In this document: one piece after another, positions 1 through 64,000 of the stretch
How the letters are laid out: every line of letters starts with the position of its first letter
Position numbering within the stretch: position 1 is the stretch's first letter
Assembly: GCA_903937385.1 (NCBI GenBank)
Contig: CAIZZF010000005.1
Span: forward strand, 186,001 to 250,000
Direction: 5' to 3'
Source of the DNA: an uncultured Holophagaceae bacterium
GTDB taxonomy: Bacteria; Acidobacteriota; Holophagae; Holophagales; Holophagaceae
Length of the DNA stretch: 64,000 nucleotides
The notes under the pieces: generated by a model
The model's database searches: none
Told to the model about the DNA's origin: nothing
Seen by the model: the letters and a program-made list of their open reading frames with translations, nothing else
Program-made: the position numbers and the translations under genes

Positions 1-881
<881 letters not shown>

Positions 882-882
<1 letters not shown>

Positions 883-1742
883 CAGATCACCGCCTCCGAG
901 GGCTTCGTCCGCTTCGCGGCGACGAAGGTCCAGAGCCCGATGTGGGCGGCGGTGCCCACCAGCGCCGGCACCCAGGCCACCAGGGGATGGTCCACCCCCA
1001 CCAGCAGCTGGGGCCAGGCCTCGGCCAGCAGCACGGGGTTGAGGGCATCGATGCCCCGGAACCCGGTGAGGTGGTGGATCATGCTGGCCAGGGTGCCCGC
1101 TCCCAGGACCAGGCCCAGCACCCAGCCAATGCCGGCCCGGGGGGTGGAGGCCATGCTGGAGGCGCCCACGGCCAGGGAGCCCATGAGGACCGAGCTGAGG
1201 GCCATGGCGGGCAGGAGGCGGAGGGGAGCCGTGGCCCAGACAGGGCCGTTGAGGCCCGCCAGCAGCAGCGACATGAGCCAGGGCAGGATCGCGAAGGGCA
1301 GCAGGATCGCAAAGGGCAGTGCCGAGGCGAAGCCCAGCTTGGCCAGCAGGTAGTCCCGGGGGGCCACCGGGTGGGCATACATCAGGGGGCGCACCCGGTA
1401 GAGGGTGTCCCGGGCCACCAGCCCGCCGCCCACCAGGGCCACCAGGAACCAGAGCAGGTAGCTGGCGGGGTTCAGCAGGTCCGCCTGGAAGGCGGCGCCC
1501 TGGGTCAGGATGGTCTTGGCGAAGTCCTGCATGGGCTTGAAGGCCTGGTTGGTGTTCAGCAGGTGGTCCACGTAGATGCGTGCGATCTTCCAGAGCAGCA
1601 TGGCCAGGAAGGCGAACCCGAAGAAGCGGCCGATCTTCTGCCGCCAGAGCCGGGTGAGGTCAAAGCGCATGAGCACCACGGCCGGAGGGTGGCCATGGCG
1701 CAGGTCCGGCGCCGGGGGCAGCGTGGGGGCGTAGATGGGCAT
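882..1742 (-). CDS. ABC-2 type transporter permease
   Basis: A 286-residue membrane protein with about six hydrophobic segments: one near residues 38-55, then a cluster from about 110 to the C-terminus. This is typical of the permease of an ABC-2 exporter. It sits between two ABC ATPase genes, 2 nt after the upstream one and overlapping the downstream ATG by one base, so the three form one operon. No substrate signature is visible. The N-terminal 25 residues are polar and proline-rich, and a later Met at about residue 25 could be the true start. Confidence 0.8.
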
Positions 1743-1744
1743 GG

Positions 1745-2692
1745 TCAGTTCCCCCCGTCGGCGGCTGGTCCAGGATGGAGGGCCCGGAGCAAGACCTCAT
1801 CCAGGCGGTCGTGGCGGGGCGTGACCTGCACCAGCGTGGCGCCCTGGGCCTGGGCCCAGCGGAAGGTCGCGGTGGGATCCGCCTCGGTCAGTTCCAGGTC
1901 GTAGAGCCCGTTCCGGGCCTCCAGCACCGCGCCCAGCTCCGCCAGGGCGGCCTCCTGGGCCGCATCCAGGGGGTCCAGAAAGCGCAGCTCCACCCGCCGG
2001 GCCAGGGCCTTGCGCAGCCCGGCCATGGAGCCCGCAGCCTTGATCTGGCCCTGATCCAGGATCACCAGCTGGTCCGCCACGCGCTCGACGTCGCCCAGCA
2101 GATGCGAGGCCAGGATGACGCCGGTGCCGAGCTCTGCATGGACCCTCAGGACCAGGTCCAGCATGCGGCGGCGACCGTCGGGATCGAGACCGTTGGTGGG
2201 CTCGTCCAGGAAGATCAGCTCGGGGCTATGGACCAGGGCCTGGGCCAGCTTCACCCGCTGGCGCATGCCCGTGGAGTAGCCGCTGACGGGCCGGTAGCGG
2301 GCTTCATCGAGGCCCACGAAGTAGAGCACCTCGTGGGCGCGGTCCCGGGCCGCCTCCGGCGCGAGGCCGCTCAGCTCGCCCCAGAAAGCCACCTGCTCGT
2401 AGGCGGAGGCATCCTCGATGAGGGCGTCGTACTCGGGCATGTAGCCGATGCGGGCCCGCAGCCGGGCGGCCTCGGCCCCCCCCAGGGGCACGCCCAGCAC
2501 GGTGCCGGAGCCCCGGGACGGGGTCAGCAACCCCAACAGGGCCTTAAGCAGCGTGGACTTGCCCGAGCCATTGGGCCCCAGCAGTCCCACGATGCCCCGC
2601 TCCAGCCGCAGGCTCAGCCCCTTCAGGGCCGACACCGGGGTGGCGGGGTAGCGCACTTCCAGGTTCTCGAAGGCGATCAACGGCATCTCCAA
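1745..2692 (-). CDS. ABC transporter ATP-binding protein
   Basis: A 315-residue ATPase heading the exporter operon. It has Walker A GPNGSGKST near residue 40, a signature-like YSTGMRQRV near 142, and Walker B LIFLDEPTNGLDP near 160, followed by a C-terminal extension of about 100 residues like those in NosF/GldA-type subunits. The open frame begins at a TTG (2692), with an ATG two codons later at 2686. Neither has an ideal ribosome-binding site, so the start is uncertain by two codons. It is divergent from the gene at 2778. Its product probably acts with the permease just downstream. Confidence 0.88.
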   Translation of the reverse strand: MEMPLIAFENLEVRYPATPVSALKGLSLRLERGIVGLLGPNGSGKSTLLKALLGLLTPSRGSGTVLGVPLGGAEAARLRARIGYMPEYDALIEDASAYEQVAFWGELSGLAPEAARDRAHEVLYFVGLDEARYRPVSGYSTGMRQRVKLAQALVHSPELIFLDEPTNGLDPDGRRRMLDLVLRVHAELGTGVILASHLLGDVERVADQLVILDQGQIKAAGSMAGLRKALARRVELRFLDPLDAAQEAALAELGAVLEARNGLYDLELTEADPTATFRWAQAQGATLVQVTPRHDRLDEVLLRALHPGPAADGGN

Positions 2693-2777
2693 AGCGTCTA
2701 GCGATGTTGGCGGCTACGAGCGGCACCAAGAATGGATTAGGCTGGGAACCATCCTCCCATCCCCCGGACCCCCCCGC

Positions 2778-3992
2778 ATGCAGCTTCTGGACTGGCCCTT
2801 CCTCGATGCCCTCCAGGCCGGAGCCCTCGCCGCCCTCTGCATCAGCTTCGCGGCAGACGCCTTCACCCGGCGCGACCGCATGGTCGGCTGGCTGGCCCTG
2901 GCCTGCTTCCTGGTAAGCCTGCGCCACGGCGCCCTGGCCCTGGGCGTCCAGGCCGACCTGAATCCCCATCTGGTGGACCGGGCCCAGAGCCTGCTCATGG
3001 CCTTCGGCTTCCTCGCGCTCTGCGCCGCCTTCACCCAGCTCTTCCAAGGCCACATCCCCAAGCGGTTCCCCCGCTGGGTGGCCCTGGCCCTGATCCCGAA
3101 CTTCCTCCGCAACCTAGTCCTGCCCCACCCGAGCCTGGGCGACACCTGGATGCACAACACCTCCAACCTTGTCTATCTGGTGGGCTGCGGCTGCATCATC
3201 TACTGGACCTACCGCGCCCGGCAGGAGGGGGACCCCCTGGGCCGCCGCCTCTTCCTGGGCTTCCTGGGCGTCACCTTGCCGGTGGTGGTCGAGCTGGCGG
3301 CCTTCAGCCTCTTCGACCTCAAGATCCGCCTCTCCGGGTTCAGCCTCCTGATCCTGGCCCTGGCCATCGGGTCCGCTTGGCAGTGGCTCGTGGTGAGCGT
3401 CCTGGAGTCCCGCATCCAGCTCGCCGAGAGCGAGCGAGAGGGCTGGCAGAGCCTGGTCCCAGGCCACACCTTCCGCACCGACTGCGCCGAACCGGCCATG
3501 GAAGCCCTGTTCGGCGCCACCTGGGCGGACCAGGTCAAGGCGGCCTCGGACCTCACCCTCCTCGGCGCAGACGGCAACAGCTACCGCGTCCAGAGCAGGG
3601 TCCTCCAAGGCCAGGAGCGCCTCGGCTGGTACGACCGCGACGAGGCGAGCCAGCCCAGCCACCGGGACTTCCTCTCGGGCTGGACCGTGGCCCTGGGCAT
3701 GGACCACCCCGGGGAGAGCGACCGGGTTCTGGCCCTGCTCCACGCCTGGGGCGCCGAGGTGGAACCGTGGGGCACCGTGCCGCCCCGGGAGGGTCCCTAC
3801 CCGAGCGTGCTGCTCTGGGCCCGGGAGCCGAGCATCCTGGCCGTCTGGCGCGAGGGCAACCTGCTGCGCCGCCGGCCCCGCTGGATCCAGATCGGCGGAC
3901 CCGCCACCGAAGGACCCCACGCCCGCCTGGAAACGGGGGCCTCCGGCGACCAGCTGCGGCAGGCCCTGGAGGAGCTGCTCTCCCGGCACTGA
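2778..3992 (+). CDS. Hypothetical polytopic membrane protein with soluble C-terminal region
   Basis: A 404-residue protein I do not recognise. Residues 1-210 hold about seven hydrophobic segments, resembling the membrane half of 7TM sensor proteins, followed by a charged linker near 215-225 and a soluble region of about 180 residues. The soluble part contains no kinase, GGDEF or helix-turn-helix signature that I can see. It is divergent from the ABC operon and followed 48 nt later by dnaE on the same strand. A sensor or membrane-anchor role is only a guess from topology. Confidence 0.7.
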   Translation: MQLLDWPFLDALQAGALAALCISFAADAFTRRDRMVGWLALACFLVSLRHGALALGVQADLNPHLVDRAQSLLMAFGFLALCAAFTQLFQGHIPKRFPRWVALALIPNFLRNLVLPHPSLGDTWMHNTSNLVYLVGCGCIIYWTYRARQEGDPLGRRLFLGFLGVTLPVVVELAAFSLFDLKIRLSGFSLLILALAIGSAWQWLVVSVLESRIQLAESEREGWQSLVPGHTFRTDCAEPAMEALFGATWADQVKAASDLTLLGADGNSYRVQSRVLQGQERLGWYDRDEASQPSHRDFLSGWTVALGMDHPGESDRVLALLHAWGAEVEPWGTVPPREGPYPSVLLWAREPSILAVWREGNLLRRRPRWIQIGGPATEGPHARLETGASGDQLRQALEELLSRH

Positions 3993-4040
3993 CTTCGTGG
4001 GACTTCCCCCAAGGGTGGGGATCCAGCGGAGAATGGGACC

Positions 4041-7667
<3,627 letters not shown>

Positions 7668-7758
7668 GCCATGGAATCCCTGGTTCCCGGCCCTTGCCAC
7701 CTGCGGCATCCTGATTTCACCGGGACAAGCGCCCCCGAAACCCGATGCCGGAGCACCC

Positions 7759-8658
7759 ATGTCCGCTGAGCCCTCTTCCGACCCCAGCATCGACCTTCCC
7801 GCCATCATCGAGGCCCTGGCGCAAGCCTCCACCGCCCTCACAGAGATGCCCCTGGGCCGGCGGGAGTTCCCGTCCCGCGCGGCGCTGGCGGATCTGGTGG
7901 AAGACCTGCGCGCCCTGCTCTTCCCCGGCTACTTCGGCCCCTCTGAGCTGAAGGGCGAGACCCTGCGCTACCACCTGGGCGCCCGGATGGACCGGGTGCT
8001 GCACGGCCTCCGGGACCAGATCCAGCGGGGCCTCGTGGCCGCGGACCCCACCTGCGAAGGCTGCGAGACCCGGGCCCTGGCCCTGGCCAGCGCGTTCCTC
8101 ACCCGCCTCCCGAAGGTGCGCCATCTGCTGGCCACGGACGTGCAGGCCGGCTTCGAGGGGGACCCCGCCGCTACCAGCCCCGACGAGGTGCTCTTCTGCT
8201 ACCCGGGCCTGCTGGCCGTCACCAGCCAGCGCCTGGCCCACGAGCTGCTCGACCTGGGCGTACCGCTGTTGCCCCGCATGATCACCGAGCACGCCCACAG
8301 CGTCACGGGCATCGACATCCACCCCGGGGCCCAGATCGGCGAGCGGTTCTTCATCGACCACGGCACCGGCGTCGTCATCGGCGAGACCTGCGTCATCGGC
8401 CGCAACGTCCGCATCTACCAGGGCGTCACCCTGGGCGCCAAGAGCTTCCCCCTGGATGCCGAAGGCAATCCCATCAAGGGCGTGCCCCGCCACCCGGTGG
8501 TGGAGGACGACGTCATCATCTACTCCAACGCCACCATCCTGGGCCGCATCACCCTCGGCAAGGGCTCGGCCATCGGCGGCAACGTCTGGCTCACCCGCAG
8601 CGTGCCGCCTGGCAGCATCGTCACCCAGGCCAACGAGAAGGACGGGATGCCCACATGA
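7759..8658 (+). CDS. cysE: Serine O-acetyltransferase
   Basis: Transfers acetyl from acetyl-CoA to serine, the first step of cysteine synthesis. The 299-residue protein has a helical N-terminal region of about 190 residues and a left-handed beta-helix of hexapeptide repeats, with GIDIHPGAQIG, the catalytic-type DHGTGVVIGET (about residue 198) and YQGVTLGAKSF. The long N-terminal region fits the SatA/EpsC-like branch rather than the short Bacillus CysE. The ATG is preceded by GGAGC. It overlaps the next gene as ATGA. No cysK is nearby. Confidence 0.92.
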   Translation: MSAEPSSDPSIDLPAIIEALAQASTALTEMPLGRREFPSRAALADLVEDLRALLFPGYFGPSELKGETLRYHLGARMDRVLHGLRDQIQRGLVAADPTCEGCETRALALASAFLTRLPKVRHLLATDVQAGFEGDPAATSPDEVLFCYPGLLAVTSQRLAHELLDLGVPLLPRMITEHAHSVTGIDIHPGAQIGERFFIDHGTGVVIGETCVIGRNVRIYQGVTLGAKSFPLDAEGNPIKGVPRHPVVEDDVIIYSNATILGRITLGKGSAIGGNVWLTRSVPPGSIVTQANEKDGMPT

Positions 8659-9059
8659 GCGTGCTGCTGCGTTTCCTTTTCTCCGCCATCGGCCTGCTGG
8701 TGGCTTCCGCCGTGGTGCCGGGCCTGGGCCATGGCTCCTTCCTGGAGCTGCTGGTCGTGGCCGTGCTGCTGGGCGCCCTCAACACCACCGTGGGCTCCCT
8801 GCTCAAGTTCCTGGCCTTCGTGCCCGTGGCCTGCTCGCTCGGCTGCTTCAGTCTCGTGATCAACGGCCTGGTCTTCTGGCTGGCGGGCACCCTCTCGACC
8901 CGCCTGGGCCTGGGCTTTACCGTCAGCGGCTTCTGGCCCGGGTTCTTCGGCGCCCTGGTGACCAGCCTCGTGGCGTCCCTGCTCAACGCCATCTTCATCC
9001 CCAAGGACCGCCAGCGCCCCCAGGGGCCCGGCCCGTCCATCAAGGTCATCAACCCCTAG
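8655..9059 (+). CDS. YvlD/phage holin superfamily IV-like small membrane protein
   Basis: A 134-residue protein with four hydrophobic segments and an early Gly/Val-rich pattern. This matches the YvlD (four-helix holin-like, PF04020) family found in many chromosomes. Despite the family name there is no phage context here. Its start overlaps the cysE stop (ATGA), so the two are probably co-translated. Function is unknown. The C-terminus is a short polar tail. Confidence 0.75.
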   Translation: MSVLLRFLFSAIGLLVASAVVPGLGHGSFLELLVVAVLLGALNTTVGSLLKFLAFVPVACSLGCFSLVINGLVFWLAGTLSTRLGLGFTVSGFWPGFFGALVTSLVASLLNAIFIPKDRQRPQGPGPSIKVINP

Positions 9060-9065
9060 CGGCCC

Positions 9066-9683
9066 CTACTTGACGGGCAGCACCGTGGCTTCTTTGAGGC
9101 GCACGGCGAACTGGGGCACATCGCCCATGCCGCGGCGCCACTCGGTCTTGACCCGGGCGATGCGGTCCACCACGTCCAGGCCTTCGACCACCCGGCCGAA
9201 GACGCAGTAGCCGTAGCCTTCCGCGGACAGGTCCCGGTGATCCAGGGCGACGTTGTCGACCAGGTTGATGTAGAACTGGGCCATGGCGCTGTGCGGCGCT
9301 GCCGTACGAGCCATGGCGATGGTGCCCCGGGTGTTCTTCAGGCCGCCCTTGAAGGTCTGGGGGGCCTCGTTGAGGACGGCCTCTCCGGTGGGTTTCTCCT
9401 CCATGTTCTCCAGCAGCCCGCCGCCCTGAACCATGAAGCCGCTGATGACGCGGTGGAAGATGGTGCCGGCGTAGTGGCCGCGCTGCACGTAGCCCAGGAA
9501 GTTGGCCACGGTCTTGGGGGCCAGCGCCGGCTCCAGCTCCACCACGATGGGACCGTAGCTGGTGATCAGCTGGACCCGGGGCTTGGCTGCGGGCGCAGGG
9601 CTGGCAGCCTGAGGCGCCGCGGTCTGGGCCACCGCCGGGAGGGCCAGGGCCAGCAGGAGGGAAGCAAGCAGGGGACGGATCAT
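9066..9683 (-). CDS. Secreted peptidyl-prolyl cis-trans isomerase (cyclophilin type)
   Basis: A 205-residue cyclophilin with an N-terminal signal peptide (hydrophobic residues 4-17, cleavage after AVA), so it acts as a periplasmic proline isomerase. The cyclophilin core is recognised by FHRVISGFMVQGG (about residue 76) and by GTIAMART followed by AQFYINLVDN. An Ala/Pro-rich linker of about 15 residues separates signal and core. It converges on the cysE pair and is divergent from the prepilin peptidase gene. Confidence 0.92.
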   Translation of the reverse strand: MIRPLLASLLLALALPAVAQTAAPQAASPAPAAKPRVQLITSYGPIVVELEPALAPKTVANFLGYVQRGHYAGTIFHRVISGFMVQGGGLLENMEEKPTGEAVLNEAPQTFKGGLKNTRGTIAMARTAAPHSAMAQFYINLVDNVALDHRDLSAEGYGYCVFGRVVEGLDVVDRIARVKTEWRRGMGDVPQFAVRLKEATVLPVK

Positions 9684-9749
9684 GAACGCTCCGGGGTGAC
9701 CTCCTAATATTGCCGGAAACCGGGTCTAGGTCCCCGGTATCGTAGTCGC

Positions 9750-10664
9750 ATGCCCCTTCTGGACCTGCCCCCCTGGCTGCTCTCCCTGCTGCTGGCCCCC
9801 TTCGGCCTGATCCTGGGTTCCTTCGGCAATGTGCTGATCCACCGCCTGCCCCAGGAGGAACCCGCCGAGCGCGACGTGGTCCTGCGGGCCAGCCACTGCC
9901 CCTCCTGCAAGGCGCAGATCAAGCCCTGGCACAACGTGCCCCTGCTCGGCTGGCTCTGGCTGCGGGGCAAGTGCGCGGCTTGCGGCTGGCGGATCCCCGT
10001 GCGCTATCCCCTGGTGGAGCTGCTGGCAGGCCTGCTCTTCGCGGTGTCCCCCTGGATCTTCCCCTTCGGCACCCTCATCTGGTTCAAGGGCCTCGTCTGC
10101 GGCTACGCGCTGCTGGTGCTGTTCTTCACGGACTTCACGGAGATGATCCTGCCGGACGTGCTCCAGTTCCCCCTCATGGCCCTGGGCGTGCTGCTCACCC
10201 TGCCCCAGCTCCAGTGGCCTGAGACCCTCGTCAGGGTCTGGACCGGGAGCAACCACATCCTCCAGGCCCTGGCCTGGCACAACGGCCTGCAGCCTGCGCC
10301 CGCCTACCCCGGTTTCGAGCCCGCCGTGACCTGGCAGCAGAGCCTCCTCGGCATGGCCGTGGGCTACGGCGTGCCCGCTCTGGTGAATCAGGCCTACAAG
10401 TTGATCCGCAAGGCCGACGGCCTGGGCATGGGCGACTTCAAGATGCTGGCCTGGCTGGGCGCCTTCTGGGGCTGGGCACCGATGCTCGGCATCCTCTTCC
10501 TGGGCGCGGGCCTGGGCGCCGCCGTGGGCGTGCCGCTCATGCTCATGCGCCGCTCCAACGGCCAGACCATGCTGCCCTTCGGCTGCTTCCTGGCCCTGGC
10601 CACCCCGGTCATCGTGTTTTTCGGGCGGGCGCTGTGGCTGGGGTATCTGGGACTGACCATGTAA
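9750..10664 (+). CDS. pilD: Prepilin leader peptidase / N-methyltransferase
   Basis: A polytopic inner-membrane aspartyl protease that cleaves and N-methylates type IV pilin and type II secretion pseudopilin precursors. The 304-residue protein has the N-terminal methyltransferase-type region with two CxxC pairs (CPSC and CAAC, about residues 50 and 75). The two catalytic aspartates are in FTDFTEMILPD (about 130) and GMGDFKML (about 230). Length is somewhat above average because of a loop near 165-195. No pilin gene is adjacent. The symbol follows function; it could equally be named gspO. Confidence 0.93.
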   Translation: MPLLDLPPWLLSLLLAPFGLILGSFGNVLIHRLPQEEPAERDVVLRASHCPSCKAQIKPWHNVPLLGWLWLRGKCAACGWRIPVRYPLVELLAGLLFAVSPWIFPFGTLIWFKGLVCGYALLVLFFTDFTEMILPDVLQFPLMALGVLLTLPQLQWPETLVRVWTGSNHILQALAWHNGLQPAPAYPGFEPAVTWQQSLLGMAVGYGVPALVNQAYKLIRKADGLGMGDFKMLAWLGAFWGWAPMLGILFLGAGLGAAVGVPLMLMRRSNGQTMLPFGCFLALATPVIVFFGRALWLGYLGLTM

Positions 10665-10676
10665 CTCGATGGCCCT

Positions 10677-11465
10677 TCAGCGCTTTCCTCGCCGCTGGGC
10701 AAACAGCCACTGCGCGAAGGCATCGGAGCCGTAGGTGACGTCCCAGCTGTTGTGGTTGAGGCCCGGATATTCGGTGTAGTGCGCGAGGGTGGACTCGGCC
10801 TGGAGGGCTGCAAAGGCGGCGCGGGAGCCCTGCACGGGCACGACGGAGTCCTGGTCGCCGTGGAAGAGCCAGAGCGGCAGCCGGGCCAGTCGCCGGGCGA
10901 GCGCCGGCAGGGCCGGGCCTGCTTCCGCGGGAACCACCGGCACCATGAACCCGTGGCTGGCGAGCTGGTGGGTCCAGCCGCAGATGGGCGCCGCCGCGGC
11001 GAAGCGCTCGGGGTGCCGGTAGGCGAGGTACCAGGTCCCGTGACCACCCATGGAGAGGCCCGTCAGATACACCCGGTCCGCATCCACCTTGTAGTCGCGG
11101 AGAACGAGGTCCAAAGCAGCGAGGGCCAGGTCCGCTTGGGCCCCGGTCCACTGCGTCCCCAGGGGTATCTGGGGAATCACGACGATGGCGGGATAGCGGC
11201 TGGGCGCCTTGCGGAGCGCGGCGCCCAGCCCCGCCTGGGTCGGCCGCAGCCCGTCCGTGCCCCGCTCCCCGGCGCCGTGCAGGTAGAGGATCACCGGCCA
11301 ATCCGTGCGGGTCGCGTATTCGGCGGGGACGTAGACCTGGTAGTGATGGCGCTGGCCGCCCTGGTTGAGGGTGCGGTCCAGGAAGCCCGTCTCGGCGCCC
11401 TGGGCCCCGAGGGCGCCCACCCCCAGGAAGGCAAGCACCAGATGGGCGAGGTCAGCGAGGCGCAC
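10677..11465 (-). CDS. Secreted alpha/beta-hydrolase (esterase/PHB-depolymerase-like)
   Basis: A 262-residue alpha/beta-hydrolase with an N-terminal hydrophobic signal (residues 5-22). The nucleophile elbow is GLSMGG (about 138), the acid is likely in HGDQDSVVP and the histidine in LNHNSWD near the C-terminus, with an oxyanion-type YLHGAGERG near 65. This arrangement is that of carbohydrate-esterase-1/poly(3-hydroxybutyrate)-depolymerase-like enzymes. The natural ester is not predictable. It lies 9 nt downstream of the epimerase gene on the same strand. Confidence 0.85.
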   Translation of the reverse strand: MRLADLAHLVLAFLGVGALGAQGAETGFLDRTLNQGGQRHHYQVYVPAEYATRTDWPVILYLHGAGERGTDGLRPTQAGLGAALRKAPSRYPAIVVIPQIPLGTQWTGAQADLALAALDLVLRDYKVDADRVYLTGLSMGGHGTWYLAYRHPERFAAAAPICGWTHQLASHGFMVPVVPAEAGPALPALARRLARLPLWLFHGDQDSVVPVQGSRAAFAALQAESTLAHYTEYPGLNHNSWDVTYGSDAFAQWLFAQRRGKR

Positions 11466-11474
11466 GGGCGGCCT

Positions 11475-11885
11475 TCAGTGCGCCCCGCCCTGGCTCAGTT
11501 CCATCAGCACGCCACCGGTCTCGGCCGGGTGGATGAAGGCCACGCGGCAGCCGTGGGCGCCGTTGCGGGGGGCCGAGTCGATCATGCGCACGCCCTTGGC
11601 CAGCAGCGAGGCCACGGCCTCGTCGATGTCGTCGACCTCGAAGCAGACGTGGTGGATCCCGGGACCGCGCTTCGCCAGGAACTTGCCGATGGGCCCTTCG
11701 GGATCGGTGCTCTCCAGGTATTCCAGGGTGCTCGGCCCCACCGGGAAGAAGGCCGTCTTCACCTTCTGCTCGGCCACTTCCTCTGTGTGCTCAGCGGTCA
11801 TGTCGAAGAGGCGGGCCATGCGGGTCATGGCCTCGTCCAGCCCCGGCGCCGCGATGCCCAGGTGGTTGATGCGCAGCAGTTTCAT
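11475..11885 (-). CDS. mce: Methylmalonyl-CoA epimerase
   Basis: A 136-residue vicinal-oxygen-chelate protein that interconverts (R)- and (S)-methylmalonyl-CoA. It starts with INHLGIAAPGLDEA, has GPGIHHVCFEVDDID (metal-binding His) around residues 74-88, and ends with VAFIHPAETGGVLMEL. All are hallmarks of the epimerase rather than a generic glyoxalase. Length is normal. No mutase or carboxylase gene is in this window, so the propionate/succinate pathway partners must lie elsewhere. Confidence 0.93.
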   Translation of the reverse strand: MKLLRINHLGIAAPGLDEAMTRMARLFDMTAEHTEEVAEQKVKTAFFPVGPSTLEYLESTDPEGPIGKFLAKRGPGIHHVCFEVDDIDEAVASLLAKGVRMIDSAPRNGAHGCRVAFIHPAETGGVLMELSQGGAH

Positions 11886-11960
11886 GGGGGCTCCGGCCGT
11901 GATTGAGGGAAGACCTCGATCATGCAGCAGGTGGGCTGGGGGCGTCCAGGGTGGGGGGGA

Positions 11961-12075
11961 GCTGGCTGTTGGCTATCAGCTATCGGCTATCGGCTATCAA
12001 CTGAAGCACCTATCCCAACGCCGAGACAAGCCGGGACCTTCTTGACTGACAGCTGAGAGCTGACAGCCGACAGCC
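11961..12075. repeat. Dispersed inverted-repeat element, copy 1
   Basis: Imperfect inverted repeat of about 115 bp. Left arm: degenerate 7-bp units of the type GGCTATC/AGCTATC. Right arm: units of the type CTGACAG/CCGACAG. The arms are complementary, so the whole element can fold into one long hairpin. The core shares AGCCGGGACC..TCTT with the copy at 30882, but this is the most diverged of the three copies. It fills the space between the epimerase gene start and the YecH-like gene end. Confidence 0.75.
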
Positions 12076-12080
12076 AATAT

Positions 12081-12323
12081 TCAGTGCTGACACGCCTGGG
12101 CCATGCCCAGGGTCACGGTGCCGTCGGCCACCTGGACCTTGCCCTTGCTGGCCAGGAAGCCGATGACGCCGTCGAAGTCGAAGCTGTCGCCGCCGCAGTT
12201 GCAGTAGACAGCCGCGGGGCCGTGGGCCGCGACGGAGGCTGCGCGCAGGGACTCCAGGGAGCAGGCCCCGCCCTTCTCCACCAGGAGACCCAGCAGATCG
12301 TGGCCGTAGAGGGGTTCGGACAT
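12081..12323 (-). CDS. YecH-like (DUF2492) small cysteine/histidine protein
   Basis: An 80-residue protein starting at the ATG at 12323 with GGAG 8 nt upstream; the open frame extends further up but without a good start. It resembles the YecH/DUF2492 family of putative metal-binding proteins: a GHDLLGLLVEKGG start, a central HGPAAVYCNCGGDSFDF with paired Cys, and a C-terminal CQH. Function of the family is unproven; metal binding by the CxC and CxH residues is inferred. An 18-bp inverted repeat lies just upstream. Confidence 0.75.
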   Translation of the reverse strand: MSEPLYGHDLLGLLVEKGGACSLESLRAASVAAHGPAAVYCNCGGDSFDFDGVIGFLASKGKVQVADGTVTLGMAQACQH

Positions 12324-12337
12324 GGATGGCTCCAGTT

Positions 12338-12355
12338 CAGGAGTCTTCACTCCTG
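12338..12355. promoter_or_regulatory. Perfect 7-bp inverted repeat in the leader of the YecH-like gene
   Basis: CAGGAGT, a 4-nt CTTC spacer, then ACTCCTG, placed directly upstream of the ribosome-binding site of the gene starting at 12323 on the minus strand. It could be an operator or a leader hairpin that includes a second GGAG. Confidence 0.35.
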
Positions 12356-12388
12356 AATCCATTCTAGCCTGGCAAGCCCCGAAAGCAA

Positions 12389-13408
12389 TCAGCTCCTCAG
12401 CGAGAGGGCCACTTCCCGGAGCAGGGGTTCGGGGCTGAGGTTCCGGGCCAGGTGGCGCAGGGCCTCGAGGATGGCCTCCTGGGGGGCCTTCAAGTCCAGC
12501 GGGGCCGCGGCCAGAGGGGCCAGGGCCTCCCGCCAGGGGGCCAGGGCCGGCGCCTCGCCGGTGCGCAGGCGGGCCAGGTCCGCCAGGATCCGCAGGAGCA
12601 ACTCCAGGGGCTGCCGCAGCTGCTCGCCCTGAGCCAGGGCCGATTCCTTCTCGGGCAGCAGGGGCCCGGAGGCCTCCCCGAAAGCGGCGCCGCCCAGCAG
12701 GGCGAGCCAGGCCTCCAGCTGGGCCTCGGCCCGCTGGAACGCGGCCTCGTCCAGGAGCCGGAGGCTGCCTTCCCCCAGAGCGGACCAGCGGTCCTGGGCG
12801 GCCTCCTGCCAGCCCAGCCGCTGGGCCACGGCCCAGGCCTCCCGGGGGGCGAGGGGGGCGAAGGGGATGCGCTCACAGCGGCTGCGAATGGTCTGCAGCA
12901 GCGCCTCGGGGCGGTGGGTGATCAGGATGAAGTGGGTGCCTTCGGGCGGTTCCTCGAGGGTCTTGAGCAGGATGTTGCCGCTGGACTCGTTGAGCCGGTG
13001 GGCCTCTTCCACCAGGATCCAGCGGTGGCAGCCCATGGGCGGGGCCAGGGAGGCCCACTCGATGACACCGCGGCTGAACCGGGGCTGATTGGTGGAGTCG
13101 AGGCCCTCGCGGATCTGGTCGATGCGGATGACACCGGCCTTGCCCTCGGGGGTGATGCGCAGGAGGTTCGGCAGCTCGAAGGGCAGGTCCTCCCCCGCGA
13201 ACATCCGGCAGCCCTCGCACTGGCCGCAGGCGCTGCGCCGGAAGCAGAGCTCGCGCTGGGCCAGCTCCAGGGCCACGCGGCGCTTGCCGATGCCCTCGGG
13301 CCCCGTGAAGACCAGCGAGCCCTGCAAGCGGCCCGCCAGCAGGCGGTCCGCCAGGCGCTGGCGGATGGCCTCGTGGCCGGAGATATCGGCGGAAAATCCA
13401 ATCGCCAC
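12389..13408 (-). CDS. holB: DNA polymerase III subunit delta' (clamp loader)
   Basis: A 339-residue AAA+ clamp-loader subunit. It has a P-loop-like GPEGIGKRR (about residue 36), a four-cysteine zinc module built on CFRRSACGQCEGC (about 54-66), a VEEAHRLNES Walker-B-like segment near 130 and a sensor-like RSRCERIPF near 175. Because the P-loop is altered and the zinc module is delta'/tau type, delta' is favoured over tau. The start is GTG at 13408, sharing one base with the tmk stop (TAGTG). The tmk-holB order is conserved in many bacteria. Confidence 0.88.
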   Translation of the reverse strand: MAIGFSADISGHEAIRQRLADRLLAGRLQGSLVFTGPEGIGKRRVALELAQRELCFRRSACGQCEGCRMFAGEDLPFELPNLLRITPEGKAGVIRIDQIREGLDSTNQPRFSRGVIEWASLAPPMGCHRWILVEEAHRLNESSGNILLKTLEEPPEGTHFILITHRPEALLQTIRSRCERIPFAPLAPREAWAVAQRLGWQEAAQDRWSALGEGSLRLLDEAAFQRAEAQLEAWLALLGGAAFGEASGPLLPEKESALAQGEQLRQPLELLLRILADLARLRTGEAPALAPWREALAPLAAAPLDLKAPQEAILEALRHLARNLSPEPLLREVALSLRS

Positions 13409-14073
13409 TAGTCCACCCCGAAGCCGGCGTTCCGCAGCAGCGGCGCCACCCGGGCCCAGATGGCGGCCTCGACGTCGTCCACCGCGTCCCGAGCGGGGAT
13501 CAGGGCCACCCGGTTGGGGTTGTTCTGGGCGATGGCCAGGAAGCGCTTGCGCACGCGCCGGTGGAAGTCCAGCTCCGCCTCGTCGAAGCGGGTCTCGGAG
13601 AACTCGGCCCCCATGGAGAGGTTCCGCACCTCGACGCGCTGCAGGGACAGCTCCGGATCCACATCCAGCAGGATGGTCAGGTGGGGCCGCAGGCCCTTGA
13701 GCACCAGTTCGCTGAGGCGGTCCAGGGCGGACTCGGGCACGCCGCTGGCGCCCTGGTAGGCTCGGGTGGAGTCCTCAAAGCGGTCCACCAGCACGATCAT
13801 CCCTTCGGCGAGGGCCGGGCGGACGACCTGCTCCAGGTGCTGGGCCCGGTCGGCGTAGAAGAGCAGCAGCTCGGCATCCGGACACCAGGCCTCGCCGCTA
13901 GGATGGCGCTCGAGCAGCAGCCGCCGCAGCTCCCGCCCCAGGGCCGTGCCGCCGGGCTCCTTGGAGACCAGCAGGGGCAGGCCGATCTGGCGCAGACGCT
14001 CGGAGAGCCGGAACAGCTGGGTGGACTTGCCCGACCCCTCCACGCCTTCGATGGTGATGAACACGCCCAGCAC
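13408..14073 (-). CDS. tmk: Thymidylate kinase
   Basis: Phosphorylates dTMP to dTDP. The 221-residue protein has the P-loop EGVEGSGKST at residues 9-18, KEPGGTALG (about 38), and the DR motif in LVDRFEDSTRAYQGAS (about 98). Length is typical. It overlaps the downstream holB start by one base, forming a two-gene nucleotide/replication operon that is divergent from the zinc-ribbon gene at 14160. Confidence 0.95.
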   Translation of the reverse strand: MLGVFITIEGVEGSGKSTQLFRLSERLRQIGLPLLVSKEPGGTALGRELRRLLLERHPSGEAWCPDAELLLFYADRAQHLEQVVRPALAEGMIVLVDRFEDSTRAYQGASGVPESALDRLSELVLKGLRPHLTILLDVDPELSLQRVEVRNLSMGAEFSETRFDEAELDFHRRVRKRFLAIAQNNPNRVALIPARDAVDDVEAAIWARVAPLLRNAGFGVD

Positions 14074-14159
14074 GAAACCTCCCTGCTGCCAGGATACCCG
14101 GCCCTGGCGACAGCGCCCCAGGGGGGGTGCTATGCTGCTCCGAACTCCAGGAGTCCACG

Positions 14160-15287
14160 GTGGCCGAAGCGATTCATTGCCCGAGCTGCTCCACCCGCTA
14201 CCGCCTCCGGCCGGAACGGCTGAGGCCGAGCCTGCGGCGCGCGCGCTGTTTCTCCTGCGGGAGCACCTTCCCCGTGGGCGACGTCGTCCAGCGGGTGCTG
14301 GGCCTGCCCGCCCCGGATGCCACCGCCGGTTTCGAGGCCGAGGCGCTCGAGGCCCTGCGCCTGGCCACCCTCCCTCCCCAAGACCTGGAGGAAGCGCCGG
14401 CCCTCACCCTGGAGGATCTGCCCAGCAGCTTCACGGCGGTCCTGGACCAGACCCTGCCCGAGGTCCCCGCCTTCCTGCCGGAAGCCAAGGAAGACCTGCC
14501 CACCACCGTGCCAGTCCAGGAAGCCGCCCCCCCGGCGGAGCTCCCTCCCCCCGAACTGCCCAAGACCACGGCCTCGGGCTACACCTCCGCCCGGGATGCC
14601 ATCGACAAGCTCTTCGGCGATGCCCCCGCCGAACCGGCTGGCCTGAGAATCAGCCGCCATCCCGACGACATGGACATGGAGGCCACCCTGTCCGCCCTGG
14701 ACTCAACGCTGGCCCCCCCGCAAGCCAAGGTCCAACCCGAACCGGAGCTGCCTTCGGTGCCCGCCCCCAGCCTGGAAGACGGGGCCACCGCCTCCGGCTA
14801 TGCCCCCAACCTGCTCGGCGCCGCCAGTTCGACGGTCCGCATCTCCCAGGCCGACCTCCTGGCCGCCATGGCTTCCGTGCCAGCCTCTGCCATGGAGGAG
14901 CCGACGGTGGCCTTCGAGGCGACGGACCTGCTGCCGCCCCCCGAGGAACTCACCGAGGTGGTCCCGGCTCCGAGCAGCTTCGCGCCCCTCCCTGATGGCC
15001 CGGAAACGGGTGCGGAACTCCTGCGGCTGAAGATCGGCGAAGACATCTACGCCGGGCTCACGATGCCCCAGCTCATCGCCTGGGTGGATGAGGGACGCAT
15101 CCTCGAGAACCACATGGTGGCCCGCCAGCACAGTGAAAACTGGCTGGAGGCCTGCAAGGTGCCGGGCTTGCGCCCTGCCTTTGACCGGCTCCGCCGCGAG
15201 CGGACTGGCGGAGCACCCACCTTGCCCCAGGCCGAAGAGCCGGCCCCCAAGAAGGGCCTCTTCAGTGGTCTGTTTGGAAGGCACTGA
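14160..15287 (+). CDS. MJ0042-type zinc-ribbon protein with long Pro/Ala-rich linker
   Basis: A 375-residue protein. Start chosen at GTG 14160 because AGGAG lies 6 nt upstream and the translation then opens straight into the zinc ribbon; the frame itself opens at an earlier ATG. Residues about 5-38 contain CPSC..CFSCG, the MJ0042 zinc-finger pattern. Residues 50-285 are low-complexity, acidic and Pro/Ala-rich. A compact C-terminal domain of about 65 residues (LKIGEDIYAGLTMPQLIAWV onward) resembles GYF-like domains seen in similar proteins. It is probably an adaptor, as in many myxobacterial and acidobacterial proteins, but the role is unknown. Confidence 0.75.
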   Translation: MAEAIHCPSCSTRYRLRPERLRPSLRRARCFSCGSTFPVGDVVQRVLGLPAPDATAGFEAEALEALRLATLPPQDLEEAPALTLEDLPSSFTAVLDQTLPEVPAFLPEAKEDLPTTVPVQEAAPPAELPPPELPKTTASGYTSARDAIDKLFGDAPAEPAGLRISRHPDDMDMEATLSALDSTLAPPQAKVQPEPELPSVPAPSLEDGATASGYAPNLLGAASSTVRISQADLLAAMASVPASAMEEPTVAFEATDLLPPPEELTEVVPAPSSFAPLPDGPETGAELLRLKIGEDIYAGLTMPQLIAWVDEGRILENHMVARQHSENWLEACKVPGLRPAFDRLRRERTGGAPTLPQAEEPAPKKGLFSGLFGRH

Positions 15288-15288
15288 G

Positions 15289-15783
15289 ATGCAGACGCTC
15301 CTCCTCGTCGCCGCCCTGGGTCTCGCCCAGGTTCCCCCCGGTGGGTCTGCCCCAGCGACTCCAACCCCGGTGGAGGCGGCCCCGGCTCCGGCCGCCCCGC
15401 TCTCCTTCCACTCCGAGAGCCTCGGCTTCATCTGGGACCGCACCATTCCCCTGGCCATCAACCTGGACGGCCTGAAGGTGACCAGCATCTTCTTCAACAA
15501 GCGCAAGGTCGAGAAGAGCCTCTTCGACTTTCTGAAGAACGCCGAGTTCGGCACCCGGGCCCAGCTGGAGGTCACCAACACCAGCAAGTCCCCCCGGATC
15601 CCCGGCTTCGCCGTGGCAGTCCTGGACAAGGATGGCCGGCTGATCGGCGTGGCCTCCGGCGGTACCAAGGTCGGCACCATCCAGCCCGGCGAGACCGAGA
15701 CCTTCGACCTCAACTTCAGCCAGGTGAAAGAGCGCCTCGCCTCCGGGGATCGGTTCCTGCTCGCCATTGAGCTGAGGAACTGA
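15289..15783 (+). CDS. Hypothetical secreted protein
   Basis: A 164-residue product starting at the ATG at 15289, one base after the upstream stop; the frame is open further upstream inside the previous gene but that part is a shadow. An N-terminal hydrophobic stretch (about residues 2-14) and a Pro/Ala linker suggest export. The remaining 125 residues look like a beta-sandwich (alternating hydrophobics, ending in FLLAIELRN), but I recognise no family. The close spacing suggests co-expression with the zinc-ribbon gene. Confidence 0.65.
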   Translation: MQTLLLVAALGLAQVPPGGSAPATPTPVEAAPAPAAPLSFHSESLGFIWDRTIPLAINLDGLKVTSIFFNKRKVEKSLFDFLKNAEFGTRAQLEVTNTSKSPRIPGFAVAVLDKDGRLIGVASGGTKVGTIQPGETETFDLNFSQVKERLASGDRFLLAIELRN

Positions 15784-15786
15784 TTC

Positions 15787-15894
15787 CCTTATCAGCTGTT
15801 GGCTGTCAGCTATCAGTGAAAGAGGGGCCCGGCTGGGCCCATCGGGCGGTCCCGGGCCTGCTTTTGATGGCTGATAGTTGATCGCCGATAGCCC
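15787..15894. repeat. Dispersed inverted-repeat element, copy 2
   Basis: About 108 bp filling the space between two convergent genes. The left arm has TATCAGCTGTTGGCTGTCAG and the right arm GGCTGATAG..GCCGATAGCC, which are largely complementary. Between them is a GC-rich core, itself partly palindromic (GCCCGG..CCGGGC). Aligned by hand, 42 of 49 core bases match the reverse complement of the copy at 30882. Confidence 0.8.
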
Positions 15895-16899
15895 CTAGTT
15901 CGCTTCCTGATCCTGGTAGTGGGCCAGGATCTCTGCAGGGGTGGCGGTGGCGGTGCCGATCTTGGCGACCACGACACCCGCGGCGGCATTGGCCAGCATG
16001 GCGGCCTCGCGCCAGTCGGCTCCGGCGGCCACGGCGGCACTGAAGGCGGCGATGACGGTATCCCCGGCGCCGCTCACATCAAAGACTTCCCGGGCCTCGG
16101 TGGGAATCATCCAGGGAGCGACCTGACCAGCGTCCGGGGCGAAGAGCGCCATGCCCCGCTCGCTGCGCGTCACCAGCAGGCCACCCAGACCCAGGTCCTG
16201 CACGAGCTCCCGGCCGGCCACCGTGACCTCCATGTCGGAGCGCGCCGGGCGGGATGTCAGCTCCGACGTCTCCTTCGTGTTGGGCGTCATGAGGGTGGCG
16301 CCGCGGTAGAGGTGCTTGTGAGCGGGCTTGGGATCCACGATCCAGGGCAGGTTCCGCTCGGCGCAGAGCGAGCGCACCAGCTCCATGACTGACTCGCTGA
16401 TGGTGCCCTTGGCGTAATCGGACACGATCAGGGCCGAGGCCTCGGCCAAGGCCCGCCGCAGACGGTCCTTCAGGCCCAGGAGCACGACGGGATCCAGCGG
16501 ACCCGAGTCCTCCCGGTCGATGCGCAGCATCTGCTGCTGCTGGCCGATGACACGGGTCTTGATGACCGTCGGGCGCGAGGTGTCCAGCACCAGGCCCGAG
16601 ATGGAGATGTCGAGCTCCCCGAGGAGACCCAGCACGCCTTCCCCGGCGCGGTCCTTCTGTAAGGTGCCCACCAGCATGGGTTCCGCACCCAGGGCCCGGA
16701 GGTTGGCGGCCACATTGGCCGCGCCGCCGAGCACGGACCGCTCCCGCACCACCCGCACGATGGGCACCGGCGCCTCCGGCGAGATGCGGCTCACCTCGCC
16801 AAAGAGATACTCGTCCAGCATCACATCACCCAGCACGGCCACCTTCCGGCCCTGCATGCGCTGGAGCACCGACTCGGCCTGGGCGCGGTCGAGGCGCAT
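15895..16899 (-). CDS. hldE: D-glycero-beta-D-manno-heptose-7-phosphate kinase
   Basis: A 334-residue PfkB-family kinase that makes heptose 1,7-bisphosphate for lipopolysaccharide inner core. Signatures are LGDVMLDEYLFG (about 24), RISPEAPVPIV (about 38), GGAANVAANLRALG (about 57) and the catalytic-base motif SGAGDTVIAAF (about 276). The RISPEAPVPIV segment is specific to the heptose kinase. Only the kinase domain is present, not the C-terminal cytidylyl/adenylyltransferase of two-domain HldE, so this is the HldA/RfaE1 form and the partner must be elsewhere. Its ATG overlaps the stop of the Trm112-like gene. Confidence 0.9.
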   Translation of the reverse strand: MRLDRAQAESVLQRMQGRKVAVLGDVMLDEYLFGEVSRISPEAPVPIVRVVRERSVLGGAANVAANLRALGAEPMLVGTLQKDRAGEGVLGLLGELDISISGLVLDTSRPTVIKTRVIGQQQQMLRIDREDSGPLDPVVLLGLKDRLRRALAEASALIVSDYAKGTISESVMELVRSLCAERNLPWIVDPKPAHKHLYRGATLMTPNTKETSELTSRPARSDMEVTVAGRELVQDLGLGGLLVTRSERGMALFAPDAGQVAPWMIPTEAREVFDVSGAGDTVIAAFSAAVAAGADWREAAMLANAAAGVVVAKIGTATATPAEILAHYQDQEAN

Positions 16900-17063
16900 C
16901 AGTCCACCCGCCGGGCCTGGTCCACCAGCATCACGGGAATGCCGTCCTCGATGGGATAGCAGAGCTTGCAGGACTGGCAGTGGAGGCCCTCGGCCCGCTC
17001 CAGGAGCTCACCGTGGCAGGCGGGGCAGCAGAGGATCTCGAGCAGGCGGGGTTCGAGCGGCAT
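16899..17063 (-). CDS. Trm112-family mini-protein
   Basis: A 54-residue protein read from the ATG at 17063, too short to show among long open frames but convincing. It opens with [14 protein letters not shown], has a second pair in [18 protein letters not shown], and ends soon after. This is the YcaR/Trm112 pattern: two CxxC pairs followed by a Y-P-I-x-D-G-I-P motif. Family members are small zinc-binding helper proteins often found beside lipid A or cell-envelope genes. Its TGA overlaps the hldE ATG (TGATG), tying it to heptose synthesis. Confidence 0.88.
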
Positions 17064-17122
17064 GGGGATAGCTTAGCGGAATTCCACCGGGGGTCGCCCC
17101 GCCAGCCGCAGGCAGATCCCGA

Positions 17123-18172
17123 TCAGAAAGCCAGCTGTTCCTGGATCTGGGCGCTGAGGCCATCCAGCAGGAGGTAGCGCTTGGCGTAGAGGGACCGCTT
17201 GTTGGGCTTGATCTCCTCCGACGTGCGCCGGGGCGTGGTCAGCGGCAGCCGGAACCAGCCGTCCCCCACGGGCACACCGCCGACCTCGGTCCAGAGGTCA
17301 TCGAAGTCGAACCGGAAATCCCGCCTGGGCACCAGAGGATTGTTCACCCGGGCCCGGTAGACCTGGATGGCGTTGCCCACTCCCTGCAACTCCGAGGCCC
17401 CCAGGGCCCGGGCCACTTCCTGGACCACCAGGACCATGAGGTTCTTGGGGCGGAGGCCGTGCATGGCTTTCGTGGCCAGCTTGATGGCCGCCTCGTCCCC
17501 ACCCTTGCGGCCCTGCAGCCCGCCGATGCGGACGATCAGCCCCGTGCCGAGCTCCAGGGAGAAGGCCACCCCCGTGATGGCCCCCGGCACACCCTCCAGT
17601 TCCAGGAAGACCGAGACCTCGCCCTCCTTGCGGAACTGGGCATCGCTGCCGAGGCGGAGCAGGCCCTTCTGACCTCGGTCCAGAGCGAAGCGCGCCAGTA
17701 CCAGGCCCCCGGGCTGCCGCATGGCCTCGGCCAGGAAGCCGCCATGACCGAGCAGGCCCAGATAGGTGTCCTGGATGACCTTGGTCCGGCGCGCCAAGCC
17801 CCAGCCCACGGCCATGTAGCGTGTCAGGGCCCGGAAGATGAGCCGGGGGTTGGCCCGACTGAAGGCCTCCATAGCCACATCCTCGTGAAAGGAGAACCAG
17901 GCCAGGGCCGCCTCGGGCCGCAGGGCGGCGGCGGTGGCCCAGCGCAGGTGCCGCTTGAACAGGCGCAAGCTGTTCGTATTGAGGCGATAGACGTGTCGGC
18001 TCCATCCCCAGGCCTTGTGGGCAGCTTTCCAGTAGACCCGAACCAAGGGGGCTCCATCCGTGTGGAGGTATTGTAGCCCACCATATAGAAATAGCCGGTC
18101 CCTTGGGCAGACGCTCCCGAGATAACCCAAGGACCAGGTATCCAGCAGGCCCACCGGGCCCTCATTCGGCAC
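17123..18172 (-). CDS. VirK/YbjX (DUF535) family protein
   Basis: A 349-residue cytosolic protein. The C-terminal KPNKRSLYAKRYLLLDGL and the central ITGVAFSLE and GLRPKNLMVLVV segments match the VirK/YbjX (DUF535) family, whose members are linked to envelope or peptide-resistance phenotypes in enterobacteria. No catalytic mechanism is established. The first codon is GTG at 18172; a later start is possible because the first 20 residues look unlike the family. It follows the heptose kinase cluster on the same strand with a gap of about 60 nt. Confidence 0.75.
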   Translation of the reverse strand: MPNEGPVGLLDTWSLGYLGSVCPRDRLFLYGGLQYLHTDGAPLVRVYWKAAHKAWGWSRHVYRLNTNSLRLFKRHLRWATAAALRPEAALAWFSFHEDVAMEAFSRANPRLIFRALTRYMAVGWGLARRTKVIQDTYLGLLGHGGFLAEAMRQPGGLVLARFALDRGQKGLLRLGSDAQFRKEGEVSVFLELEGVPGAITGVAFSLELGTGLIVRIGGLQGRKGGDEAAIKLATKAMHGLRPKNLMVLVVQEVARALGASELQGVGNAIQVYRARVNNPLVPRRDFRFDFDDLWTEVGGVPVGDGWFRLPLTTPRRTSEEIKPNKRSLYAKRYLLLDGLSAQIQEQLAF

Positions 18173-18271
18173 CAGGATTCAACCCCGCTCCAGTATCATT
18201 GGTCCAAGGAATGGGAGTTCCTCTCTGCCGCGGCCTGCCCGGCTTGTTGTGTGTCTTGCCCGGAGTCCTGG

Positions 18272-18898
18272 TTGAAGCTGAGCTCTCTGCTGGTGCCTCT
18301 GGGTGTCCTGTTCCTGTCCGGTTGTGCGGGTGGGCTCAACAGCGACACCAGCAACATCGAGATCCGGGCCCTGAACATGGCCCTGGCCAACAAGGCCCAG
18401 GAGCTGAAGCTCACCTACCTCGATACCTATTCCATCCTCCTCGCCAACACCGGCAAGCCCCTGGTCTTCTTTTACCAGCCAGACGGCGAGCACCTCTCGG
18501 AGCTGGGCTACCTGCGCTGGGCCGACGCCAGTCTTGTCCCCTACATCAAGTACTACAAGGTCACCTGCGCCGGCATGGTCGGGGACTCCATCACGCGGCG
18601 CGTCAATGCGGTCCAGATCCCGAACCCCACCCGAGACGCCACCTGGGACGACCTCCTGGCCATCAAGGCCTACAACCTGGGCGTCGACGGGGAGACCTCC
18701 GCCGATGTGCTTCAGCGGCTGCACCAGCTGGTCCAACCCGACATCGACTGCTACTTCGTGATGATTGGCAACAACGACCTGCACGCCGCCGTGCCTATCT
18801 CCCAGGTCATCGCCAACGTCGAGACCATCGCCCGCTACCTGAAGACCCAAAGCGGCAAACCGGTCGTGATCCAGGCCGTGATGCCCCTCAACCGCTAG
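18272..18898 (+). CDS. SGNH-hydrolase-like lipoprotein with motif blocks in permuted order
   Basis: A 208-residue lipoprotein starting at TTG 18272 (GGAG 6 nt upstream; an in-frame GTG lies 21 nt earlier). It has a signal peptide with lipobox LSGC (Cys18). The SGNH blocks appear in unusual order. First comes the block normally at the C-terminus, with NIEIRALN and DGEHLSELGY (Asp71, His74). Then come the blocks normally at the N-terminus: GDSIT (Ser106), NLGVDGET (Gly137) and GNND (Asn168). The protein stops at VMPLNR, where an unpermuted protein would continue into NIEIRALN. All catalytic residues are present. Circular permutation is inferred; see findings. Confidence 0.8.
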   Translation: MKLSSLLVPLGVLFLSGCAGGLNSDTSNIEIRALNMALANKAQELKLTYLDTYSILLANTGKPLVFFYQPDGEHLSELGYLRWADASLVPYIKYYKVTCAGMVGDSITRRVNAVQIPNPTRDATWDDLLAIKAYNLGVDGETSADVLQRLHQLVQPDIDCYFVMIGNNDLHAAVPISQVIANVETIARYLKTQSGKPVVIQAVMPLNR

Positions 18899-18923
18899 TC
18901 CCGCCCTCCAGGAACTCTCGCCC

Positions 18924-19532
18924 ATGCCCGTCACCCGACCCATGCTCATCTCTCTCGGCCTGGCCTGTTGTGGGCTCGCCTCGGCCTCCGAGCCCATGGT
19001 GCCCAGCCTGCACCTGGGGATCGCCGATGCCCAGGGCGATTTCCGCAATGAGATGGGGACGAAGCACGCGTCCCAGGGAGCCCTGTCGCTGACGATCCCC
19101 CTGACAGGAACCCTGGCCATCCGCCCGAGGGTGGCCTTCCAGGCCTTCACCACCATCGACAATCAATACGCCTACAAGTCGACCCGCTACAACGATCTGG
19201 GTGCGGAAGACTCCCGCTGGAGCGCGTGGTCCCTGGGCGGGGACGTGCTCTACCGCCCCAGCGGGCCCCGGGGCCGCCTCTACTTCCTGGCCGGGGCCTA
19301 CCTGAAGGTCTGGCGGGAGCACAGCTTCGGGACCTACACCACCAGTGACCGGGTGAACCCTACCCGCACCTACATCGTGAACGACACCAGCACCAAGGAC
19401 GAGCCCGCCGTTGCCCTGGGCCTGGGCTACACCCTCCACCGCCGCGTCAGCCTGGAGAGCCGCTATGTGTTCTGCATCTACCGGGGCCTGAGCTACAACA
19501 CCCTGGAAGCGGCGATAGTTCTGAGCTACTGA
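18924..19532 (+). CDS. Outer-membrane beta-barrel-like protein
   Basis: A 202-residue protein with a signal peptide (residues 1-22, cleaving after ASA). The mature part is built of alternating hydrophobic/polar strands rich in aromatic residues (SRWSAWSLGGDVLY, GRLYFLAGAYLKVW, ALGLGYTLHRRVSLESRYVF) and ends in LSY with a terminal aromatic. That is typical of small eight-stranded OmpW/OmpX-like porins. The family assignment rests on pattern only. It follows the SGNH-like gene by 25 nt and may be co-transcribed. Confidence 0.7.
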   Translation: MPVTRPMLISLGLACCGLASASEPMVPSLHLGIADAQGDFRNEMGTKHASQGALSLTIPLTGTLAIRPRVAFQAFTTIDNQYAYKSTRYNDLGAEDSRWSAWSLGGDVLYRPSGPRGRLYFLAGAYLKVWREHSFGTYTTSDRVNPTRTYIVNDTSTKDEPAVALGLGYTLHRRVSLESRYVFCIYRGLSYNTLEAAIVLSY

Positions 19533-19554
19533 CAGCCACCCGACCGCTGGTTAC

Positions 19555-20646
19555 CTAGCCCTCTGGTTGTTCGATGGGCTTCCCCTGGAACAGGGTCCCC
19601 CGCAGCACGCCGCGCAGCGTGTTGACGAGGATGTAGAGCCAGAGCCCCACGAGCAGGGCCGTCAGGGCCAGGGCATAGCCTCGTGTGAGCAGCGACGGGA
19701 AGCGCAGGGCGAGCTTCTGGCTGCCGATGGTGTAGGCGGCGAGCGGAAAGACGAAGGCCCACCAGCCGAGGCTGAAGGGAATGCCGCCGCGGCGCCACTG
19801 GTAGGCGCAGATCACCAGAATCAGGGCCAGGATCCACATGCCGAAGCCCCAGAGGGTGGCGGCGGCCAGAGAGAAGAGGCCCGTCTCGGTCACGAGGCCC
19901 AGGCTCTTGGCGCTGGCACCCAGGTCCAGGACGGCGCTCACGGCCAGCCCCGCCGCGCTGAGGATGATCCCGAAGGTCGGGGTGGTCTCCGCGGGTGGCA
20001 GGGGGTGCAGCGCCAGGCGGACGAAGATGATGGCGCTGATGAACAGGAACAGAAAGAAGCCGATGCCCAGCATGGCGGCATTGCAGACGAGGATCGTCAA
20101 GCACCAGTGGGGCCGCAGCTGCGCGGCCCAGCTGCAGACGGGGTTGCCCAGCAGCAGCAGCGCCATGTTGGCGATGGGGGCCATGATCCAGGAGAAGTTC
20201 ATGGTCTCCGGCGCCGGGGCAGCCTCGGCGCGGATGAACCGGAAGGTCGTGAACAGGGTAAAGAAGGCCACCCCGACGATGGCGATGCCCCAGCACGCCA
20301 GCAGCAGACCGAAGACCAGCTCTCTGCCCAGGTATTGGCTCCAGATGAGGTGCACGTTGGTGCCCAGGATCACCGTGGCCACCGGCATCGTGACGAAGAA
20401 GTTGGTGGCCACCGGGTGGTGCAGATCCCGGTGTACGTAGTCGAAGTGGCGCACCCAGCGCAGCAGCCAGGGAATCAGCACCAGGAAGTAGCCGACATCG
20501 GCCAGGGCCGCCACGGCGAAGCTCGGCCACCAGGCCCATAGGAACTGGCCTTCCCACAGGAACAGGATGTTCGCCAAGCCTCCGGTCCCCATGATCACGG
20601 CGAACCAGCCCGGGGCGAAGTGCTTGATCGCGTGCTGCTCCTGCAT
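19555..20646 (-). CDS. TDT-family (TehA/SLAC1-like) membrane transporter
   Basis: A 363-residue protein with about ten transmembrane segments. The N-terminal KHFAPGWFAVIMGTGGLAN matches the opening of the tellurite-resistance/dicarboxylate transporter (TDT) family that includes TehA, Mae1 and SLAC1-type anion channels. The ATG at 20646 is chosen because AAGGGA lies upstream and the family motif starts soon after; the frame opens 16 codons earlier. Substrates in the family range from tellurite-related anions and sulfite to malate, so none is assigned. A hairpin separates it from the Fe-S protein gene upstream. Confidence 0.85.
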   Translation of the reverse strand: MQEQHAIKHFAPGWFAVIMGTGGLANILFLWEGQFLWAWWPSFAVAALADVGYFLVLIPWLLRWVRHFDYVHRDLHHPVATNFFVTMPVATVILGTNVHLIWSQYLGRELVFGLLLACWGIAIVGVAFFTLFTTFRFIRAEAAPAPETMNFSWIMAPIANMALLLLGNPVCSWAAQLRPHWCLTILVCNAAMLGIGFFLFLFISAIIFVRLALHPLPPAETTPTFGIILSAAGLAVSAVLDLGASAKSLGLVTETGLFSLAAATLWGFGMWILALILVICAYQWRRGGIPFSLGWWAFVFPLAAYTIGSQKLALRFPSLLTRGYALALTALLVGLWLYILVNTLRGVLRGTLFQGKPIEQPEG

Positions 20647-20685
20647 GGTCTTCCCTTCGTGTGGCCCGACTTCCCTGACACACCA

Positions 20686-20723
20686 AGCAGCCATGAAACG
20701 GGGGTTCCCGTCTCATGGCTGCT
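20686..20723 (-). terminator. Strong hairpin 3' of the Fe-S oxidoreductase gene
   Basis: An 11-bp perfect stem (AGCAGCCATGA / TCATGGCTGCT) around a 16-nt loop that can itself pair (ACGGG/CCCGT). It lies 13 nt beyond the stop at 20737. There is no clear T-run after it, so it could also be an mRNA-stabilising hairpin. Confidence 0.5.
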
Positions 20724-20736
20724 CGGGGTGGAGCGC

Positions 20737-22770
20737 CTACTTGAGCGCCTTCGCCGCCAGCTCCAGCACGTCCGTGGTGGCGACGCCCTCGTGGCCAGTC
20801 TCGCCCGCGGCATTGTTCAGCATGACGTTGCAGAAGGGGCAGGCCACGGCGACCGTGCTGGTCTTCGTCTCCAGAGCCTGTTCGAAGCGCTCGTGGTTGA
20901 CGCGCTTGCCGAGGTGCTCCTCCAGCCAGAAGCGTCCGCCACCGGCGCCGCAGCACATGGTGGCCTCGCCGTGCTTCTCCATCTCCGTGAGCTTCACACC
21001 GGGGATGGCGTCCAGGATCGCGCGGGGCGCGGCCACTTGGCCATTGTAGCGGCTGAGGTAGCAGGGGTCGTGGTAGGTGAGGTCCACGGCCACGGTCTGG
21101 TCAAGCTTGATCCGGCCTTCGGCCAGGAGCTGCGCCACCAGCTCGGTGCCGTGCACCACCTCGAAGTTGCCGCCGAAGTCCGGGTACTCGTTCTTCAGGG
21201 TGTTCAGGCAGTGTGGGCAGTTGGTGATGATCTTCTTGACGTCGTAGCCCTTGAGCAGCTCTACGTTGGTCTCCGTGGCGGTCTGGAAGAGATACTCGTT
21301 GCCCAGGCGCCGGGCGGACTCACAGGTGCAGCTCTCCTCGGTGCCCAGGATGGCGAAGGAGATGTTGGCGGCCTTGAGCAGCTTCACCAGGGACTGGGAG
21401 ACCTTCTGGCCCGCGGCGTCGTAGCTGCCGGCACAGCCCACCCAGAACAGGTATTCGGCATCGGGCTTTTCGGCCAGAGTAGGCACCTCCAGACCCTCGG
21501 CCCACTTGCCGCGGTCGGCCTGGGCCAGGTTCCAGGGGTTGCCCTGGCGCTCCATGCCCTTGAAGGCGATCTGGGCCTCGGCGGGGAAGTCGCTCTCTTC
21601 CAGCGTGAGGTAGCGGCGCATCCCCACGAGCTTGTCCACGAAGCTGATCTGCAGCGGGCAGGCCCACTCACAGTAGCCGCAGCTGGTGCAGGCCCAGATG
21701 GTGTCCCGGCTGATCCAGCCCTCGAGCTGCTCCTTGCTCCAGGGGGGCGCCTCGTCATCGCGCTGCCAGTGGGCGCCCTCGGGCACGGGGCCGCCGATGA
21801 GCAGGCGATCCTCGGGCACGGTCTGGTCCTGGCCCATCTGGGCGAGGGGGGTGGCCTTCAGGTAGTCGCGCAGGTCATTGCCAAAATCCTTGGGCCGGAG
21901 CGGCTTCCCCGTGAGCGTCGTGGGGCAGTTCTCCAGGCAGCGGCCGCACTCCACACAGGTGTAGAAGTCGAGCATCTGCTTCCAGGTGAAGTCCTGGATC
22001 TTGTTGATGCCGAAGTGCTCGGCCTCCATGTCCATGGGCTTCAGGTTCTTGTTGGGCTCCAGCTCGCGGAAGTAGATGTTGAAGAGCGATGTGAAGACGT
22101 GGAAGTGCTTGGAGTAGGGCAGGAAGTTGGCGAAGAAGTAGAGCAGGCCCAGGTGCAGCCACCACATGCTCTTGTAGACCACCAGCAGGGCGGTGCCGTC
22201 CAGGGGACGCAGCAGGTTCGCCACGAAGAGGCTGGCCGGGGCCCACAGCTTCCAGGTGGGGTTGTGCAGCCAGATGTAGGCGCCGTCCGCCAGCAGGTCC
22301 GTGATCATCAGGCCGCCGATGAGGCTCAGGGTGGCCCAGGCATCCCAGGAGTTCTCCAGGCGCCAGGGCTTGGCGGCCATGCGGCGGAAGGCCGCAAGGC
22401 CGAGGCCCACGAGCACCAGCACCTCAAAGATGTCCTTGGTGAACTGGTAGCCCAGGCCGAACTGGCCCAGGGCCTCGGTCATGTGCCAACCGAAGAGACC
22501 TTCCAGCACCAGCCCGAGGCTGCGGAGGCCCAGCACACAGAAGCCCCAGAAGATGAGGATGTGGTAAAAGCCCGCGTACTTGTCCCGGACCATGCGCTGC
22601 TGGCCCAGGGCCAGCACGAAGACGCCCTTCAGGCGCTCCAGGGGCCGGTCCGTGCGGTTGTCAGGAAGACCGGCTTTCATCGTCCCGATCCGCTGCCGGA
22701 TGGTCCACGCAAAGAAGCCGCCCGCGGCCAGGGTCAGGATCCAGAACAGCGCGATTTCCAGGGCCTTCAT
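20737..22770 (-). CDS. Membrane-bound heterodisulfide-reductase-like Fe-S oxidoreductase
   Basis: A 677-residue electron-transfer protein. Residues 1-230 hold about five to six membrane segments resembling the NarI-type cytochrome b domain. A dicluster ferredoxin region follows, with CVECGRCLENCP (about 278) and CTSCGYCEWACP (about 370). The C-terminus has two HdrD-type cysteine domains: the first is weak (FWVGC..SCTCES, then TNCPHC), the second canonical (YHDPC, MCCGAGGG, ACPFC). Proteins of this build often pass electrons from electron-transfer flavoprotein to menaquinone, but no etf gene is adjacent. It reads as a single gene with its own 3' hairpin. Confidence 0.85.
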   Translation of the reverse strand: MKALEIALFWILTLAAGGFFAWTIRQRIGTMKAGLPDNRTDRPLERLKGVFVLALGQQRMVRDKYAGFYHILIFWGFCVLGLRSLGLVLEGLFGWHMTEALGQFGLGYQFTKDIFEVLVLVGLGLAAFRRMAAKPWRLENSWDAWATLSLIGGLMITDLLADGAYIWLHNPTWKLWAPASLFVANLLRPLDGTALLVVYKSMWWLHLGLLYFFANFLPYSKHFHVFTSLFNIYFRELEPNKNLKPMDMEAEHFGINKIQDFTWKQMLDFYTCVECGRCLENCPTTLTGKPLRPKDFGNDLRDYLKATPLAQMGQDQTVPEDRLLIGGPVPEGAHWQRDDEAPPWSKEQLEGWISRDTIWACTSCGYCEWACPLQISFVDKLVGMRRYLTLEESDFPAEAQIAFKGMERQGNPWNLAQADRGKWAEGLEVPTLAEKPDAEYLFWVGCAGSYDAAGQKVSQSLVKLLKAANISFAILGTEESCTCESARRLGNEYLFQTATETNVELLKGYDVKKIITNCPHCLNTLKNEYPDFGGNFEVVHGTELVAQLLAEGRIKLDQTVAVDLTYHDPCYLSRYNGQVAAPRAILDAIPGVKLTEMEKHGEATMCCGAGGGRFWLEEHLGKRVNHERFEQALETKTSTVAVACPFCNVMLNNAAGETGHEGVATTDVLELAAKALK

Positions 22771-22883
22771 GGGGTTGCTCCTTGCGAAGACGGGTGGCAG
22801 CCAAGGTGGCGGGGGCCGCCTTGATCAATAACCCGGTTGTCAGGTATGGCAGGCTCGATGGCCCAGTGTAGCCGTCGCCATGT

Positions 22884-22914
22884 GAAACTGAAGTCTCAAC
22901 CTGGAGTCAGTTTC
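22884..22914. promoter_or_regulatory. Inverted repeat touching the ribosome-binding site of the QueD-like gene
   Basis: Arms GAAACTGA and TCAGTTTC, perfect over 8 bp, are separated by 15 nt. The right arm ends 2 nt before the GGAGG at 22916-22920. It may be an operator or a hairpin modulating translation. Confidence 0.4.
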
Positions 22915-22925
22915 CGGAGGCCCCC

Positions 22926-23279
22926 TTGGCCCAAGTTCCCAGCCTGGTGTTCGAATCCGCCGTCACTCGCCCCCTGTCTGTGGTGTTCCGCTCCGGCGAG
23001 CGCTGGGAGGGCCACGACTACCTGGTCGAAGTGGTGGCCGCACGCCAGGGCCTGGACAGCTTTGACGTGGTGGTGGACTTCCGCGACCTGGAGGCGGCCC
23101 TGGACCGCAGCCTGGCCCCTCTGCAGGGGCAGTTGCTGTCGGACCTCGGCCTGGACGGCCCCCTGGCCCTGGCCCAGCGGCTTTTGGCGGAGCTGGCCCC
23201 CTTCGCCCCTGCCCCGGCCCGGCTCAAGGAGGTCGCCCTCACGGATGGCCAAGGCCGGCGGCTGGCGGTGTTCGGCTGA
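22926..23279 (+). CDS. Degenerate QueD/6-pyruvoyl-tetrahydropterin-synthase-like protein
   Basis: A 117-residue protein starting at TTG 22926 with GGAGG 5 nt upstream. The layout matches the T-fold of QueD/PTPS enzymes: an initial FES strand, GHDYLVEVV, then VVVDFRDLEAAL, a helix, and a final strand. Key residues are missing. The first zinc His appears replaced (FESAV), the HGH pair is reduced to EGH, the catalytic Cys is absent, and the C-terminal ET pair is not conserved. It is therefore probably not a carboxytetrahydropterin synthase. It is followed 16 nt later by a signal peptidase gene. Family assignment is by hand comparison. Confidence 0.6.
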   Translation: MAQVPSLVFESAVTRPLSVVFRSGERWEGHDYLVEVVAARQGLDSFDVVVDFRDLEAALDRSLAPLQGQLLSDLGLDGPLALAQRLLAELAPFAPAPARLKEVALTDGQGRRLAVFG

Positions 23280-23295
23280 ATCGGGACAAAATCCC

Positions 23296-23736
23296 TTGCG
23301 CCCCTGGATCCCCCTCGCCGCCCTGGCCCTGGCCCTCGCGCCCCTGGGGGTCGTGAGACCGGTCCGCGTCTCCGGGCACAGCATGGAGCCCGCTCTGGCG
23401 GACGGGGTCCTGCACTGGTCCTGGCGGGCCTGGGTGGTGCCGGCCCCTCGACGGGGCGAGGTCTGGCTGGTGAAAGGGCCCCAGGGGGCCTCGGTGAAAC
23501 GGGTGCTTGGGCTCCCCGGCGAGCAGGTGCGCTGGGAAGGCGGGGACCTCTGGATCAACAACCGGCGCCTGGACGAGCCCTGGGTGGCCCATCCCGAGCG
23601 GAACGGCAGCGGCCAGAAGGCCTGCGGGGACGGCTACCTGGTGCTGGGCGACAACCGCCCGGCCAGCCAGGACGGCCGGAGCTGGGGGCCGCTTCCCGCC
23701 GAGGCCATGATAGGCCGGCTGCTGGTCGGCCCCTGA
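23296..23736 (+). CDS. lepB: Signal peptidase I (short form)
   Basis: A 146-residue inner-membrane serine protease that removes signal peptides. One N-terminal membrane helix is followed by the catalytic serine in SGHSMEPAL (about residue 29), the catalytic lysine in ASVKRVLGLPGE (about 66) and the family box LGDNRPASQDGRSWG (about 117-131). The TTG start at 23296 is chosen because it places a Met-Arg-Pro start just before the membrane helix; the Shine-Dalgarno is weak. It is shorter than Escherichia coli LepB, but this size is known for minimal signal peptidases. Confidence 0.88.
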   Translation: MRPWIPLAALALALAPLGVVRPVRVSGHSMEPALADGVLHWSWRAWVVPAPRRGEVWLVKGPQGASVKRVLGLPGEQVRWEGGDLWINNRRLDEPWVAHPERNGSGQKACGDGYLVLGDNRPASQDGRSWGPLPAEAMIGRLLVGP

Positions 23737-23775
23737 GGAACTGGGGCTATCCTGAATCCCCCGGAGGCGCCGTTC

Positions 23776-24079
23776 ATGGCCACCAAGCGACAAGGCCAGG
23801 TCCTCACCCGCGAACGCACCAAGCTGCGGGAACCGGGTCTGTTCAAGGTGCTGCTCCACAACGACGACTACACCACCCAGGAGTTCGTGGTCTGGCTGCT
23901 GACGACGGTCTTCCGCAAGCCCGAGCCCGAGGCTATCGCCATCATGCTGGCGGTCCACCGGGCCGGGGTGGGTGTGGCCGGTCGCTACACCCGGGACGTG
24001 GCTGAGACCCGCGCCGAGCGCGGCCGGCAGCTGGCCGAGCGCGATGGTTTTCCCCTCCTGCTCACCGTGGAGCCCGACG

Positions 24080-24087
<8 letters not shown>
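23776..24087 (+). CDS. clpS: ATP-dependent Clp protease adaptor ClpS
   Basis: A 103-residue adaptor that captures N-degron substrates and delivers them to ClpAP. The core motif KVLLHNDDYTTQEFVVWLL (about 24-42) is the ClpS signature, with the NDD acidic pocket that binds the substrate amino group. The C-terminal half has the AIMLAVHRAGVGVAG helix. GGAGG lies upstream of the ATG. It overlaps clpA by 8 nt. Confidence 0.96.
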
Positions 24088-26307
<2,220 letters not shown>

Positions 26308-26326
<19 letters not shown>

Positions 26327-26979
26327 CGGAACGCCTGGTCTTCCCGGACCCAGAGCTGGCCGAGGACGGCCTCCTGGCCATCGGCGGGGATCTCAGCGTG
26401 CCCCGGCTCCTGCAGGCCTACCGCAGCGGCATCTTCCCCTGGTTTGGCGAAGAGGATCCCCTGCTCTGGTGGTCCCCGCCGGAGCGGGCCCTGCTGCGGC
26501 CCGGCCACCTGCACCTCTCCGCCCGCACCCGCCGGAGCCTGCGGCACCAGCCCTTCGAGACCCGCTTTGACACAGCCTTCGAGGCGGTCATCGGGCACTG
26601 CTCCCGGGTGCCCCGCCCCGGCCAGGACGGCACCTGGATCACGGCGGAGATGCGGGAGGCCTACCTGGCCCTGCACCGCGCGGGCCACGCCCACAGCGTC
26701 GAAGCCTGGCGGGACGGGCAGCTGCGGGGCGGCCTCTATGGGGTGTCCCTGGGCGGCGCCTTCTTCGGCGAGAGCATGTTCAGCCTGGAACCGGAGGCCA
26801 GCCGCGCGGCCCTGGCGGCCCTGGACGCGCGGCTGACCGGCTGGGGGTTCAGCCTGCTCGATGGGCAGCTCCCCCACGAGGGTCTGCGGGGCTATGGCTT
26901 CCGGGTGGTGCCCCGGCGCCTCTTCCTGGTGGAACTCCAGGAAGCGCTCCAGGCTGAGGAACGCGTCGGCTACTGGTGA
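26308..26979 (+). CDS. aat: Leucyl/phenylalanyl-tRNA-protein transferase
   Basis: Adds Leu or Phe to proteins with N-terminal Lys or Arg, creating the degron read by ClpS. The 223-residue protein has GLLAIGGDLSVPRLLQAYRSG (split over about 20-40), GIFPWFGEEDPLLWWSPPERALL and GVSLGGAFFGESMFS (about 148-162), all diagnostic. It starts at GTG 26308 within the clpA 3' end. The three overlapping genes place substrate tagging, recognition and unfolding under one transcript. Confidence 0.96.
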
Positions 26980-27040
26980 AAAGATAGCCTTTCGCTTGGC
27001 CAGTCCAGGGCTATTATTCCCTTAAGGCCAAAGGACTCCC

Positions 27041-28306
27041 ATGTTGACGATCTCTGAATCGCGAGTCTCACCAAGGCACACCATCGCGCTTGTGATGGCT
27101 GGAGGGCGCGGCAAGCGCCTGATGGACCTGACCGATCACTATGCCAAGCCCGGTCTCGACTTCGGCGGCAAGTACCGCATCATCGACTTCACGCTCTCCA
27201 ACTGTGTGAACTCGGGCTTCCGCAAGATCATGGTGCTCACGCAGTACAACTCGCACCGCCTGCTGGAGCACCTGCAGTTCGGCTGGACCTTCCTGCCGGG
27301 CAAGCTCAACGAGTACGTGCACGTGCTGCCGGCCCAGCAGAGCTTCGACAAGGACGCCTGGTACAGCGGCACGGCGGACGCGGTCTACCAGAACCTCGAC
27401 AGCATCCAGGCTGCGGATCCCAAGACCGTGCTGATCCTCGCGGGCGACCACATCTACCGCATGGACTACAAGGTGTTCCTCAAGGACCACCTCGACAACC
27501 AGGCCGACATGACCATCGCCTGCCTGGAGGTGCCCCGCGACGCGGCGCGCGGCTTCGGCATCGCGCACGTCGATGAGAACGACCGCATCGTGTCGTTCGT
27601 CGAGAAGCCCGCGGATCCCCCGGCCATTCCCGGCAAGCCCGACAGGGCCTTCGCGTCCATGGGCATCTACATGTTCGACGCGAAGTTCCTCGCCCGCGAG
27701 CTGATCAAAGACGCCGAGGATCCCAACTCCGGCCATGACTTCGGCAAGGACATCATCCCCCGCATCGTCAGCGAGGCCCGGGTCTTCGCGCACCGCTTCG
27801 AGCGCAGCTGCATCCCCAACCCCGGCCATCCCGAACCCTACTGGAAGGACGTGGGCAGCGTGGACTCCTACTGGGAGGCCAACATGGACCTCACCAGCGT
27901 GCTGCCGGCCCTGAACCTCTACGACGCGAACTGGCCCATCACCACTCACCAGGAGCAGCTGCCTCCCGCGAAGTTCGTCCACGCGGGCGAGATGCGCAAC
28001 GGGGTGGCGCTCTCCAGCCTGGTCTCCGGCGCCTGTGTGATCTCTGGTGCCCACGTGCACCACTCGCTGCTCTCGAGCCGCGTCTCGGTGCATTCGCACG
28101 CCCGCCTGGACGGAGCCATGATCCTGCCCGACTGCGACATCGGGCGCCACGCCCGCCTGCGCCGCTGCATCGTGGCCCGGGCCTGCAAGATCCCGGCTGG
28201 GATGGTCGTCGGCGAGGATCCGGAAGAGGATGCCCGCCGCTTCTACCGCACCGAAGCCGGTGTGACCCTCATCTCCCAGCGCATGCTGAATCAGCTGGAG
28301 CCCTAG
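27041..28306 (+). CDS. glgC: Glucose-1-phosphate adenylyltransferase
   Basis: Makes ADP-glucose from ATP and glucose-1-phosphate, the committed step of glycogen synthesis. The 421-residue protein has the nucleotide-binding VMAGGRGKRLMDLT (about 19-32), PGLDFGGKYRIIDF, the catalytic-region AGDHIYRMDY (about 137) and YWKDVGSVDSYWEAN (about 267), then a C-terminal beta-helix. AAGGA precedes the ATG at 27041. It heads a plus-strand run with glgA and pgi. Confidence 0.96.
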   Translation: MLTISESRVSPRHTIALVMAGGRGKRLMDLTDHYAKPGLDFGGKYRIIDFTLSNCVNSGFRKIMVLTQYNSHRLLEHLQFGWTFLPGKLNEYVHVLPAQQSFDKDAWYSGTADAVYQNLDSIQAADPKTVLILAGDHIYRMDYKVFLKDHLDNQADMTIACLEVPRDAARGFGIAHVDENDRIVSFVEKPADPPAIPGKPDRAFASMGIYMFDAKFLARELIKDAEDPNSGHDFGKDIIPRIVSEARVFAHRFERSCIPNPGHPEPYWKDVGSVDSYWEANMDLTSVLPALNLYDANWPITTHQEQLPPAKFVHAGEMRNGVALSSLVSGACVISGAHVHHSLLSSRVSVHSHARLDGAMILPDCDIGRHARLRRCIVARACKIPAGMVVGEDPEEDARRFYRTEAGVTLISQRMLNQLEP

Positions 28307-28309
28307 GTT

Positions 28310-29743
28310 TTGAAGGTTCTTTTCGTCGCGTCCGAGCTCTTCCCCTACGTCAAGACCGGTGGTCTGGGCGATGTGATGGCCGCCCTCCCCCGGGCCATGC
28401 GTGGCCTCGGCATCGATGCCCGGCTCCTGATCCCTGCCTACCCGGCCATCCTTGAAGCGGTTGACGTGCAGGGCGTGGCCGCGTCCTTCCCGGACCTCAT
28501 GGGAGGCGGTCCCGCCCGCATCCTCCAGGCCGAGGCCCCGGGCCTGCCCCTCTACCTGCTGGAGCAGCCCGGTTTCTACGCCCGACCCGGCGGTCCCTAC
28601 GGCTACCCCGATGACCTCGCCCAGCGCTTCGCCGCCCTGGCCTGGGCCGGCGCCCACCTCGGCCGCGTCGGTGCCGCCGATGGCTGGCGGCCTGGCGTGC
28701 TGCACGGCCACGACTGGCACACGGGGCTGATGCCCGCTTATGTGGCCTATGGCGACGGGCCCCGGCCGGCGACGGTGATGACCATCCACAACATCGCTTT
28801 CCAGGGCCGCTTCCCCGCGAAGCTGCTCGACAGCCTGTGGCTGCCACCCCGCGCCTTTACGCCCGAGGGCGTCGAGTTCCACCGGGACCTCTGCTTCCTC
28901 AAGGCCGGCCTGCAGCTCGCGGACCGCATCAGCACCGTGAGCCCCACCTACTCGAATGAGATCCAGGTGGCTGGCGGGCACGGCCTGGAGGGCCTGCTGT
29001 CCCATCGGCGGGGCGACCTGTGGGGCATCATCAACGGCGTGGACTCGACGGTCTGGAATCCAGCGCGGGATCCCCACCTCCTGAGCCGCTACGATGTGCG
29101 CCACCCGGGCCGCCGCCAGCCGAACCGGCCGGACTTCCAGCGCCGCCTGGGCCTGGACGAGGATCCTGCCGCGCCCCTCTTCACCTCCATCAGCCGCCTG
29201 GACCCGCTCAAGGGCCTCGACCTGGTCCTGGAAAACGTGGACCACCTGGTGGCCCGGGGCGCGCAGCTGGCGGTCATCGGCACCGGCGACCCCCACGCGG
29301 AAGGTGCCTTCGTCCAGGCCGCCCAGCGCCACCCAGGCCGCGTGGGCGTGTTCCTGAGCTACGACGAGGCCCTGGCCCACCGCGCCTTTGCCGCCTCGGA
29401 CGTGATCCTGGTGCCTTCGCGCCAGGAGCCGTGCGGCCTCACCCAGCTCTATGCCCAGACCTATGGCGCCCTGCCCCTGGTGCGGCGCACAGGCGGGCTG
29501 GCCGACACGGTGGTCGGGCTCACCCCCGAGACCCGGGCCGCGCGCACAGCCACGGGCTTCGTGTTTGACCGGGCCAACGGCTGGGCCCTGGGCGAAGCCC
29601 TCAATGCCGCCATCGACCTCTTCCAGGATCCCCAGGCCTGGCGCCTCCTGCAGCGCCGGGGCATGACCACCGACTTCAGCTGGGAGGGCCCCGCCCGGGC
29701 CTATCTCGACCTCTACGCCACCATCGCACCGAAGGGAGACTGA
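28310..29743 (+). CDS. glgA: Glycogen synthase (ADP-glucose type)
   Basis: A GT5 glucosyltransferase extending alpha-1,4-glucan from ADP-glucose. The 477-residue protein has the KTGGLGDV motif at residues 15-22, HGHDWHTGL (about 130), a domain junction near ISRLDPLKGLD, and SRQEPCGLTQLYAQTYG (about 370) with the retaining-GT Glu. The start codon is TTG at 28310, 3 nt after the glgC stop. The next gene starts 2 nt after its end, so the three are translationally linked. Confidence 0.95.
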   Translation: MKVLFVASELFPYVKTGGLGDVMAALPRAMRGLGIDARLLIPAYPAILEAVDVQGVAASFPDLMGGGPARILQAEAPGLPLYLLEQPGFYARPGGPYGYPDDLAQRFAALAWAGAHLGRVGAADGWRPGVLHGHDWHTGLMPAYVAYGDGPRPATVMTIHNIAFQGRFPAKLLDSLWLPPRAFTPEGVEFHRDLCFLKAGLQLADRISTVSPTYSNEIQVAGGHGLEGLLSHRRGDLWGIINGVDSTVWNPARDPHLLSRYDVRHPGRRQPNRPDFQRRLGLDEDPAAPLFTSISRLDPLKGLDLVLENVDHLVARGAQLAVIGTGDPHAEGAFVQAAQRHPGRVGVFLSYDEALAHRAFAASDVILVPSRQEPCGLTQLYAQTYGALPLVRRTGGLADTVVGLTPETRAARTATGFVFDRANGWALGEALNAAIDLFQDPQAWRLLQRRGMTTDFSWEGPARAYLDLYATIAPKGD

Positions 29744-29745
29744 GC

Positions 29746-30882
29746 ATGGACATCCAACCGCTCTGGCAGGCTGTGGTGAACCATCCCATGGGGGGCTGGC
29801 GCCGCGTGGCCGAGCCCGCCCTGCCCGCCCTGGATCCCGCCAAGCGCCTGCTCTGGTGCGGCATCGGGGGTTCCATGTTGCCCTCGGAGACGCTCATCCG
29901 CGCCTTCGGCAACGACCGCGCCTTCAGCAACTGGGTGCCCCTGGCCTCCCCCGAGCCCGCGCCGGAGTTCCGGCTGCAGGCCGGCGACCAGCTGGTGCTG
30001 GCCTCCAAGAGCGGCAAGACCCTGGAGCTCTGGACCTGGGTCGCGCGGCTTCGCGCCCTGCCGGGCTACGCGGAGCTGGCCCCGCCTGTCCTCATCACCC
30101 AGGACGACGCCAACCCCCTGGCCACCTGGGGCCGCGCCAACGGCTGCCGCATCCTGCCCATCCCCGTCGAGGTCGGGGGACGGTTCTCGGCCTTCACGCC
30201 CATCGGCACCCTGCCCCTGGCCTGGATGGGCCGCGATGCCGCGGCCTTCCTCCAGGGCGGCCGCGAGGTCATGGCCCAGGTGGAGGCCGGCGCCGGCCCC
30301 TGGCACGATCGCATCGTCGCCACCGTGGACCTGCTGCTGGACGCCCACCAGCAGGGCGTGACCGAGTGGGTGCTGATGCCCTACGCCATGCGCCTGGACA
30401 ACCTCTCGGCCTGGTGGGTGCAGCTGGTGGCCGAGTCCCTGGGCAAGGTCGCCAAGGACGGCACCCGCAAGGGCTTCACCCCCATCCGCGCCGTGGGCCC
30501 TGTGGACCAGCACAGCCAGCTCCAGCGCTGGATGGCCGGGCCGCGCAACCTGGGCGTGATCCTCATGACCGTCGAAGGCGCCTCTGCCCCGGAAAAGCTC
30601 GACCCCCCGCCGGGTTCGCCCTACCCGGGACTGGCCGCGCTCCAGGGCGGCGAGATCCTCCGCGCCCAGGCCGAAGGCACCGCCGGCGCCCTGGAAGCGG
30701 CGGGCGTGCCCCTGCTGCGCTGGTCCCTGCCCAGCCTCAGCGAGCGGGAAGTGGGTGCCTTCATGATGGCCTGGCAGGCCATCATCGGCATCCTGGGCTT
30801 CGCCCTGGACCTGGATCCCTTCGACCAGCCCGAGGTGGAAGACGGGAAGAAGCGCACCTTCAAGCGGCTCGGGCTCTCCTGA
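29746..30882 (+). CDS. pgi: Glucose-6-phosphate isomerase (short form)
   Basis: Interconverts fructose-6- and glucose-6-phosphate, feeding glycogen synthesis. The 378-residue protein has GIGGSMLPSE (about 39), the phosphate-binding ASKSGKT (about 85-91), GGRFSAFTPIG (about 145) and the DQHSQLQ histidine (about 251). It is shorter than the 440-550 residues usual for the enzyme, lacking parts of the N- and C-terminal helical arms. The core motifs are kept, so activity is plausible. A bifunctional phosphomannose isomerase cannot be excluded. Copy 3 of the dispersed repeat starts at its stop codon. Confidence 0.85.
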   Translation: MDIQPLWQAVVNHPMGGWRRVAEPALPALDPAKRLLWCGIGGSMLPSETLIRAFGNDRAFSNWVPLASPEPAPEFRLQAGDQLVLASKSGKTLELWTWVARLRALPGYAELAPPVLITQDDANPLATWGRANGCRILPIPVEVGGRFSAFTPIGTLPLAWMGRDAAAFLQGGREVMAQVEAGAGPWHDRIVATVDLLLDAHQQGVTEWVLMPYAMRLDNLSAWWVQLVAESLGKVAKDGTRKGFTPIRAVGPVDQHSQLQRWMAGPRNLGVILMTVEGASAPEKLDPPPGSPYPGLAALQGGEILRAQAEGTAGALEAAGVPLLRWSLPSLSEREVGAFMMAWQAIIGILGFALDLDPFDQPEVEDGKKRTFKRLGLS

Positions 30883-30996
30883 GCTGTCAGCTCTCAGCTA
30901 TCAGCTGTCAAATGCAGGTCCGGGCCAGCCTGATGAGCCCAGCCGGGTCCCTCTTTGGCTGACAGCTGACAGCTGATAGCCGACAGCCGACAGCTA
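30882..30996. repeat. Dispersed inverted-repeat element, copy 3
   Basis: About 115 bp between two convergent genes, running from the pgi stop codon into the stop codon of the GAF gene. Arms are built of AGCTGTC/AGCTATC units on the left and CTGACAG/CCGACAG units on the right. Its core is in opposite orientation to copy 2 and matches it at 42 of 49 positions by hand alignment. Confidence 0.8.
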
Positions 30997-31632
30997 AGCC
31001 ATGGTCACCTGCAGCAGGTGGGCGGCGCCGTCGGCGAGCGCCTCCAGCATGGCCAGGTTCTCCGGGGTGAAGCGGTCGCGGCGCACGTCGTTGCACTGGA
31101 TCATGCCGTAGGTGACCCCGTCCCGGCGGATGGGGAACAGGCCCACCGTCTCGAAACCGGCCGTGTGGCAGCGATTCCGGATGGCGCAGGTGAGGGGTAG
31201 CGCCGGGGCTGAAGCCAGCAGGTCCGAGGTGGCATTGGTCCAGAAGGAACCCCTCTCGGTGATGAAGGCCTGGGCCGGGTCGACGCGCTCGGAGAGCACC
31301 GCCCCGCACATGCAGGCCAGCAGGGGGTGGCGCTGGGCATCACGCAGCAGTCGCCCCTCGCCGTCCTCCATGCAGAGGCTGTTCTCCAGCTTCACGAAGC
31401 TGTCGGTGAAGCCCTGGGTCACGACATAGGGATACTCGGGACCGACCTTCAGGCGGATGCCGATGGCCTCGCAGCCGGAGATCTCACGGACGACGATGAC
31501 CAGCTGCTGCGCGATCTCCCGGGGACTGGAGAGGGTATTGGACATGCGGAGCAACGCCAGGAAGGCCCGGCGCTCCATGTTCAGCCGATCAGCTTCCGAT
31601 TGATGGACCGCTGCTAGGGTCATCCCAGGCAT
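30994..31632 (-). CDS. GAF-domain protein
   Basis: A 212-residue stand-alone GAF-type sensor domain. A short helical lead (residues 1-30) is followed by a GAF fold with SGCEAIGIRL, a cysteine-containing HPLLACMCGAVLS, ETVGLFPIRRDGVTYGMIQCND and RFTPENLAMLEALAD. Such proteins usually accompany histidine kinases or act as ligand sensors, but no output domain is fused. It sits between the two halves of the glycogen cluster, and its stop codon lies within the dispersed repeat. The ligand is unknown. Confidence 0.75.
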   Translation of the reverse strand: MPGMTLAAVHQSEADRLNMERRAFLALLRMSNTLSSPREIAQQLVIVVREISGCEAIGIRLKVGPEYPYVVTQGFTDSFVKLENSLCMEDGEGRLLRDAQRHPLLACMCGAVLSERVDPAQAFITERGSFWTNATSDLLASAPALPLTCAIRNRCHTAGFETVGLFPIRRDGVTYGMIQCNDVRRDRFTPENLAMLEALADGAAHLLQVTMA

Positions 31633-31634
31633 CC

Positions 31635-31659
31635 CCCACCTAGCCTATCGGCAGGTGGG
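31635..31659 (-). terminator. Hairpin 3' of glgP
   Basis: Stem CCCACCT plus GCC pairing with GGC plus AGGTGGG, with a single A bulge and a TATC loop. It lies between the glgP stop (31690) and the GAF start (31632). There is no T-run on the minus-strand side, so termination is likely but not certain. Confidence 0.45.
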
Positions 31660-31689
31660 TTGAGTTCTTTAGTGAAGCCGCTCAGTCGA

Positions 31690-33816
31690 TCAAGGAGGCG
31701 GCATCTGGCAGCTGCTGCCGATGGCGGCGGGCAGGTAGAGGTGCTCGGCATAGTCCTGCACCATGCGGTCGGCGTTGAAGCGCCAGCCCAGGGTGCGGAT
31801 GGAGTGCTTCATGCGCTCCACCCAGCCGTTGGGCACGCCCGCGGCATTGCGGTTTTCGTAGTAGAGCGGCACCACTTCCTCTTCCAGCAGGCGGAAGAGG
31901 TCATCGGCGTCGCGCTGGTCCTGGACCGCCTGATCCGCGTGGATCTCGCCGCTGCCGATGGCGAAGCCGTTCTCGCCATCATAGGACTCGGCCCACCAGC
32001 CGTCCCGCACGGAGATGTGCAGGCCGCCATTGAGCACCACCTTCATGCCGCTGGTGCCACAGGCTTCCAGGGGCCGCTGGGGGTTGTTCAGCCAGCCGTC
32101 GATGCCCTGGTAGAGCATGCGCCCCACCCGGATGTTGTAGTTCTCGATGAAGAGGATCCGGTGACGGAAGCGCGGGTCCTCGAGGAGCTGGTTGACCCTC
32201 TGGATGAGACCCTTGCCCGTCTGGTCCGCAGGGTGGGCCCGGCCCGAGAAGATGAGGTTCACGGGCCGCTCGGGGTTGTTCACCAGCCGGTCCAGGCGGT
32301 CCAGGTCGGTGAAGAGCAGGTCGGGCCGCTTGTAAGGCACGAAGCGGCGGGCGAAGCCGATGGTCAGCGCATCCGGATCCAGCGGCGGCGGCTCGATGGC
32401 CGACAGACCGAGGCGCTGGCGCATCTTCTCCGAGCGGCCGCGGATGAAGCGGATGGTCCGGGCCTTGAGCACCTGCTTGGTCTCCCAGATCTCCGCGTTG
32501 GACACAGACATGATCTTCGTCCAGGTATCCGGCCGGGTCAGGGAGCTCTGGTAGCCGACGCCAAGGTGGGCCTCGTAGAGGTGGTTCATCTCGGTGGCCA
32601 GCCAGGAGGGCAGGTGGACGCCGTTGGTGACGTGACCGATGGGCACGGCCTCTTCCTTCAGGCCTGGGTAGAGGTGGTTCCACATCTTCCGGGACACCAC
32701 GCCGTGCAGCGCGGAGACCCCATTGGCGCGGCGGGTCAGCTTGAGGGCCAGCACCGTGGGCAGGAAGGGGGAGCCGTGATCGTGGGGGTTCACCCGACCC
32801 AGGCCCATGACTTCGTCCAGGGAGAGCTTCAGGCCCTCGGCCAGGGCGCGCAGGTGCTCCGCAGCCAGCTCCGCGGGGAAGCGGTCATGTCCGGCATCCA
32901 CGGGGGTATGGGTGGTAAACACCGAGGCCGAAGCCACTTCCTGCAGGGCCTTGTGGGGCTCCATGCCGTCGTGCTGGATGCGGTATCGCGCCCGCTCCAG
33001 CAGCGCGAAGGCGGAGTGACCTTCGTTCAGGTGGAACACGCTGGCGTTGATGCCGAGGGCCCGCAGGGCCCGGGCGCCGCCCACGCCGAGCAGCAGCTCC
33101 TGCTCGATGCGCATGCGCTGGTCGCCCCCGTAGAGCCGGGCCGCCAGGGCCACGTCCTTGGGGTCGTTCTTCTTGACGCGGGTGTCCAGGAGGATCAGCC
33201 GGATACGGCCGACCTGGACTTCCAGCACCGCCGCGTGCACCAGGCGTCCCGGCAGCTCCACGGAGACATAGATGGGCTCACCGTGGCGGTCCACGGTGTG
33301 GACCAGCGGCAGGTCGGCGATGTCGTAGGGCTCCACCACATCCTGCTGCCAGAGCTTGCCGTCCAGCACCTGGCTGGTGTAGCCCTCGTGATAGAGCAGG
33401 CCCACGCCCACCAGGGGAATGCCCAGGTCGGAGGCGGACTTCAGGTGGTCGCCCGCCAGGATGCCGAGGCCGCCCGAGTAGATGGGCAGCGACTCGTGGA
33501 TGCCGAACTCCATGCAGAAGTAGGCGATGGGCCGGGAGCGCATGGCCCCGGCGTGGGTGAGGCCCCAGGTGGTGACGGGCGTGAGGTACTCGTGCAGCTG
33601 CCGCAGGGCGCGATCGACCCGGGCCGGCACGTCCACGTCCGCCGCCCGTTGCTCCAGCTGCTCGGGCGAGATCTGCTTCAGGACGGACATGGGGTTCTGG
33701 TGGGCCCGGTGGTAGAGGTCGATGTCGAGATCCCGGAAGATCGTGCGGACTTCGGGTTTCCACGTCCACCAGAGGTTCTGGGTGAGCTGCTGCAGCTTGG
33801 GGAGAAGTTTGTCCAT
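31690..33816 (-). CDS. glgP: Alpha-glucan phosphorylase
   Basis: Releases glucose-1-phosphate from glycogen or maltodextrin ends. The 708-residue protein is the short GT35 form. It has YFCMEFGIHESLPIYSGGLG (about 95-114), FHLNEGHSAF (about 267) and the pyridoxal-phosphate lysine in CGTSGMKVVLNGG (about 582). It is about 100 residues shorter than the Escherichia coli enzyme and lacks its regulatory N-terminal extension. It is last in the minus-strand operon debranching enzyme-glgB-glgP, 8 nt after glgB. The same cell can thus build and mobilise glycogen from one locus. Confidence 0.94.
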   Translation of the reverse strand: MDKLLPKLQQLTQNLWWTWKPEVRTIFRDLDIDLYHRAHQNPMSVLKQISPEQLEQRAADVDVPARVDRALRQLHEYLTPVTTWGLTHAGAMRSRPIAYFCMEFGIHESLPIYSGGLGILAGDHLKSASDLGIPLVGVGLLYHEGYTSQVLDGKLWQQDVVEPYDIADLPLVHTVDRHGEPIYVSVELPGRLVHAAVLEVQVGRIRLILLDTRVKKNDPKDVALAARLYGGDQRMRIEQELLLGVGGARALRALGINASVFHLNEGHSAFALLERARYRIQHDGMEPHKALQEVASASVFTTHTPVDAGHDRFPAELAAEHLRALAEGLKLSLDEVMGLGRVNPHDHGSPFLPTVLALKLTRRANGVSALHGVVSRKMWNHLYPGLKEEAVPIGHVTNGVHLPSWLATEMNHLYEAHLGVGYQSSLTRPDTWTKIMSVSNAEIWETKQVLKARTIRFIRGRSEKMRQRLGLSAIEPPPLDPDALTIGFARRFVPYKRPDLLFTDLDRLDRLVNNPERPVNLIFSGRAHPADQTGKGLIQRVNQLLEDPRFRHRILFIENYNIRVGRMLYQGIDGWLNNPQRPLEACGTSGMKVVLNGGLHISVRDGWWAESYDGENGFAIGSGEIHADQAVQDQRDADDLFRLLEEEVVPLYYENRNAAGVPNGWVERMKHSIRTLGWRFNADRMVQDYAEHLYLPAAIGSSCQMPPP

Positions 33817-33824
33817 GAAACGTC

Positions 33825-35753
<1,929 letters not shown>

Positions 35754-35795
35754 GGGCCATTCTAGGGCCTAAACCGATGAACCATGACACTTGAT

Positions 35796-38700
35796 TCAGG
35801 GGTGCAGCACCTTCCAGACCCGCAGGGCCTCGCTGACGCTCCAGGCCTGGGCATCACAGCCGCGCTGGACGTGAGGCGCGTCGCCGTCCAGGAGCTCGGG
35901 CAACTGCCCCAGGCACCCCACATCCAGCAGCGGACCGACGGAGGCCAGCCAGGCCCGGGCCGTGGCGCGGGCGGCGGGGTCGCCGTCCCAGGCCAGGTCC
36001 AGGGCCTCGCAGAGCATGGGCAGCTGCCAAACCCAGGCCGTGCCGTTGTGGTAGGCGGGCTTGCGCCGGGTGTCCTCATCGCCCTCGTAGTGGCCCCAGT
36101 AGGGCTGCAGCGGGTCGTTGATGTTGCCGCCCCAGGGAGCCGGGATGGGCAGCGGCACGGTCACGGGCAGGGGCGCCAGGCTGCGCAACCCCCCTGGCAC
36201 CAGCAGGTGGCGGGAGCAGGCAGCCACGGCCCGGCGGGCGCGTTCGCCGACCACCAGGCCGAGGGAGATCAGGAAGAGCTGGTTGGGGCGGAGGTGATCC
36301 GCGGGTATCGCCTGAGCCGCCGGCACCCCCTTCTCCGCCAGCAGGACATCCGCGAACCAGCCTCGATCCTCCAGCCAGAAGGCGCTGAGCGAGGCTTCAG
36401 CCCGGGCGGCGGTATCGCCCCAGGGCTCCCCGTCACTGGGAGCGAGGAGCCGCTCCAGCAGGCGCAGCAGCCGGATCCAGAGGGCCTGGATCTCCACCGG
36501 ATAGCCCTCCCGGGGCGTGCCCATGGGGTAGCGGGTGTCCATCCAGGTGAAGTGCGCGGGGCTCCAGAGCAGGCCGGACCCGGGATCCATGACCACGCCA
36601 TTCGGGGCTCCGCACCGCAGGTGCTCGCCCAGGGAGGTCAGCACTTCCATCACGGTGCGGCCGCCGGCATCCGCCTGGTAGAACGCCAGGCCCAGCTGGT
36701 CAGCAGCCTCCTCACAGGCCACGGCCAGCCAGAGCGGCGCGTCGGACGTATCCCGGTCCGCAGTGTTGTCAGCGCCCAGCATGTTGGGCAGGGTGCCCCC
36801 CTCCTCCAGAGCCGCGAAGGTCCTGAGGATCAGCCCCGCGTCCTCAGCCCAGCCCGCAGCCAGCAGGCCCCGGCTGGCGATGAGGGTGTCGCGCCCCCAG
36901 TCCAGGAACCAGGGATAGCCTGCGATGACCGTGAGGCCTGCCTCGCGGTGGGCCAGGAAGGCGCCGAGCGCCTGGTGGAGCCGCTCGGGGATGTCCCGGG
37001 CCCGAGAGGCCGCGCCCGACGCGGTCTCCTCGGCCGGGGAGGCTTCGGCATCGATCCGCATGGACACCTCGGCGCCCGGCGGCAGGGACAGATCGAACCA
37101 GCCCGGGCTCCAGGCGTCCCCGACATTAAGGAGCCCCCGGGAACCCTCCACGGGGTGGTGGATGCCGCGGCACGCCTCGGGTTGGGACCGATAGACCCCC
37201 GCTTCCGCCGTCACCTGGAGCTGGCGGCCGGGAGCCGGCGTGAACGCGAAGCCTACTTCGTTTTCCAGGCTCTTCGTGGATGCCGCGAAGTGGGCCTCCA
37301 GCGCGGGATCGAGGCGGGTCTCGCCATGGAAGGAGCGGTCCTCCAGGTCCAGCCGCACCGTGAGCCGCACCTGGCGCCCCACCGGGAGGTTGCTGGCGCT
37401 GTGGTCCTGGGCAGGCCGGGACCAGCGGAGCACCACTGTGTTCAGGTCCGGGAGCATCTCCGCCTCGAGGTGGAGTTCCACCCGGCACCCATCCCCGGCA
37501 CCAGCCAGGAAGGTCCACCGGGCCGGGGGACCCGCTTCGAAGTGCGTGAGGTTCAGGCCATCCAGCGGGCTGATGAAGCCGTCGGCATTGACCCAGGCCC
37601 GCAGCCGCTTCACCAGCACGTGCCGGTCCGAGGGGGCCGTCGGATGCAGGTTCGCGGCCAGCACACAGTCGTACTTGGAGGCGATGGCCCCGAGGTCCGC
37701 GTGGAGCCGGGCCATGCCGCCACGACCATTGGTGAGCAGGGCCAACCCGCCGCGACCGACGCGCATGGGCTCCGGCTCCACCGGCAGGAACCGGAGCTCC
37801 GCCCGGAGCGGCCCCTCGCCCGCCCGGTGGCGGTGCAGCTGGAGCGTGGCGTCCCCGATCCGCACAGGCTGCGGTGGCACGGCGGCGATGTGGCCGCCCG
37901 CCACGGGGATGCTGCGCAGGTGCAGGTTGGGGTGGCCCGCCAGGGCCAGCGTGGCCTCGAAGGGCGCGGTCTCCCAGAGCAGCAGCCAGTGGTCCGGGGC
38001 CACGAGGCTCACCCGGCGCAGGTCCTCCGCCTGCCAGAGGGTGACCCGGGGGAAGGTCCCGGCCTGCTGAGCCTGGTCCAGGGCGGCCAGCAGGTCCTGC
38101 CGGAGCAGGCCGGCGTCCAGGTGGGGCAGCGCGGCCAGGAAGGCGGCGGGGTCCCGGGCCACTCGCCCGGCCAGCTCCCGCCAGTCCGCGGGCCCGAGGG
38201 CTTCCGCCGGCAGGACCGCGGCCATGGCCTGGAGGGCCCAGGCTGCCTGCGCCCGCGCCTCCCGGTAGGCCTCGCCCGCCAGACCCCGGGGGGCCAACTG
38301 GGCTGCAAGGCAGTAGCTGGCGCCGGGGGGCAGGATGAGGCGGCGCGCGCCGTCCGGCAGCACCTGCTGCTCGGGCGTGGGCTGGCCCAGGAGGTCCAGG
38401 CAGGCCTTGCCGAAGTCGGCCCAGACCGGGGCCTCGATGCGGCAGGGCTGGGGCGCTTCAGGATCCAGGTTGACGAGGACCAGGGTCCGGTCGAGGCCCT
38501 CGGCGGAGGTCCGCAGCAGGACCAGGCCAGGCGCGTCCGGGACGCTGAGGCGGCGGACCTCGGCGCCATCAAAGAAGCAGGGGTGCTCCGCAAGCAGGTG
38601 GCTGAGGGCCGCCAGGTCCTCGACGAGGTTGGGTTCGGCGCCCCAGGCCAGCTCCCGGGCCTCGTGGACATCGACCTTCTCGGTGGCCAACCACTCCACG

Positions 38701-40040
38701 CCGGAGGTGTAGCCGAAACCGCCACTCTGGCTGGCCAGGGCGCAGAGCCGGTTCCGCAGGCGGGACCAGCCAGCCCCCTGCGCTGCGAGCCGCAGGTTGT
38801 CGTGGGTCTCGCTGTAGTGCACCAGCAGCCCCGAACACTCCCCTTGCCGGAAGCAGTGGTCGAGGTAGGTGGCCACCTCCGTGGGGCGGTAGTTCTGGAA
38901 GAGCTCAGAGTACGCCCAGTGCATGCCGCCCCGGGTCAGCAGGGTCTCGGTGGCCTCCCAGGCGCCGCCCAGCCCCTCCAGCAGGAACACGGCCTCGGGA
39001 TAGGCCTGGTGGACCTTGGTGGTGATGTACTGCCAGGCGGGCAGGGGCACCATGTAGCCCGCGTCGCAGCGGAAGCCGTCCACGCCGCGGCCGCACCAGA
39101 CCAGCAGGGCCCGGGCCACGGTGTCCCAGAGGGCCGGGCTGCCCTGGTCCAGCTCCACCAGGTCCGCCCAGGTGTTGCCCCAGGCGCCGGGGCTGTGGAA
39201 GGTCCCGTCCGGGTTCCGGCGGAACCACTCGGGGCGGTGCTCCAGCAGGCGCGAGCCCCAGCCCGTGTGGTTCACGAGGATGTCCAGGAAGACCTGACCG
39301 CCCCGCTGGTGGACGGCGGAGGTCAGCTCCCGGAACTGGTCCTCGCCCGTGGTCCGCTGGTCGAAGTCCACCAGGGCTGGGTCGATGGCCGTGAGGTCCA
39401 GCTGGGCATAGGGGCTGCCGAAGCGCCCCATGCGGGCGTGGGTGGTGGGCACCGGCCCCACGGGCAGCAGGTGGAGGATCCGGCAACCCAGGCGCTCGAA
39501 GATGTGGGGCACCTCCGCCGTGAGGTCCCGCAGGCGGCCCGAGGGCGGGATCACCGTGTAGTCCGCCAGGTCCAGCTCGTGGATGGCCTTGGCCAGGTCC
39601 GCCCGCTGGCGGCCGGCGGCGGCGCCGAACATCCGGGGAAACGCACAGTAGATGGTGTTGGCCGTGCGCAGCCGGTCCGGGTGGACCGTGATTCCCACAT
39701 TCTCGCCCTCGGGCCAGTGCTGGAAGCCCTCGGGATCCACGCAGTAGGCCTTGGCGCGAAAGGGGCCGGACTCGGTGAGGGCCAGGTCCAGCGTCCAGCC
39801 CTCGGGCGTGGCCTCGAGGGGGATGTCCCGCCAGGAAGAGCCCGCGGGATCGCGCAGCTTCTCCCCGAGCAGGCCCAGGGTCTCCTCCCGCATCCGCGCC
39901 CCACGGGTGAGGTTGGTGCGCAGGTAGGCCCGCCAGCCGGGGGCTCCGGGTTGCGGATGGTCGAGGCTGAAGACCGCCCGGTCCCCCACGAAGCGGAGCA
40001 GCCGGGTGCCACAGGAAGGACGCATCGCGGGATGAGACAT
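35796..40040 (-). CDS. Bifunctional glycogen debranching enzyme (GH13 plus GH133)
   Basis: A 1414-residue AGL-type debranching enzyme. The N-terminal GH13 part has VFLDILVNHTGWGS (about 245), the nucleophile-type DGFRCDAGYM (about 320), the FLLEGLGG glutamate and YSETHDN (about 405), for 4-alpha-glucanotransferase activity. The C-terminal amylo-1,6-glucosidase part has YPWFLDWGRDTLIASRG (about 1050), NMLGADNTADRDTSDA and HNGTAWVWQLP (about 1340). The architecture is that of the eukaryotic debrancher, unlike the short bacterial GlgX. It heads the minus-strand operon and is divergent from murA. About 100-110 nt separate the two starts. Confidence 0.9.
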   Translation of the reverse strand: MSHPAMRPSCGTRLLRFVGDRAVFSLDHPQPGAPGWRAYLRTNLTRGARMREETLGLLGEKLRDPAGSSWRDIPLEATPEGWTLDLALTESGPFRAKAYCVDPEGFQHWPEGENVGITVHPDRLRTANTIYCAFPRMFGAAAGRQRADLAKAIHELDLADYTVIPPSGRLRDLTAEVPHIFERLGCRILHLLPVGPVPTTHARMGRFGSPYAQLDLTAIDPALVDFDQRTTGEDQFRELTSAVHQRGGQVFLDILVNHTGWGSRLLEHRPEWFRRNPDGTFHSPGAWGNTWADLVELDQGSPALWDTVARALLVWCGRGVDGFRCDAGYMVPLPAWQYITTKVHQAYPEAVFLLEGLGGAWEATETLLTRGGMHWAYSELFQNYRPTEVATYLDHCFRQGECSGLLVHYSETHDNLRLAAQGAGWSRLRNRLCALASQSGGFGYTSGVEWLATEKVDVHEARELAWGAEPNLVEDLAALSHLLAEHPCFFDGAEVRRLSVPDAPGLVLLRTSAEGLDRTLVLVNLDPEAPQPCRIEAPVWADFGKACLDLLGQPTPEQQVLPDGARRLILPPGASYCLAAQLAPRGLAGEAYREARAQAAWALQAMAAVLPAEALGPADWRELAGRVARDPAAFLAALPHLDAGLLRQDLLAALDQAQQAGTFPRVTLWQAEDLRRVSLVAPDHWLLLWETAPFEATLALAGHPNLHLRSIPVAGGHIAAVPPQPVRIGDATLQLHRHRAGEGPLRAELRFLPVEPEPMRVGRGGLALLTNGRGGMARLHADLGAIASKYDCVLAANLHPTAPSDRHVLVKRLRAWVNADGFISPLDGLNLTHFEAGPPARWTFLAGAGDGCRVELHLEAEMLPDLNTVVLRWSRPAQDHSASNLPVGRQVRLTVRLDLEDRSFHGETRLDPALEAHFAASTKSLENEVGFAFTPAPGRQLQVTAEAGVYRSQPEACRGIHHPVEGSRGLLNVGDAWSPGWFDLSLPPGAEVSMRIDAEASPAEETASGAASRARDIPERLHQALGAFLAHREAGLTVIAGYPWFLDWGRDTLIASRGLLAAGWAEDAGLILRTFAALEEGGTLPNMLGADNTADRDTSDAPLWLAVACEEAADQLGLAFYQADAGGRTVMEVLTSLGEHLRCGAPNGVVMDPGSGLLWSPAHFTWMDTRYPMGTPREGYPVEIQALWIRLLRLLERLLAPSDGEPWGDTAARAEASLSAFWLEDRGWFADVLLAEKGVPAAQAIPADHLRPNQLFLISLGLVVGERARRAVAACSRHLLVPGGLRSLAPLPVTVPLPIPAPWGGNINDPLQPYWGHYEGDEDTRRKPAYHNGTAWVWQLPMLCEALDLAWDGDPAARATARAWLASVGPLLDVGCLGQLPELLDGDAPHVQRGCDAQAWSVSEALRVWKVLHP

Positions 40041-40152
40041 GGGAGGATTTTCAGGCCAATGGTGCCTTTCCGGGACAAGAAATGCGTCCCGGGGCCTGGC
40101 AGCCGCGTCTTCGGCCCCACGGGATGGGCTACGCTGGATGGCAGGAGCTTCG

Positions 40153-41454
40153 ATGGACAGACTGGTGATTCAAGGCGGCCACCCCCTGTTGGGGCGCATC
40201 CGGGTGTCCGGTGCCAAGAACGCGGCACTGCCCTGCCTGGCGGCGGCCCTGCTGACGCCGGAGCCGGTGGTCCTGTCGAACCTGCCCGCGGTGGCGGACA
40301 TCCGCACCATGGTCAAGGTGCTGCAGGCCCTGGGTACCGAGGCCACCCTGGAACCCGAGGGCGAGGGCTTCGAGCTGAAGGGCACCCTCGCCTGCGCGGG
40401 CAGCGAGGATCCCAAGGCCCCCTACGACCTGGTCAAGACCATGCGGGCCTCGATCCTGGTGCTGGGGCCCCTCCTGGCCCGCTTCGGCAAGGCCACGGTG
40501 AGCCTGCCCGGCGGCTGCGCCATCGGCGCGCGGCCCGTGAACCTGCACCTGGAAGCCCTGGAGCGAATGGGTGCGGTCATTGAGATCAGCCACGGCTACA
40601 TCCACGCCTCGGTGAAAGGCCGCCTGAAGGCCATCGACCACATGTTCGAGAAGGTGAGCGTGGGCGCCACCGAAAACATCCTCATGGCCGCGACCCTGGC
40701 GGAAGGGGTGACGATCCTCCGGAACGCCGCCCAGGAGCCGGAGATCGGCGACCTGGCCCAGCTGCTGGTGGAGATGGGCGCCCAGATCGAGGGACTCGGC
40801 ACGGGCACCCTTGCTGTCACCGGCGTCGAGAGCCTCCACGGCTGCGAGCACGTGGTCATTCCCGACCGCATCGAGGCTGGCACCTACCTCTGCGCCGTGG
40901 CCGTGGCCAGCGGGGACGTGGTGCTGGACCGCTGCGAGCCCGAGCACCTGCGCTCCCTGCTGGACCTGCTGGAGCGCTCGGGCTGCGTCATCACCGAGCG
41001 CGAGGGCCAGGATGGCCGCCAGCTCCGCATCCAGCGGGAAGCCGGCCAGAAGCTGCGCTCCAAGGACATCACCACCCTGCCCTACCCAGGCTTCCCCACG
41101 GACCTGCAGGCGCAGGTGATGGCCGTGATGACCCAGGCCCACGGCATCAGCGTCATCAATGAAGGCATCTTCGAGAACCGCTTCCAGCACGCCATGGAGC
41201 TGGAGCGCCTGGGCGCCAACCTGCGCACCGACGGGCACACAGCCATCGTGGCGGGCCCCGCGGACCTGACGGGCTGCACGGTCATGGCCACGGACCTCCG
41301 CGCCAGCGCCGCCCTGGTGATCGCGGGCCTGGTGGCCCGGGGTGAGACCGTGGTCGACCGCATCTATCACCTGGACCGGGGCTACTCGGGCCTGGAAAAA
41401 AAGCTCCAGGGCGTGGGCGCGCACATTGAGCGCGTGGGCGGCGGACGAGTCTAG
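40153..41454 (+). CDS. murA: UDP-N-acetylglucosamine 1-carboxyvinyltransferase
   Basis: Catalyses the first committed step of peptidoglycan synthesis. Start taken at the ATG at 40153, with AGGAG 5 nt upstream and the family start LVIQGG; the frame is open 38 codons further up. The 433-residue protein has SGAKNAALPCLAAALL, MRASILVLGPLLARFG and the active-site loop LPGGCAIGARPVN, with the Cys targeted by fosfomycin present. The C-terminus is normal. Confidence 0.96.
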   Translation: MDRLVIQGGHPLLGRIRVSGAKNAALPCLAAALLTPEPVVLSNLPAVADIRTMVKVLQALGTEATLEPEGEGFELKGTLACAGSEDPKAPYDLVKTMRASILVLGPLLARFGKATVSLPGGCAIGARPVNLHLEALERMGAVIEISHGYIHASVKGRLKAIDHMFEKVSVGATENILMAATLAEGVTILRNAAQEPEIGDLAQLLVEMGAQIEGLGTGTLAVTGVESLHGCEHVVIPDRIEAGTYLCAVAVASGDVVLDRCEPEHLRSLLDLLERSGCVITEREGQDGRQLRIQREAGQKLRSKDITTLPYPGFPTDLQAQVMAVMTQAHGISVINEGIFENRFQHAMELERLGANLRTDGHTAIVAGPADLTGCTVMATDLRASAALVIAGLVARGETVVDRIYHLDRGYSGLEKKLQGVGAHIERVGGGRV

Positions 41455-41538
41455 GCTCCGATTCTCCCGCAGGGCGCTTCCATGTGACGCCCACCTCCGG
41501 GACTGGTCGGCTACACTAAGACCACCATCGGGGGATCC

Positions 41539-42486
41539 ATGTTTGGCGAGATGAAGGTCTTTTCCGGGAGCAGCCACCCGGATCTGGCGCGGGGCATCAC
41601 AACCCACATGGGCATGCCGCTTGGTCGCCTGAAGGTCACCCGGTTCTCCAACGAGAACATCAAGGTGAAGGTGGAGGAGAACGTCCGCGAGGCCGATGTC
41701 TTCGTCATCCAGTCCTCCTGCCCGCCCGTCAGCGACAACCTGATGGAGCTGCTGATCCTCATCGACGCGCTGAAGTTCGCCTCCGCGGCCCGCATCACGG
41801 CCGTGCTGCCCTACTTCCCCTATGCCCGCAGCGACAAGAAGGACGAGGCGCGCATCTCCATCACGGCCCGTCTGGTGGCCGACCTGCTCGAGACCGCCGG
41901 CGCCGACCGTGTCCTCACCATGACCCTGCACGCACCGCAGATCCTGGGGTTCTTCCGCAAGCCCGCGGACCAGCTGCTGGCCACACCCATCCTCACCAAC
42001 TACTTCCTGACCAAGGATCTTTCGAACGCCGCCGTGGTGGCCACGGACGCCGGCGCCGCCAAGTTTGCCGGCCACTTCGCCAAGCGCCTCTCGGTGCCCA
42101 TGGCCATCATCGACAAGCGCCGCTTCGACGACTCCGAGCAGGCCCAGAGTGTGGCCCTCATCGGCGACGTGGAGGGCAAGGACGCCATCATCTACGACGA
42201 TGAGATCGCCACCGGCGGCAGCATCAAGGAGGCGGCCCGCATCCTGCGCGAGCTCGGCGCCCGCACCGTGCGCGTGGGCGTCACCCACCCGGTGCTCTCG
42301 GGCAAGGCCGTGGAGACCCTCAACTCCGCGAACCTTGACGAGCTGGTGGTCACGGACAGCATCCCGGTCTCGCCCGCCACGGCAAAGGCCCTGCCCTTCC
42401 TCAAGGTCCTCTCCACCGCCGCCCTCTTCGGCGACGCGATCCTGCGCATCCACGGGGGACGGAGCATCAGCGAGATGATGGACTGA
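41539..42486 (+). CDS. prs: Ribose-phosphate pyrophosphokinase
   Basis: Makes PRPP from ribose-5-phosphate and ATP. The 315-residue protein has FVIQSSCPPVSDNLMEL (about 55), LPYFPYARSDKKDEARISI (about 91), MTLHAPQILGFF (about 130) and the PRPP loop IYDDEIATGGSIKEAA (about 218-233). One usual position differs: many homologues have RKD where this reads SDKKDEAR. It overlaps the methyltransferase gene start (TGATG). Confidence 0.95.
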   Translation: MFGEMKVFSGSSHPDLARGITTHMGMPLGRLKVTRFSNENIKVKVEENVREADVFVIQSSCPPVSDNLMELLILIDALKFASAARITAVLPYFPYARSDKKDEARISITARLVADLLETAGADRVLTMTLHAPQILGFFRKPADQLLATPILTNYFLTKDLSNAAVVATDAGAAKFAGHFAKRLSVPMAIIDKRRFDDSEQAQSVALIGDVEGKDAIIYDDEIATGGSIKEAARILRELGARTVRVGVTHPVLSGKAVETLNSANLDELVVTDSIPVSPATAKALPFLKVLSTAALFGDAILRIHGGRSISEMMD

Positions 42487-43649
42487 TGGCCCCCACCCTG
42501 GGCCCCCTGGAGGCTGCACCCAGCCTCGATCTCCTGGGGCCCCATGGGGCGGACATCGCCCGGCTCTTCACGGAGCCCTTCCTGGTGCTGCACCGGGCCT
42601 CGGCGATCTATACCGCCCGGACCTGCCTGCTCCTCCTGTTCGATCTGGGCTGGGAGGACCGGCTGCGGGCCGGAGCCACGCTCGATAACCTCTGCGAGGG
42701 CCTTCCAGCGCAGTGCCGCAAGCCCCTGGCCTGGATGCTGCCCTTCCTGGCCGGAGAGAACCTCCTGGTGCGCGAGGGCGAAGCCTACGTCCTGCGGGGG
42801 GAGCCGGACCTGGACCTGACGGAGCTCCGCCAGCTCGCAGAGGAAGGCGCGCCGGGCCATGCCGGAAACTTCGACCTGCTTGACGGCGTGCGCTCCCACA
42901 TCCAGCCGTTCTTCACGGAGGGAAAGCCCGGCGAGGGCCTGCTCTTCGACCTGACACTGTACCCGCTCTGGCTGGCCTACTTCCGCAACGAGAACCTGGG
43001 CTACTACCCGAACAACCTCCTGACCCTGCTCGCCCTGCGGGAGGGGCTCCCCGAAGGCGCCCGGGTGCTGGAGCTTGGCGCCGGGGCAGGGTCCTTTGCT
43101 CAGCTGCTCGCCCGGCAAGGCAGCGAGGAGGGCTGGGCCAGCCGCATCGCTGAGTACCGGTTCACGGATGTCGCCCTGACCTTCCTCCGCCGCGCTCAGC
43201 GGGAACTCAAGGCGGCTGCGCCCGGCCTCCCCCTCCAGTTCCAGTCCCTGGACCTGAACCGCCCGCTGGGGGACCAGGGCATCGAAGCCCAGAGCCTGGA
43301 CGCCATCATCGGCATCAACGTGCTGCACGTGGCCCAGGACCTCGAGCGCACCCTGCTGGACCTCCGCAGCAAGCTGAAGCCCGGCGGCCGGTTGGTGATC
43401 GGCGAGTGCATGAAGCCGGACCTGGGCACCCCGCTCTACCTGGAGTTCTTCTTCGGGTTCATCAAAAGCTTTACCGACGTCACCCTGGATCCGCGCTGGC
43501 GGCCCCGCCACGGCTTCCTCACGCCCGAGGCCTGGGAGGCGGCCCTGTGCCACGCGGGCTTCGGCGACCTCCAGTTTGTGCCGCCCCCGCGGCCACTCAT
43601 GGACCAGCACCCGGGCTTCACCGTGGGTGCCGTGAGCGCCCGGGCCTGA
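42486..43649 (+). CDS. SAM-dependent methyltransferase
   Basis: A 387-residue protein. Residues 1-180 are a helical, winged-helix-like dimerisation or substrate domain. Then comes a class I SAM fold with VLELGAGAGSFAQLL (about 196), the acidic QSLDLNRPL segment, IIGINVLHVAQDLERTL and LKPGGRLVIGECM. The overall look, with the LHVAQDLERTL and GFLTPEAWEAAL segments, is close to C-methyltransferase domains of polyketide synthases. It overlaps prs by one base and precedes a mini acyl-adenylate-like protein. Substrate unknown. Confidence 0.75.
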   Translation: MAPTLGPLEAAPSLDLLGPHGADIARLFTEPFLVLHRASAIYTARTCLLLLFDLGWEDRLRAGATLDNLCEGLPAQCRKPLAWMLPFLAGENLLVREGEAYVLRGEPDLDLTELRQLAEEGAPGHAGNFDLLDGVRSHIQPFFTEGKPGEGLLFDLTLYPLWLAYFRNENLGYYPNNLLTLLALREGLPEGARVLELGAGAGSFAQLLARQGSEEGWASRIAEYRFTDVALTFLRRAQRELKAAAPGLPLQFQSLDLNRPLGDQGIEAQSLDAIIGINVLHVAQDLERTLLDLRSKLKPGGRLVIGECMKPDLGTPLYLEFFFGFIKSFTDVTLDPRWRPRHGFLTPEAWEAALCHAGFGDLQFVPPPRPLMDQHPGFTVGAVSARA

Positions 43650-43658
43650 CTGGGCAAC

Positions 43659-44252
43659 ATGATCACCAACCTCCGGGAGCTGCTCATCCAGCGTGCCGCG
43701 CGCCTCCAGGAGCGCCCGGCGCTCTCGGCCCCGGCTTGGGGCACCTTGAGTTACGCCCAGTTTCGCAACCGGGTCGAGGGTGTGGCCCTGGGGCTCCTGG
43801 CCCAGGCCCCGACCGAGGCCGTGGGCTGCGCCACGGGCACGCCCTGGGACTGGGTCGCCGAGGTGGCCGCCGCGGCCTCCGGCCTGGCCTGGGATCCCAG
43901 GGGAGCCACCCTTCCCCCGGAAGTGCTGGGGGGCAGCCGCTTCAACCAAGACGCTGGCCGGGGTCCCTATCACGAACGGGGACACCACCTCGGCGAGGAC
44001 ACACCGTTCCAGGACGGCCTCACCCAGGGCGAGCTCCTGGGTCGGCTCAAGGCCTTCAACCGGCAGCTCGGCTGGGACCACGAGACCCAAGTCCGCCTGC
44101 CCCTGGCCCGCCTGGCCGACCCCCCGGTCCGGGCGGCCTTGTGGTGCGCCCTCTTTGCGGGCGCCCACGTGATGCTGGAAACGCCCCCGGCCGCTTTCTC
44201 CTGGGATGACACCCCCCTCCTGGGGTTCTGGACCCCCGACCTGAGGCTCTGA
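43659..44252 (+). CDS. Mini ANL-superfamily-like protein (acyl-adenylate N-terminal fragment)
   Basis: A 197-residue protein whose first 45 residues read like the start of an acyl-CoA synthetase or adenylation domain (LIQRAARLQERPALS, GTLSYAQFRNRVEGVALGLL). Later residues (AALWCALFAGAHVMLE) match the segment that follows the P-loop in that family. The P-loop itself (TSGTTGxPKG type) is absent, with DTPFQDGLTQ at that position, and everything after about residue 185 is missing. It is therefore either a non-catalytic relic or a binding protein. It lies 9 nt after the methyltransferase gene. There is no sign of frameshift at the end. Confidence 0.55.
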   Translation: MITNLRELLIQRAARLQERPALSAPAWGTLSYAQFRNRVEGVALGLLAQAPTEAVGCATGTPWDWVAEVAAAASGLAWDPRGATLPPEVLGGSRFNQDAGRGPYHERGHHLGEDTPFQDGLTQGELLGRLKAFNRQLGWDHETQVRLPLARLADPPVRAALWCALFAGAHVMLETPPAAFSWDDTPLLGFWTPDLRL

Positions 44253-44302
44253 GCCCTTGCCTTTGGACAGTCGCTGACCAATCCTGGAGCCTGGAGGTCG
44301 CC

Positions 44303-45361
44303 ATGGTCCGTCCCGCGTCCCGGAAAGCCCTTGAGTCCCCCCGCCCCGACGGCGGCCACCTGGTCAAGCCTGAGCGGCTGCAGGAGGTGCTGGAGGCCAT
44401 CCGCGATGCCGGCGAGCGTGGCATCACCAAGGCGGGCCTGGCCCGGAAGCTGGGCGGCGTGGCCATGCGCACCGTGGACCGGGCCGTGCAGCTCCTGGAG
44501 GAGCAGGGCGCCCGCTTCGGCAAGGCCCGGGAGGGCCGGCCCGCGCTCATCCACTTCACCCTGGAGAAGGGGCCGGACTGGGACAGCCGCATCACGCCCC
44601 ACGCCCGCATGGCGCTGGAGGTGGCCCTCATGGCCCTGGAGGGCACGGCCACGGAGCTGTGGTACGACCAGCTGGAGGGCCTGCGCGCCCTGGCCGACAG
44701 CCACCTGAGCACCCGGGACCGGGACCTCTTCAAGGCCCTGCAGGAGCACGTCTGCGTGCGCGGCGGCGCCGACGACCAACAGGCCCTGGACACGAAGATG
44801 CTCACCCAGGTGCTGCTGGCCCTGGGCCACCCCGAGGGCCCCCGCGAGCTGGAGCTGACCTACCAGGCCGCCTCCACGGGCCGCACCAGCGCGCGCACGG
44901 TGGTGCCCTTCACACTCACCCACGATGTGTTCTCCGGCGGCGCCTTCCTCCTGGCCTGGGACGCGGCCAAGCAGGAGCCCCGGCACTTCCGCCTCGCCCG
45001 CATCGTGGAGGCCAAGGCCCTGGCCCGGCGGGGCCTCATCCCCGACAAGCGCCCCCTGGAGGCGGCCCGGGAGCTGCAGATCGGCGGGTGGTTCAGCCCC
45101 TCGGCGCCCTTCAAGATCCAGGTGCGCGTGGCTGGCACCAACTGGCCCCAGGCGCTGCTGGACGCTCCCCCGGCCCTGCCCGGCATCGAGGTCCGCAAGG
45201 AGAAGGGGGGCACCGTGCTCCTCAGCTTCCAGGCCACGGAGCCCTCGGGTCCCACCCGCTTCATCCTGCAGTTCGGGGCTGATGCCGAGGTGCTCGAGCC
45301 CAAGAGCCTGCGGGCCCAGCTGCTGGCGACGCTCAAGGTCATGGCGGCCAAGTATCGCTGA
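44303..45361 (+). CDS. HTH-WYL-type transcriptional regulator
   Basis: A 352-residue protein with an N-terminal helix-turn-helix (about 22-72, GITKAGLARKLGGVAMRTVDRAVQLL). A central WYL-like region follows (REELLTYQAASTGR-type context near 195, then VVPFTLTHDVFSGGAFLLAWD), and then a C-terminal extension domain. The family binds single-stranded nucleic acid or ligands and regulates DNA-damage, phage-defence or metabolic genes. No defence gene is adjacent. Its TGA stop lies inside the stem of a strong shared terminator. Confidence 0.75.
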   Translation: MVRPASRKALESPRPDGGHLVKPERLQEVLEAIRDAGERGITKAGLARKLGGVAMRTVDRAVQLLEEQGARFGKAREGRPALIHFTLEKGPDWDSRITPHARMALEVALMALEGTATELWYDQLEGLRALADSHLSTRDRDLFKALQEHVCVRGGADDQQALDTKMLTQVLLALGHPEGPRELELTYQAASTGRTSARTVVPFTLTHDVFSGGAFLLAWDAAKQEPRHFRLARIVEAKALARRGLIPDKRPLEAARELQIGGWFSPSAPFKIQVRVAGTNWPQALLDAPPALPGIEVRKEKGGTVLLSFQATEPSGPTRFILQFGADAEVLEPKSLRAQLLATLKVMAAKYR

Positions 45362-45402
45362 ACAGAGGAAGGGCCGGCGGTGCCGGCCCTTCCTCTGTTC
45401 AG
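45358..45402. terminator. Bidirectional 21-bp terminator hairpin
   Basis: A perfect 21-bp stem with a GGT loop: 45358-45378 pairs with 45382-45402. It lies between the convergent WYL-regulator and nrfA genes and includes the TGA of the former, starting 10 nt beyond the stop of the latter. Sequence after it is only mildly T-rich on the plus side (CACCTTATTTCT). Confidence 0.85.
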
Positions 45403-45412
45403 GCTTGCCACC

Positions 45413-46903
45413 TTATTTCTTGGCGATCTTGGGCTTTGAGAGATCCCGGAGCACCACCTGGCCCTGGCGGGCGTAGTCGATGGCCTCGCCCAGGATGCGG
45501 GCGGCTTCCTGGGGGGCGTGGAAGCCCATGGAGTTCTCGGCATTCACGAAGTCCACGCGCCACTGGGCCTTGCGCTGGAGCTCGAAGATGGGCTGCAGCT
45601 TCGCGTCGTCCACCCCGGCCTGCTTGGCGGCGACGATGTCACTGATCAGCTGCACCACAGCATCCTCGGCGCGGTCCATGAGGGCCTTGGTGCGGTCCTG
45701 GATGGCCGTCACGCGGGCCTTGAGCTCTTCCTCGGGGAAGCGGTGGCAGGTCTGGCAGGAGCGCGAGACATCAAGCAGCGGGCTGCGCACCTGGTGGTTG
45801 CTGATCTTGATGGCGCCCTCGCGGACATAGGGCATATGGCAGTCGGCGCAGGAGACCCCGGAGCGGGCGTGGACGCCCTGGCTCCACATCTCAAACTCGG
45901 GGTGCTGGGCCTTGAGTACCTCGGCACCGGTCTTGGCGTGCTTCCAGTCGAAGAAGCGGTGGCCGTCAGCGAACTTGTAGGCGTCGTAGGTGGCCTCGAT
46001 CTGCTCGACCTTGAGGCCATTGTTCCAGGGGAAGAACAGCGTGGCCTTGGGGCCGCAGTAGTACTCGACGTGGCACTGGCCGCAGACCATGGAGCGCAGC
46101 TCCTGGCGGGAAGCATCGCGGTTGGCATCGTAGGGGGTTGCCTTGTCGCCCTTGCGCCACTTCTCGATGGAGGGCAGGTGCGGCACGGGCTCAGCGCTGT
46201 TGGCCAGGGCCACGACGCCCCGGATGAAGCCGGGCTTGGTGACGCGCAGGGCCATGTTCTTGGGGTCGTGGCAGTCGATGCAGGCCACGGGATGCTTCAC
46301 CAGCTTGGAGGCCTCGGCATAGGGCAGCTTGCAGATGGCCTCGAAGCCCGCCATGAGCTGAGCCTGGGCGTTGGAGCTGGAGAAGGCTTCGTCCAGGGTG
46401 CCCGGTGCCCCGCCCTTCAGGCCGGCCTCGCGGTAGGCCACGGTGTTGGACGCGTGGCAGTGCATGCAGGCGCCCGTCTGGGGCTTGGTCGTCACCCGCT
46501 TGGTGTTGCGCTGGTCCTCCAGCATGTAGGCGTGGCCCTGGCGCTGGTTGAAGTCGATGGCGAAGGCGTAGCCGTCGAAGATGCTGACCAGCCGGGGGTC
46601 CTCCAGGATGCGGCTCTTGGGCAGGCCCTCGCTGCCAGCCCCGCCGTATTTGGTGCTGTATTTCTCGGCAGTGCGCTTGTAGGCGTCGAGGTGGCGGGGG
46701 AAGTTCTTGCCCCAGATCTCGGGATCCACGGTCTTCTCATCCAGGTCCACGACCTTGAGGCTGGTCTGCCGGGCCTCGGCCTTGCGGCTGGAGATGCTCG
46801 CGTAGAGGCTCATCATCAGCACCGTGGCCACAGCCGCGCCGATGGCCAGGAGCCCCATGCGGGCCCAGGGGCGGGAGAACAGGGGGGTGGGTTGGTCGGT
46901 CAT
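45413..46903 (-). CDS. nrfA: Ammonia-forming cytochrome c nitrite reductase, catalytic subunit
   Basis: Periplasmic pentahaem enzyme reducing nitrite to ammonium by six electrons. The 496-residue protein has a signal/anchor helix (about 15-36) and five haem sites: C146-H150, C208-H212, C274-H278, C352-H356 and C383-H387. The active-site haem, normally CxxCK, here reads CMHCH. The catalytic His is probably H345 (SQGVHARSG) and the calcium-site-type Gln is Q333 (KAQHPE). It follows nrfH by 65 nt on the same strand. Electrons come from menaquinol through NrfH. Confidence 0.95.
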   Translation of the reverse strand: MTDQPTPLFSRPWARMGLLAIGAAVATVLMMSLYASISSRKAEARQTSLKVVDLDEKTVDPEIWGKNFPRHLDAYKRTAEKYSTKYGGAGSEGLPKSRILEDPRLVSIFDGYAFAIDFNQRQGHAYMLEDQRNTKRVTTKPQTGACMHCHASNTVAYREAGLKGGAPGTLDEAFSSSNAQAQLMAGFEAICKLPYAEASKLVKHPVACIDCHDPKNMALRVTKPGFIRGVVALANSAEPVPHLPSIEKWRKGDKATPYDANRDASRQELRSMVCGQCHVEYYCGPKATLFFPWNNGLKVEQIEATYDAYKFADGHRFFDWKHAKTGAEVLKAQHPEFEMWSQGVHARSGVSCADCHMPYVREGAIKISNHQVRSPLLDVSRSCQTCHRFPEEELKARVTAIQDRTKALMDRAEDAVVQLISDIVAAKQAGVDDAKLQPIFELQRKAQWRVDFVNAENSMGFHAPQEAARILGEAIDYARQGQVVLRDLSKPKIAKK

Positions 46904-46968
46904 CGGAGGGTTCCTCCTGCGTGGGTGACACGCATCGTCGGGTTGGGGTCAGGCGTTGACGTTGGGAT

Positions 46969-47466
46969 TCATCGGGTGGGGCCGTGGCCCACGCCCTGGT
47001 GGCAGCGGACGCAGCCATAGAGGTCGGCCTTCTGGCCCGGATCGCTGGGGACACCCAGGGTTCCGTGGGCTGTGATCTCGTCTGTCAGCTCCCCGTGGCA
47101 GCGGAGGCAGTTCGCCTCCAGCACCTCGGCGTTGCCGGGCTTGATGCGGATGGGCTCGGCGAAGTTCAGGAGCGTGAAGGCCTTGGAGTGGTGGTAGCCG
47201 TTGCTGGCCTTCACGAAGAGCTTGTTCACCACGTTGTCATGGGGCAGGTGGCAGTCGTTGCACACCGCGACGGCGTGGTGGGAGCTGTGCTGCCAGCCGT
47301 CGAAGTCGTCGCGCATGATGTGGCAGTTCACACAGACCGCCGGGTCGTTGGACAGGTAGGAGGTGCCATGGGCCGAGACGAAGGTGTAAGCTCCGGACCC
47401 CAGGAACACACCAAGGAAGACGCTGGTGGCCAGGCTCAGGAAGAGGAGTCGACGCTTTCCGCTCAC
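46969..47466 (-). CDS. nrfH: Cytochrome c nitrite reductase small subunit (menaquinol dehydrogenase)
   Basis: A 165-residue NapC/NirT-family membrane cytochrome. One N-terminal helix (about 7-28) anchors it. Four haem sites are visible at C45-H49 (CVNCHIM, with the Met typical of the quinol-side haem), C69-H73, C120-H124 and C152-H156. It oxidises menaquinol and passes electrons to NrfA. The start is GTG at 47466; the family start just before the helix supports it. Confidence 0.95.
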   Translation of the reverse strand: MSGKRRLLFLSLATSVFLGVFLGSGAYTFVSAHGTSYLSNDPAVCVNCHIMRDDFDGWQHSSHHAVAVCNDCHLPHDNVVNKLFVKASNGYHHSKAFTLLNFAEPIRIKPGNAEVLEANCLRCHGELTDEITAHGTLGVPSDPGQKADLYGCVRCHQGVGHGPTR

Positions 47467-47787
47467 GGGTCATCCATCGGTGGGACCGGGCACTCGCCCA
47501 GCACCTGGAAGGATGGGTTCATAATTAGGACCAGTCAATCCTTAATTATTGTCTTTCTGCCCTTGAACCGCTGTGAGGCAGCCAATCATGGGCTTTTCCA
47601 TTAGCTACAACTGTATTTAATTTGTAATCATCAACCCCTTTTTCAAGGCCTTTTCGCGACTCCGCCTGCGGTCCAGGACCAACCTTTCCTGGCCATGAAA
47701 GGGCTCCTCAACCTCCCGGGCAGGAGCCCAGCCCGGGGGGCAGACCGGCCCCTCCAGGGGACCGTATACTGGCCTCCCGGAGCGCCC
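47467..47787. promoter_or_regulatory. AT-rich divergent regulatory region between nrfH and the small Cys protein gene
   Basis: These 321 nt hold no convincing gene. The part at 47518-47640 is clearly AT-rich compared with its surroundings and contains TAATTA-type stretches on either side of CCAGTCAATCC, where a promoter for nrfHA would be expected. I could not find a perfect FNR-type site (TTGAT-N4-ATCAA). Confidence 0.5.
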
Positions 47788-48048
47788 ATGTCCCAGACCA
47801 TCGATCACCCTGAACTCAGCGCCGCCGAGTGGAAGCTCATCCAGGATCTGCGCGCCCTGCCGGAAGAGGCTCTGCAGGCCCGGATGCTGGGCTCCGTCCA
47901 GGAGCTGTTGTTCTTCTTCGGCAACCCCCGGTGCCAGGGCATGGGCGTGGAGGGCTTCCCCTGCGGTGAGCCCCGCTCCACCTGCGAAGAGTGCCACGAA
48001 GTCTGGGACATGCTGGACCGCCTGTCGGCGCGCAACCGGAAGCCCTGA
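47788..48048 (+). CDS. Hypothetical small cysteine-rich protein
   Basis: An 86-residue protein from the ATG at 47788; the frame opens earlier, but that part is Pro/Gly-rich and lies in the AT/GC transition. The N-terminal half is helical. The C-terminal half holds CQGMGVEGFPCGEP and STCEECHEVWD. CEECH looks like a haem motif, but there is no signal peptide, so zinc binding is more likely. It is divergent from nrfHA. I know no family for it. Confidence 0.6.
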   Translation: MSQTIDHPELSAAEWKLIQDLRALPEEALQARMLGSVQELLFFFGNPRCQGMGVEGFPCGEPRSTCEECHEVWDMLDRLSARNRKP

Positions 48049-48153
48049 CCAGCGGTGCTTCCCTTTTCCTCTCCAGCAAATGGAGGGGGCATGGCAGATT
48101 CCGGCCTTCATTAACGACTGCTGGGTTATTATCGGAGTTCGCCCGGAGGCCCC

Positions 48154-48609
48154 ATGCGCACCCCCGCCACCCTCGCCCTCATGATCCTGATTCCCGCCTG
48201 CCTCAGCGCCGCAGGAGCCCGCAAGTATGGTCAGCCCCTCGCCCTCAAGGACGAGGTCAAGGTCGCCGAGATTCTCGCCAATCCTGATGCCTTCGCCGGC
48301 AAGAAGGTCCGCGTGAAGGGGCTCGTGACGGAGGTCTGCGAGGAGCGGGGGTGCTGGATCAAGATCGGCGCTGACAAGAAGGAGATCATGTTCAAGGTCG
48401 AGGACGGGGTCATCGCCTTCCCCATGGCCGCCAAGGGCGGCACTGTGGTGGCCGAGGGCACGGTGTCCAAGCGCGTCCTCTCCGTCGAGCAGCAGAAGGC
48501 CATGTGCGACAAGGAAGCCAAGGCCCTGAGCAAGCCCGCCGACTACGGCAAGATCACCGGGCCCAAGACCATCGTGCGCATCGAAGGCCTCGGCGCCGAG
48601 GTCCAGTAG
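48154..48609 (+). CDS. DUF4920-type exported protein
   Basis: A 151-residue protein with a signal peptide (about 1-20). The mature part has the pattern KVRVKGLVTEVCEERGCWIKIG, an OB-fold-like strand pair with two cysteines, followed by VVAEGTVSKRVLS. This matches DUF4920, a periplasmic family of unknown function that may bind a cofactor through the Cys pair. GGAGG lies 4 nt upstream. The next gene follows at 7 nt. Confidence 0.75.
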   Translation: MRTPATLALMILIPACLSAAGARKYGQPLALKDEVKVAEILANPDAFAGKKVRVKGLVTEVCEERGCWIKIGADKKEIMFKVEDGVIAFPMAAKGGTVVAEGTVSKRVLSVEQQKAMCDKEAKALSKPADYGKITGPKTIVRIEGLGAEVQ

Positions 48610-48616
48610 GCCCCAG

Positions 48617-49204
48617 GTGACTCCCGAACCGGCCCGCCGGGCCTGGCCCTGGCGCCGCTGGAACGCCGCCACCCACCGGGATGTAGGCTACGTCACCGTG
48701 GCCCTCACCCTGGCCTATGCCATCTCCGGCCTGGCGGTGAACCACATCGCCAGCTGGAATCCCAACTACGCCAAGGTGAAAGAGGTCCGCCAGATCCAGC
48801 CCCTGAGCCGGACGGACCCCACGGAGGCCCTGGTGCGGGCCGCCCAGGCCCAGCTGAAGCCCGAGGGCCGCTTCAAGAGCGCCTTCCAGCCGGATGACGA
48901 CACGCTGAACCTCTACTACGAACGGGCCAGCTATGCAGTGGACCTGCCCACGGGGAAGGTGCTGGTGGAGGCTGTGCGGCCCCGCCCCGTCCTCTACGCC
49001 ATGAACCAGCTGCACCTCAATGCTCCCAAGCGCCTGTGGACGGTCATCGCCGATCTGTATGCCCTGGCCCTCCTCGTCCTGGCCTTCACGGGCCTGTTCA
49101 TCCTCAAGGGCCCCAAGGGCTTCCTGGGCCGGGGCCTGTGGCTGACCGGGGCCGGGACCGCAGTCCCTATCGCCTACTGGATCTGGTGGCGCTACCTGGC
49201 CTGA
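48617..49204 (+). CDS. PepSY-associated transmembrane-helix protein
   Basis: A 195-residue membrane protein from GTG 48617. It begins with WNAATHRDVGYVTVALTLAYAISGLAVNHI, a helix with the histidine pattern of PepSY-associated TM proteins. A periplasmic loop of about 90 residues follows, then LNAPKRLWTVIADLYALALLVLAFTGLF and a final helix. Family members are linked to iron uptake or haem/ferric reduction. Pairing with the DUF4920 protein suggests a joint periplasmic redox role, which is inference. Confidence 0.75.
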   Translation: MTPEPARRAWPWRRWNAATHRDVGYVTVALTLAYAISGLAVNHIASWNPNYAKVKEVRQIQPLSRTDPTEALVRAAQAQLKPEGRFKSAFQPDDDTLNLYYERASYAVDLPTGKVLVEAVRPRPVLYAMNQLHLNAPKRLWTVIADLYALALLVLAFTGLFILKGPKGFLGRGLWLTGAGTAVPIAYWIWWRYLA

Positions 49205-49213
49205 GACCCACGC

Positions 49214-50632
49214 TCAGAGCTGTTCCCAGAGCGTCCGCGCCTTCCCGGCGGCATCGACGGTGGCCAGCTTCACCAGCGTCCGCAGGTTATCGGGCAGCTG
49301 CAGGGCGGCCTCCAGGGCCTGGATGCGGAAGGGCGGCGCCAGGCTGCCCCAGGCTGTCAGCAGAGCCCTGCACCAGGACTCGTCCCCGAGGGACGCCCGG
49401 GCCGGCCAGCGCCAGGCCGCGCCCATCCCAGGCTCGTGGAGGGCCTTGAGTGCCGGCTGGATCAGGCCCGTCCGGAGGGCCAGTTCCGCCACGGCCTCCG
49501 CGGCCTCGCGCTGGGCATAGAGATCCGGCAGCAAGGTCAGGAGCGGGCCCAGGGCCAGCTCCCCACCGACCTTGCCCAAGGCCCGCGCCAGGGCGAAACG
49601 GGCGCTCGCCGGGGCCGCCGTGAGGGCCTCCGCCAGCCAGGGACCGTCGCCGTCCCGCACGGCCGCGACGAGGCCATCGGCGGCAGCGCGCCGGACGCCC
49701 ACCTGCCCCGTGGCCAGGGCATCCAGATAGGGGCCGAGCCGCGCGCTGAAGCCCTCATCCCGCCGCGGCCCCGCCACGGTGGCAGCTTCCCGCTCTCGGG
49801 CGGAGAACCCCGGGAGGGGCTCCTCGCCCCAGCCCGCGGCCTCGGCGCTCTCTAGCCAGGTCGCCAGCTCCCCGCCCAGGGTGGCCATGTCCGGTAGGCG
49901 CCTGGCAGGGTCGGGCTGGAGGGCCCGCAGCACCAGCCCGGCGAGCCGGGGTGGATACCCGGGCCGGCTCGCCGCCGGGGCGATCTGCACCTGGGCGTAG
50001 GGCTGCCCGGTAGTGAACTCGTACAGCACCGCACCCAGAGCGTAGACATCGCAGCGGCCATCCACCCGCCGGGGATCGCCATGCTGTTCCGGGGCCATGT
50101 AGCCCAGGGTGCCCACCACCATCTGGCTGCGGGTCGCGCGAGTGAGGCCATCCTCCCCTTCCCAGAAGCAGACCCCGAAGTCCGTCACCTTGAGCTGGCC
50201 CGTGGCGGCGAAGAGCAGGTTCGACGGCTTGAGGTCCCGGTGCACCACACCGGCGGCGTGGGCCACACCCAGGGCGCCGCAGACGGGGATGAGCCGACGC
50301 ACGAGGGCGGCGGGCGCCTCGCCGCGGCAGGCCTTGAGGCTGCCGCCGGGCAGCAGCTCCATCACCAGGTAGGGCCAGCCGTTGCTCGTCCCGAAGGAAT
50401 AGATCTCCACCAGGGCCGGGTGCGAGAGGCGCTCCAGCACCTCGCCCTCGCGCAGGAAGCGGCGCACCAGATCCTTGTCCCGGTGCACCTCCGGGCGCAG
50501 CAGCTTCACGGCGCAAGCGTCCCCGGGACGGAAGCGGTCTTCGCCCCGGAACACCAGGGCCATGCCCCCTTCGCCCAGGGGCTCCAGCAGGCGCACGCTG
50601 CCGATCTGGGCGGGTGGGCGCTGCCCGTTCAT
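49214..50632 (-). CDS. Serine/threonine protein kinase with HEAT-like C-terminal region
   Basis: A 472-residue Hanks-type kinase. Residues about 10-270 hold LGEGGMALVFRGED, the ATP lysine in ACAVKLLRPE, HRDLKPSNLL (about 132), DFGVCF and GTLGYMAPEQ, so all catalytic residues are kept. The rest is helical and alanine-rich, in short repeats that look like HEAT/armadillo units (DGLVAAVRDGD, ARFALARALGKVG). No membrane helix is present, so it is cytosolic. The ATG overlaps the upstream GGDEF stop (ATGA), making it the last gene of a five-gene operon whose FHA domains could read its phosphothreonines. Confidence 0.9.
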   Translation of the reverse strand: MNGQRPPAQIGSVRLLEPLGEGGMALVFRGEDRFRPGDACAVKLLRPEVHRDKDLVRRFLREGEVLERLSHPALVEIYSFGTSNGWPYLVMELLPGGSLKACRGEAPAALVRRLIPVCGALGVAHAAGVVHRDLKPSNLLFAATGQLKVTDFGVCFWEGEDGLTRATRSQMVVGTLGYMAPEQHGDPRRVDGRCDVYALGAVLYEFTTGQPYAQVQIAPAASRPGYPPRLAGLVLRALQPDPARRLPDMATLGGELATWLESAEAAGWGEEPLPGFSAREREAATVAGPRRDEGFSARLGPYLDALATGQVGVRRAAADGLVAAVRDGDGPWLAEALTAAPASARFALARALGKVGGELALGPLLTLLPDLYAQREAAEAVAELALRTGLIQPALKALHEPGMGAAWRWPARASLGDESWCRALLTAWGSLAPPFRIQALEAALQLPDNLRTLVKLATVDAAGKARTLWEQL

Positions 50633-51561
50633 GGCGCGGCGACGACGCGGTTCCGGCCCCGGTCCTTGGCGGCGTAGAGGGCCACATCGGCCCGCGCCAG
50701 AAGGGATCCGCCGCAGGCATCCTCCAGCTTCAGTTCCGCCACGCCGATGCTGCAGGTGACCTGGATTGCCCGGCCATCCTCCAGGGTCAGAGGCCGCTCG
50801 GCGAGTGACCGGCGGAAGTCCTCGGCGGCGCTGAGGGCCAGGTCCACGGAAGTCTCTGGCAGCACCGCGAGGAACTCGTCCCCACCCAGGCGGCCCACCG
50901 GATCCGAGCTGCGGAGCCGCCGCCTAAGCAGGCCACCGAAGGCCTCCAGCGCTTGGTCTCCCGCCCGGTGGCCGAAGGTGTCATTGACCTGCTTGAACCG
51001 GTCCAGGTCCGCCAGGAGCAGCGACAGCGGCCGCTGGTGGCGACGCGCCAGCTCCACGTGGGACTCGAGCTGCTGCAGGATGGTGGCCCGGTTGTGGACG
51101 CCCGTGAGGGGATCCAGCGTGGTGCGGGCGACGATGTCTTGGTGGTAGCGCCGCTCCAGGGCATCCATGTGCTTGAGCTTGAAGGCATGGCCGCCCACCC
51201 GGACCACGTCCTCCGCCACCAGCCGATGGGGAGCGACCGCCACCGGCAGCCGTCGGCCATTGACGAAGACACCGTTGGTGGACCCCAGATCCCAGAGGCT
51301 CACCGAGACCCGGTCCGGCGAGACCTCCAGACGGGCGTGCCTTCGGCTCACCTGGGGCTCCAGCAGGCAGAGCCCGTTCTCGGGATCCCGGCCCACCTCC
51401 AGGCCCAGAGTCGACAGGGGGATGGCTTCCCCCATGGGCTGCCCGACGTAGCGGACCAGCACCCACTGGTGGGCGGCGGGATCCTCAAACAGATCCGCTT
51501 CCACCTGCGCGGCGGCAGGGTCCCAAGGAGGCAGCTCGGGGGGGGTGGGTTCGAGGGGCAT
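50629..51561 (-). CDS. FHA-GGDEF diguanylate cyclase
   Basis: A 310-residue protein. Start set at the ATG at 51561, as the longer frame runs into the upstream gene. The N-terminal FHA domain (about 30-125) has LEVGRDPENG, SRRHARLEV and LGSTNGVFVNG, so the phosphothreonine-binding residues are intact. The GGDEF domain (about 145-305) has DPLTGVHNR, LADLDRFKQVND and GRLGGDEF, with an RSSD inhibitory site five residues before GGDEF. It should make c-di-GMP under product control. It lies between the second cyclase (26 nt gap) and the kinase (4-nt overlap). Confidence 0.92.
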   Translation of the reverse strand: MPLEPTPPELPPWDPAAAQVEADLFEDPAAHQWVLVRYVGQPMGEAIPLSTLGLEVGRDPENGLCLLEPQVSRRHARLEVSPDRVSVSLWDLGSTNGVFVNGRRLPVAVAPHRLVAEDVVRVGGHAFKLKHMDALERRYHQDIVARTTLDPLTGVHNRATILQQLESHVELARRHQRPLSLLLADLDRFKQVNDTFGHRAGDQALEAFGGLLRRRLRSSDPVGRLGGDEFLAVLPETSVDLALSAAEDFRRSLAERPLTLEDGRAIQVTCSIGVAELKLEDACGGSLLARADVALYAAKDRGRNRVVAAP

Positions 51562-51586
51562 CGACGAGAGTCTAGCGGAGATCACT

Positions 51587-52525
51587 TCAGTCCTCGCAGA
51601 CGCGATTCCGGCCCTGGGCCTTGGCCCGATAGAGGGCGGCATCGGCCCGGGCCAGCAGGTGGCCCGCTTCCAGGTCCGCCACCGCCCGCTGGGCCACGCC
51701 CATGCTGCAGGTGATGCTCACGCTCCCAGTGGGCAGGAGGACGGGTTTCCCGGCGATGGACTTGCGCAGGCGCTCAGTCAGGATGCGCGCGCCCGCCAGA
51801 TCCGTCTCGGGCAGCACCATGAGGAACTCCTCGCCCCCGATTCGCCCAGCCAGATCCGCCTCCCGGAGGGCCGCCAGCAGCCGCTCGCCGAAGGCGCGCA
51901 GCACAAGGTCCCCGCCACCGTGGCCATGCTCGTCGTTGACCTGCTTGAACAGATCCAGGTCGCAGATGACCACCGACAGGGGGCGGCTGTAGCGGAAGCT
52001 CAGGCCGAACCGGTTCTGGAACTCCGACAGGGTGCTGCTGCGGTTGGCCAGCCCCGTCAGGGCGTCCCGGGTGCTGAGGTCCAGCAGAGTCTCGTGGAAG
52101 GCGCGCTCCAGCGGGTCCAGGAACACGAGCTTGAGCACGTGCCCACCCAGGGACAGCCGGTCGCCGACGCTGAGCTGCACGGGGCCTCTCACCAGGTCCC
52201 CGTTGACCAGGGTGCCATTGGTCGAGCCCAGATCCTCGAGCTGGATCCCGTCCTCACTCACCCGGAGTCGGACGTGATGCCGACTCACCTCGCCATCCAC
52301 CAGCGCCACCGTGCAGTCCGAGGCGCGCCCCAGCAGGAGCTCACCCCTGGGCAGCGGAAACACCCGGCCCAGCGCCGCGCCGGCATAGGCCACAAAAGCC
52401 CACTCGGCTGGCGCCAGGTGGCCTTCGTCCAACGTCTTGGGACGGACCACTGTCTCCATCTCCGGCAGACCGGGGAGGGTCTCATCCGCCGAAGTAAGGG
52501 GCCCTGGGGTGCCTTTGCGCTTCAC
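51587..52525 (-). CDS. FHA-GGDEF (GGEEF) diguanylate cyclase
   Basis: A 312-residue paralogue of the downstream cyclase. Start chosen at GTG 52525, which has GGAGG upstream and overlaps the previous stop (GTGA). FHA residues LLLGRASD, SRHHVRL and LGSTNGTLVNG are present, then a GGDEF domain with DALTGLANR, CDLDLFKQVND and GRIGGEEF, and a READ inhibitory site five residues ahead. It should be active. Two such paralogues in one operon suggest duplication and divergence of input. Confidence 0.92.
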   Translation of the reverse strand: MKRKGTPGPLTSADETLPGLPEMETVVRPKTLDEGHLAPAEWAFVAYAGAALGRVFPLPRGELLLGRASDCTVALVDGEVSRHHVRLRVSEDGIQLEDLGSTNGTLVNGDLVRGPVQLSVGDRLSLGGHVLKLVFLDPLERAFHETLLDLSTRDALTGLANRSSTLSEFQNRFGLSFRYSRPLSVVICDLDLFKQVNDEHGHGGGDLVLRAFGERLLAALREADLAGRIGGEEFLMVLPETDLAGARILTERLRKSIAGKPVLLPTGSVSITCSMGVAQRAVADLEAGHLLARADAALYRAKAQGRNRVCED

Positions 52526-53307
52526 GAGCCCTCCACGAAGCAGCTTAGCAACGCTCCGTCGTCCTTGCGCCGGGCCAGGATGAAGGGTTCCCGGGGCGCC
52601 CGGACCGCAGAGGCCTCCAGGCGGATCAGGATCCGGCTCTGCCGGGGGTCGTGGCGCAGGTCCGCCACCCCTTTGCGCGGGATGCGGAAGAGTCCGAGAA
52701 CCTCCAGGTTCCGGACGTTCTCCCCGGTGCCGCGCACCAGCTGCAAGCTGTAGCGCATCCACAGGCCCTTGGGCAGCCGCTGGATGTCCTCGGCGCGGAT
52801 GGGGATGGGCAGCCCCAGGATGGCCTCCAGGCCAGCCTGGGCGCTCACGTCGCCGAGCCTGGGATCCAGGCGGCGGGTGCCCGGGTGGACCAGGGGCTCG
52901 GCGATGCGGCGCGTGCCGGGACAGGCCGGCGCCTCCACCCGGCCCAGCGTCCGGGCCTGGCGCGGCAGGGGGGGCACCGCGACCTGCGCGGCGCGCCCCG
53001 CCTCCAGGGGCGTCATGCGGACCACTTCGGCCTCGGCCCCCCAGCTCGCCCAGCCCGCTTCGGCCTGCAGCTTCGCCTCGAAGGGGGGCAGCGCCAGGGA
53101 CGGCACGCCTTCCCGGAAGAGCTTGGCCCCCCGACCCGTGGCGGCCAGGAGGTCCAGGCCAGGCCGGGGAGCGACCGCGAGCAGGTCGCCACGGTGGCTC
53201 CCGGGATGGAAAGGCTCCGGGACCACGGTCACGACAGGGAGCGAGGCAAAGGTCCGGCGCAGCGTCTCCGCCGCGTCCGCCATCGCGCCCCGCACGCGTC
53301 CGAACAT
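52522..53307 (-). CDS. Hypothetical protein in the kinase/FHA-GGDEF operon
   Basis: A 261-residue protein from the ATG at 53307 (TGATG overlap with the upstream gene, GTGA overlap with the next). I recognise no domain. It is rich in Arg, Ala and Pro, with a middle region of repeated RRIAEPLVHPGTRRLDPRLG-like basic segments and a more regular C-terminal third (MRYSLQLVRGTGENVRNLEV). There is no signal peptide or membrane helix. Full overlap with signalling genes on both sides indicates a part in the same pathway. Confidence 0.75.
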   Translation of the reverse strand: MFGRVRGAMADAAETLRRTFASLPVVTVVPEPFHPGSHRGDLLAVAPRPGLDLLAATGRGAKLFREGVPSLALPPFEAKLQAEAGWASWGAEAEVVRMTPLEAGRAAQVAVPPLPRQARTLGRVEAPACPGTRRIAEPLVHPGTRRLDPRLGDVSAQAGLEAILGLPIPIRAEDIQRLPKGLWMRYSLQLVRGTGENVRNLEVLGLFRIPRKGVADLRHDPRQSRILIRLEASAVRAPREPFILARRKDDGALLSCFVEGS

Positions 53308-53855
53308 CAGGAGCCCTTCACGACCAGGCTCTGCAGCGCCACGGTGACGCGCTCCAGGGGCTCGGTCAGGTCCATGTGGTAGCCAGCCTCCAGCAGCTTG
53401 GCCATGGCCTGTTCCTGGGCCGCGGCATCGACGGAAGCCGCGAACATCACCCGCAGGGGCGCCGCACCCTCTGCCAGCTGCAGCAGGATGTCGCGGGGGC
53501 CCGCGCGGAAGGTGGTGCCCACCTTCACCAGCGGAGTCTCCTGGGACTTCTGCACCGCCAGCACCGGGCACTTCGCGTCCCCGGACCAGCCGCCCGCCAG
53601 CTCCGTCGCGCTGAGGATGAACAGGTCCGGCGGCGTCTTCAGCTCCTTCAGCAGCGTCTTCTGGATGACCTCCTCCTTCAGGTGGGGCTCCAGCGACTTG
53701 CCGTAGAGGATGCTCTGCAGGTGGGTGGGCGTGATGGGCTCCGTGTAGCGGAAGTCCAGAGGGATGCCCGAAGTGTCCGTGACCAGGAGCCCCCCCAGGT
53801 AGCTCGCCCCCTCCTTCACGGCCATGAAGTAAGCCAGCTTGATTGATTCCGCCAT
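53307..53855 (-). CDS. Hypothetical protein heading the kinase/FHA-GGDEF operon
   Basis: A 182-residue cytosolic protein. Start at the ATG at 53855 after GGGGAGAGG; the frame upstream is only an artefact of the tRNA-Gln gene. The pattern GGLLVTDTSGIPLDFRYTEPITPTH, followed by a helix and LKTPPDLFILSA, has the alternating strand/helix look of a small alpha/beta domain. I know it only as a conserved hypothetical type. It heads the operon and may define its input. Confidence 0.7.
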   Translation of the reverse strand: MAESIKLAYFMAVKEGASYLGGLLVTDTSGIPLDFRYTEPITPTHLQSILYGKSLEPHLKEEVIQKTLLKELKTPPDLFILSATELAGGWSGDAKCPVLAVQKSQETPLVKVGTTFRAGPRDILLQLAEGAAPLRVMFAASVDAAAQEQAMAKLLEAGYHMDLTEPLERVTVALQSLVVKGS

Positions 53856-53904
53856 GGATACACCTCTCCCCTGAAGGCTACCTCCCCATCGGCGGAACCG
53901 CCCC

Positions 53905-53932
53905 TTGCCTTTTGTCTGGCACCTGGTACAGT
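53905..53932 (+). promoter_or_regulatory. Probable sigma-70-type promoter of the tRNA pair
   Basis: TTGCCT and TACAGT separated by 16 nt, ending 15 nt before tRNA-Gln. Spacing and position fit a housekeeping promoter reading into both tRNA genes. Confidence 0.5.
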
Positions 53933-53947
53933 GAATCTTCCACTCAT

Positions 53948-54022
53948 TGGGGAGTGGTCTAATGGTAGGACAACGGTTTCTGGTACCGTCAGGTGAGGGT
54001 TCAAATCCTTCCTCCCCAACCA
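53948..54022 (+). tRNA. tRNA-Gln (anticodon CTG)
   Basis: Complete cloverleaf: acceptor TGGGGAG / CTCCCCA, anticodon stem ACGGT / ACCGT with loop TTCTGGT, T-arm GAGGG-TTCAAAT-CCTTC, and an encoded CCA end after discriminator A. Anticodon CTG reads CAG. Confidence 0.95.
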
Positions 54023-54051
54023 TTCAAAAAGCAGGATGCACTAGGCAATAC

Positions 54052-54126
54052 GGTCCCATCGTATAGCGGTTAGTACACCGCCCTCTCACGGCGGGAACAG
54101 GGGTTCGATTCCCCTTGGGACTACCA
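54052..54126 (+). tRNA. tRNA-Glu (anticodon CTC)
   Basis: Complete cloverleaf: acceptor GGTCCCA / TGGGACT with a G-T closing pair, anticodon stem CCGCC / GGCGG with loop CTCTCAC, T-arm AGGGG-TTCGATT-CCCCT, and encoded CCA. It reads GAG and lies 29 nt after tRNA-Gln, so the two are probably co-transcribed. Confidence 0.95.
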
Positions 54127-54142
54127 GTAAATGCAACACTTA

Positions 54143-54165
54143 GGCCCGGATAACCGGGCCTTTTT
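54143..54165 (+). terminator. Intrinsic terminator of the tRNA operon
   Basis: GGCCCGG-ATAA-CCGGGCC stem-loop followed by TTTTT, 16 nt after tRNA-Glu. It is a textbook rho-independent terminator. Confidence 0.92.
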
Positions 54166-54353
54166 GCTGGCCATCCTCCATCCATCCTCCAAATGTGTTC
54201 CCAGAGCCGCCTCTTAGGGGGGGGTCACACCTCCCGGCACGGTGACCGAGGAGATCCGCAGCGAGACGACCCCCTGGGGGGGGTGGTAGCCTAGGCAAGC
54301 CATGCCATTCATCCAACCGCAAAGGGTCGCGCCCCGCATTCGATGAGGTTCTC

Positions 54354-54800
54354 ATGGGGGTAACCTACCCAATCACTTGTGCTTGGTGTGGACTTGAGAC
54401 AGGTCAGATAGGTGTGCCTAACTCCAGCAGCATCTGTGCCTCATGTTCCGCGAAGTTACTCGGCGTCCCCATGCTCTCCGCAGAGGAACTTAATGCTCTA
54501 CCCTATGGTGCCATTGAGTTGGACGCCGCTGGGTTGATCCTGAGCTACAACCAGGCAGAGGGAGCTCTCGCAGGCTTGGACCCCGCCCGGGTAATCGGTA
54601 AGAACTTCTTCAAGCAGATCGCCCCCTGCACAGACGTTCAGTCCTTCCACGGCCAGTTCAACAAGTTCCTTCAGTCGAGTGCTGGGATGGAGTCTTTCAA
54701 GTTCAAATTCCCTTTCCCGGACCGACTGGTGAAAGTGAACATCACTCTCATCAGTACTGACAGGATGACGGCCTTCGTCCTCATTCAGGCTTTCACTTAA
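54354..54800 (+). CDS. Zinc-ribbon plus photoactive-yellow-protein-like PAS protein
   Basis: A 148-residue protein. Residues 9-31 form a CxxC-x15-CxxC zinc ribbon (C9, C12, C28, C31). From about residue 42 it follows photoactive yellow protein (PYP) closely: LPYGAIELDAAGLILSYNQA, VIGKNFFKQIAPCTD, then FHGQF and a final strand. PYP Tyr42, Glu46 and chromophore Cys69 match Tyr65, Glu69 and Cys92, with identical spacings; PYP Arg52 is replaced. No tyrosine ammonia lyase or coumaroyl ligase gene is nearby, so chromophore loading is unproven. PAS domains with this cysteine but no known chromophore are also common. Confidence 0.8.
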   Translation: MGVTYPITCAWCGLETGQIGVPNSSSICASCSAKLLGVPMLSAEELNALPYGAIELDAAGLILSYNQAEGALAGLDPARVIGKNFFKQIAPCTDVQSFHGQFNKFLQSSAGMESFKFKFPFPDRLVKVNITLISTDRMTAFVLIQAFT

Positions 54801-54835
54801 GGGCAATCGCCAACAAGATAGCCCGAGGTTGCACT

Positions 54836-54895
54836 GGAAGGTACCTCCAAGGCACGGGAACTCGCCCGTGGTGATCCCCACCCCAGGCACCTTCC
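54836..54895. other. Nested inverted repeats after the PYP-like gene
   Basis: Outer arms GGAAGGT (54836-54842) and ACCTTCC (54889-54895) enclose an inner hairpin CACGGG / CCCGTG (54853-54858 with 54865-54870). It could be a structured RNA end or leftover of a mobile element. No gene is visible here. Confidence 0.35.
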
Positions 54896-54930
54896 TGGCC
54901 TTCCTGGAGCAGTGCTTCCTACAAGCAAAA

Positions 54931-54954
54931 GCCCGGGAGCGTGAACTCCCGGGC
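54931..54954 (-). terminator. Terminator of the minus-strand phage-like remnant
   Basis: Perfect 9-bp stem GCCCGGGAG / CTCCCGGGC with a 6-nt loop. On the minus strand it is followed by TTTTGCTTG. It lies 20 nt beyond the stop at 54975. Confidence 0.75.
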
Positions 54955-54974
54955 CGATGGTGCTGGGTGATGCT

Positions 54975-55207
54975 CTAGCGGATCTTGAAGGCGATAGACA
55001 GGTAGAGGTCAACCAGCCGCTGGGCATCCGCTTGGCTCAACCTCTGCTCCTTTGCATAGGCTATGAACCTGTCGTTCATGACTTTGTCCGACACCAGGTG
55101 TTCCAGACCAACGGGCAGCACCCACGGGTGTATTCCGGTGCATCGGCCCCGAAGAGTGCCTCTGCCTGGGGATCGGCCACAGGTGCCGTGGGGTAGCGAT
55201 GTTTCAT
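54975..55207 (-). pseudogene. Frameshifted remnant of a phage scaffold-like protein
   Basis: An ATG at 55207 (AGCAGG upstream) opens a frame reading PVADPQAEALFGADAPEYT. A second frame then continues from about 55125 with WVLPVGLEHLVSDKVMND, FIAYAKEQRLSQADAQRLVD and LYLSIAFKIR before a stop at 54975 and a terminator. The combined text resembles the middle of phage capsid-scaffold or tail-assembly proteins, in which an alanine-rich lead is followed by an AKE..GLSQ..AQ.LVDLY helix. The frameshift and short length suggest decay. Family call is from memory of pattern only. Confidence 0.45.
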
Positions 55208-55236
55208 CCTGCTACCTTGATGGATCTGGAGTCACC

Positions 55237-55542
55237 GTGGACTATGACCTGAAGTCTGGCGATCGGGTCCGCCTCACCCGCGCTGGCGTTACCTTCTATG
55301 GAGGCGCCTGGCCGCATTTCGTCCCCCAGGGCCAGGGCGGGGGAACCGTCGGAACCGTGCTAACCGCCGAGGAACGCCCCCACAAGCCTGGAGCCGCCCC
55401 AAGGCCCTACTACGTTCGCTGGGAAAACGGCGTGGAGAACAGCTATCGGATCGAAGACCTTGAGGCCGCTATGCCTCCCCCCGATGCGGGTGCGGAGCCA
55501 CCCTCCAACGTCATTCCCTTTGGTCGCCTCCGGGTGAAGTAG
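55237..55542 (+). CDS. Hypothetical small protein, possible SH3-like fold
   Basis: A 101-residue product from GTG 55237 with GGAG 5 nt upstream; the longer open frame before it overlaps the divergent remnant. LKSGDRVRLTRAGVTFYGG, GGGTVGTVLTAEERP and YYVRWENGVENSYRIEDLE give a strand pattern like small SH3/KOW-type domains found in phage and accessory genes. The C-terminus ends in VIPFGRLRVK. Function unknown. It is divergent by 29 nt from the phage-like remnant. Confidence 0.6.
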   Translation: MDYDLKSGDRVRLTRAGVTFYGGAWPHFVPQGQGGGTVGTVLTAEERPHKPGAAPRPYYVRWENGVENSYRIEDLEAAMPPPDAGAEPPSNVIPFGRLRVK

Positions 55543-55635
55543 GTTTCGCGCATCGCCTCGGCGCAGGCGTGGTCGGTTGGCCTGGTTTGTTAGGCGTTAC
55601 CAAGACCGCAAATAACCGTCTTCACAGGAGTAACC

Positions 55636-56121
55636 ATGGGGGGAAAAGAGGTCAGGATTCAGCCACCACAGGCTTTCCTTATCCACTTGCTCGTCATTCT
55701 CGCTCAATGGAGATTCGGGGTCTGGCTGCTACCGGTCCCACACATGGCTCATTCCACGGTTCTCCTTCGTTGGACTGTGTTTATGGTTTGCATTGCGGTT
55801 TTCCTTTTAAGCAAGAAATGGATGGTCAAGTTCTTCGCAAAACACAACTCAAACCCAATGTTCAAAGACCACGCAAAAGAACTTATCACAGAGTTCCCAT
55901 TCTCTGTTGCGCGCAACCCCTTTTACCTTATGGATTTTCTGCCCTTTCTTGGGCTCACGATTATTCTTGGTGCACCCGATCCGATCCTCCTTCATTTCCC
56001 TCTCTTTTTCCTCTTCTTGAACTTCTACATTGTTCCTGCCGAGGAGAAACGCCTCCAGATTGCCCATGGTTTAGGCTACGAAGCCTATAAATCCCGGGTT
56101 AAACGTTGGGGCTTGTTCTAG
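55636..56121 (+). CDS. Isoprenylcysteine carboxyl methyltransferase-like membrane protein
   Basis: A 161-residue protein with about four hydrophobic segments. FPFSVARNPFYLMDFL and the C-terminal PAEEKRLQIAHGLGYEAYKSRVKRW are the signature of the ICMT/PEMT-like membrane methyltransferase family, which uses SAM at the membrane surface. AGGAG precedes the ATG. Base composition is far more AT-rich than neighbouring genes, with many AAA, TTT and CTT codons, so recent acquisition is likely. Substrate is unknown. Confidence 0.78.
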   Translation: MGGKEVRIQPPQAFLIHLLVILAQWRFGVWLLPVPHMAHSTVLLRWTVFMVCIAVFLLSKKWMVKFFAKHNSNPMFKDHAKELITEFPFSVARNPFYLMDFLPFLGLTIILGAPDPILLHFPLFFLFLNFYIVPAEEKRLQIAHGLGYEAYKSRVKRWGLF

Positions 56122-56165
56122 CCCCGTCGAATGCATGAAGCTGGGCTCAGAGGCTAGGATGGTGC

Positions 56166-56588
56166 ATGGGACCATTTGAGTGGGATCACGGTTACGAGGT
56201 TGGAATTCCAGTCATTGATGAACAGCATCGGGACTTGGTGTCCTCTATCAGCATGGCCATCACACAACTGAGCCAGGAGAACAACCCTCAGGAATTGTCT
56301 CCGCTGCTCGACGGCATTGCCCAGCACGCAGGGATTCACTTCAAGTTCGAGGAGGACCTTATGGAAGCCTATGCAGATCCCCGGCTTCAGGCGCACCGCG
56401 ATGAACACGCCTCCTTGCTGCCCCAACTCCGCCGCTTCAAGGAGCGCAACCGGGCAGGAGTGCCCTCCCACAAGCTGGAGCATGTCTCAGCCTTCCTTTC
56501 TATCTGGCTCAGAACTCACATCAATACCCAAGACAGATTGCTGGCCGCACACCTGAAGCGGGTCGGCGCGAAGGAGGCACAGGCTTAG
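56166..56588 (+). CDS. Bacteriohemerythrin
   Basis: A 140-residue di-iron oxygen-binding protein. The ligand pattern is intact: H9 (WDHGYEVG), VIDEQHRDLV (about 22), the HAGIHFKFEEDLM segment (about 53-67), HRDEHASLL (about 79-87) and a last His-x4-D type pair near THINTQDR. It may store or deliver oxygen or protect anaerobic enzymes. It follows the low-GC methyltransferase gene but has the base composition of the host. Confidence 0.92.
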   Translation: MGPFEWDHGYEVGIPVIDEQHRDLVSSISMAITQLSQENNPQELSPLLDGIAQHAGIHFKFEEDLMEAYADPRLQAHRDEHASLLPQLRRFKERNRAGVPSHKLEHVSAFLSIWLRTHINTQDRLLAAHLKRVGAKEAQA

Positions 56589-56961
56589 GCCACAGAGGCG
56601 CCGGCAGACGATCCTTGCTGGCCCGCAAGCAGGTGGGCGTGCGGCCGGAGCGTCACCTCGGAGGCACAGCCCCAGGGGTGACGCGGAGGGATTCTCCACG
56701 GCTCGAGCTGCCGAACCCCGAAGTGAGGCAACCCCCGTCCCGGCGGCCAGAGGGCAGAAAGGGCACACCCGCGAGCAGCACAGCCCCTAAAGGGGTCTTC
56801 ACGGCTCCGTTTGCCTGGCACCCATTCCTTCAGCTTTTTCGCGGCCCTCCGATGAGAGGTGAAGGCCGAATGAAAGAGTTTGTAAATTATTTCTTTATCG
56901 TTTTTTTCTAATTATATTATTGAAAATCACGCATCTCATGTGGTTCCTCAAGGGATCAAGA
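56589..56961. promoter_or_regulatory. 373-nt gap; AT-rich promoter region before the hybrid kinase
   Basis: I see no gene in the first 290 nt. The last 90 nt switch to very AT-rich sequence (around 56880-56925: TTATTTCTTTATCG, then TTTTTTTCTAATTATATTA), which probably holds the promoter of the histidine kinase gene. Confidence 0.45.
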
Positions 56962-59900
56962 ATGCTTCCTGATTTTGCAGACCTGCCCGACGGCATCGTC
57001 TTTTCGGACATGCAGGGTCAGGTCCAAGGCTTCTCGCCCTCAACCATGACCATGTTCCGCTACGCCACGGACCAGGAGCAGACGGGTCGCCGGGTCACGG
57101 ATTTCCTGGTGCCGGAAGATCGGGCGCGGGCTGCAGGCCACTTTTCGAGGCGCCTGCTCGGGGAGGAGCCGGGACTGAAACACTACCGGGGGCTGCGTGC
57201 GGACGGCAGCACCTTCCCCATCGAGGTGAACGGCCAGACCATCCTTGGGGCCGATGGTCAGCCCAAGGAAGTCCTCTTCATCATCCGGGACCTCTCGGGA
57301 CGCCGGGGGATGGAGCAAAAGCTGGAGAAGACGGCCCAGCTCCTCCAGGCCGCGTTCAGAGTGGCCGGGATGGGGCAGATCATCACCAACCTCCAGGACC
57401 CGACCTGGCCCTGGGCGTGTTCACCCGGGGTCGATGAGATGCTCGGCATCGACCTCGACTTCGAGAAAAATCGGGAGGGCTGGGCCACCCTCCTTCATCC
57501 TGAGGACCGGGACAGGGTGCTGTCCCAGGTGCGCGAGTCGGTGCAGCAGCACCAGCCCTTCTCCGAACAATTCCGGATCATCCGGCCGACCGATGGCGAG
57601 CTGCGCTGGATCGCAGCCTGGGCGGACACGCAACACGACGAGGACGGCAACCCCCTCCAGCAAATCGGGATCCTCCAGGACATCACCACCAGCAAGCAGG
57701 CCGAGTTGGCAGTCGCGGAGAGCGAGGCACGGTTCCGAACCTGGTTCAGACTGCCGCTTGTTGGCATCGCCATCAGCGCCCCATCAAAGGGCTGGCTGGA
57801 GGTCAACGACCACCTCTGCACCATGCTGGGCTACCGCCCCGAGGAACTGCGGAGCATGACCTGGGCCGAGATCACCCATCCCGAGGATCTGGCATCGGAC
57901 GAGACGCAGTTTGAGCGGGTGCTCCAGGGAAATCTGGAGGGTTATTCCCTGGAAAAACGCTTTGTCCGCAAGGATGGCAGCATCCAGCCTTCCGAGCTGT
58001 CGACTCGAAGCGTCCGCAGGCCCGATGGGAAGGTCGACTACATGGTGACCTTGGTCCAGGACATCTCGGAGCGCAGGAAGGCTGAGGAGGCGCTGCGGAC
58101 CTCGGAGGCCATGTATCGCGAGCTGCTTGAGCGTCAAGGCGAAGGCTTTGGGGTTCTGGACGAGCAGGAACGATTTGTCCTGACCAATCCGGTGGCCGAG
58201 CAGATCTTCGGCGCGGCTCCGGGATCCCTCGTCGGACGATCCTTGATGGAGTTCCTCTCGAAGGATCAGCAGGAACGGATTCGACAGGAGACCCTGCTGC
58301 GTGCCCAAGGCACCCAGAGCACCTATGACCTCCAGATCCGGCGTGACGACGGCACCCCGCGGTCCCTGCTGATCACCGCCACACCAGCGGCCCACCACGA
58401 GGGCAAGGCCCTGCAGGTCATCGGGGTGTTCCGAGACGTCACCGATCAGAAACAGACGGAGAATGCCCTCCTCGAGGCCCACCTGCACCTGGAGTCCCTG
58501 GTCTCAGCCATACCCGGAGTGGTCTACCAGTTCCTCGTGACCCCCACTCGCGAATGGAAATTCCTGTATGTCAGCGAGGGTATCCAGGACCTTTATGGTG
58601 TCCCTCCTGAGGCAGCTCTGCGCGATCAGAACGCCTTGTCTGAGCGCATCCACCCCGAGGATCGAGCGTGCCATCGGCAGGCCGTCATGGACGCTGCCAG
58701 AGACTTCAAGTTCTGGGCGCATGAACACCGCATCATCACCCCAAACGGACAAATGAAATGGGTCCGCGCCTACGCTCAGCCAGTACGCCAGCAGGATGGC
58801 GGGGTGCTGTGGAACGGCGTGCTGCTGGACTGGACAGACCGCAAGCTGGCTGAAGAAGAGAAGCTCCACCTCCAGCACCAACTGCAGCAGGCCCAGAAAA
58901 TGGAGAGCCTGGGAAGTCTGGCCGGGGGGGTGGCGCATGACATGAACAACGTCCTGGGGGCCATCCTCGGCCTGGCCTCAGCCCAAATTGGCAGCCAGCC
59001 CTATGGCAGCCCCCTCCACAAGGCCTTCGATACCATCTGCAAGGCCACCGAGCGGGGCGGCAAGATGGTCAAGAGCCTGCTGAGCTTCGCCCGGCAGGCC
59101 CCGACGGAGGAATCCAGACTGGACTTGAATGCAATTCTCAGCGAGCAGGTCACCCTTCTGGAACGGACGACCCTCGCCAAGGTTCGCCTGCAGCTGAATC
59201 TGCAGGCGGACCTTCACCCCATCCTGGGTGACGCCAGCGCCCTGGCCCATGCCTTCATGAACCTCTGCGTCAATGCGGTGGATGCCATGCCTGACAAGGG
59301 CACCCTCACCCTGCATACCCGCAACGTGGATTACGACTGGGTCGAGGTGGTGGTGGAGGACAACGGCATCGGGATGCCTAAGGGGGTCCTGGAGAAAGCC
59401 ATGGACCCCTTCTTCACCACCAAGGAGGTCGGCAAGGGCACGGGGTTGGGCCTCTCCATGGTCTTCAGCACCGTGACGGCCCACCAGGGGCAGATCGAGC
59501 TTCAGAGTGAGCCTGGGCAGGGCACCCGCGTGATGCTTCGCTTCCCCGCCTGCCAGCAGGAACCCCAGCCCCCGACAGCGGAACCCGTGGTTGCCGAGCA
59601 GACGACAGCGCCCCAGGGCGGGTTGAAGGTGCTGCTGGTGGATGACGATGACCTCATCCTGAGTGCCGTTGAGATGCTTCTGGAAGTCATGGGCCACCGG
59701 GTGCACATCGCCCCGAGCGGCGAGGAGGCTCTGGGCCTGCTCGAAGCAGGGTTTGCGCCAGACCTCGTCATCCTGGACATGAACATGCCCGGGCTGGGCG
59801 GGGCCGGGACCCTGCCCCGGCTGCGTGGGTTATGCCCTGAGGTGCCCGTCCTGCTCTCAACGGGACGAGCCGATCGGACTGCACTGACCCTCGCCTCGGC

Positions 59901-59982
59901 TTATCCTGGCGTCACCTTGATGTCCAAGCCTTTCGGCCTGAGGGAACTCCAGACCCATCTCGAGAGCATTGGGCTGGGGTGA
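56962..59982 (+). CDS. Multi-PAS hybrid sensor histidine kinase
   Basis: A 1006-residue soluble sensor. Start taken at ATG 56962 (AAGGGA upstream); a TTG at 56920 and an ATG at 56938 are alternatives. Five PAS/PAC units occupy about residues 1-630. Then come the H-box GGVAHDMNNVLG, the N-box FMNLCVNAVDAMPDKG, the DNGIGM and TGLGLSMV ATP-binding motifs, and a C-terminal receiver with VLLVDDDD, phosphoacceptor Asp in VILDMNMPG and the conserved lysine in MSKPFG. There is no membrane helix, so the signal is cytoplasmic, possibly redox or light through PAS domains. No separate response regulator is adjacent. Confidence 0.93.
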   Translation: MLPDFADLPDGIVFSDMQGQVQGFSPSTMTMFRYATDQEQTGRRVTDFLVPEDRARAAGHFSRRLLGEEPGLKHYRGLRADGSTFPIEVNGQTILGADGQPKEVLFIIRDLSGRRGMEQKLEKTAQLLQAAFRVAGMGQIITNLQDPTWPWACSPGVDEMLGIDLDFEKNREGWATLLHPEDRDRVLSQVRESVQQHQPFSEQFRIIRPTDGELRWIAAWADTQHDEDGNPLQQIGILQDITTSKQAELAVAESEARFRTWFRLPLVGIAISAPSKGWLEVNDHLCTMLGYRPEELRSMTWAEITHPEDLASDETQFERVLQGNLEGYSLEKRFVRKDGSIQPSELSTRSVRRPDGKVDYMVTLVQDISERRKAEEALRTSEAMYRELLERQGEGFGVLDEQERFVLTNPVAEQIFGAAPGSLVGRSLMEFLSKDQQERIRQETLLRAQGTQSTYDLQIRRDDGTPRSLLITATPAAHHEGKALQVIGVFRDVTDQKQTENALLEAHLHLESLVSAIPGVVYQFLVTPTREWKFLYVSEGIQDLYGVPPEAALRDQNALSERIHPEDRACHRQAVMDAARDFKFWAHEHRIITPNGQMKWVRAYAQPVRQQDGGVLWNGVLLDWTDRKLAEEEKLHLQHQLQQAQKMESLGSLAGGVAHDMNNVLGAILGLASAQIGSQPYGSPLHKAFDTICKATERGGKMVKSLLSFARQAPTEESRLDLNAILSEQVTLLERTTLAKVRLQLNLQADLHPILGDASALAHAFMNLCVNAVDAMPDKGTLTLHTRNVDYDWVEVVVEDNGIGMPKGVLEKAMDPFFTTKEVGKGTGLGLSMVFSTVTAHQGQIELQSEPGQGTRVMLRFPACQQEPQPPTAEPVVAEQTTAPQGGLKVLLVDDDDLILSAVEMLLEVMGHRVHIAPSGEEALGLLEAGFAPDLVILDMNMPGLGGAGTLPRLRGLCPEVPVLLSTGRADRTALTLASAYPGVTLMSKPFGLRELQTHLESIGLG

Positions 59983-60042
59983 ACGCCTGTCCTGATCTCC
60001 TGGCAAAGGGTGGGCCCGGTCGGGACCGCGCCTATCCAGGGT

Positions 60043-60159
60043 CTACTTCACCCCATCCATCCAGATGATCAGCTTCAGGAGGAGGGCGGAGGACAGCACC
60101 ACCGCGACCAGGTAGAGCCCGATCAGGAACCGGTTTGAGGTAGTCGCGTTCGCCGCCAT
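60043..60159 (-). CDS. Small single-helix membrane protein (38 residues)
   Basis: Read from ATG 60159 with a very good AAGGAG 6 nt upstream. The product has a short polar start (MAANATTSNRFL), one hydrophobic helix (about residues 12-33, IGLYLVAVVLSSALLLKLII) and a WMDGVK tail. A longer frame in another register over the same bases is not coding-like. It is too short for usual gene callers. No family is known to me; it may be a regulatory or stabilising micro-protein. Confidence 0.65.
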   Translation of the reverse strand: MAANATTSNRFLIGLYLVAVVLSSALLLKLIIWMDGVK

Positions 60160-60190
60160 GGGGTTCTCCTTGGGGTCGGGGTTGTTGTGT

Positions 60191-60219
60191 TTGACAATTC
60201 TTGTGATGCACCATACTAC
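60191..60219 (+). promoter_or_regulatory. Promoter-like sequence without an obvious gene
   Basis: A perfect TTGACA and a TACTAC are separated by 17 nt, pointing right, away from the small membrane protein gene and into a gap before convergent genes. It may drive an untranslated RNA or be accidental. Confidence 0.3.
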
Positions 60220-60346
60220 GGGTCCGGTGACACCACCTAGCTAATTTCCCCTAGAAGAAATGACTTTTCTGCCGCTCCTGGAGGGCCGGGGTTCAAACGC
60301 CCGCCACAGACCTGCGGCCCCCGCAGCCATTCCTTAGGGTTCGGGG

Positions 60347-61012
60347 TCACGCCACGGGCAGGATCAGCTCCGGGCTGTCGTTGCGCACATTCCCCACGGC
60401 GGTGCCCACCGGGTGGGCGCGCATCCGTTCGCTGGGACAGGGCACCAGCAGGCGCTGGAGGTCCCGGGTCTGGGCAGCCGGATCCAGCCACTCGCTCCAG
60501 GCGGGCTTCGGCAGGATCACCGGCATCCGGTTGTGGATGTCGGCCATGAGTCCATTGGGTTCGGTGGTGATGATGCAGGTGCTCACCATCACCTCGCCAT
60601 CGGGCCCCTGCCAGTCCTCCAGGAGGCCGGCGAAGGCGAACAGGTCCCCCTCACTAGGATGGATGTAGAAGGGCTGCTTGCTCTTCCCCTGGGCCTTCCA
60701 CTCGTAGAAGCCCGAGGCCGGGACGAGGCAGCGCTTGCGCCGGAAGGCCGAGCGGAACGTGGGCTTCTCCTCCAGCGTCTCGGCCCGGGCGTTGATGGGC
60801 CGGGCACTGAGGTTCGGATTCTTCACCCAGCCCGGGATGAGGCCCCAGAACGCGACATCGGCCACCAGTCCATTCCGCTCCGGGCGCACGATGACCACAT
60901 GCTGGCCCGGGGCGATGTTGTAGCCCTTCACGATCTGGAAGCCCGGCGGCACCATGCCGAAGGCCTCCGCCAGGGTCTTGGCGTCGAAGGTGAAGGTGTA
61001 GCGGCCGCACAT
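60347..61012 (-). CDS. SRAP-family (YedK/HMCES-like) DNA-protein crosslinking protein
   Basis: A 221-residue protein. Start placed at the ATG at 61012 so that Cys2 is exposed after Met removal (MCGRYTF), as the mechanism requires. Further motifs are PINARAETLEEKP (about 74-86), the catalytic Glu in ASGFYEWK (about 102) and HNRMPVIL (about 160). The family shields abasic sites in single-stranded DNA by forming a thiazolidine bond through Cys2. The open frame upstream of 61012 is antisense to nothing useful. Confidence 0.92.
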   Translation of the reverse strand: MCGRYTFTFDAKTLAEAFGMVPPGFQIVKGYNIAPGQHVVIVRPERNGLVADVAFWGLIPGWVKNPNLSARPINARAETLEEKPTFRSAFRRKRCLVPASGFYEWKAQGKSKQPFYIHPSEGDLFAFAGLLEDWQGPDGEVMVSTCIITTEPNGLMADIHNRMPVILPKPAWSEWLDPAAQTRDLQRLLVPCPSERMRAHPVGTAVGNVRNDSPELILPVA

Positions 61013-61053
61013 GCCGCCCATGATAGCCCTGCGCAAGCGGGATCGACGGCCCT

Positions 61054-61503
61054 TCAGTCGTCGCTGGTGATGCGCGAGGAGACCCTGCGTTTCTCGGTGC
61101 CCGCCACGATGCAGGCCGACCACTTGGCGGTGGTGTCGCTCCTCGTGTACTCGAGCTGATAGGTTTCCCCGACCCTGGCGTTGATGGAGAGATCAAAGCC
61201 GGTGGCGTTGGGGATGGGCTGGCCCGCAGGGGTCCGGACCTTCCTGAACTTCACGGCGAGGGTGTGAATCCCGGGAGCCAGTTCCAGTCGCTCGCCTTCA
61301 TCCGGGCGGATGCTCCTCCCGTCGATGCTGTGGATATAGACGTCCAGCTTGAGGGTCGCCTGCAGGAAGGCCATGTCGGTCCGCGGGGCCGGAGGCTGCT
61401 GTTGCGACTGCGTCTGCGGCAGCGAGGACTTGCGCCGGGGAACCGGCGCACAGGCCAGCAGGGCGAGAAGGACGAGGGGGAGGGATCGTTGCATCAGGTT
61501 CAT
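61054..61503 (-). CDS. Hypothetical lipoprotein
   Basis: A 149-residue product from ATG 61503 (AGGAG 5 nt upstream). An ATG at 61533 that overlaps the previous stop (ATGA) is an alternative start. Signal peptide with lipobox LLAC, then a Gln/Pro-rich linker and a beta-rich domain with LKLDVYIHSIDGRSI, LELAPGIHTLAVKF and ETYQLEYT. The GIHTLAVKF strand resembles PEGA-like domains. It is co-transcribed with the gene at 61530. Confidence 0.7.
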   Translation of the reverse strand: MNLMQRSLPLVLLALLACAPVPRRKSSLPQTQSQQQPPAPRTDMAFLQATLKLDVYIHSIDGRSIRPDEGERLELAPGIHTLAVKFRKVRTPAGQPIPNATGFDLSINARVGETYQLEYTRSDTTAKWSACIVAGTEKRRVSSRITSDD

Positions 61504-61529
61504 GCCCGCTCCTGCGTGGGTCTTGCTGG

Positions 61530-62027
61530 TCATCGCGGTTTCGGGACGGGTGGGGGCGCCGGCTTCGGCCCACCGGGGAGGGCGGGTCCTTCAGCCTCCC
61601 ATAGCTTCAGGACCTCCAGATAGACGTCTACGGGTATCGGCTCCGGGGCCTTCCGGGGCCGGGCCTTGGCAGTGCTGAGCACCCGACCGCCGTCAGCCGA
61701 GAGCTTGGAGGGGTCGCTGGAGAGCACCTTGCCCTCGGCCTGGACGGCCTTGGCCTGCTGGTCCCGGTGCTCCATGAGGACCTTGCGAAGCCATGGGCAG
61801 AACGCCTTCTTGTCCGGGAAGACCGTCAGGTATTCCCGGCACCGTGCGGGTGAGGGCTGCACCACCTGGACCAGGGCCTGCTTGATCTGAGTCGGGAACC
61901 GGTAGCTGGGTTCGAGCAAGTGGAACCCCAGAGGGGAGTCGTAGGTCCAGAGCACCGTCGATTTGGAGGGCTTCGTATCCTGCGAGAGGAGCGTTAGAGA
62001 AGCCAGGAACAGGGCCGCGGTTCGCAT
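61530..62027 (-). CDS. Hypothetical secreted protein
   Basis: A 165-residue protein with a short signal-like start (MRTAALFLASLTLLSQ) and GGAGG 5 nt upstream of the ATG. The middle has two cysteines (SPARCREYLTV and KAFCPWLRKVL), perhaps a disulfide. The C-terminal 30 residues are Pro-rich and disordered. I recognise no family. Its stop overlaps the possible early start of the lipoprotein gene downstream. Confidence 0.6.
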   Translation of the reverse strand: MRTAALFLASLTLLSQDTKPSKSTVLWTYDSPLGFHLLEPSYRFPTQIKQALVQVVQPSPARCREYLTVFPDKKAFCPWLRKVLMEHRDQQAKAVQAEGKVLSSDPSKLSADGGRVLSTAKARPRKAPEPIPVDVYLEVLKLWEAEGPALPGGPKPAPPPVPKPR

Positions 62028-62104
62028 GGGACCTCCGGTGCGTCACGGGTGGGGGCGGGAGAGCCGCCAGGCTCAGCATACGCCTACAGCAGCGGTCGCC
62101 CAGT

Positions 62105-62446
62105 TCAGCGCCAGTGACCCTCGATCCAGAACCAGCCGCGCTCGTGGCGCTCCCAGTGGCCATCGACCCACATGGCCGCGGGCCGGGGCCGGGCATGGTA
62201 GTAGCCGGGAACCCACACGTAGACCCGCCCGTCCCAAGCCCAGTGGCCCGCCACCCAGACCTGCTCCAGAACCGGGGGCGACGGCACCCGCTCGACGCGC
62301 ACCGGGGGCGGTTCCCGCTCCACGTAGGTCATGCGGACCACCGGGATGGGGGCGATGATGGCGACCCGCCCCCGGGGGCCGACCAGGCAGGCCGTGCTGA
62401 GGAGGGCGGTGGTGGCGACAAGGAGGAGGGCGTGGATCGATTGCAT
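62105..62446 (-). CDS. YXWGXW-repeat lipoprotein
   Basis: A 113-residue lipoprotein with a signal peptide and lipobox STAC. The mature part repeats an aromatic motif: VWVAGHWAWDGRVYVWVPGYY, then MWVDGHWERHERGWFWIEGHW (shown here in two pieces). This is the YXWGXW/BcpO-type repeat seen in many Gram-negative surface lipoproteins. Role unknown. Start set at the ATG at 62446, the only one giving a proper signal peptide. Confidence 0.85.
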   Translation of the reverse strand: MQSIHALLLVATTALLSTACLVGPRGRVAIIAPIPVVRMTYVEREPPPVRVERVPSPPVLEQVWVAGHWAWDGRVYVWVPGYYHARPRPAAMWVDGHWERHERGWFWIEGHWR

Positions 62447-62618
62447 GGGATGCCTCAAGCTGAAGACAGATCCAGGGAGCCCGGCTGTCCGCTTGCTCAT
62501 TGGACGGCACCCCAGGCCCCAAGGTTGAGGAAGGGCGGGGAGGTTCGGGTGGCCGGCCCGCAGGCAACCGGAAAAAAGGAGGGGAGCCCCGAGACCGCCC
62601 AGGCTCCAGAATGGGACC

Positions 62619-63368
62619 ATGCTCGCCTTCACCAAACTCCTCGGAATGCTCTGCATGCCCCTGGGCCTGCTGTGGCTGGGACTGGCCCTGGCGGCGACCT
62701 GGGCGTTCCGGAAGAGGCTGCGGGGGCTTGGGGCCTTCCTGGTACTGCTCTTCCTGGGTTTCACCCTGGCGGGCAATGTCCAGGTGGGAGCCTGGGTCAT
62801 GGGTCGGCTCGAGTCCGAGGTGCCTCCCCTGTCCGAAAGCAGCGCGCCCTTCGATGCCCTCTTCGTGCTGGGTGGCGGCAGCCAGATTGATGACCAGGGA
62901 CGCCCCCTGCTCAGCACCGGTGGTGACCGCATCGTCGAGGCGGCCCGCCTGTGGCATGCCGGCCGGGCCACCTGCCTGGTGGCCAGCGGAGCCTCGGACG
63001 ATGCCCCTGTCGGGCGCCGGAACCTGGGCGCCGAGACCCGCGCCATCTGGGTGAGCCTGGGCATCCCCAGCACCGCCATCCAGGTCCTGGAGGAACCCTG
63101 CTTCATCACGCGGCAGGAGATCCAGGCCTACGGCCGCCTGAAGACCCGGGAGGGCTGGCGCCGCGTCGGGCTGGTCAGCTCAGCCTGGCACCTGCCCCGG
63201 GCCATGGCCCGGGCCCGGCGGGAGGGGCTCGCCGTCGTGCCTGTGCCCAGTGACCGGCGGGGCCGGGCCCCCCGGTTCCAGCTCTGGCACCTGGTCCCCC
63301 AGGAAGAGGGCTTCCAGAAGACCCAGCTGGCCTGCTGGGAGTACCTGGGCAGGCTCGCGGGTCGCTGA
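62619..63368 (+). CDS. YdcF/ElyC-family (DUF218) membrane protein
   Basis: A 249-residue protein with two N-terminal membrane helices (about 8-28 and 35-55) and a DUF218 domain. LFVLGGGSQIDDQG, the GDRIVEAARLW helix, LVASGASDD, GAETRAIWVSLGIP and VSSAWHLPRAMARAR are the family hallmarks. Homologues such as ElyC affect peptidoglycan or lipid-carrier metabolism; some YdcF proteins bind SAM. It stands alone between two minus-strand genes. Confidence 0.88.
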   Translation: MLAFTKLLGMLCMPLGLLWLGLALAATWAFRKRLRGLGAFLVLLFLGFTLAGNVQVGAWVMGRLESEVPPLSESSAPFDALFVLGGGSQIDDQGRPLLSTGGDRIVEAARLWHAGRATCLVASGASDDAPVGRRNLGAETRAIWVSLGIPSTAIQVLEEPCFITRQEIQAYGRLKTREGWRRVGLVSSAWHLPRAMARARREGLAVVPVPSDRRGRAPRFQLWHLVPQEEGFQKTQLACWEYLGRLAGR

Positions 63369-63373
63369 CGCCC

Positions 63374-64000
63374 CTAGGGCTTGCCGGCGTCAGCCGGGCC
63401 CTGCTTCTTGGTTTCAATCTGCCCCGCCATGCGGCTGGCGCAGTCAGGACACATGCCGTGGCTGAAGGTCGCGGAGCTCTGCTCGTGGAGGTAGTCCTCG
63501 AAGCTGCCCCAGCCCTTGTCCTCGTCCTTCACCTTCCGGCACCAGGCGCAGATCCGGATCATCCCGTGCAGGTTGCGCGCATTGCCCAGGGCGAGCTGGG
63601 CCGCCTCCAGGAGCGTCTGGGCCGTCTCAAGGTAGGTGGTGATCTGATTGGGGAAGGCCAGCTGCGCCAAAGCCAGCGCCCCCATGGGACCATCCGGCCC
63701 CTCGAACCGGAGCAGCATGCCATCCCCGGCCTCGGTGGGGTGCAACCCCACGGCACAGGCCCGCAACTCAGCCTCCAGCCCGGTCCGGGGTGACCCGGGC
63801 GGGACCCACTGCGCCACACCCCACTGGCCCTTCCAGTGGGAGAGCCAGAGCATGGTGCCCGGCGCGAAGAGGCTCTGGGCCACATCCAGCAGCACCCGCA
63901 CGATGGCTTCTTCGTCGATGGTGGCCGAGAGCCGCTGGACCAGGTCGACCAGGGCGGCCTGCTCAGCCAGGCGTCGCCGGGCCTGACCCAGCTCCTCGGC
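63374..64000 (-). CDS. GAF-domain sensor protein, 5' end beyond window
   Basis: The minus-strand frame is open from the right edge through 63374, so the N-terminus is missing. The visible 208 residues include VDLVQRLSATIDEEAIVRVL (a helix leading into GAF), a GAF domain (SLFAPGTMLWLSHW) and a C-terminal IRICAWCRKVKDEDKGW with a later FSHGMCPDCA. This CxxC..CPxC tail is common at the end of GAF or PAS signalling proteins. Upstream domains, perhaps PAS or a receiver, lie outside. A GTG at 63901 is not the real start. Confidence 0.82.
   Translation of the reverse strand, partial: AEELGQARRRLAEQAALVDLVQRLSATIDEEAIVRVLLDVAQSLFAPGTMLWLSHWKGQWGVAQWVPPGSPRTGLEAELRACAVGLHPTEAGDGMLLRFEGPDGPMGALALAQLAFPNQITTYLETAQTLLEAAQLALGNARNLHGMIRICAWCRKVKDEDKGWGSFEDYLHEQSSATFSHGMCPDCASRMAGQIETKKQGPADAGKP

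Follow-up and report, generated by a model that had tools for sequence, protein, structure and literature searches.

Does the open reading frame at 18272–18898 of the window analysed here (a 64,000-nucleotide stretch of contig CAIZZF010000005.1 from an uncultured Holophagaceae bacterium) encode an SGNH hydrolase that has been circularly permuted, or has its unusual order of motifs a more trivial source? The gene belongs to a group of lake and pond Holophagaceae bacteria, and its 208-residue product carries, from the N-terminus onwards, the motifs LFLSGC18, NIEIRALN, D71GEH74LSELGY, MVG104DS106IT, GVDG140ETS and GNN168D, with VMPLNR as its C-terminal end (Table 1). This layout, with catalytic blocks ordered H-S-G-N, a lipobox leading into NIEIRALN and a stop at VMPLNR, had been described in the initial annotation and was recovered at the same positions. 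The TTG start codon (18272) is credible because it is common to all ten orthologs (counting the source genome) and a GGAG lies a few nucleotides 5′ of it in eight of them. By inspection, LFLSGC18 reads as a lipobox, its Cys lying at a fixed distance, 10 residues before NI(E/Q), in 10/10 orthologs; the motif is less typical in two (LLNC in L006, LMSC in L010).

Table 1. Features of the permuted SGNH locus and its immediate neighbours (positions within the window)
Feature	Position	Strand	Details and evidence
DUF535 (VirK/YbjX) gene, divergent	17123–18172	−	PF04393, 176 bits
GGAG, likely ribosome-binding site for TTG start	18262–18265	+	Sequence; GGAG in 8/10 orthologs
Permuted SGNH (GDSL_2-type) lipoprotein gene	18272–18898	+	208 aa; block order V(H)-I(S)-II(G)-III(N); ORF, profile, alignment, model and rotation evidence
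Lipoprotein signal peptide and putative lipid-anchor Cys18 (LFLSGC)	18272–18325	+	Cys18 invariant in 10/10
First part, residues 28–98 = canonical C-terminal part	18353–18565	+	6njc 121–201; 4iyj 146–197; profile positions after GxND block
Block V DGEH, predicted catalytic Asp71 and His74	18482–18493	+	Invariant in 10/10; aligned with canonical DGxH
Second part, residues 99–208 = canonical N-terminal part, GDS strand to VMPLN strand	18566–18895	+	PF13472 profile 2–111; model 96–208 on 6njc 42–144
Block I GDS, predicted nucleophile Ser106	18581–18589	+	MVGDSIT invariant
Block II GVDGETS, predicted oxyanion Gly140	18680–18700	+	Aligned with GISGDTS of canonical relatives
Block III GNND, predicted oxyanion Asn168	18767–18778	+	GNNDLH invariant
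Outer-membrane beta-barrel-like protein (OMP_b-brl) gene	18924–19532	+	PF13505, 26.3 bits, under the cut-off of 28.7

The ORF matches PF13472 (Lipase_GDSL_2) at 61.0 bits against a cut-off of 32.9, in two pieces whose order is swapped: in the Pfam search, residues 103–204 fall on profile positions 2–111 and are accompanied by a second stretch, and a genome-wide scan gave the pieces as profile 2–123 and 118–176, likewise in swapped order. Rejoined in the canonical order, the two parts yield a single unbroken match to profile positions 2–176 of 178, scoring 70.2 bits (61 in the natural order), and PF13472 is matched by all ten orthologs. In a rotation scan, every circular rotation of the protein was scored with an HMM built from canonical relatives only; the best starts were residues 95–102, the start of the GDS strand, giving one domain at 76.1 bits, compared with 58.5 for the natural order. 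Each of the four orthologs tried peaked at this strand start, and canonical proteins scanned as controls peaked at, or a few residues from, their natural order. When an HMM of the rejoined orthologs is matched to canonical proteins, the alignment continues uninterrupted across the junction (e.g. L031, 68.6 bits, model positions 27–174).

A phmmer search against solved structures matched 6njc twice, with chain residues 36–125 corresponding to query 120–207 and chain residues 121–201 to query 12–92; this split match places the break between two adjacent elements, the VMPLN strand and the NIEIRALN helix, where it had first been proposed. The cut falls next to the active site, in the loop that follows core strand 4; the length of this loop varies among canonical relatives, and in the permutant the protein's two ends stand in its place. 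The SGNH residue set is kept, with the Ser of GDS, the Gly, the Asn of GxND and the Asp-x-x-His all aligned with the canonical blocks, and the earlier claim that every catalytic residue is retained holds: D71, H74, G104–S106, G137/G140 and N168, together with C18, are invariant in all ten orthologs. In the natural protein these blocks run H-S-G-N, and the canonical S-G-N-H order is obtained only after in silico rejoining. The swapped PF13472 pieces, the rise from 61 to 70.2 bits on rejoining and the rotation-scan peak thus uphold the circular permutation that had been read from the motifs, and the ORF is a true circular permutant of an SGNH hydrolase, filed as a permuted variant and not as an ordinary GDSL_2 member. 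The annotation is corrected because Pfam shows two half matches where one intact enzyme exists.

Structure prediction had been named at the outset as a check on whether the two halves form one domain. AlphaFold2 supplied with the orthologs alone produced a poor model (pLDDT 52); the final input (alignment A3), in which the orthologs were combined with separately aligned halves of canonical relatives, gave a predicted structure with a pLDDT of 87.4 and a pTM of 0.82, in which the halves are modelled as one domain with helices and strands as expected, and low confidence is confined to residues 1–23 (signal region and tether). Since a good model needed the canonical halves, their packing in it rests partly on AlphaFold2's fold knowledge. 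The first part of the model comprises the helix NIEIRALN (28–35), strand 5, D71-x-x-H74, the last helix and a short linker to the old N-terminus.

With this predicted structure, order-dependent structure searches behave as expected for a permutant. VIA-align superposed only model residues ~93–208, on canonical residues preceding the cut, the alignment ending at the new C-terminus (6njc residues 42–144, rmsd 2.4 Å; other matches were CrmE10, Z 9.1, and TesA, 1j00, Z 8.9 over 102 residues with an rmsd of 2.6). Foldseek likewise aligned roughly half the model, with 110 columns and an rmsd of 1.7 Å on 6njc. Neither order-dependent aligner superposed the first part, which such methods cannot align, so that the one-domain packing rests on the model together with the motifs and the profile tests. 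As to the three-layer alpha/beta/alpha fold of the superfamily, the observations are the single confident domain of the model and the superposition of its second part on SGNH structures.

A misassembly, or a tandem array of normal-order genes collapsed into one, was the caution attached to the initial annotation, and homologues with the same order in related genomes were its proposed check. Such homologues were found in nine further genomes of the genus. With the source genome, the orthologs represent ten species of one genus, in separate assemblies, and are collinear, with 67–95% identity, a mean column identity of 82% in their alignment (n = 10) and dN/dS values of 0.08–0.37. No remnant flanks the gene, which is followed after 25 nt by the beta-barrel gene and separated by ~100 bp from the DUF535 ORF. 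Because ten independently assembled species encode the permutant collinearly, misassembly and a collapsed array are ruled out, and the chance that the arrangement is an artefact is negligible.

The permutant is narrowly distributed. In a survey of 77 Holophagaceae genomes it occurred in 10 of the 47 belonging to the genus and in none of the 30 from other genera, and a sample of 396 genomes from the phylum yielded no full-length permutant outside the genus. No permuted relatives were found in viral contigs, and plasmids and phages yielded half matches only, with no full-length permutant. A contig scan returned nine loci only, all in uncultured Holophagaceae MAGs from several projects, a count to be read with the point that the scan could miss distant permutants because exact peptide patterns were required.

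Concerning the parent of the permuted gene, the genome-wide scan found no other PF13472 gene in the source genome, where the permuted gene is the sole Lipase_GDSL_2 match; in several relatives, canonical TesA-like genes are present as well. In a tree of the rejoined permutants and canonical relatives, the nearest sequences are L031, L033, L035 and L036 (support 93/75, with a permutant stem of 3.2 and a long-branch warning), and the TesA-like genes of the genus itself lie far from the permutants. A local paralog was rejected as the parent on these two grounds. No tandem intermediate or relic of a duplication was found; the gene could plausibly have arisen by duplication and subsequent loss of both outer halves.

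The beta-barrel gene lies on the same strand and directly next to the permutant in all ten genomes, and is probably co-transcribed with it. Close homologues of the beta-barrel protein were found only in the ten permutant genomes, and its sequence gave no match to solved structures. The DUF535 gene is upstream of the permutant in all nine genomes with a long enough contig; it probably starts within the listed ORF, because conservation is lacking over the N-terminal ~40 residues and the matching stretch contains an in-frame stop in two relatives. DUF535 homologues occur in other genomes of the genus without the permutant and barrel pair. VirK/YbjX has an effect on outer-membrane integrity in Shigella and is proposed to be GNAT-like (PMC12562796). 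The trio of DUF535, permuted SGNH and beta-barrel genes is kept in three genomic contexts (L021/L022/L023/L029, in the tmk-hldE region; L024/L027; and L025/L028), and therefore moves or is retained as a unit. A zinc-ribbon protein with weak C-terminal GYF_2 similarity, adjoining tmk, is encoded at 14127–15287 (+). Overall, the neighbourhood points to the outer membrane, but to no substrate.

We consider it highly probable that the product is an SGNH ester hydrolase of the GDSL_2 type, circularly permuted in nature and exported as a lipoprotein. Going by what is known of the family, Ser106 would attack the ester, His74 and Asp71 would complete the triad, and Gly140 and Asn168 would form the oxyanion hole. 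That the nearest relatives include short-acyl and acetyl esterases suggests, by analogy, an acetyl or short acyl ester as the bond attacked. Cys18 would be lipidated, and an outer-membrane destination may be expected because no Asp follows this Cys. In SGNH folds the core strands run parallel and end at the active site, and the canonical termini are at the opposite end of the sheet. Because the strands are parallel and the active site is at their C-terminal ends, the anchor of the permutant would leave beside the active site and not from the far end of the sheet, a tether of ~9 residues from the lipid anchor emerging on the active-site side. As the cut adjoins the active site and the putative lipid anchor forms the new N-terminus, the enzyme probably turns its active site towards the membrane, a geometry derived from general knowledge of the fold; an ester close to the membrane, in a glycolipid, a phospholipid or an envelope polymer, would be the substrate.

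Two further readings accept the rearrangement and differ over what it makes. One holds that the two parts are real but form a domain-swapped dimer, or act as a transferase instead of a hydrolase. Permuted junctions can favour swapping; here, however, a short linker of conserved length joins the old C-terminal helix to the GDS strand, and AlphaFold2 gives a confident monomer model. A transferase would accord with the characterised permuted relatives, which are O-acetyltransferases (PMC9487903), and with the GNAT-like fold proposed for the divergent neighbour DUF535 (PMC12562796), but the canonical Asn168, lost in AlgJ/AlgX, is retained. We regard this combined reading as unlikely.

The other reading stems from a point on which the initial annotation did not stand, its statement that no permuted member had been described: circular permutation of the SGNH core, with the H block first, has been published for AlgJ, AlgX, WssI and the DHHW protein PatB1 (PMC4148444, PMC9487903, PMC5697884, PMC10302187), the block order of AlgJ/AlgX being H-S-G-Y (AlgJ: PMC4148444). 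The order swap is thus real and conserved, and of a type already known in distant enzymes of the superfamily. The permutant might then be a polysaccharide O-acetyltransferase of this old permuted stock, given that the H-S-G-N order is common to both and that N-terminal membrane anchoring is also found there (PMC4148444, PMC10302187). Its motifs argue otherwise: GTSYS, Tyr and DxH mark AlgJ/AlgX, and PatB1 carries KDS together with TDHHW, but the blocks of the permutant read GDS, GxND (with Asn) and DxxH. The AlgX and DHHW Pfam models gave no match to the permutant at E values up to 1, against 61 bits for GDSL_2, and the KDS and TDHHW motifs are absent from it. A length of 208 residues leaves little space for a cap and a long hairpin, and no MBOAT partner was seen among the neighbours scanned. 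The fold-search matches listed (VIA-align, Foldseek) included none of AlgX, AlgJ and PatB1, which excludes nothing. Descent from the AlgX/AlgJ/WssI or DHHW/PatB1 group is, on balance, very unlikely.

Because GDS, GxND and DxxH are kept and neither the AlgX nor the DHHW family is matched, the gene seems to represent a permutation event of its own within the GDSL_2 branch, of which no permuted member was found in the literature (open-access full texts). With slightly more doubt than belief, we propose the fuller account of an independent, lineage-restricted permutation in the true GDSL_2 branch, apart from AlgX/DHHW, whose active-site-side N-terminus would serve as an anchor holding the enzyme face-down on the membrane, with a dedicated beta-barrel partner. 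If this account is true, permutation has been used for re-orienting an enzyme relative to the membrane. A clear natural circular permutation with every catalytic motif intact, and with canonical relatives at hand for comparison, is uncommon. The locus suggests that the SGNH core was apparently cut at least once more, inside the ordinary GDSL branch, and is a clean case for asking why a permutation is retained, the new end being a putative membrane anchor that adjoins the active site.

The closest solved relative by sequence is the sialate O-acetylesterase of Bacteroides (Phocaeicola) vulgatus (6njc/7pzg), of the canonical GDSL_2 type. Both of its halves align with the permutant, including NxGxxGxT, GxND and DGxHLxxxGYLxW; in contrast to the permutant, it has the S-G-N-H order and a loop at the place of the permutant's two termini. 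E. coli TesA (thioesterase I/protease I/lysophospholipase L1) has the SGNH fold predicted for the permutant and the same catalytic set, and the second part of the permutant superposes on it (1j00), but TesA has the canonical order and is soluble in the periplasm, without a lipid anchor. AlgX, AlgJ and WssI (alginate and cellulose O-acetyltransferases) resemble the permutant in their circularly permuted SGNH core with H-S-G-N order, and AlgJ and WssI also in an N-terminal membrane anchor. They differ from it in their GTSYS/DxH motifs, a Tyr or Asp in block III, a cap domain, an extra hairpin and their polysaccharide operons; in place of the GTSYS, DxH and Tyr of AlgX/AlgJ, the permutant has GDSIT, DGEH and the invariant Asn168. 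The DHHW family, represented by Bacillus cereus PatB1, likewise has a circularly permuted SGNH core, whereas PatB1 itself carries KDS and TDHHW motifs, is larger, belongs to a family of Bacilli/Clostridia and is a secondary cell wall polysaccharide O-acetyltransferase.
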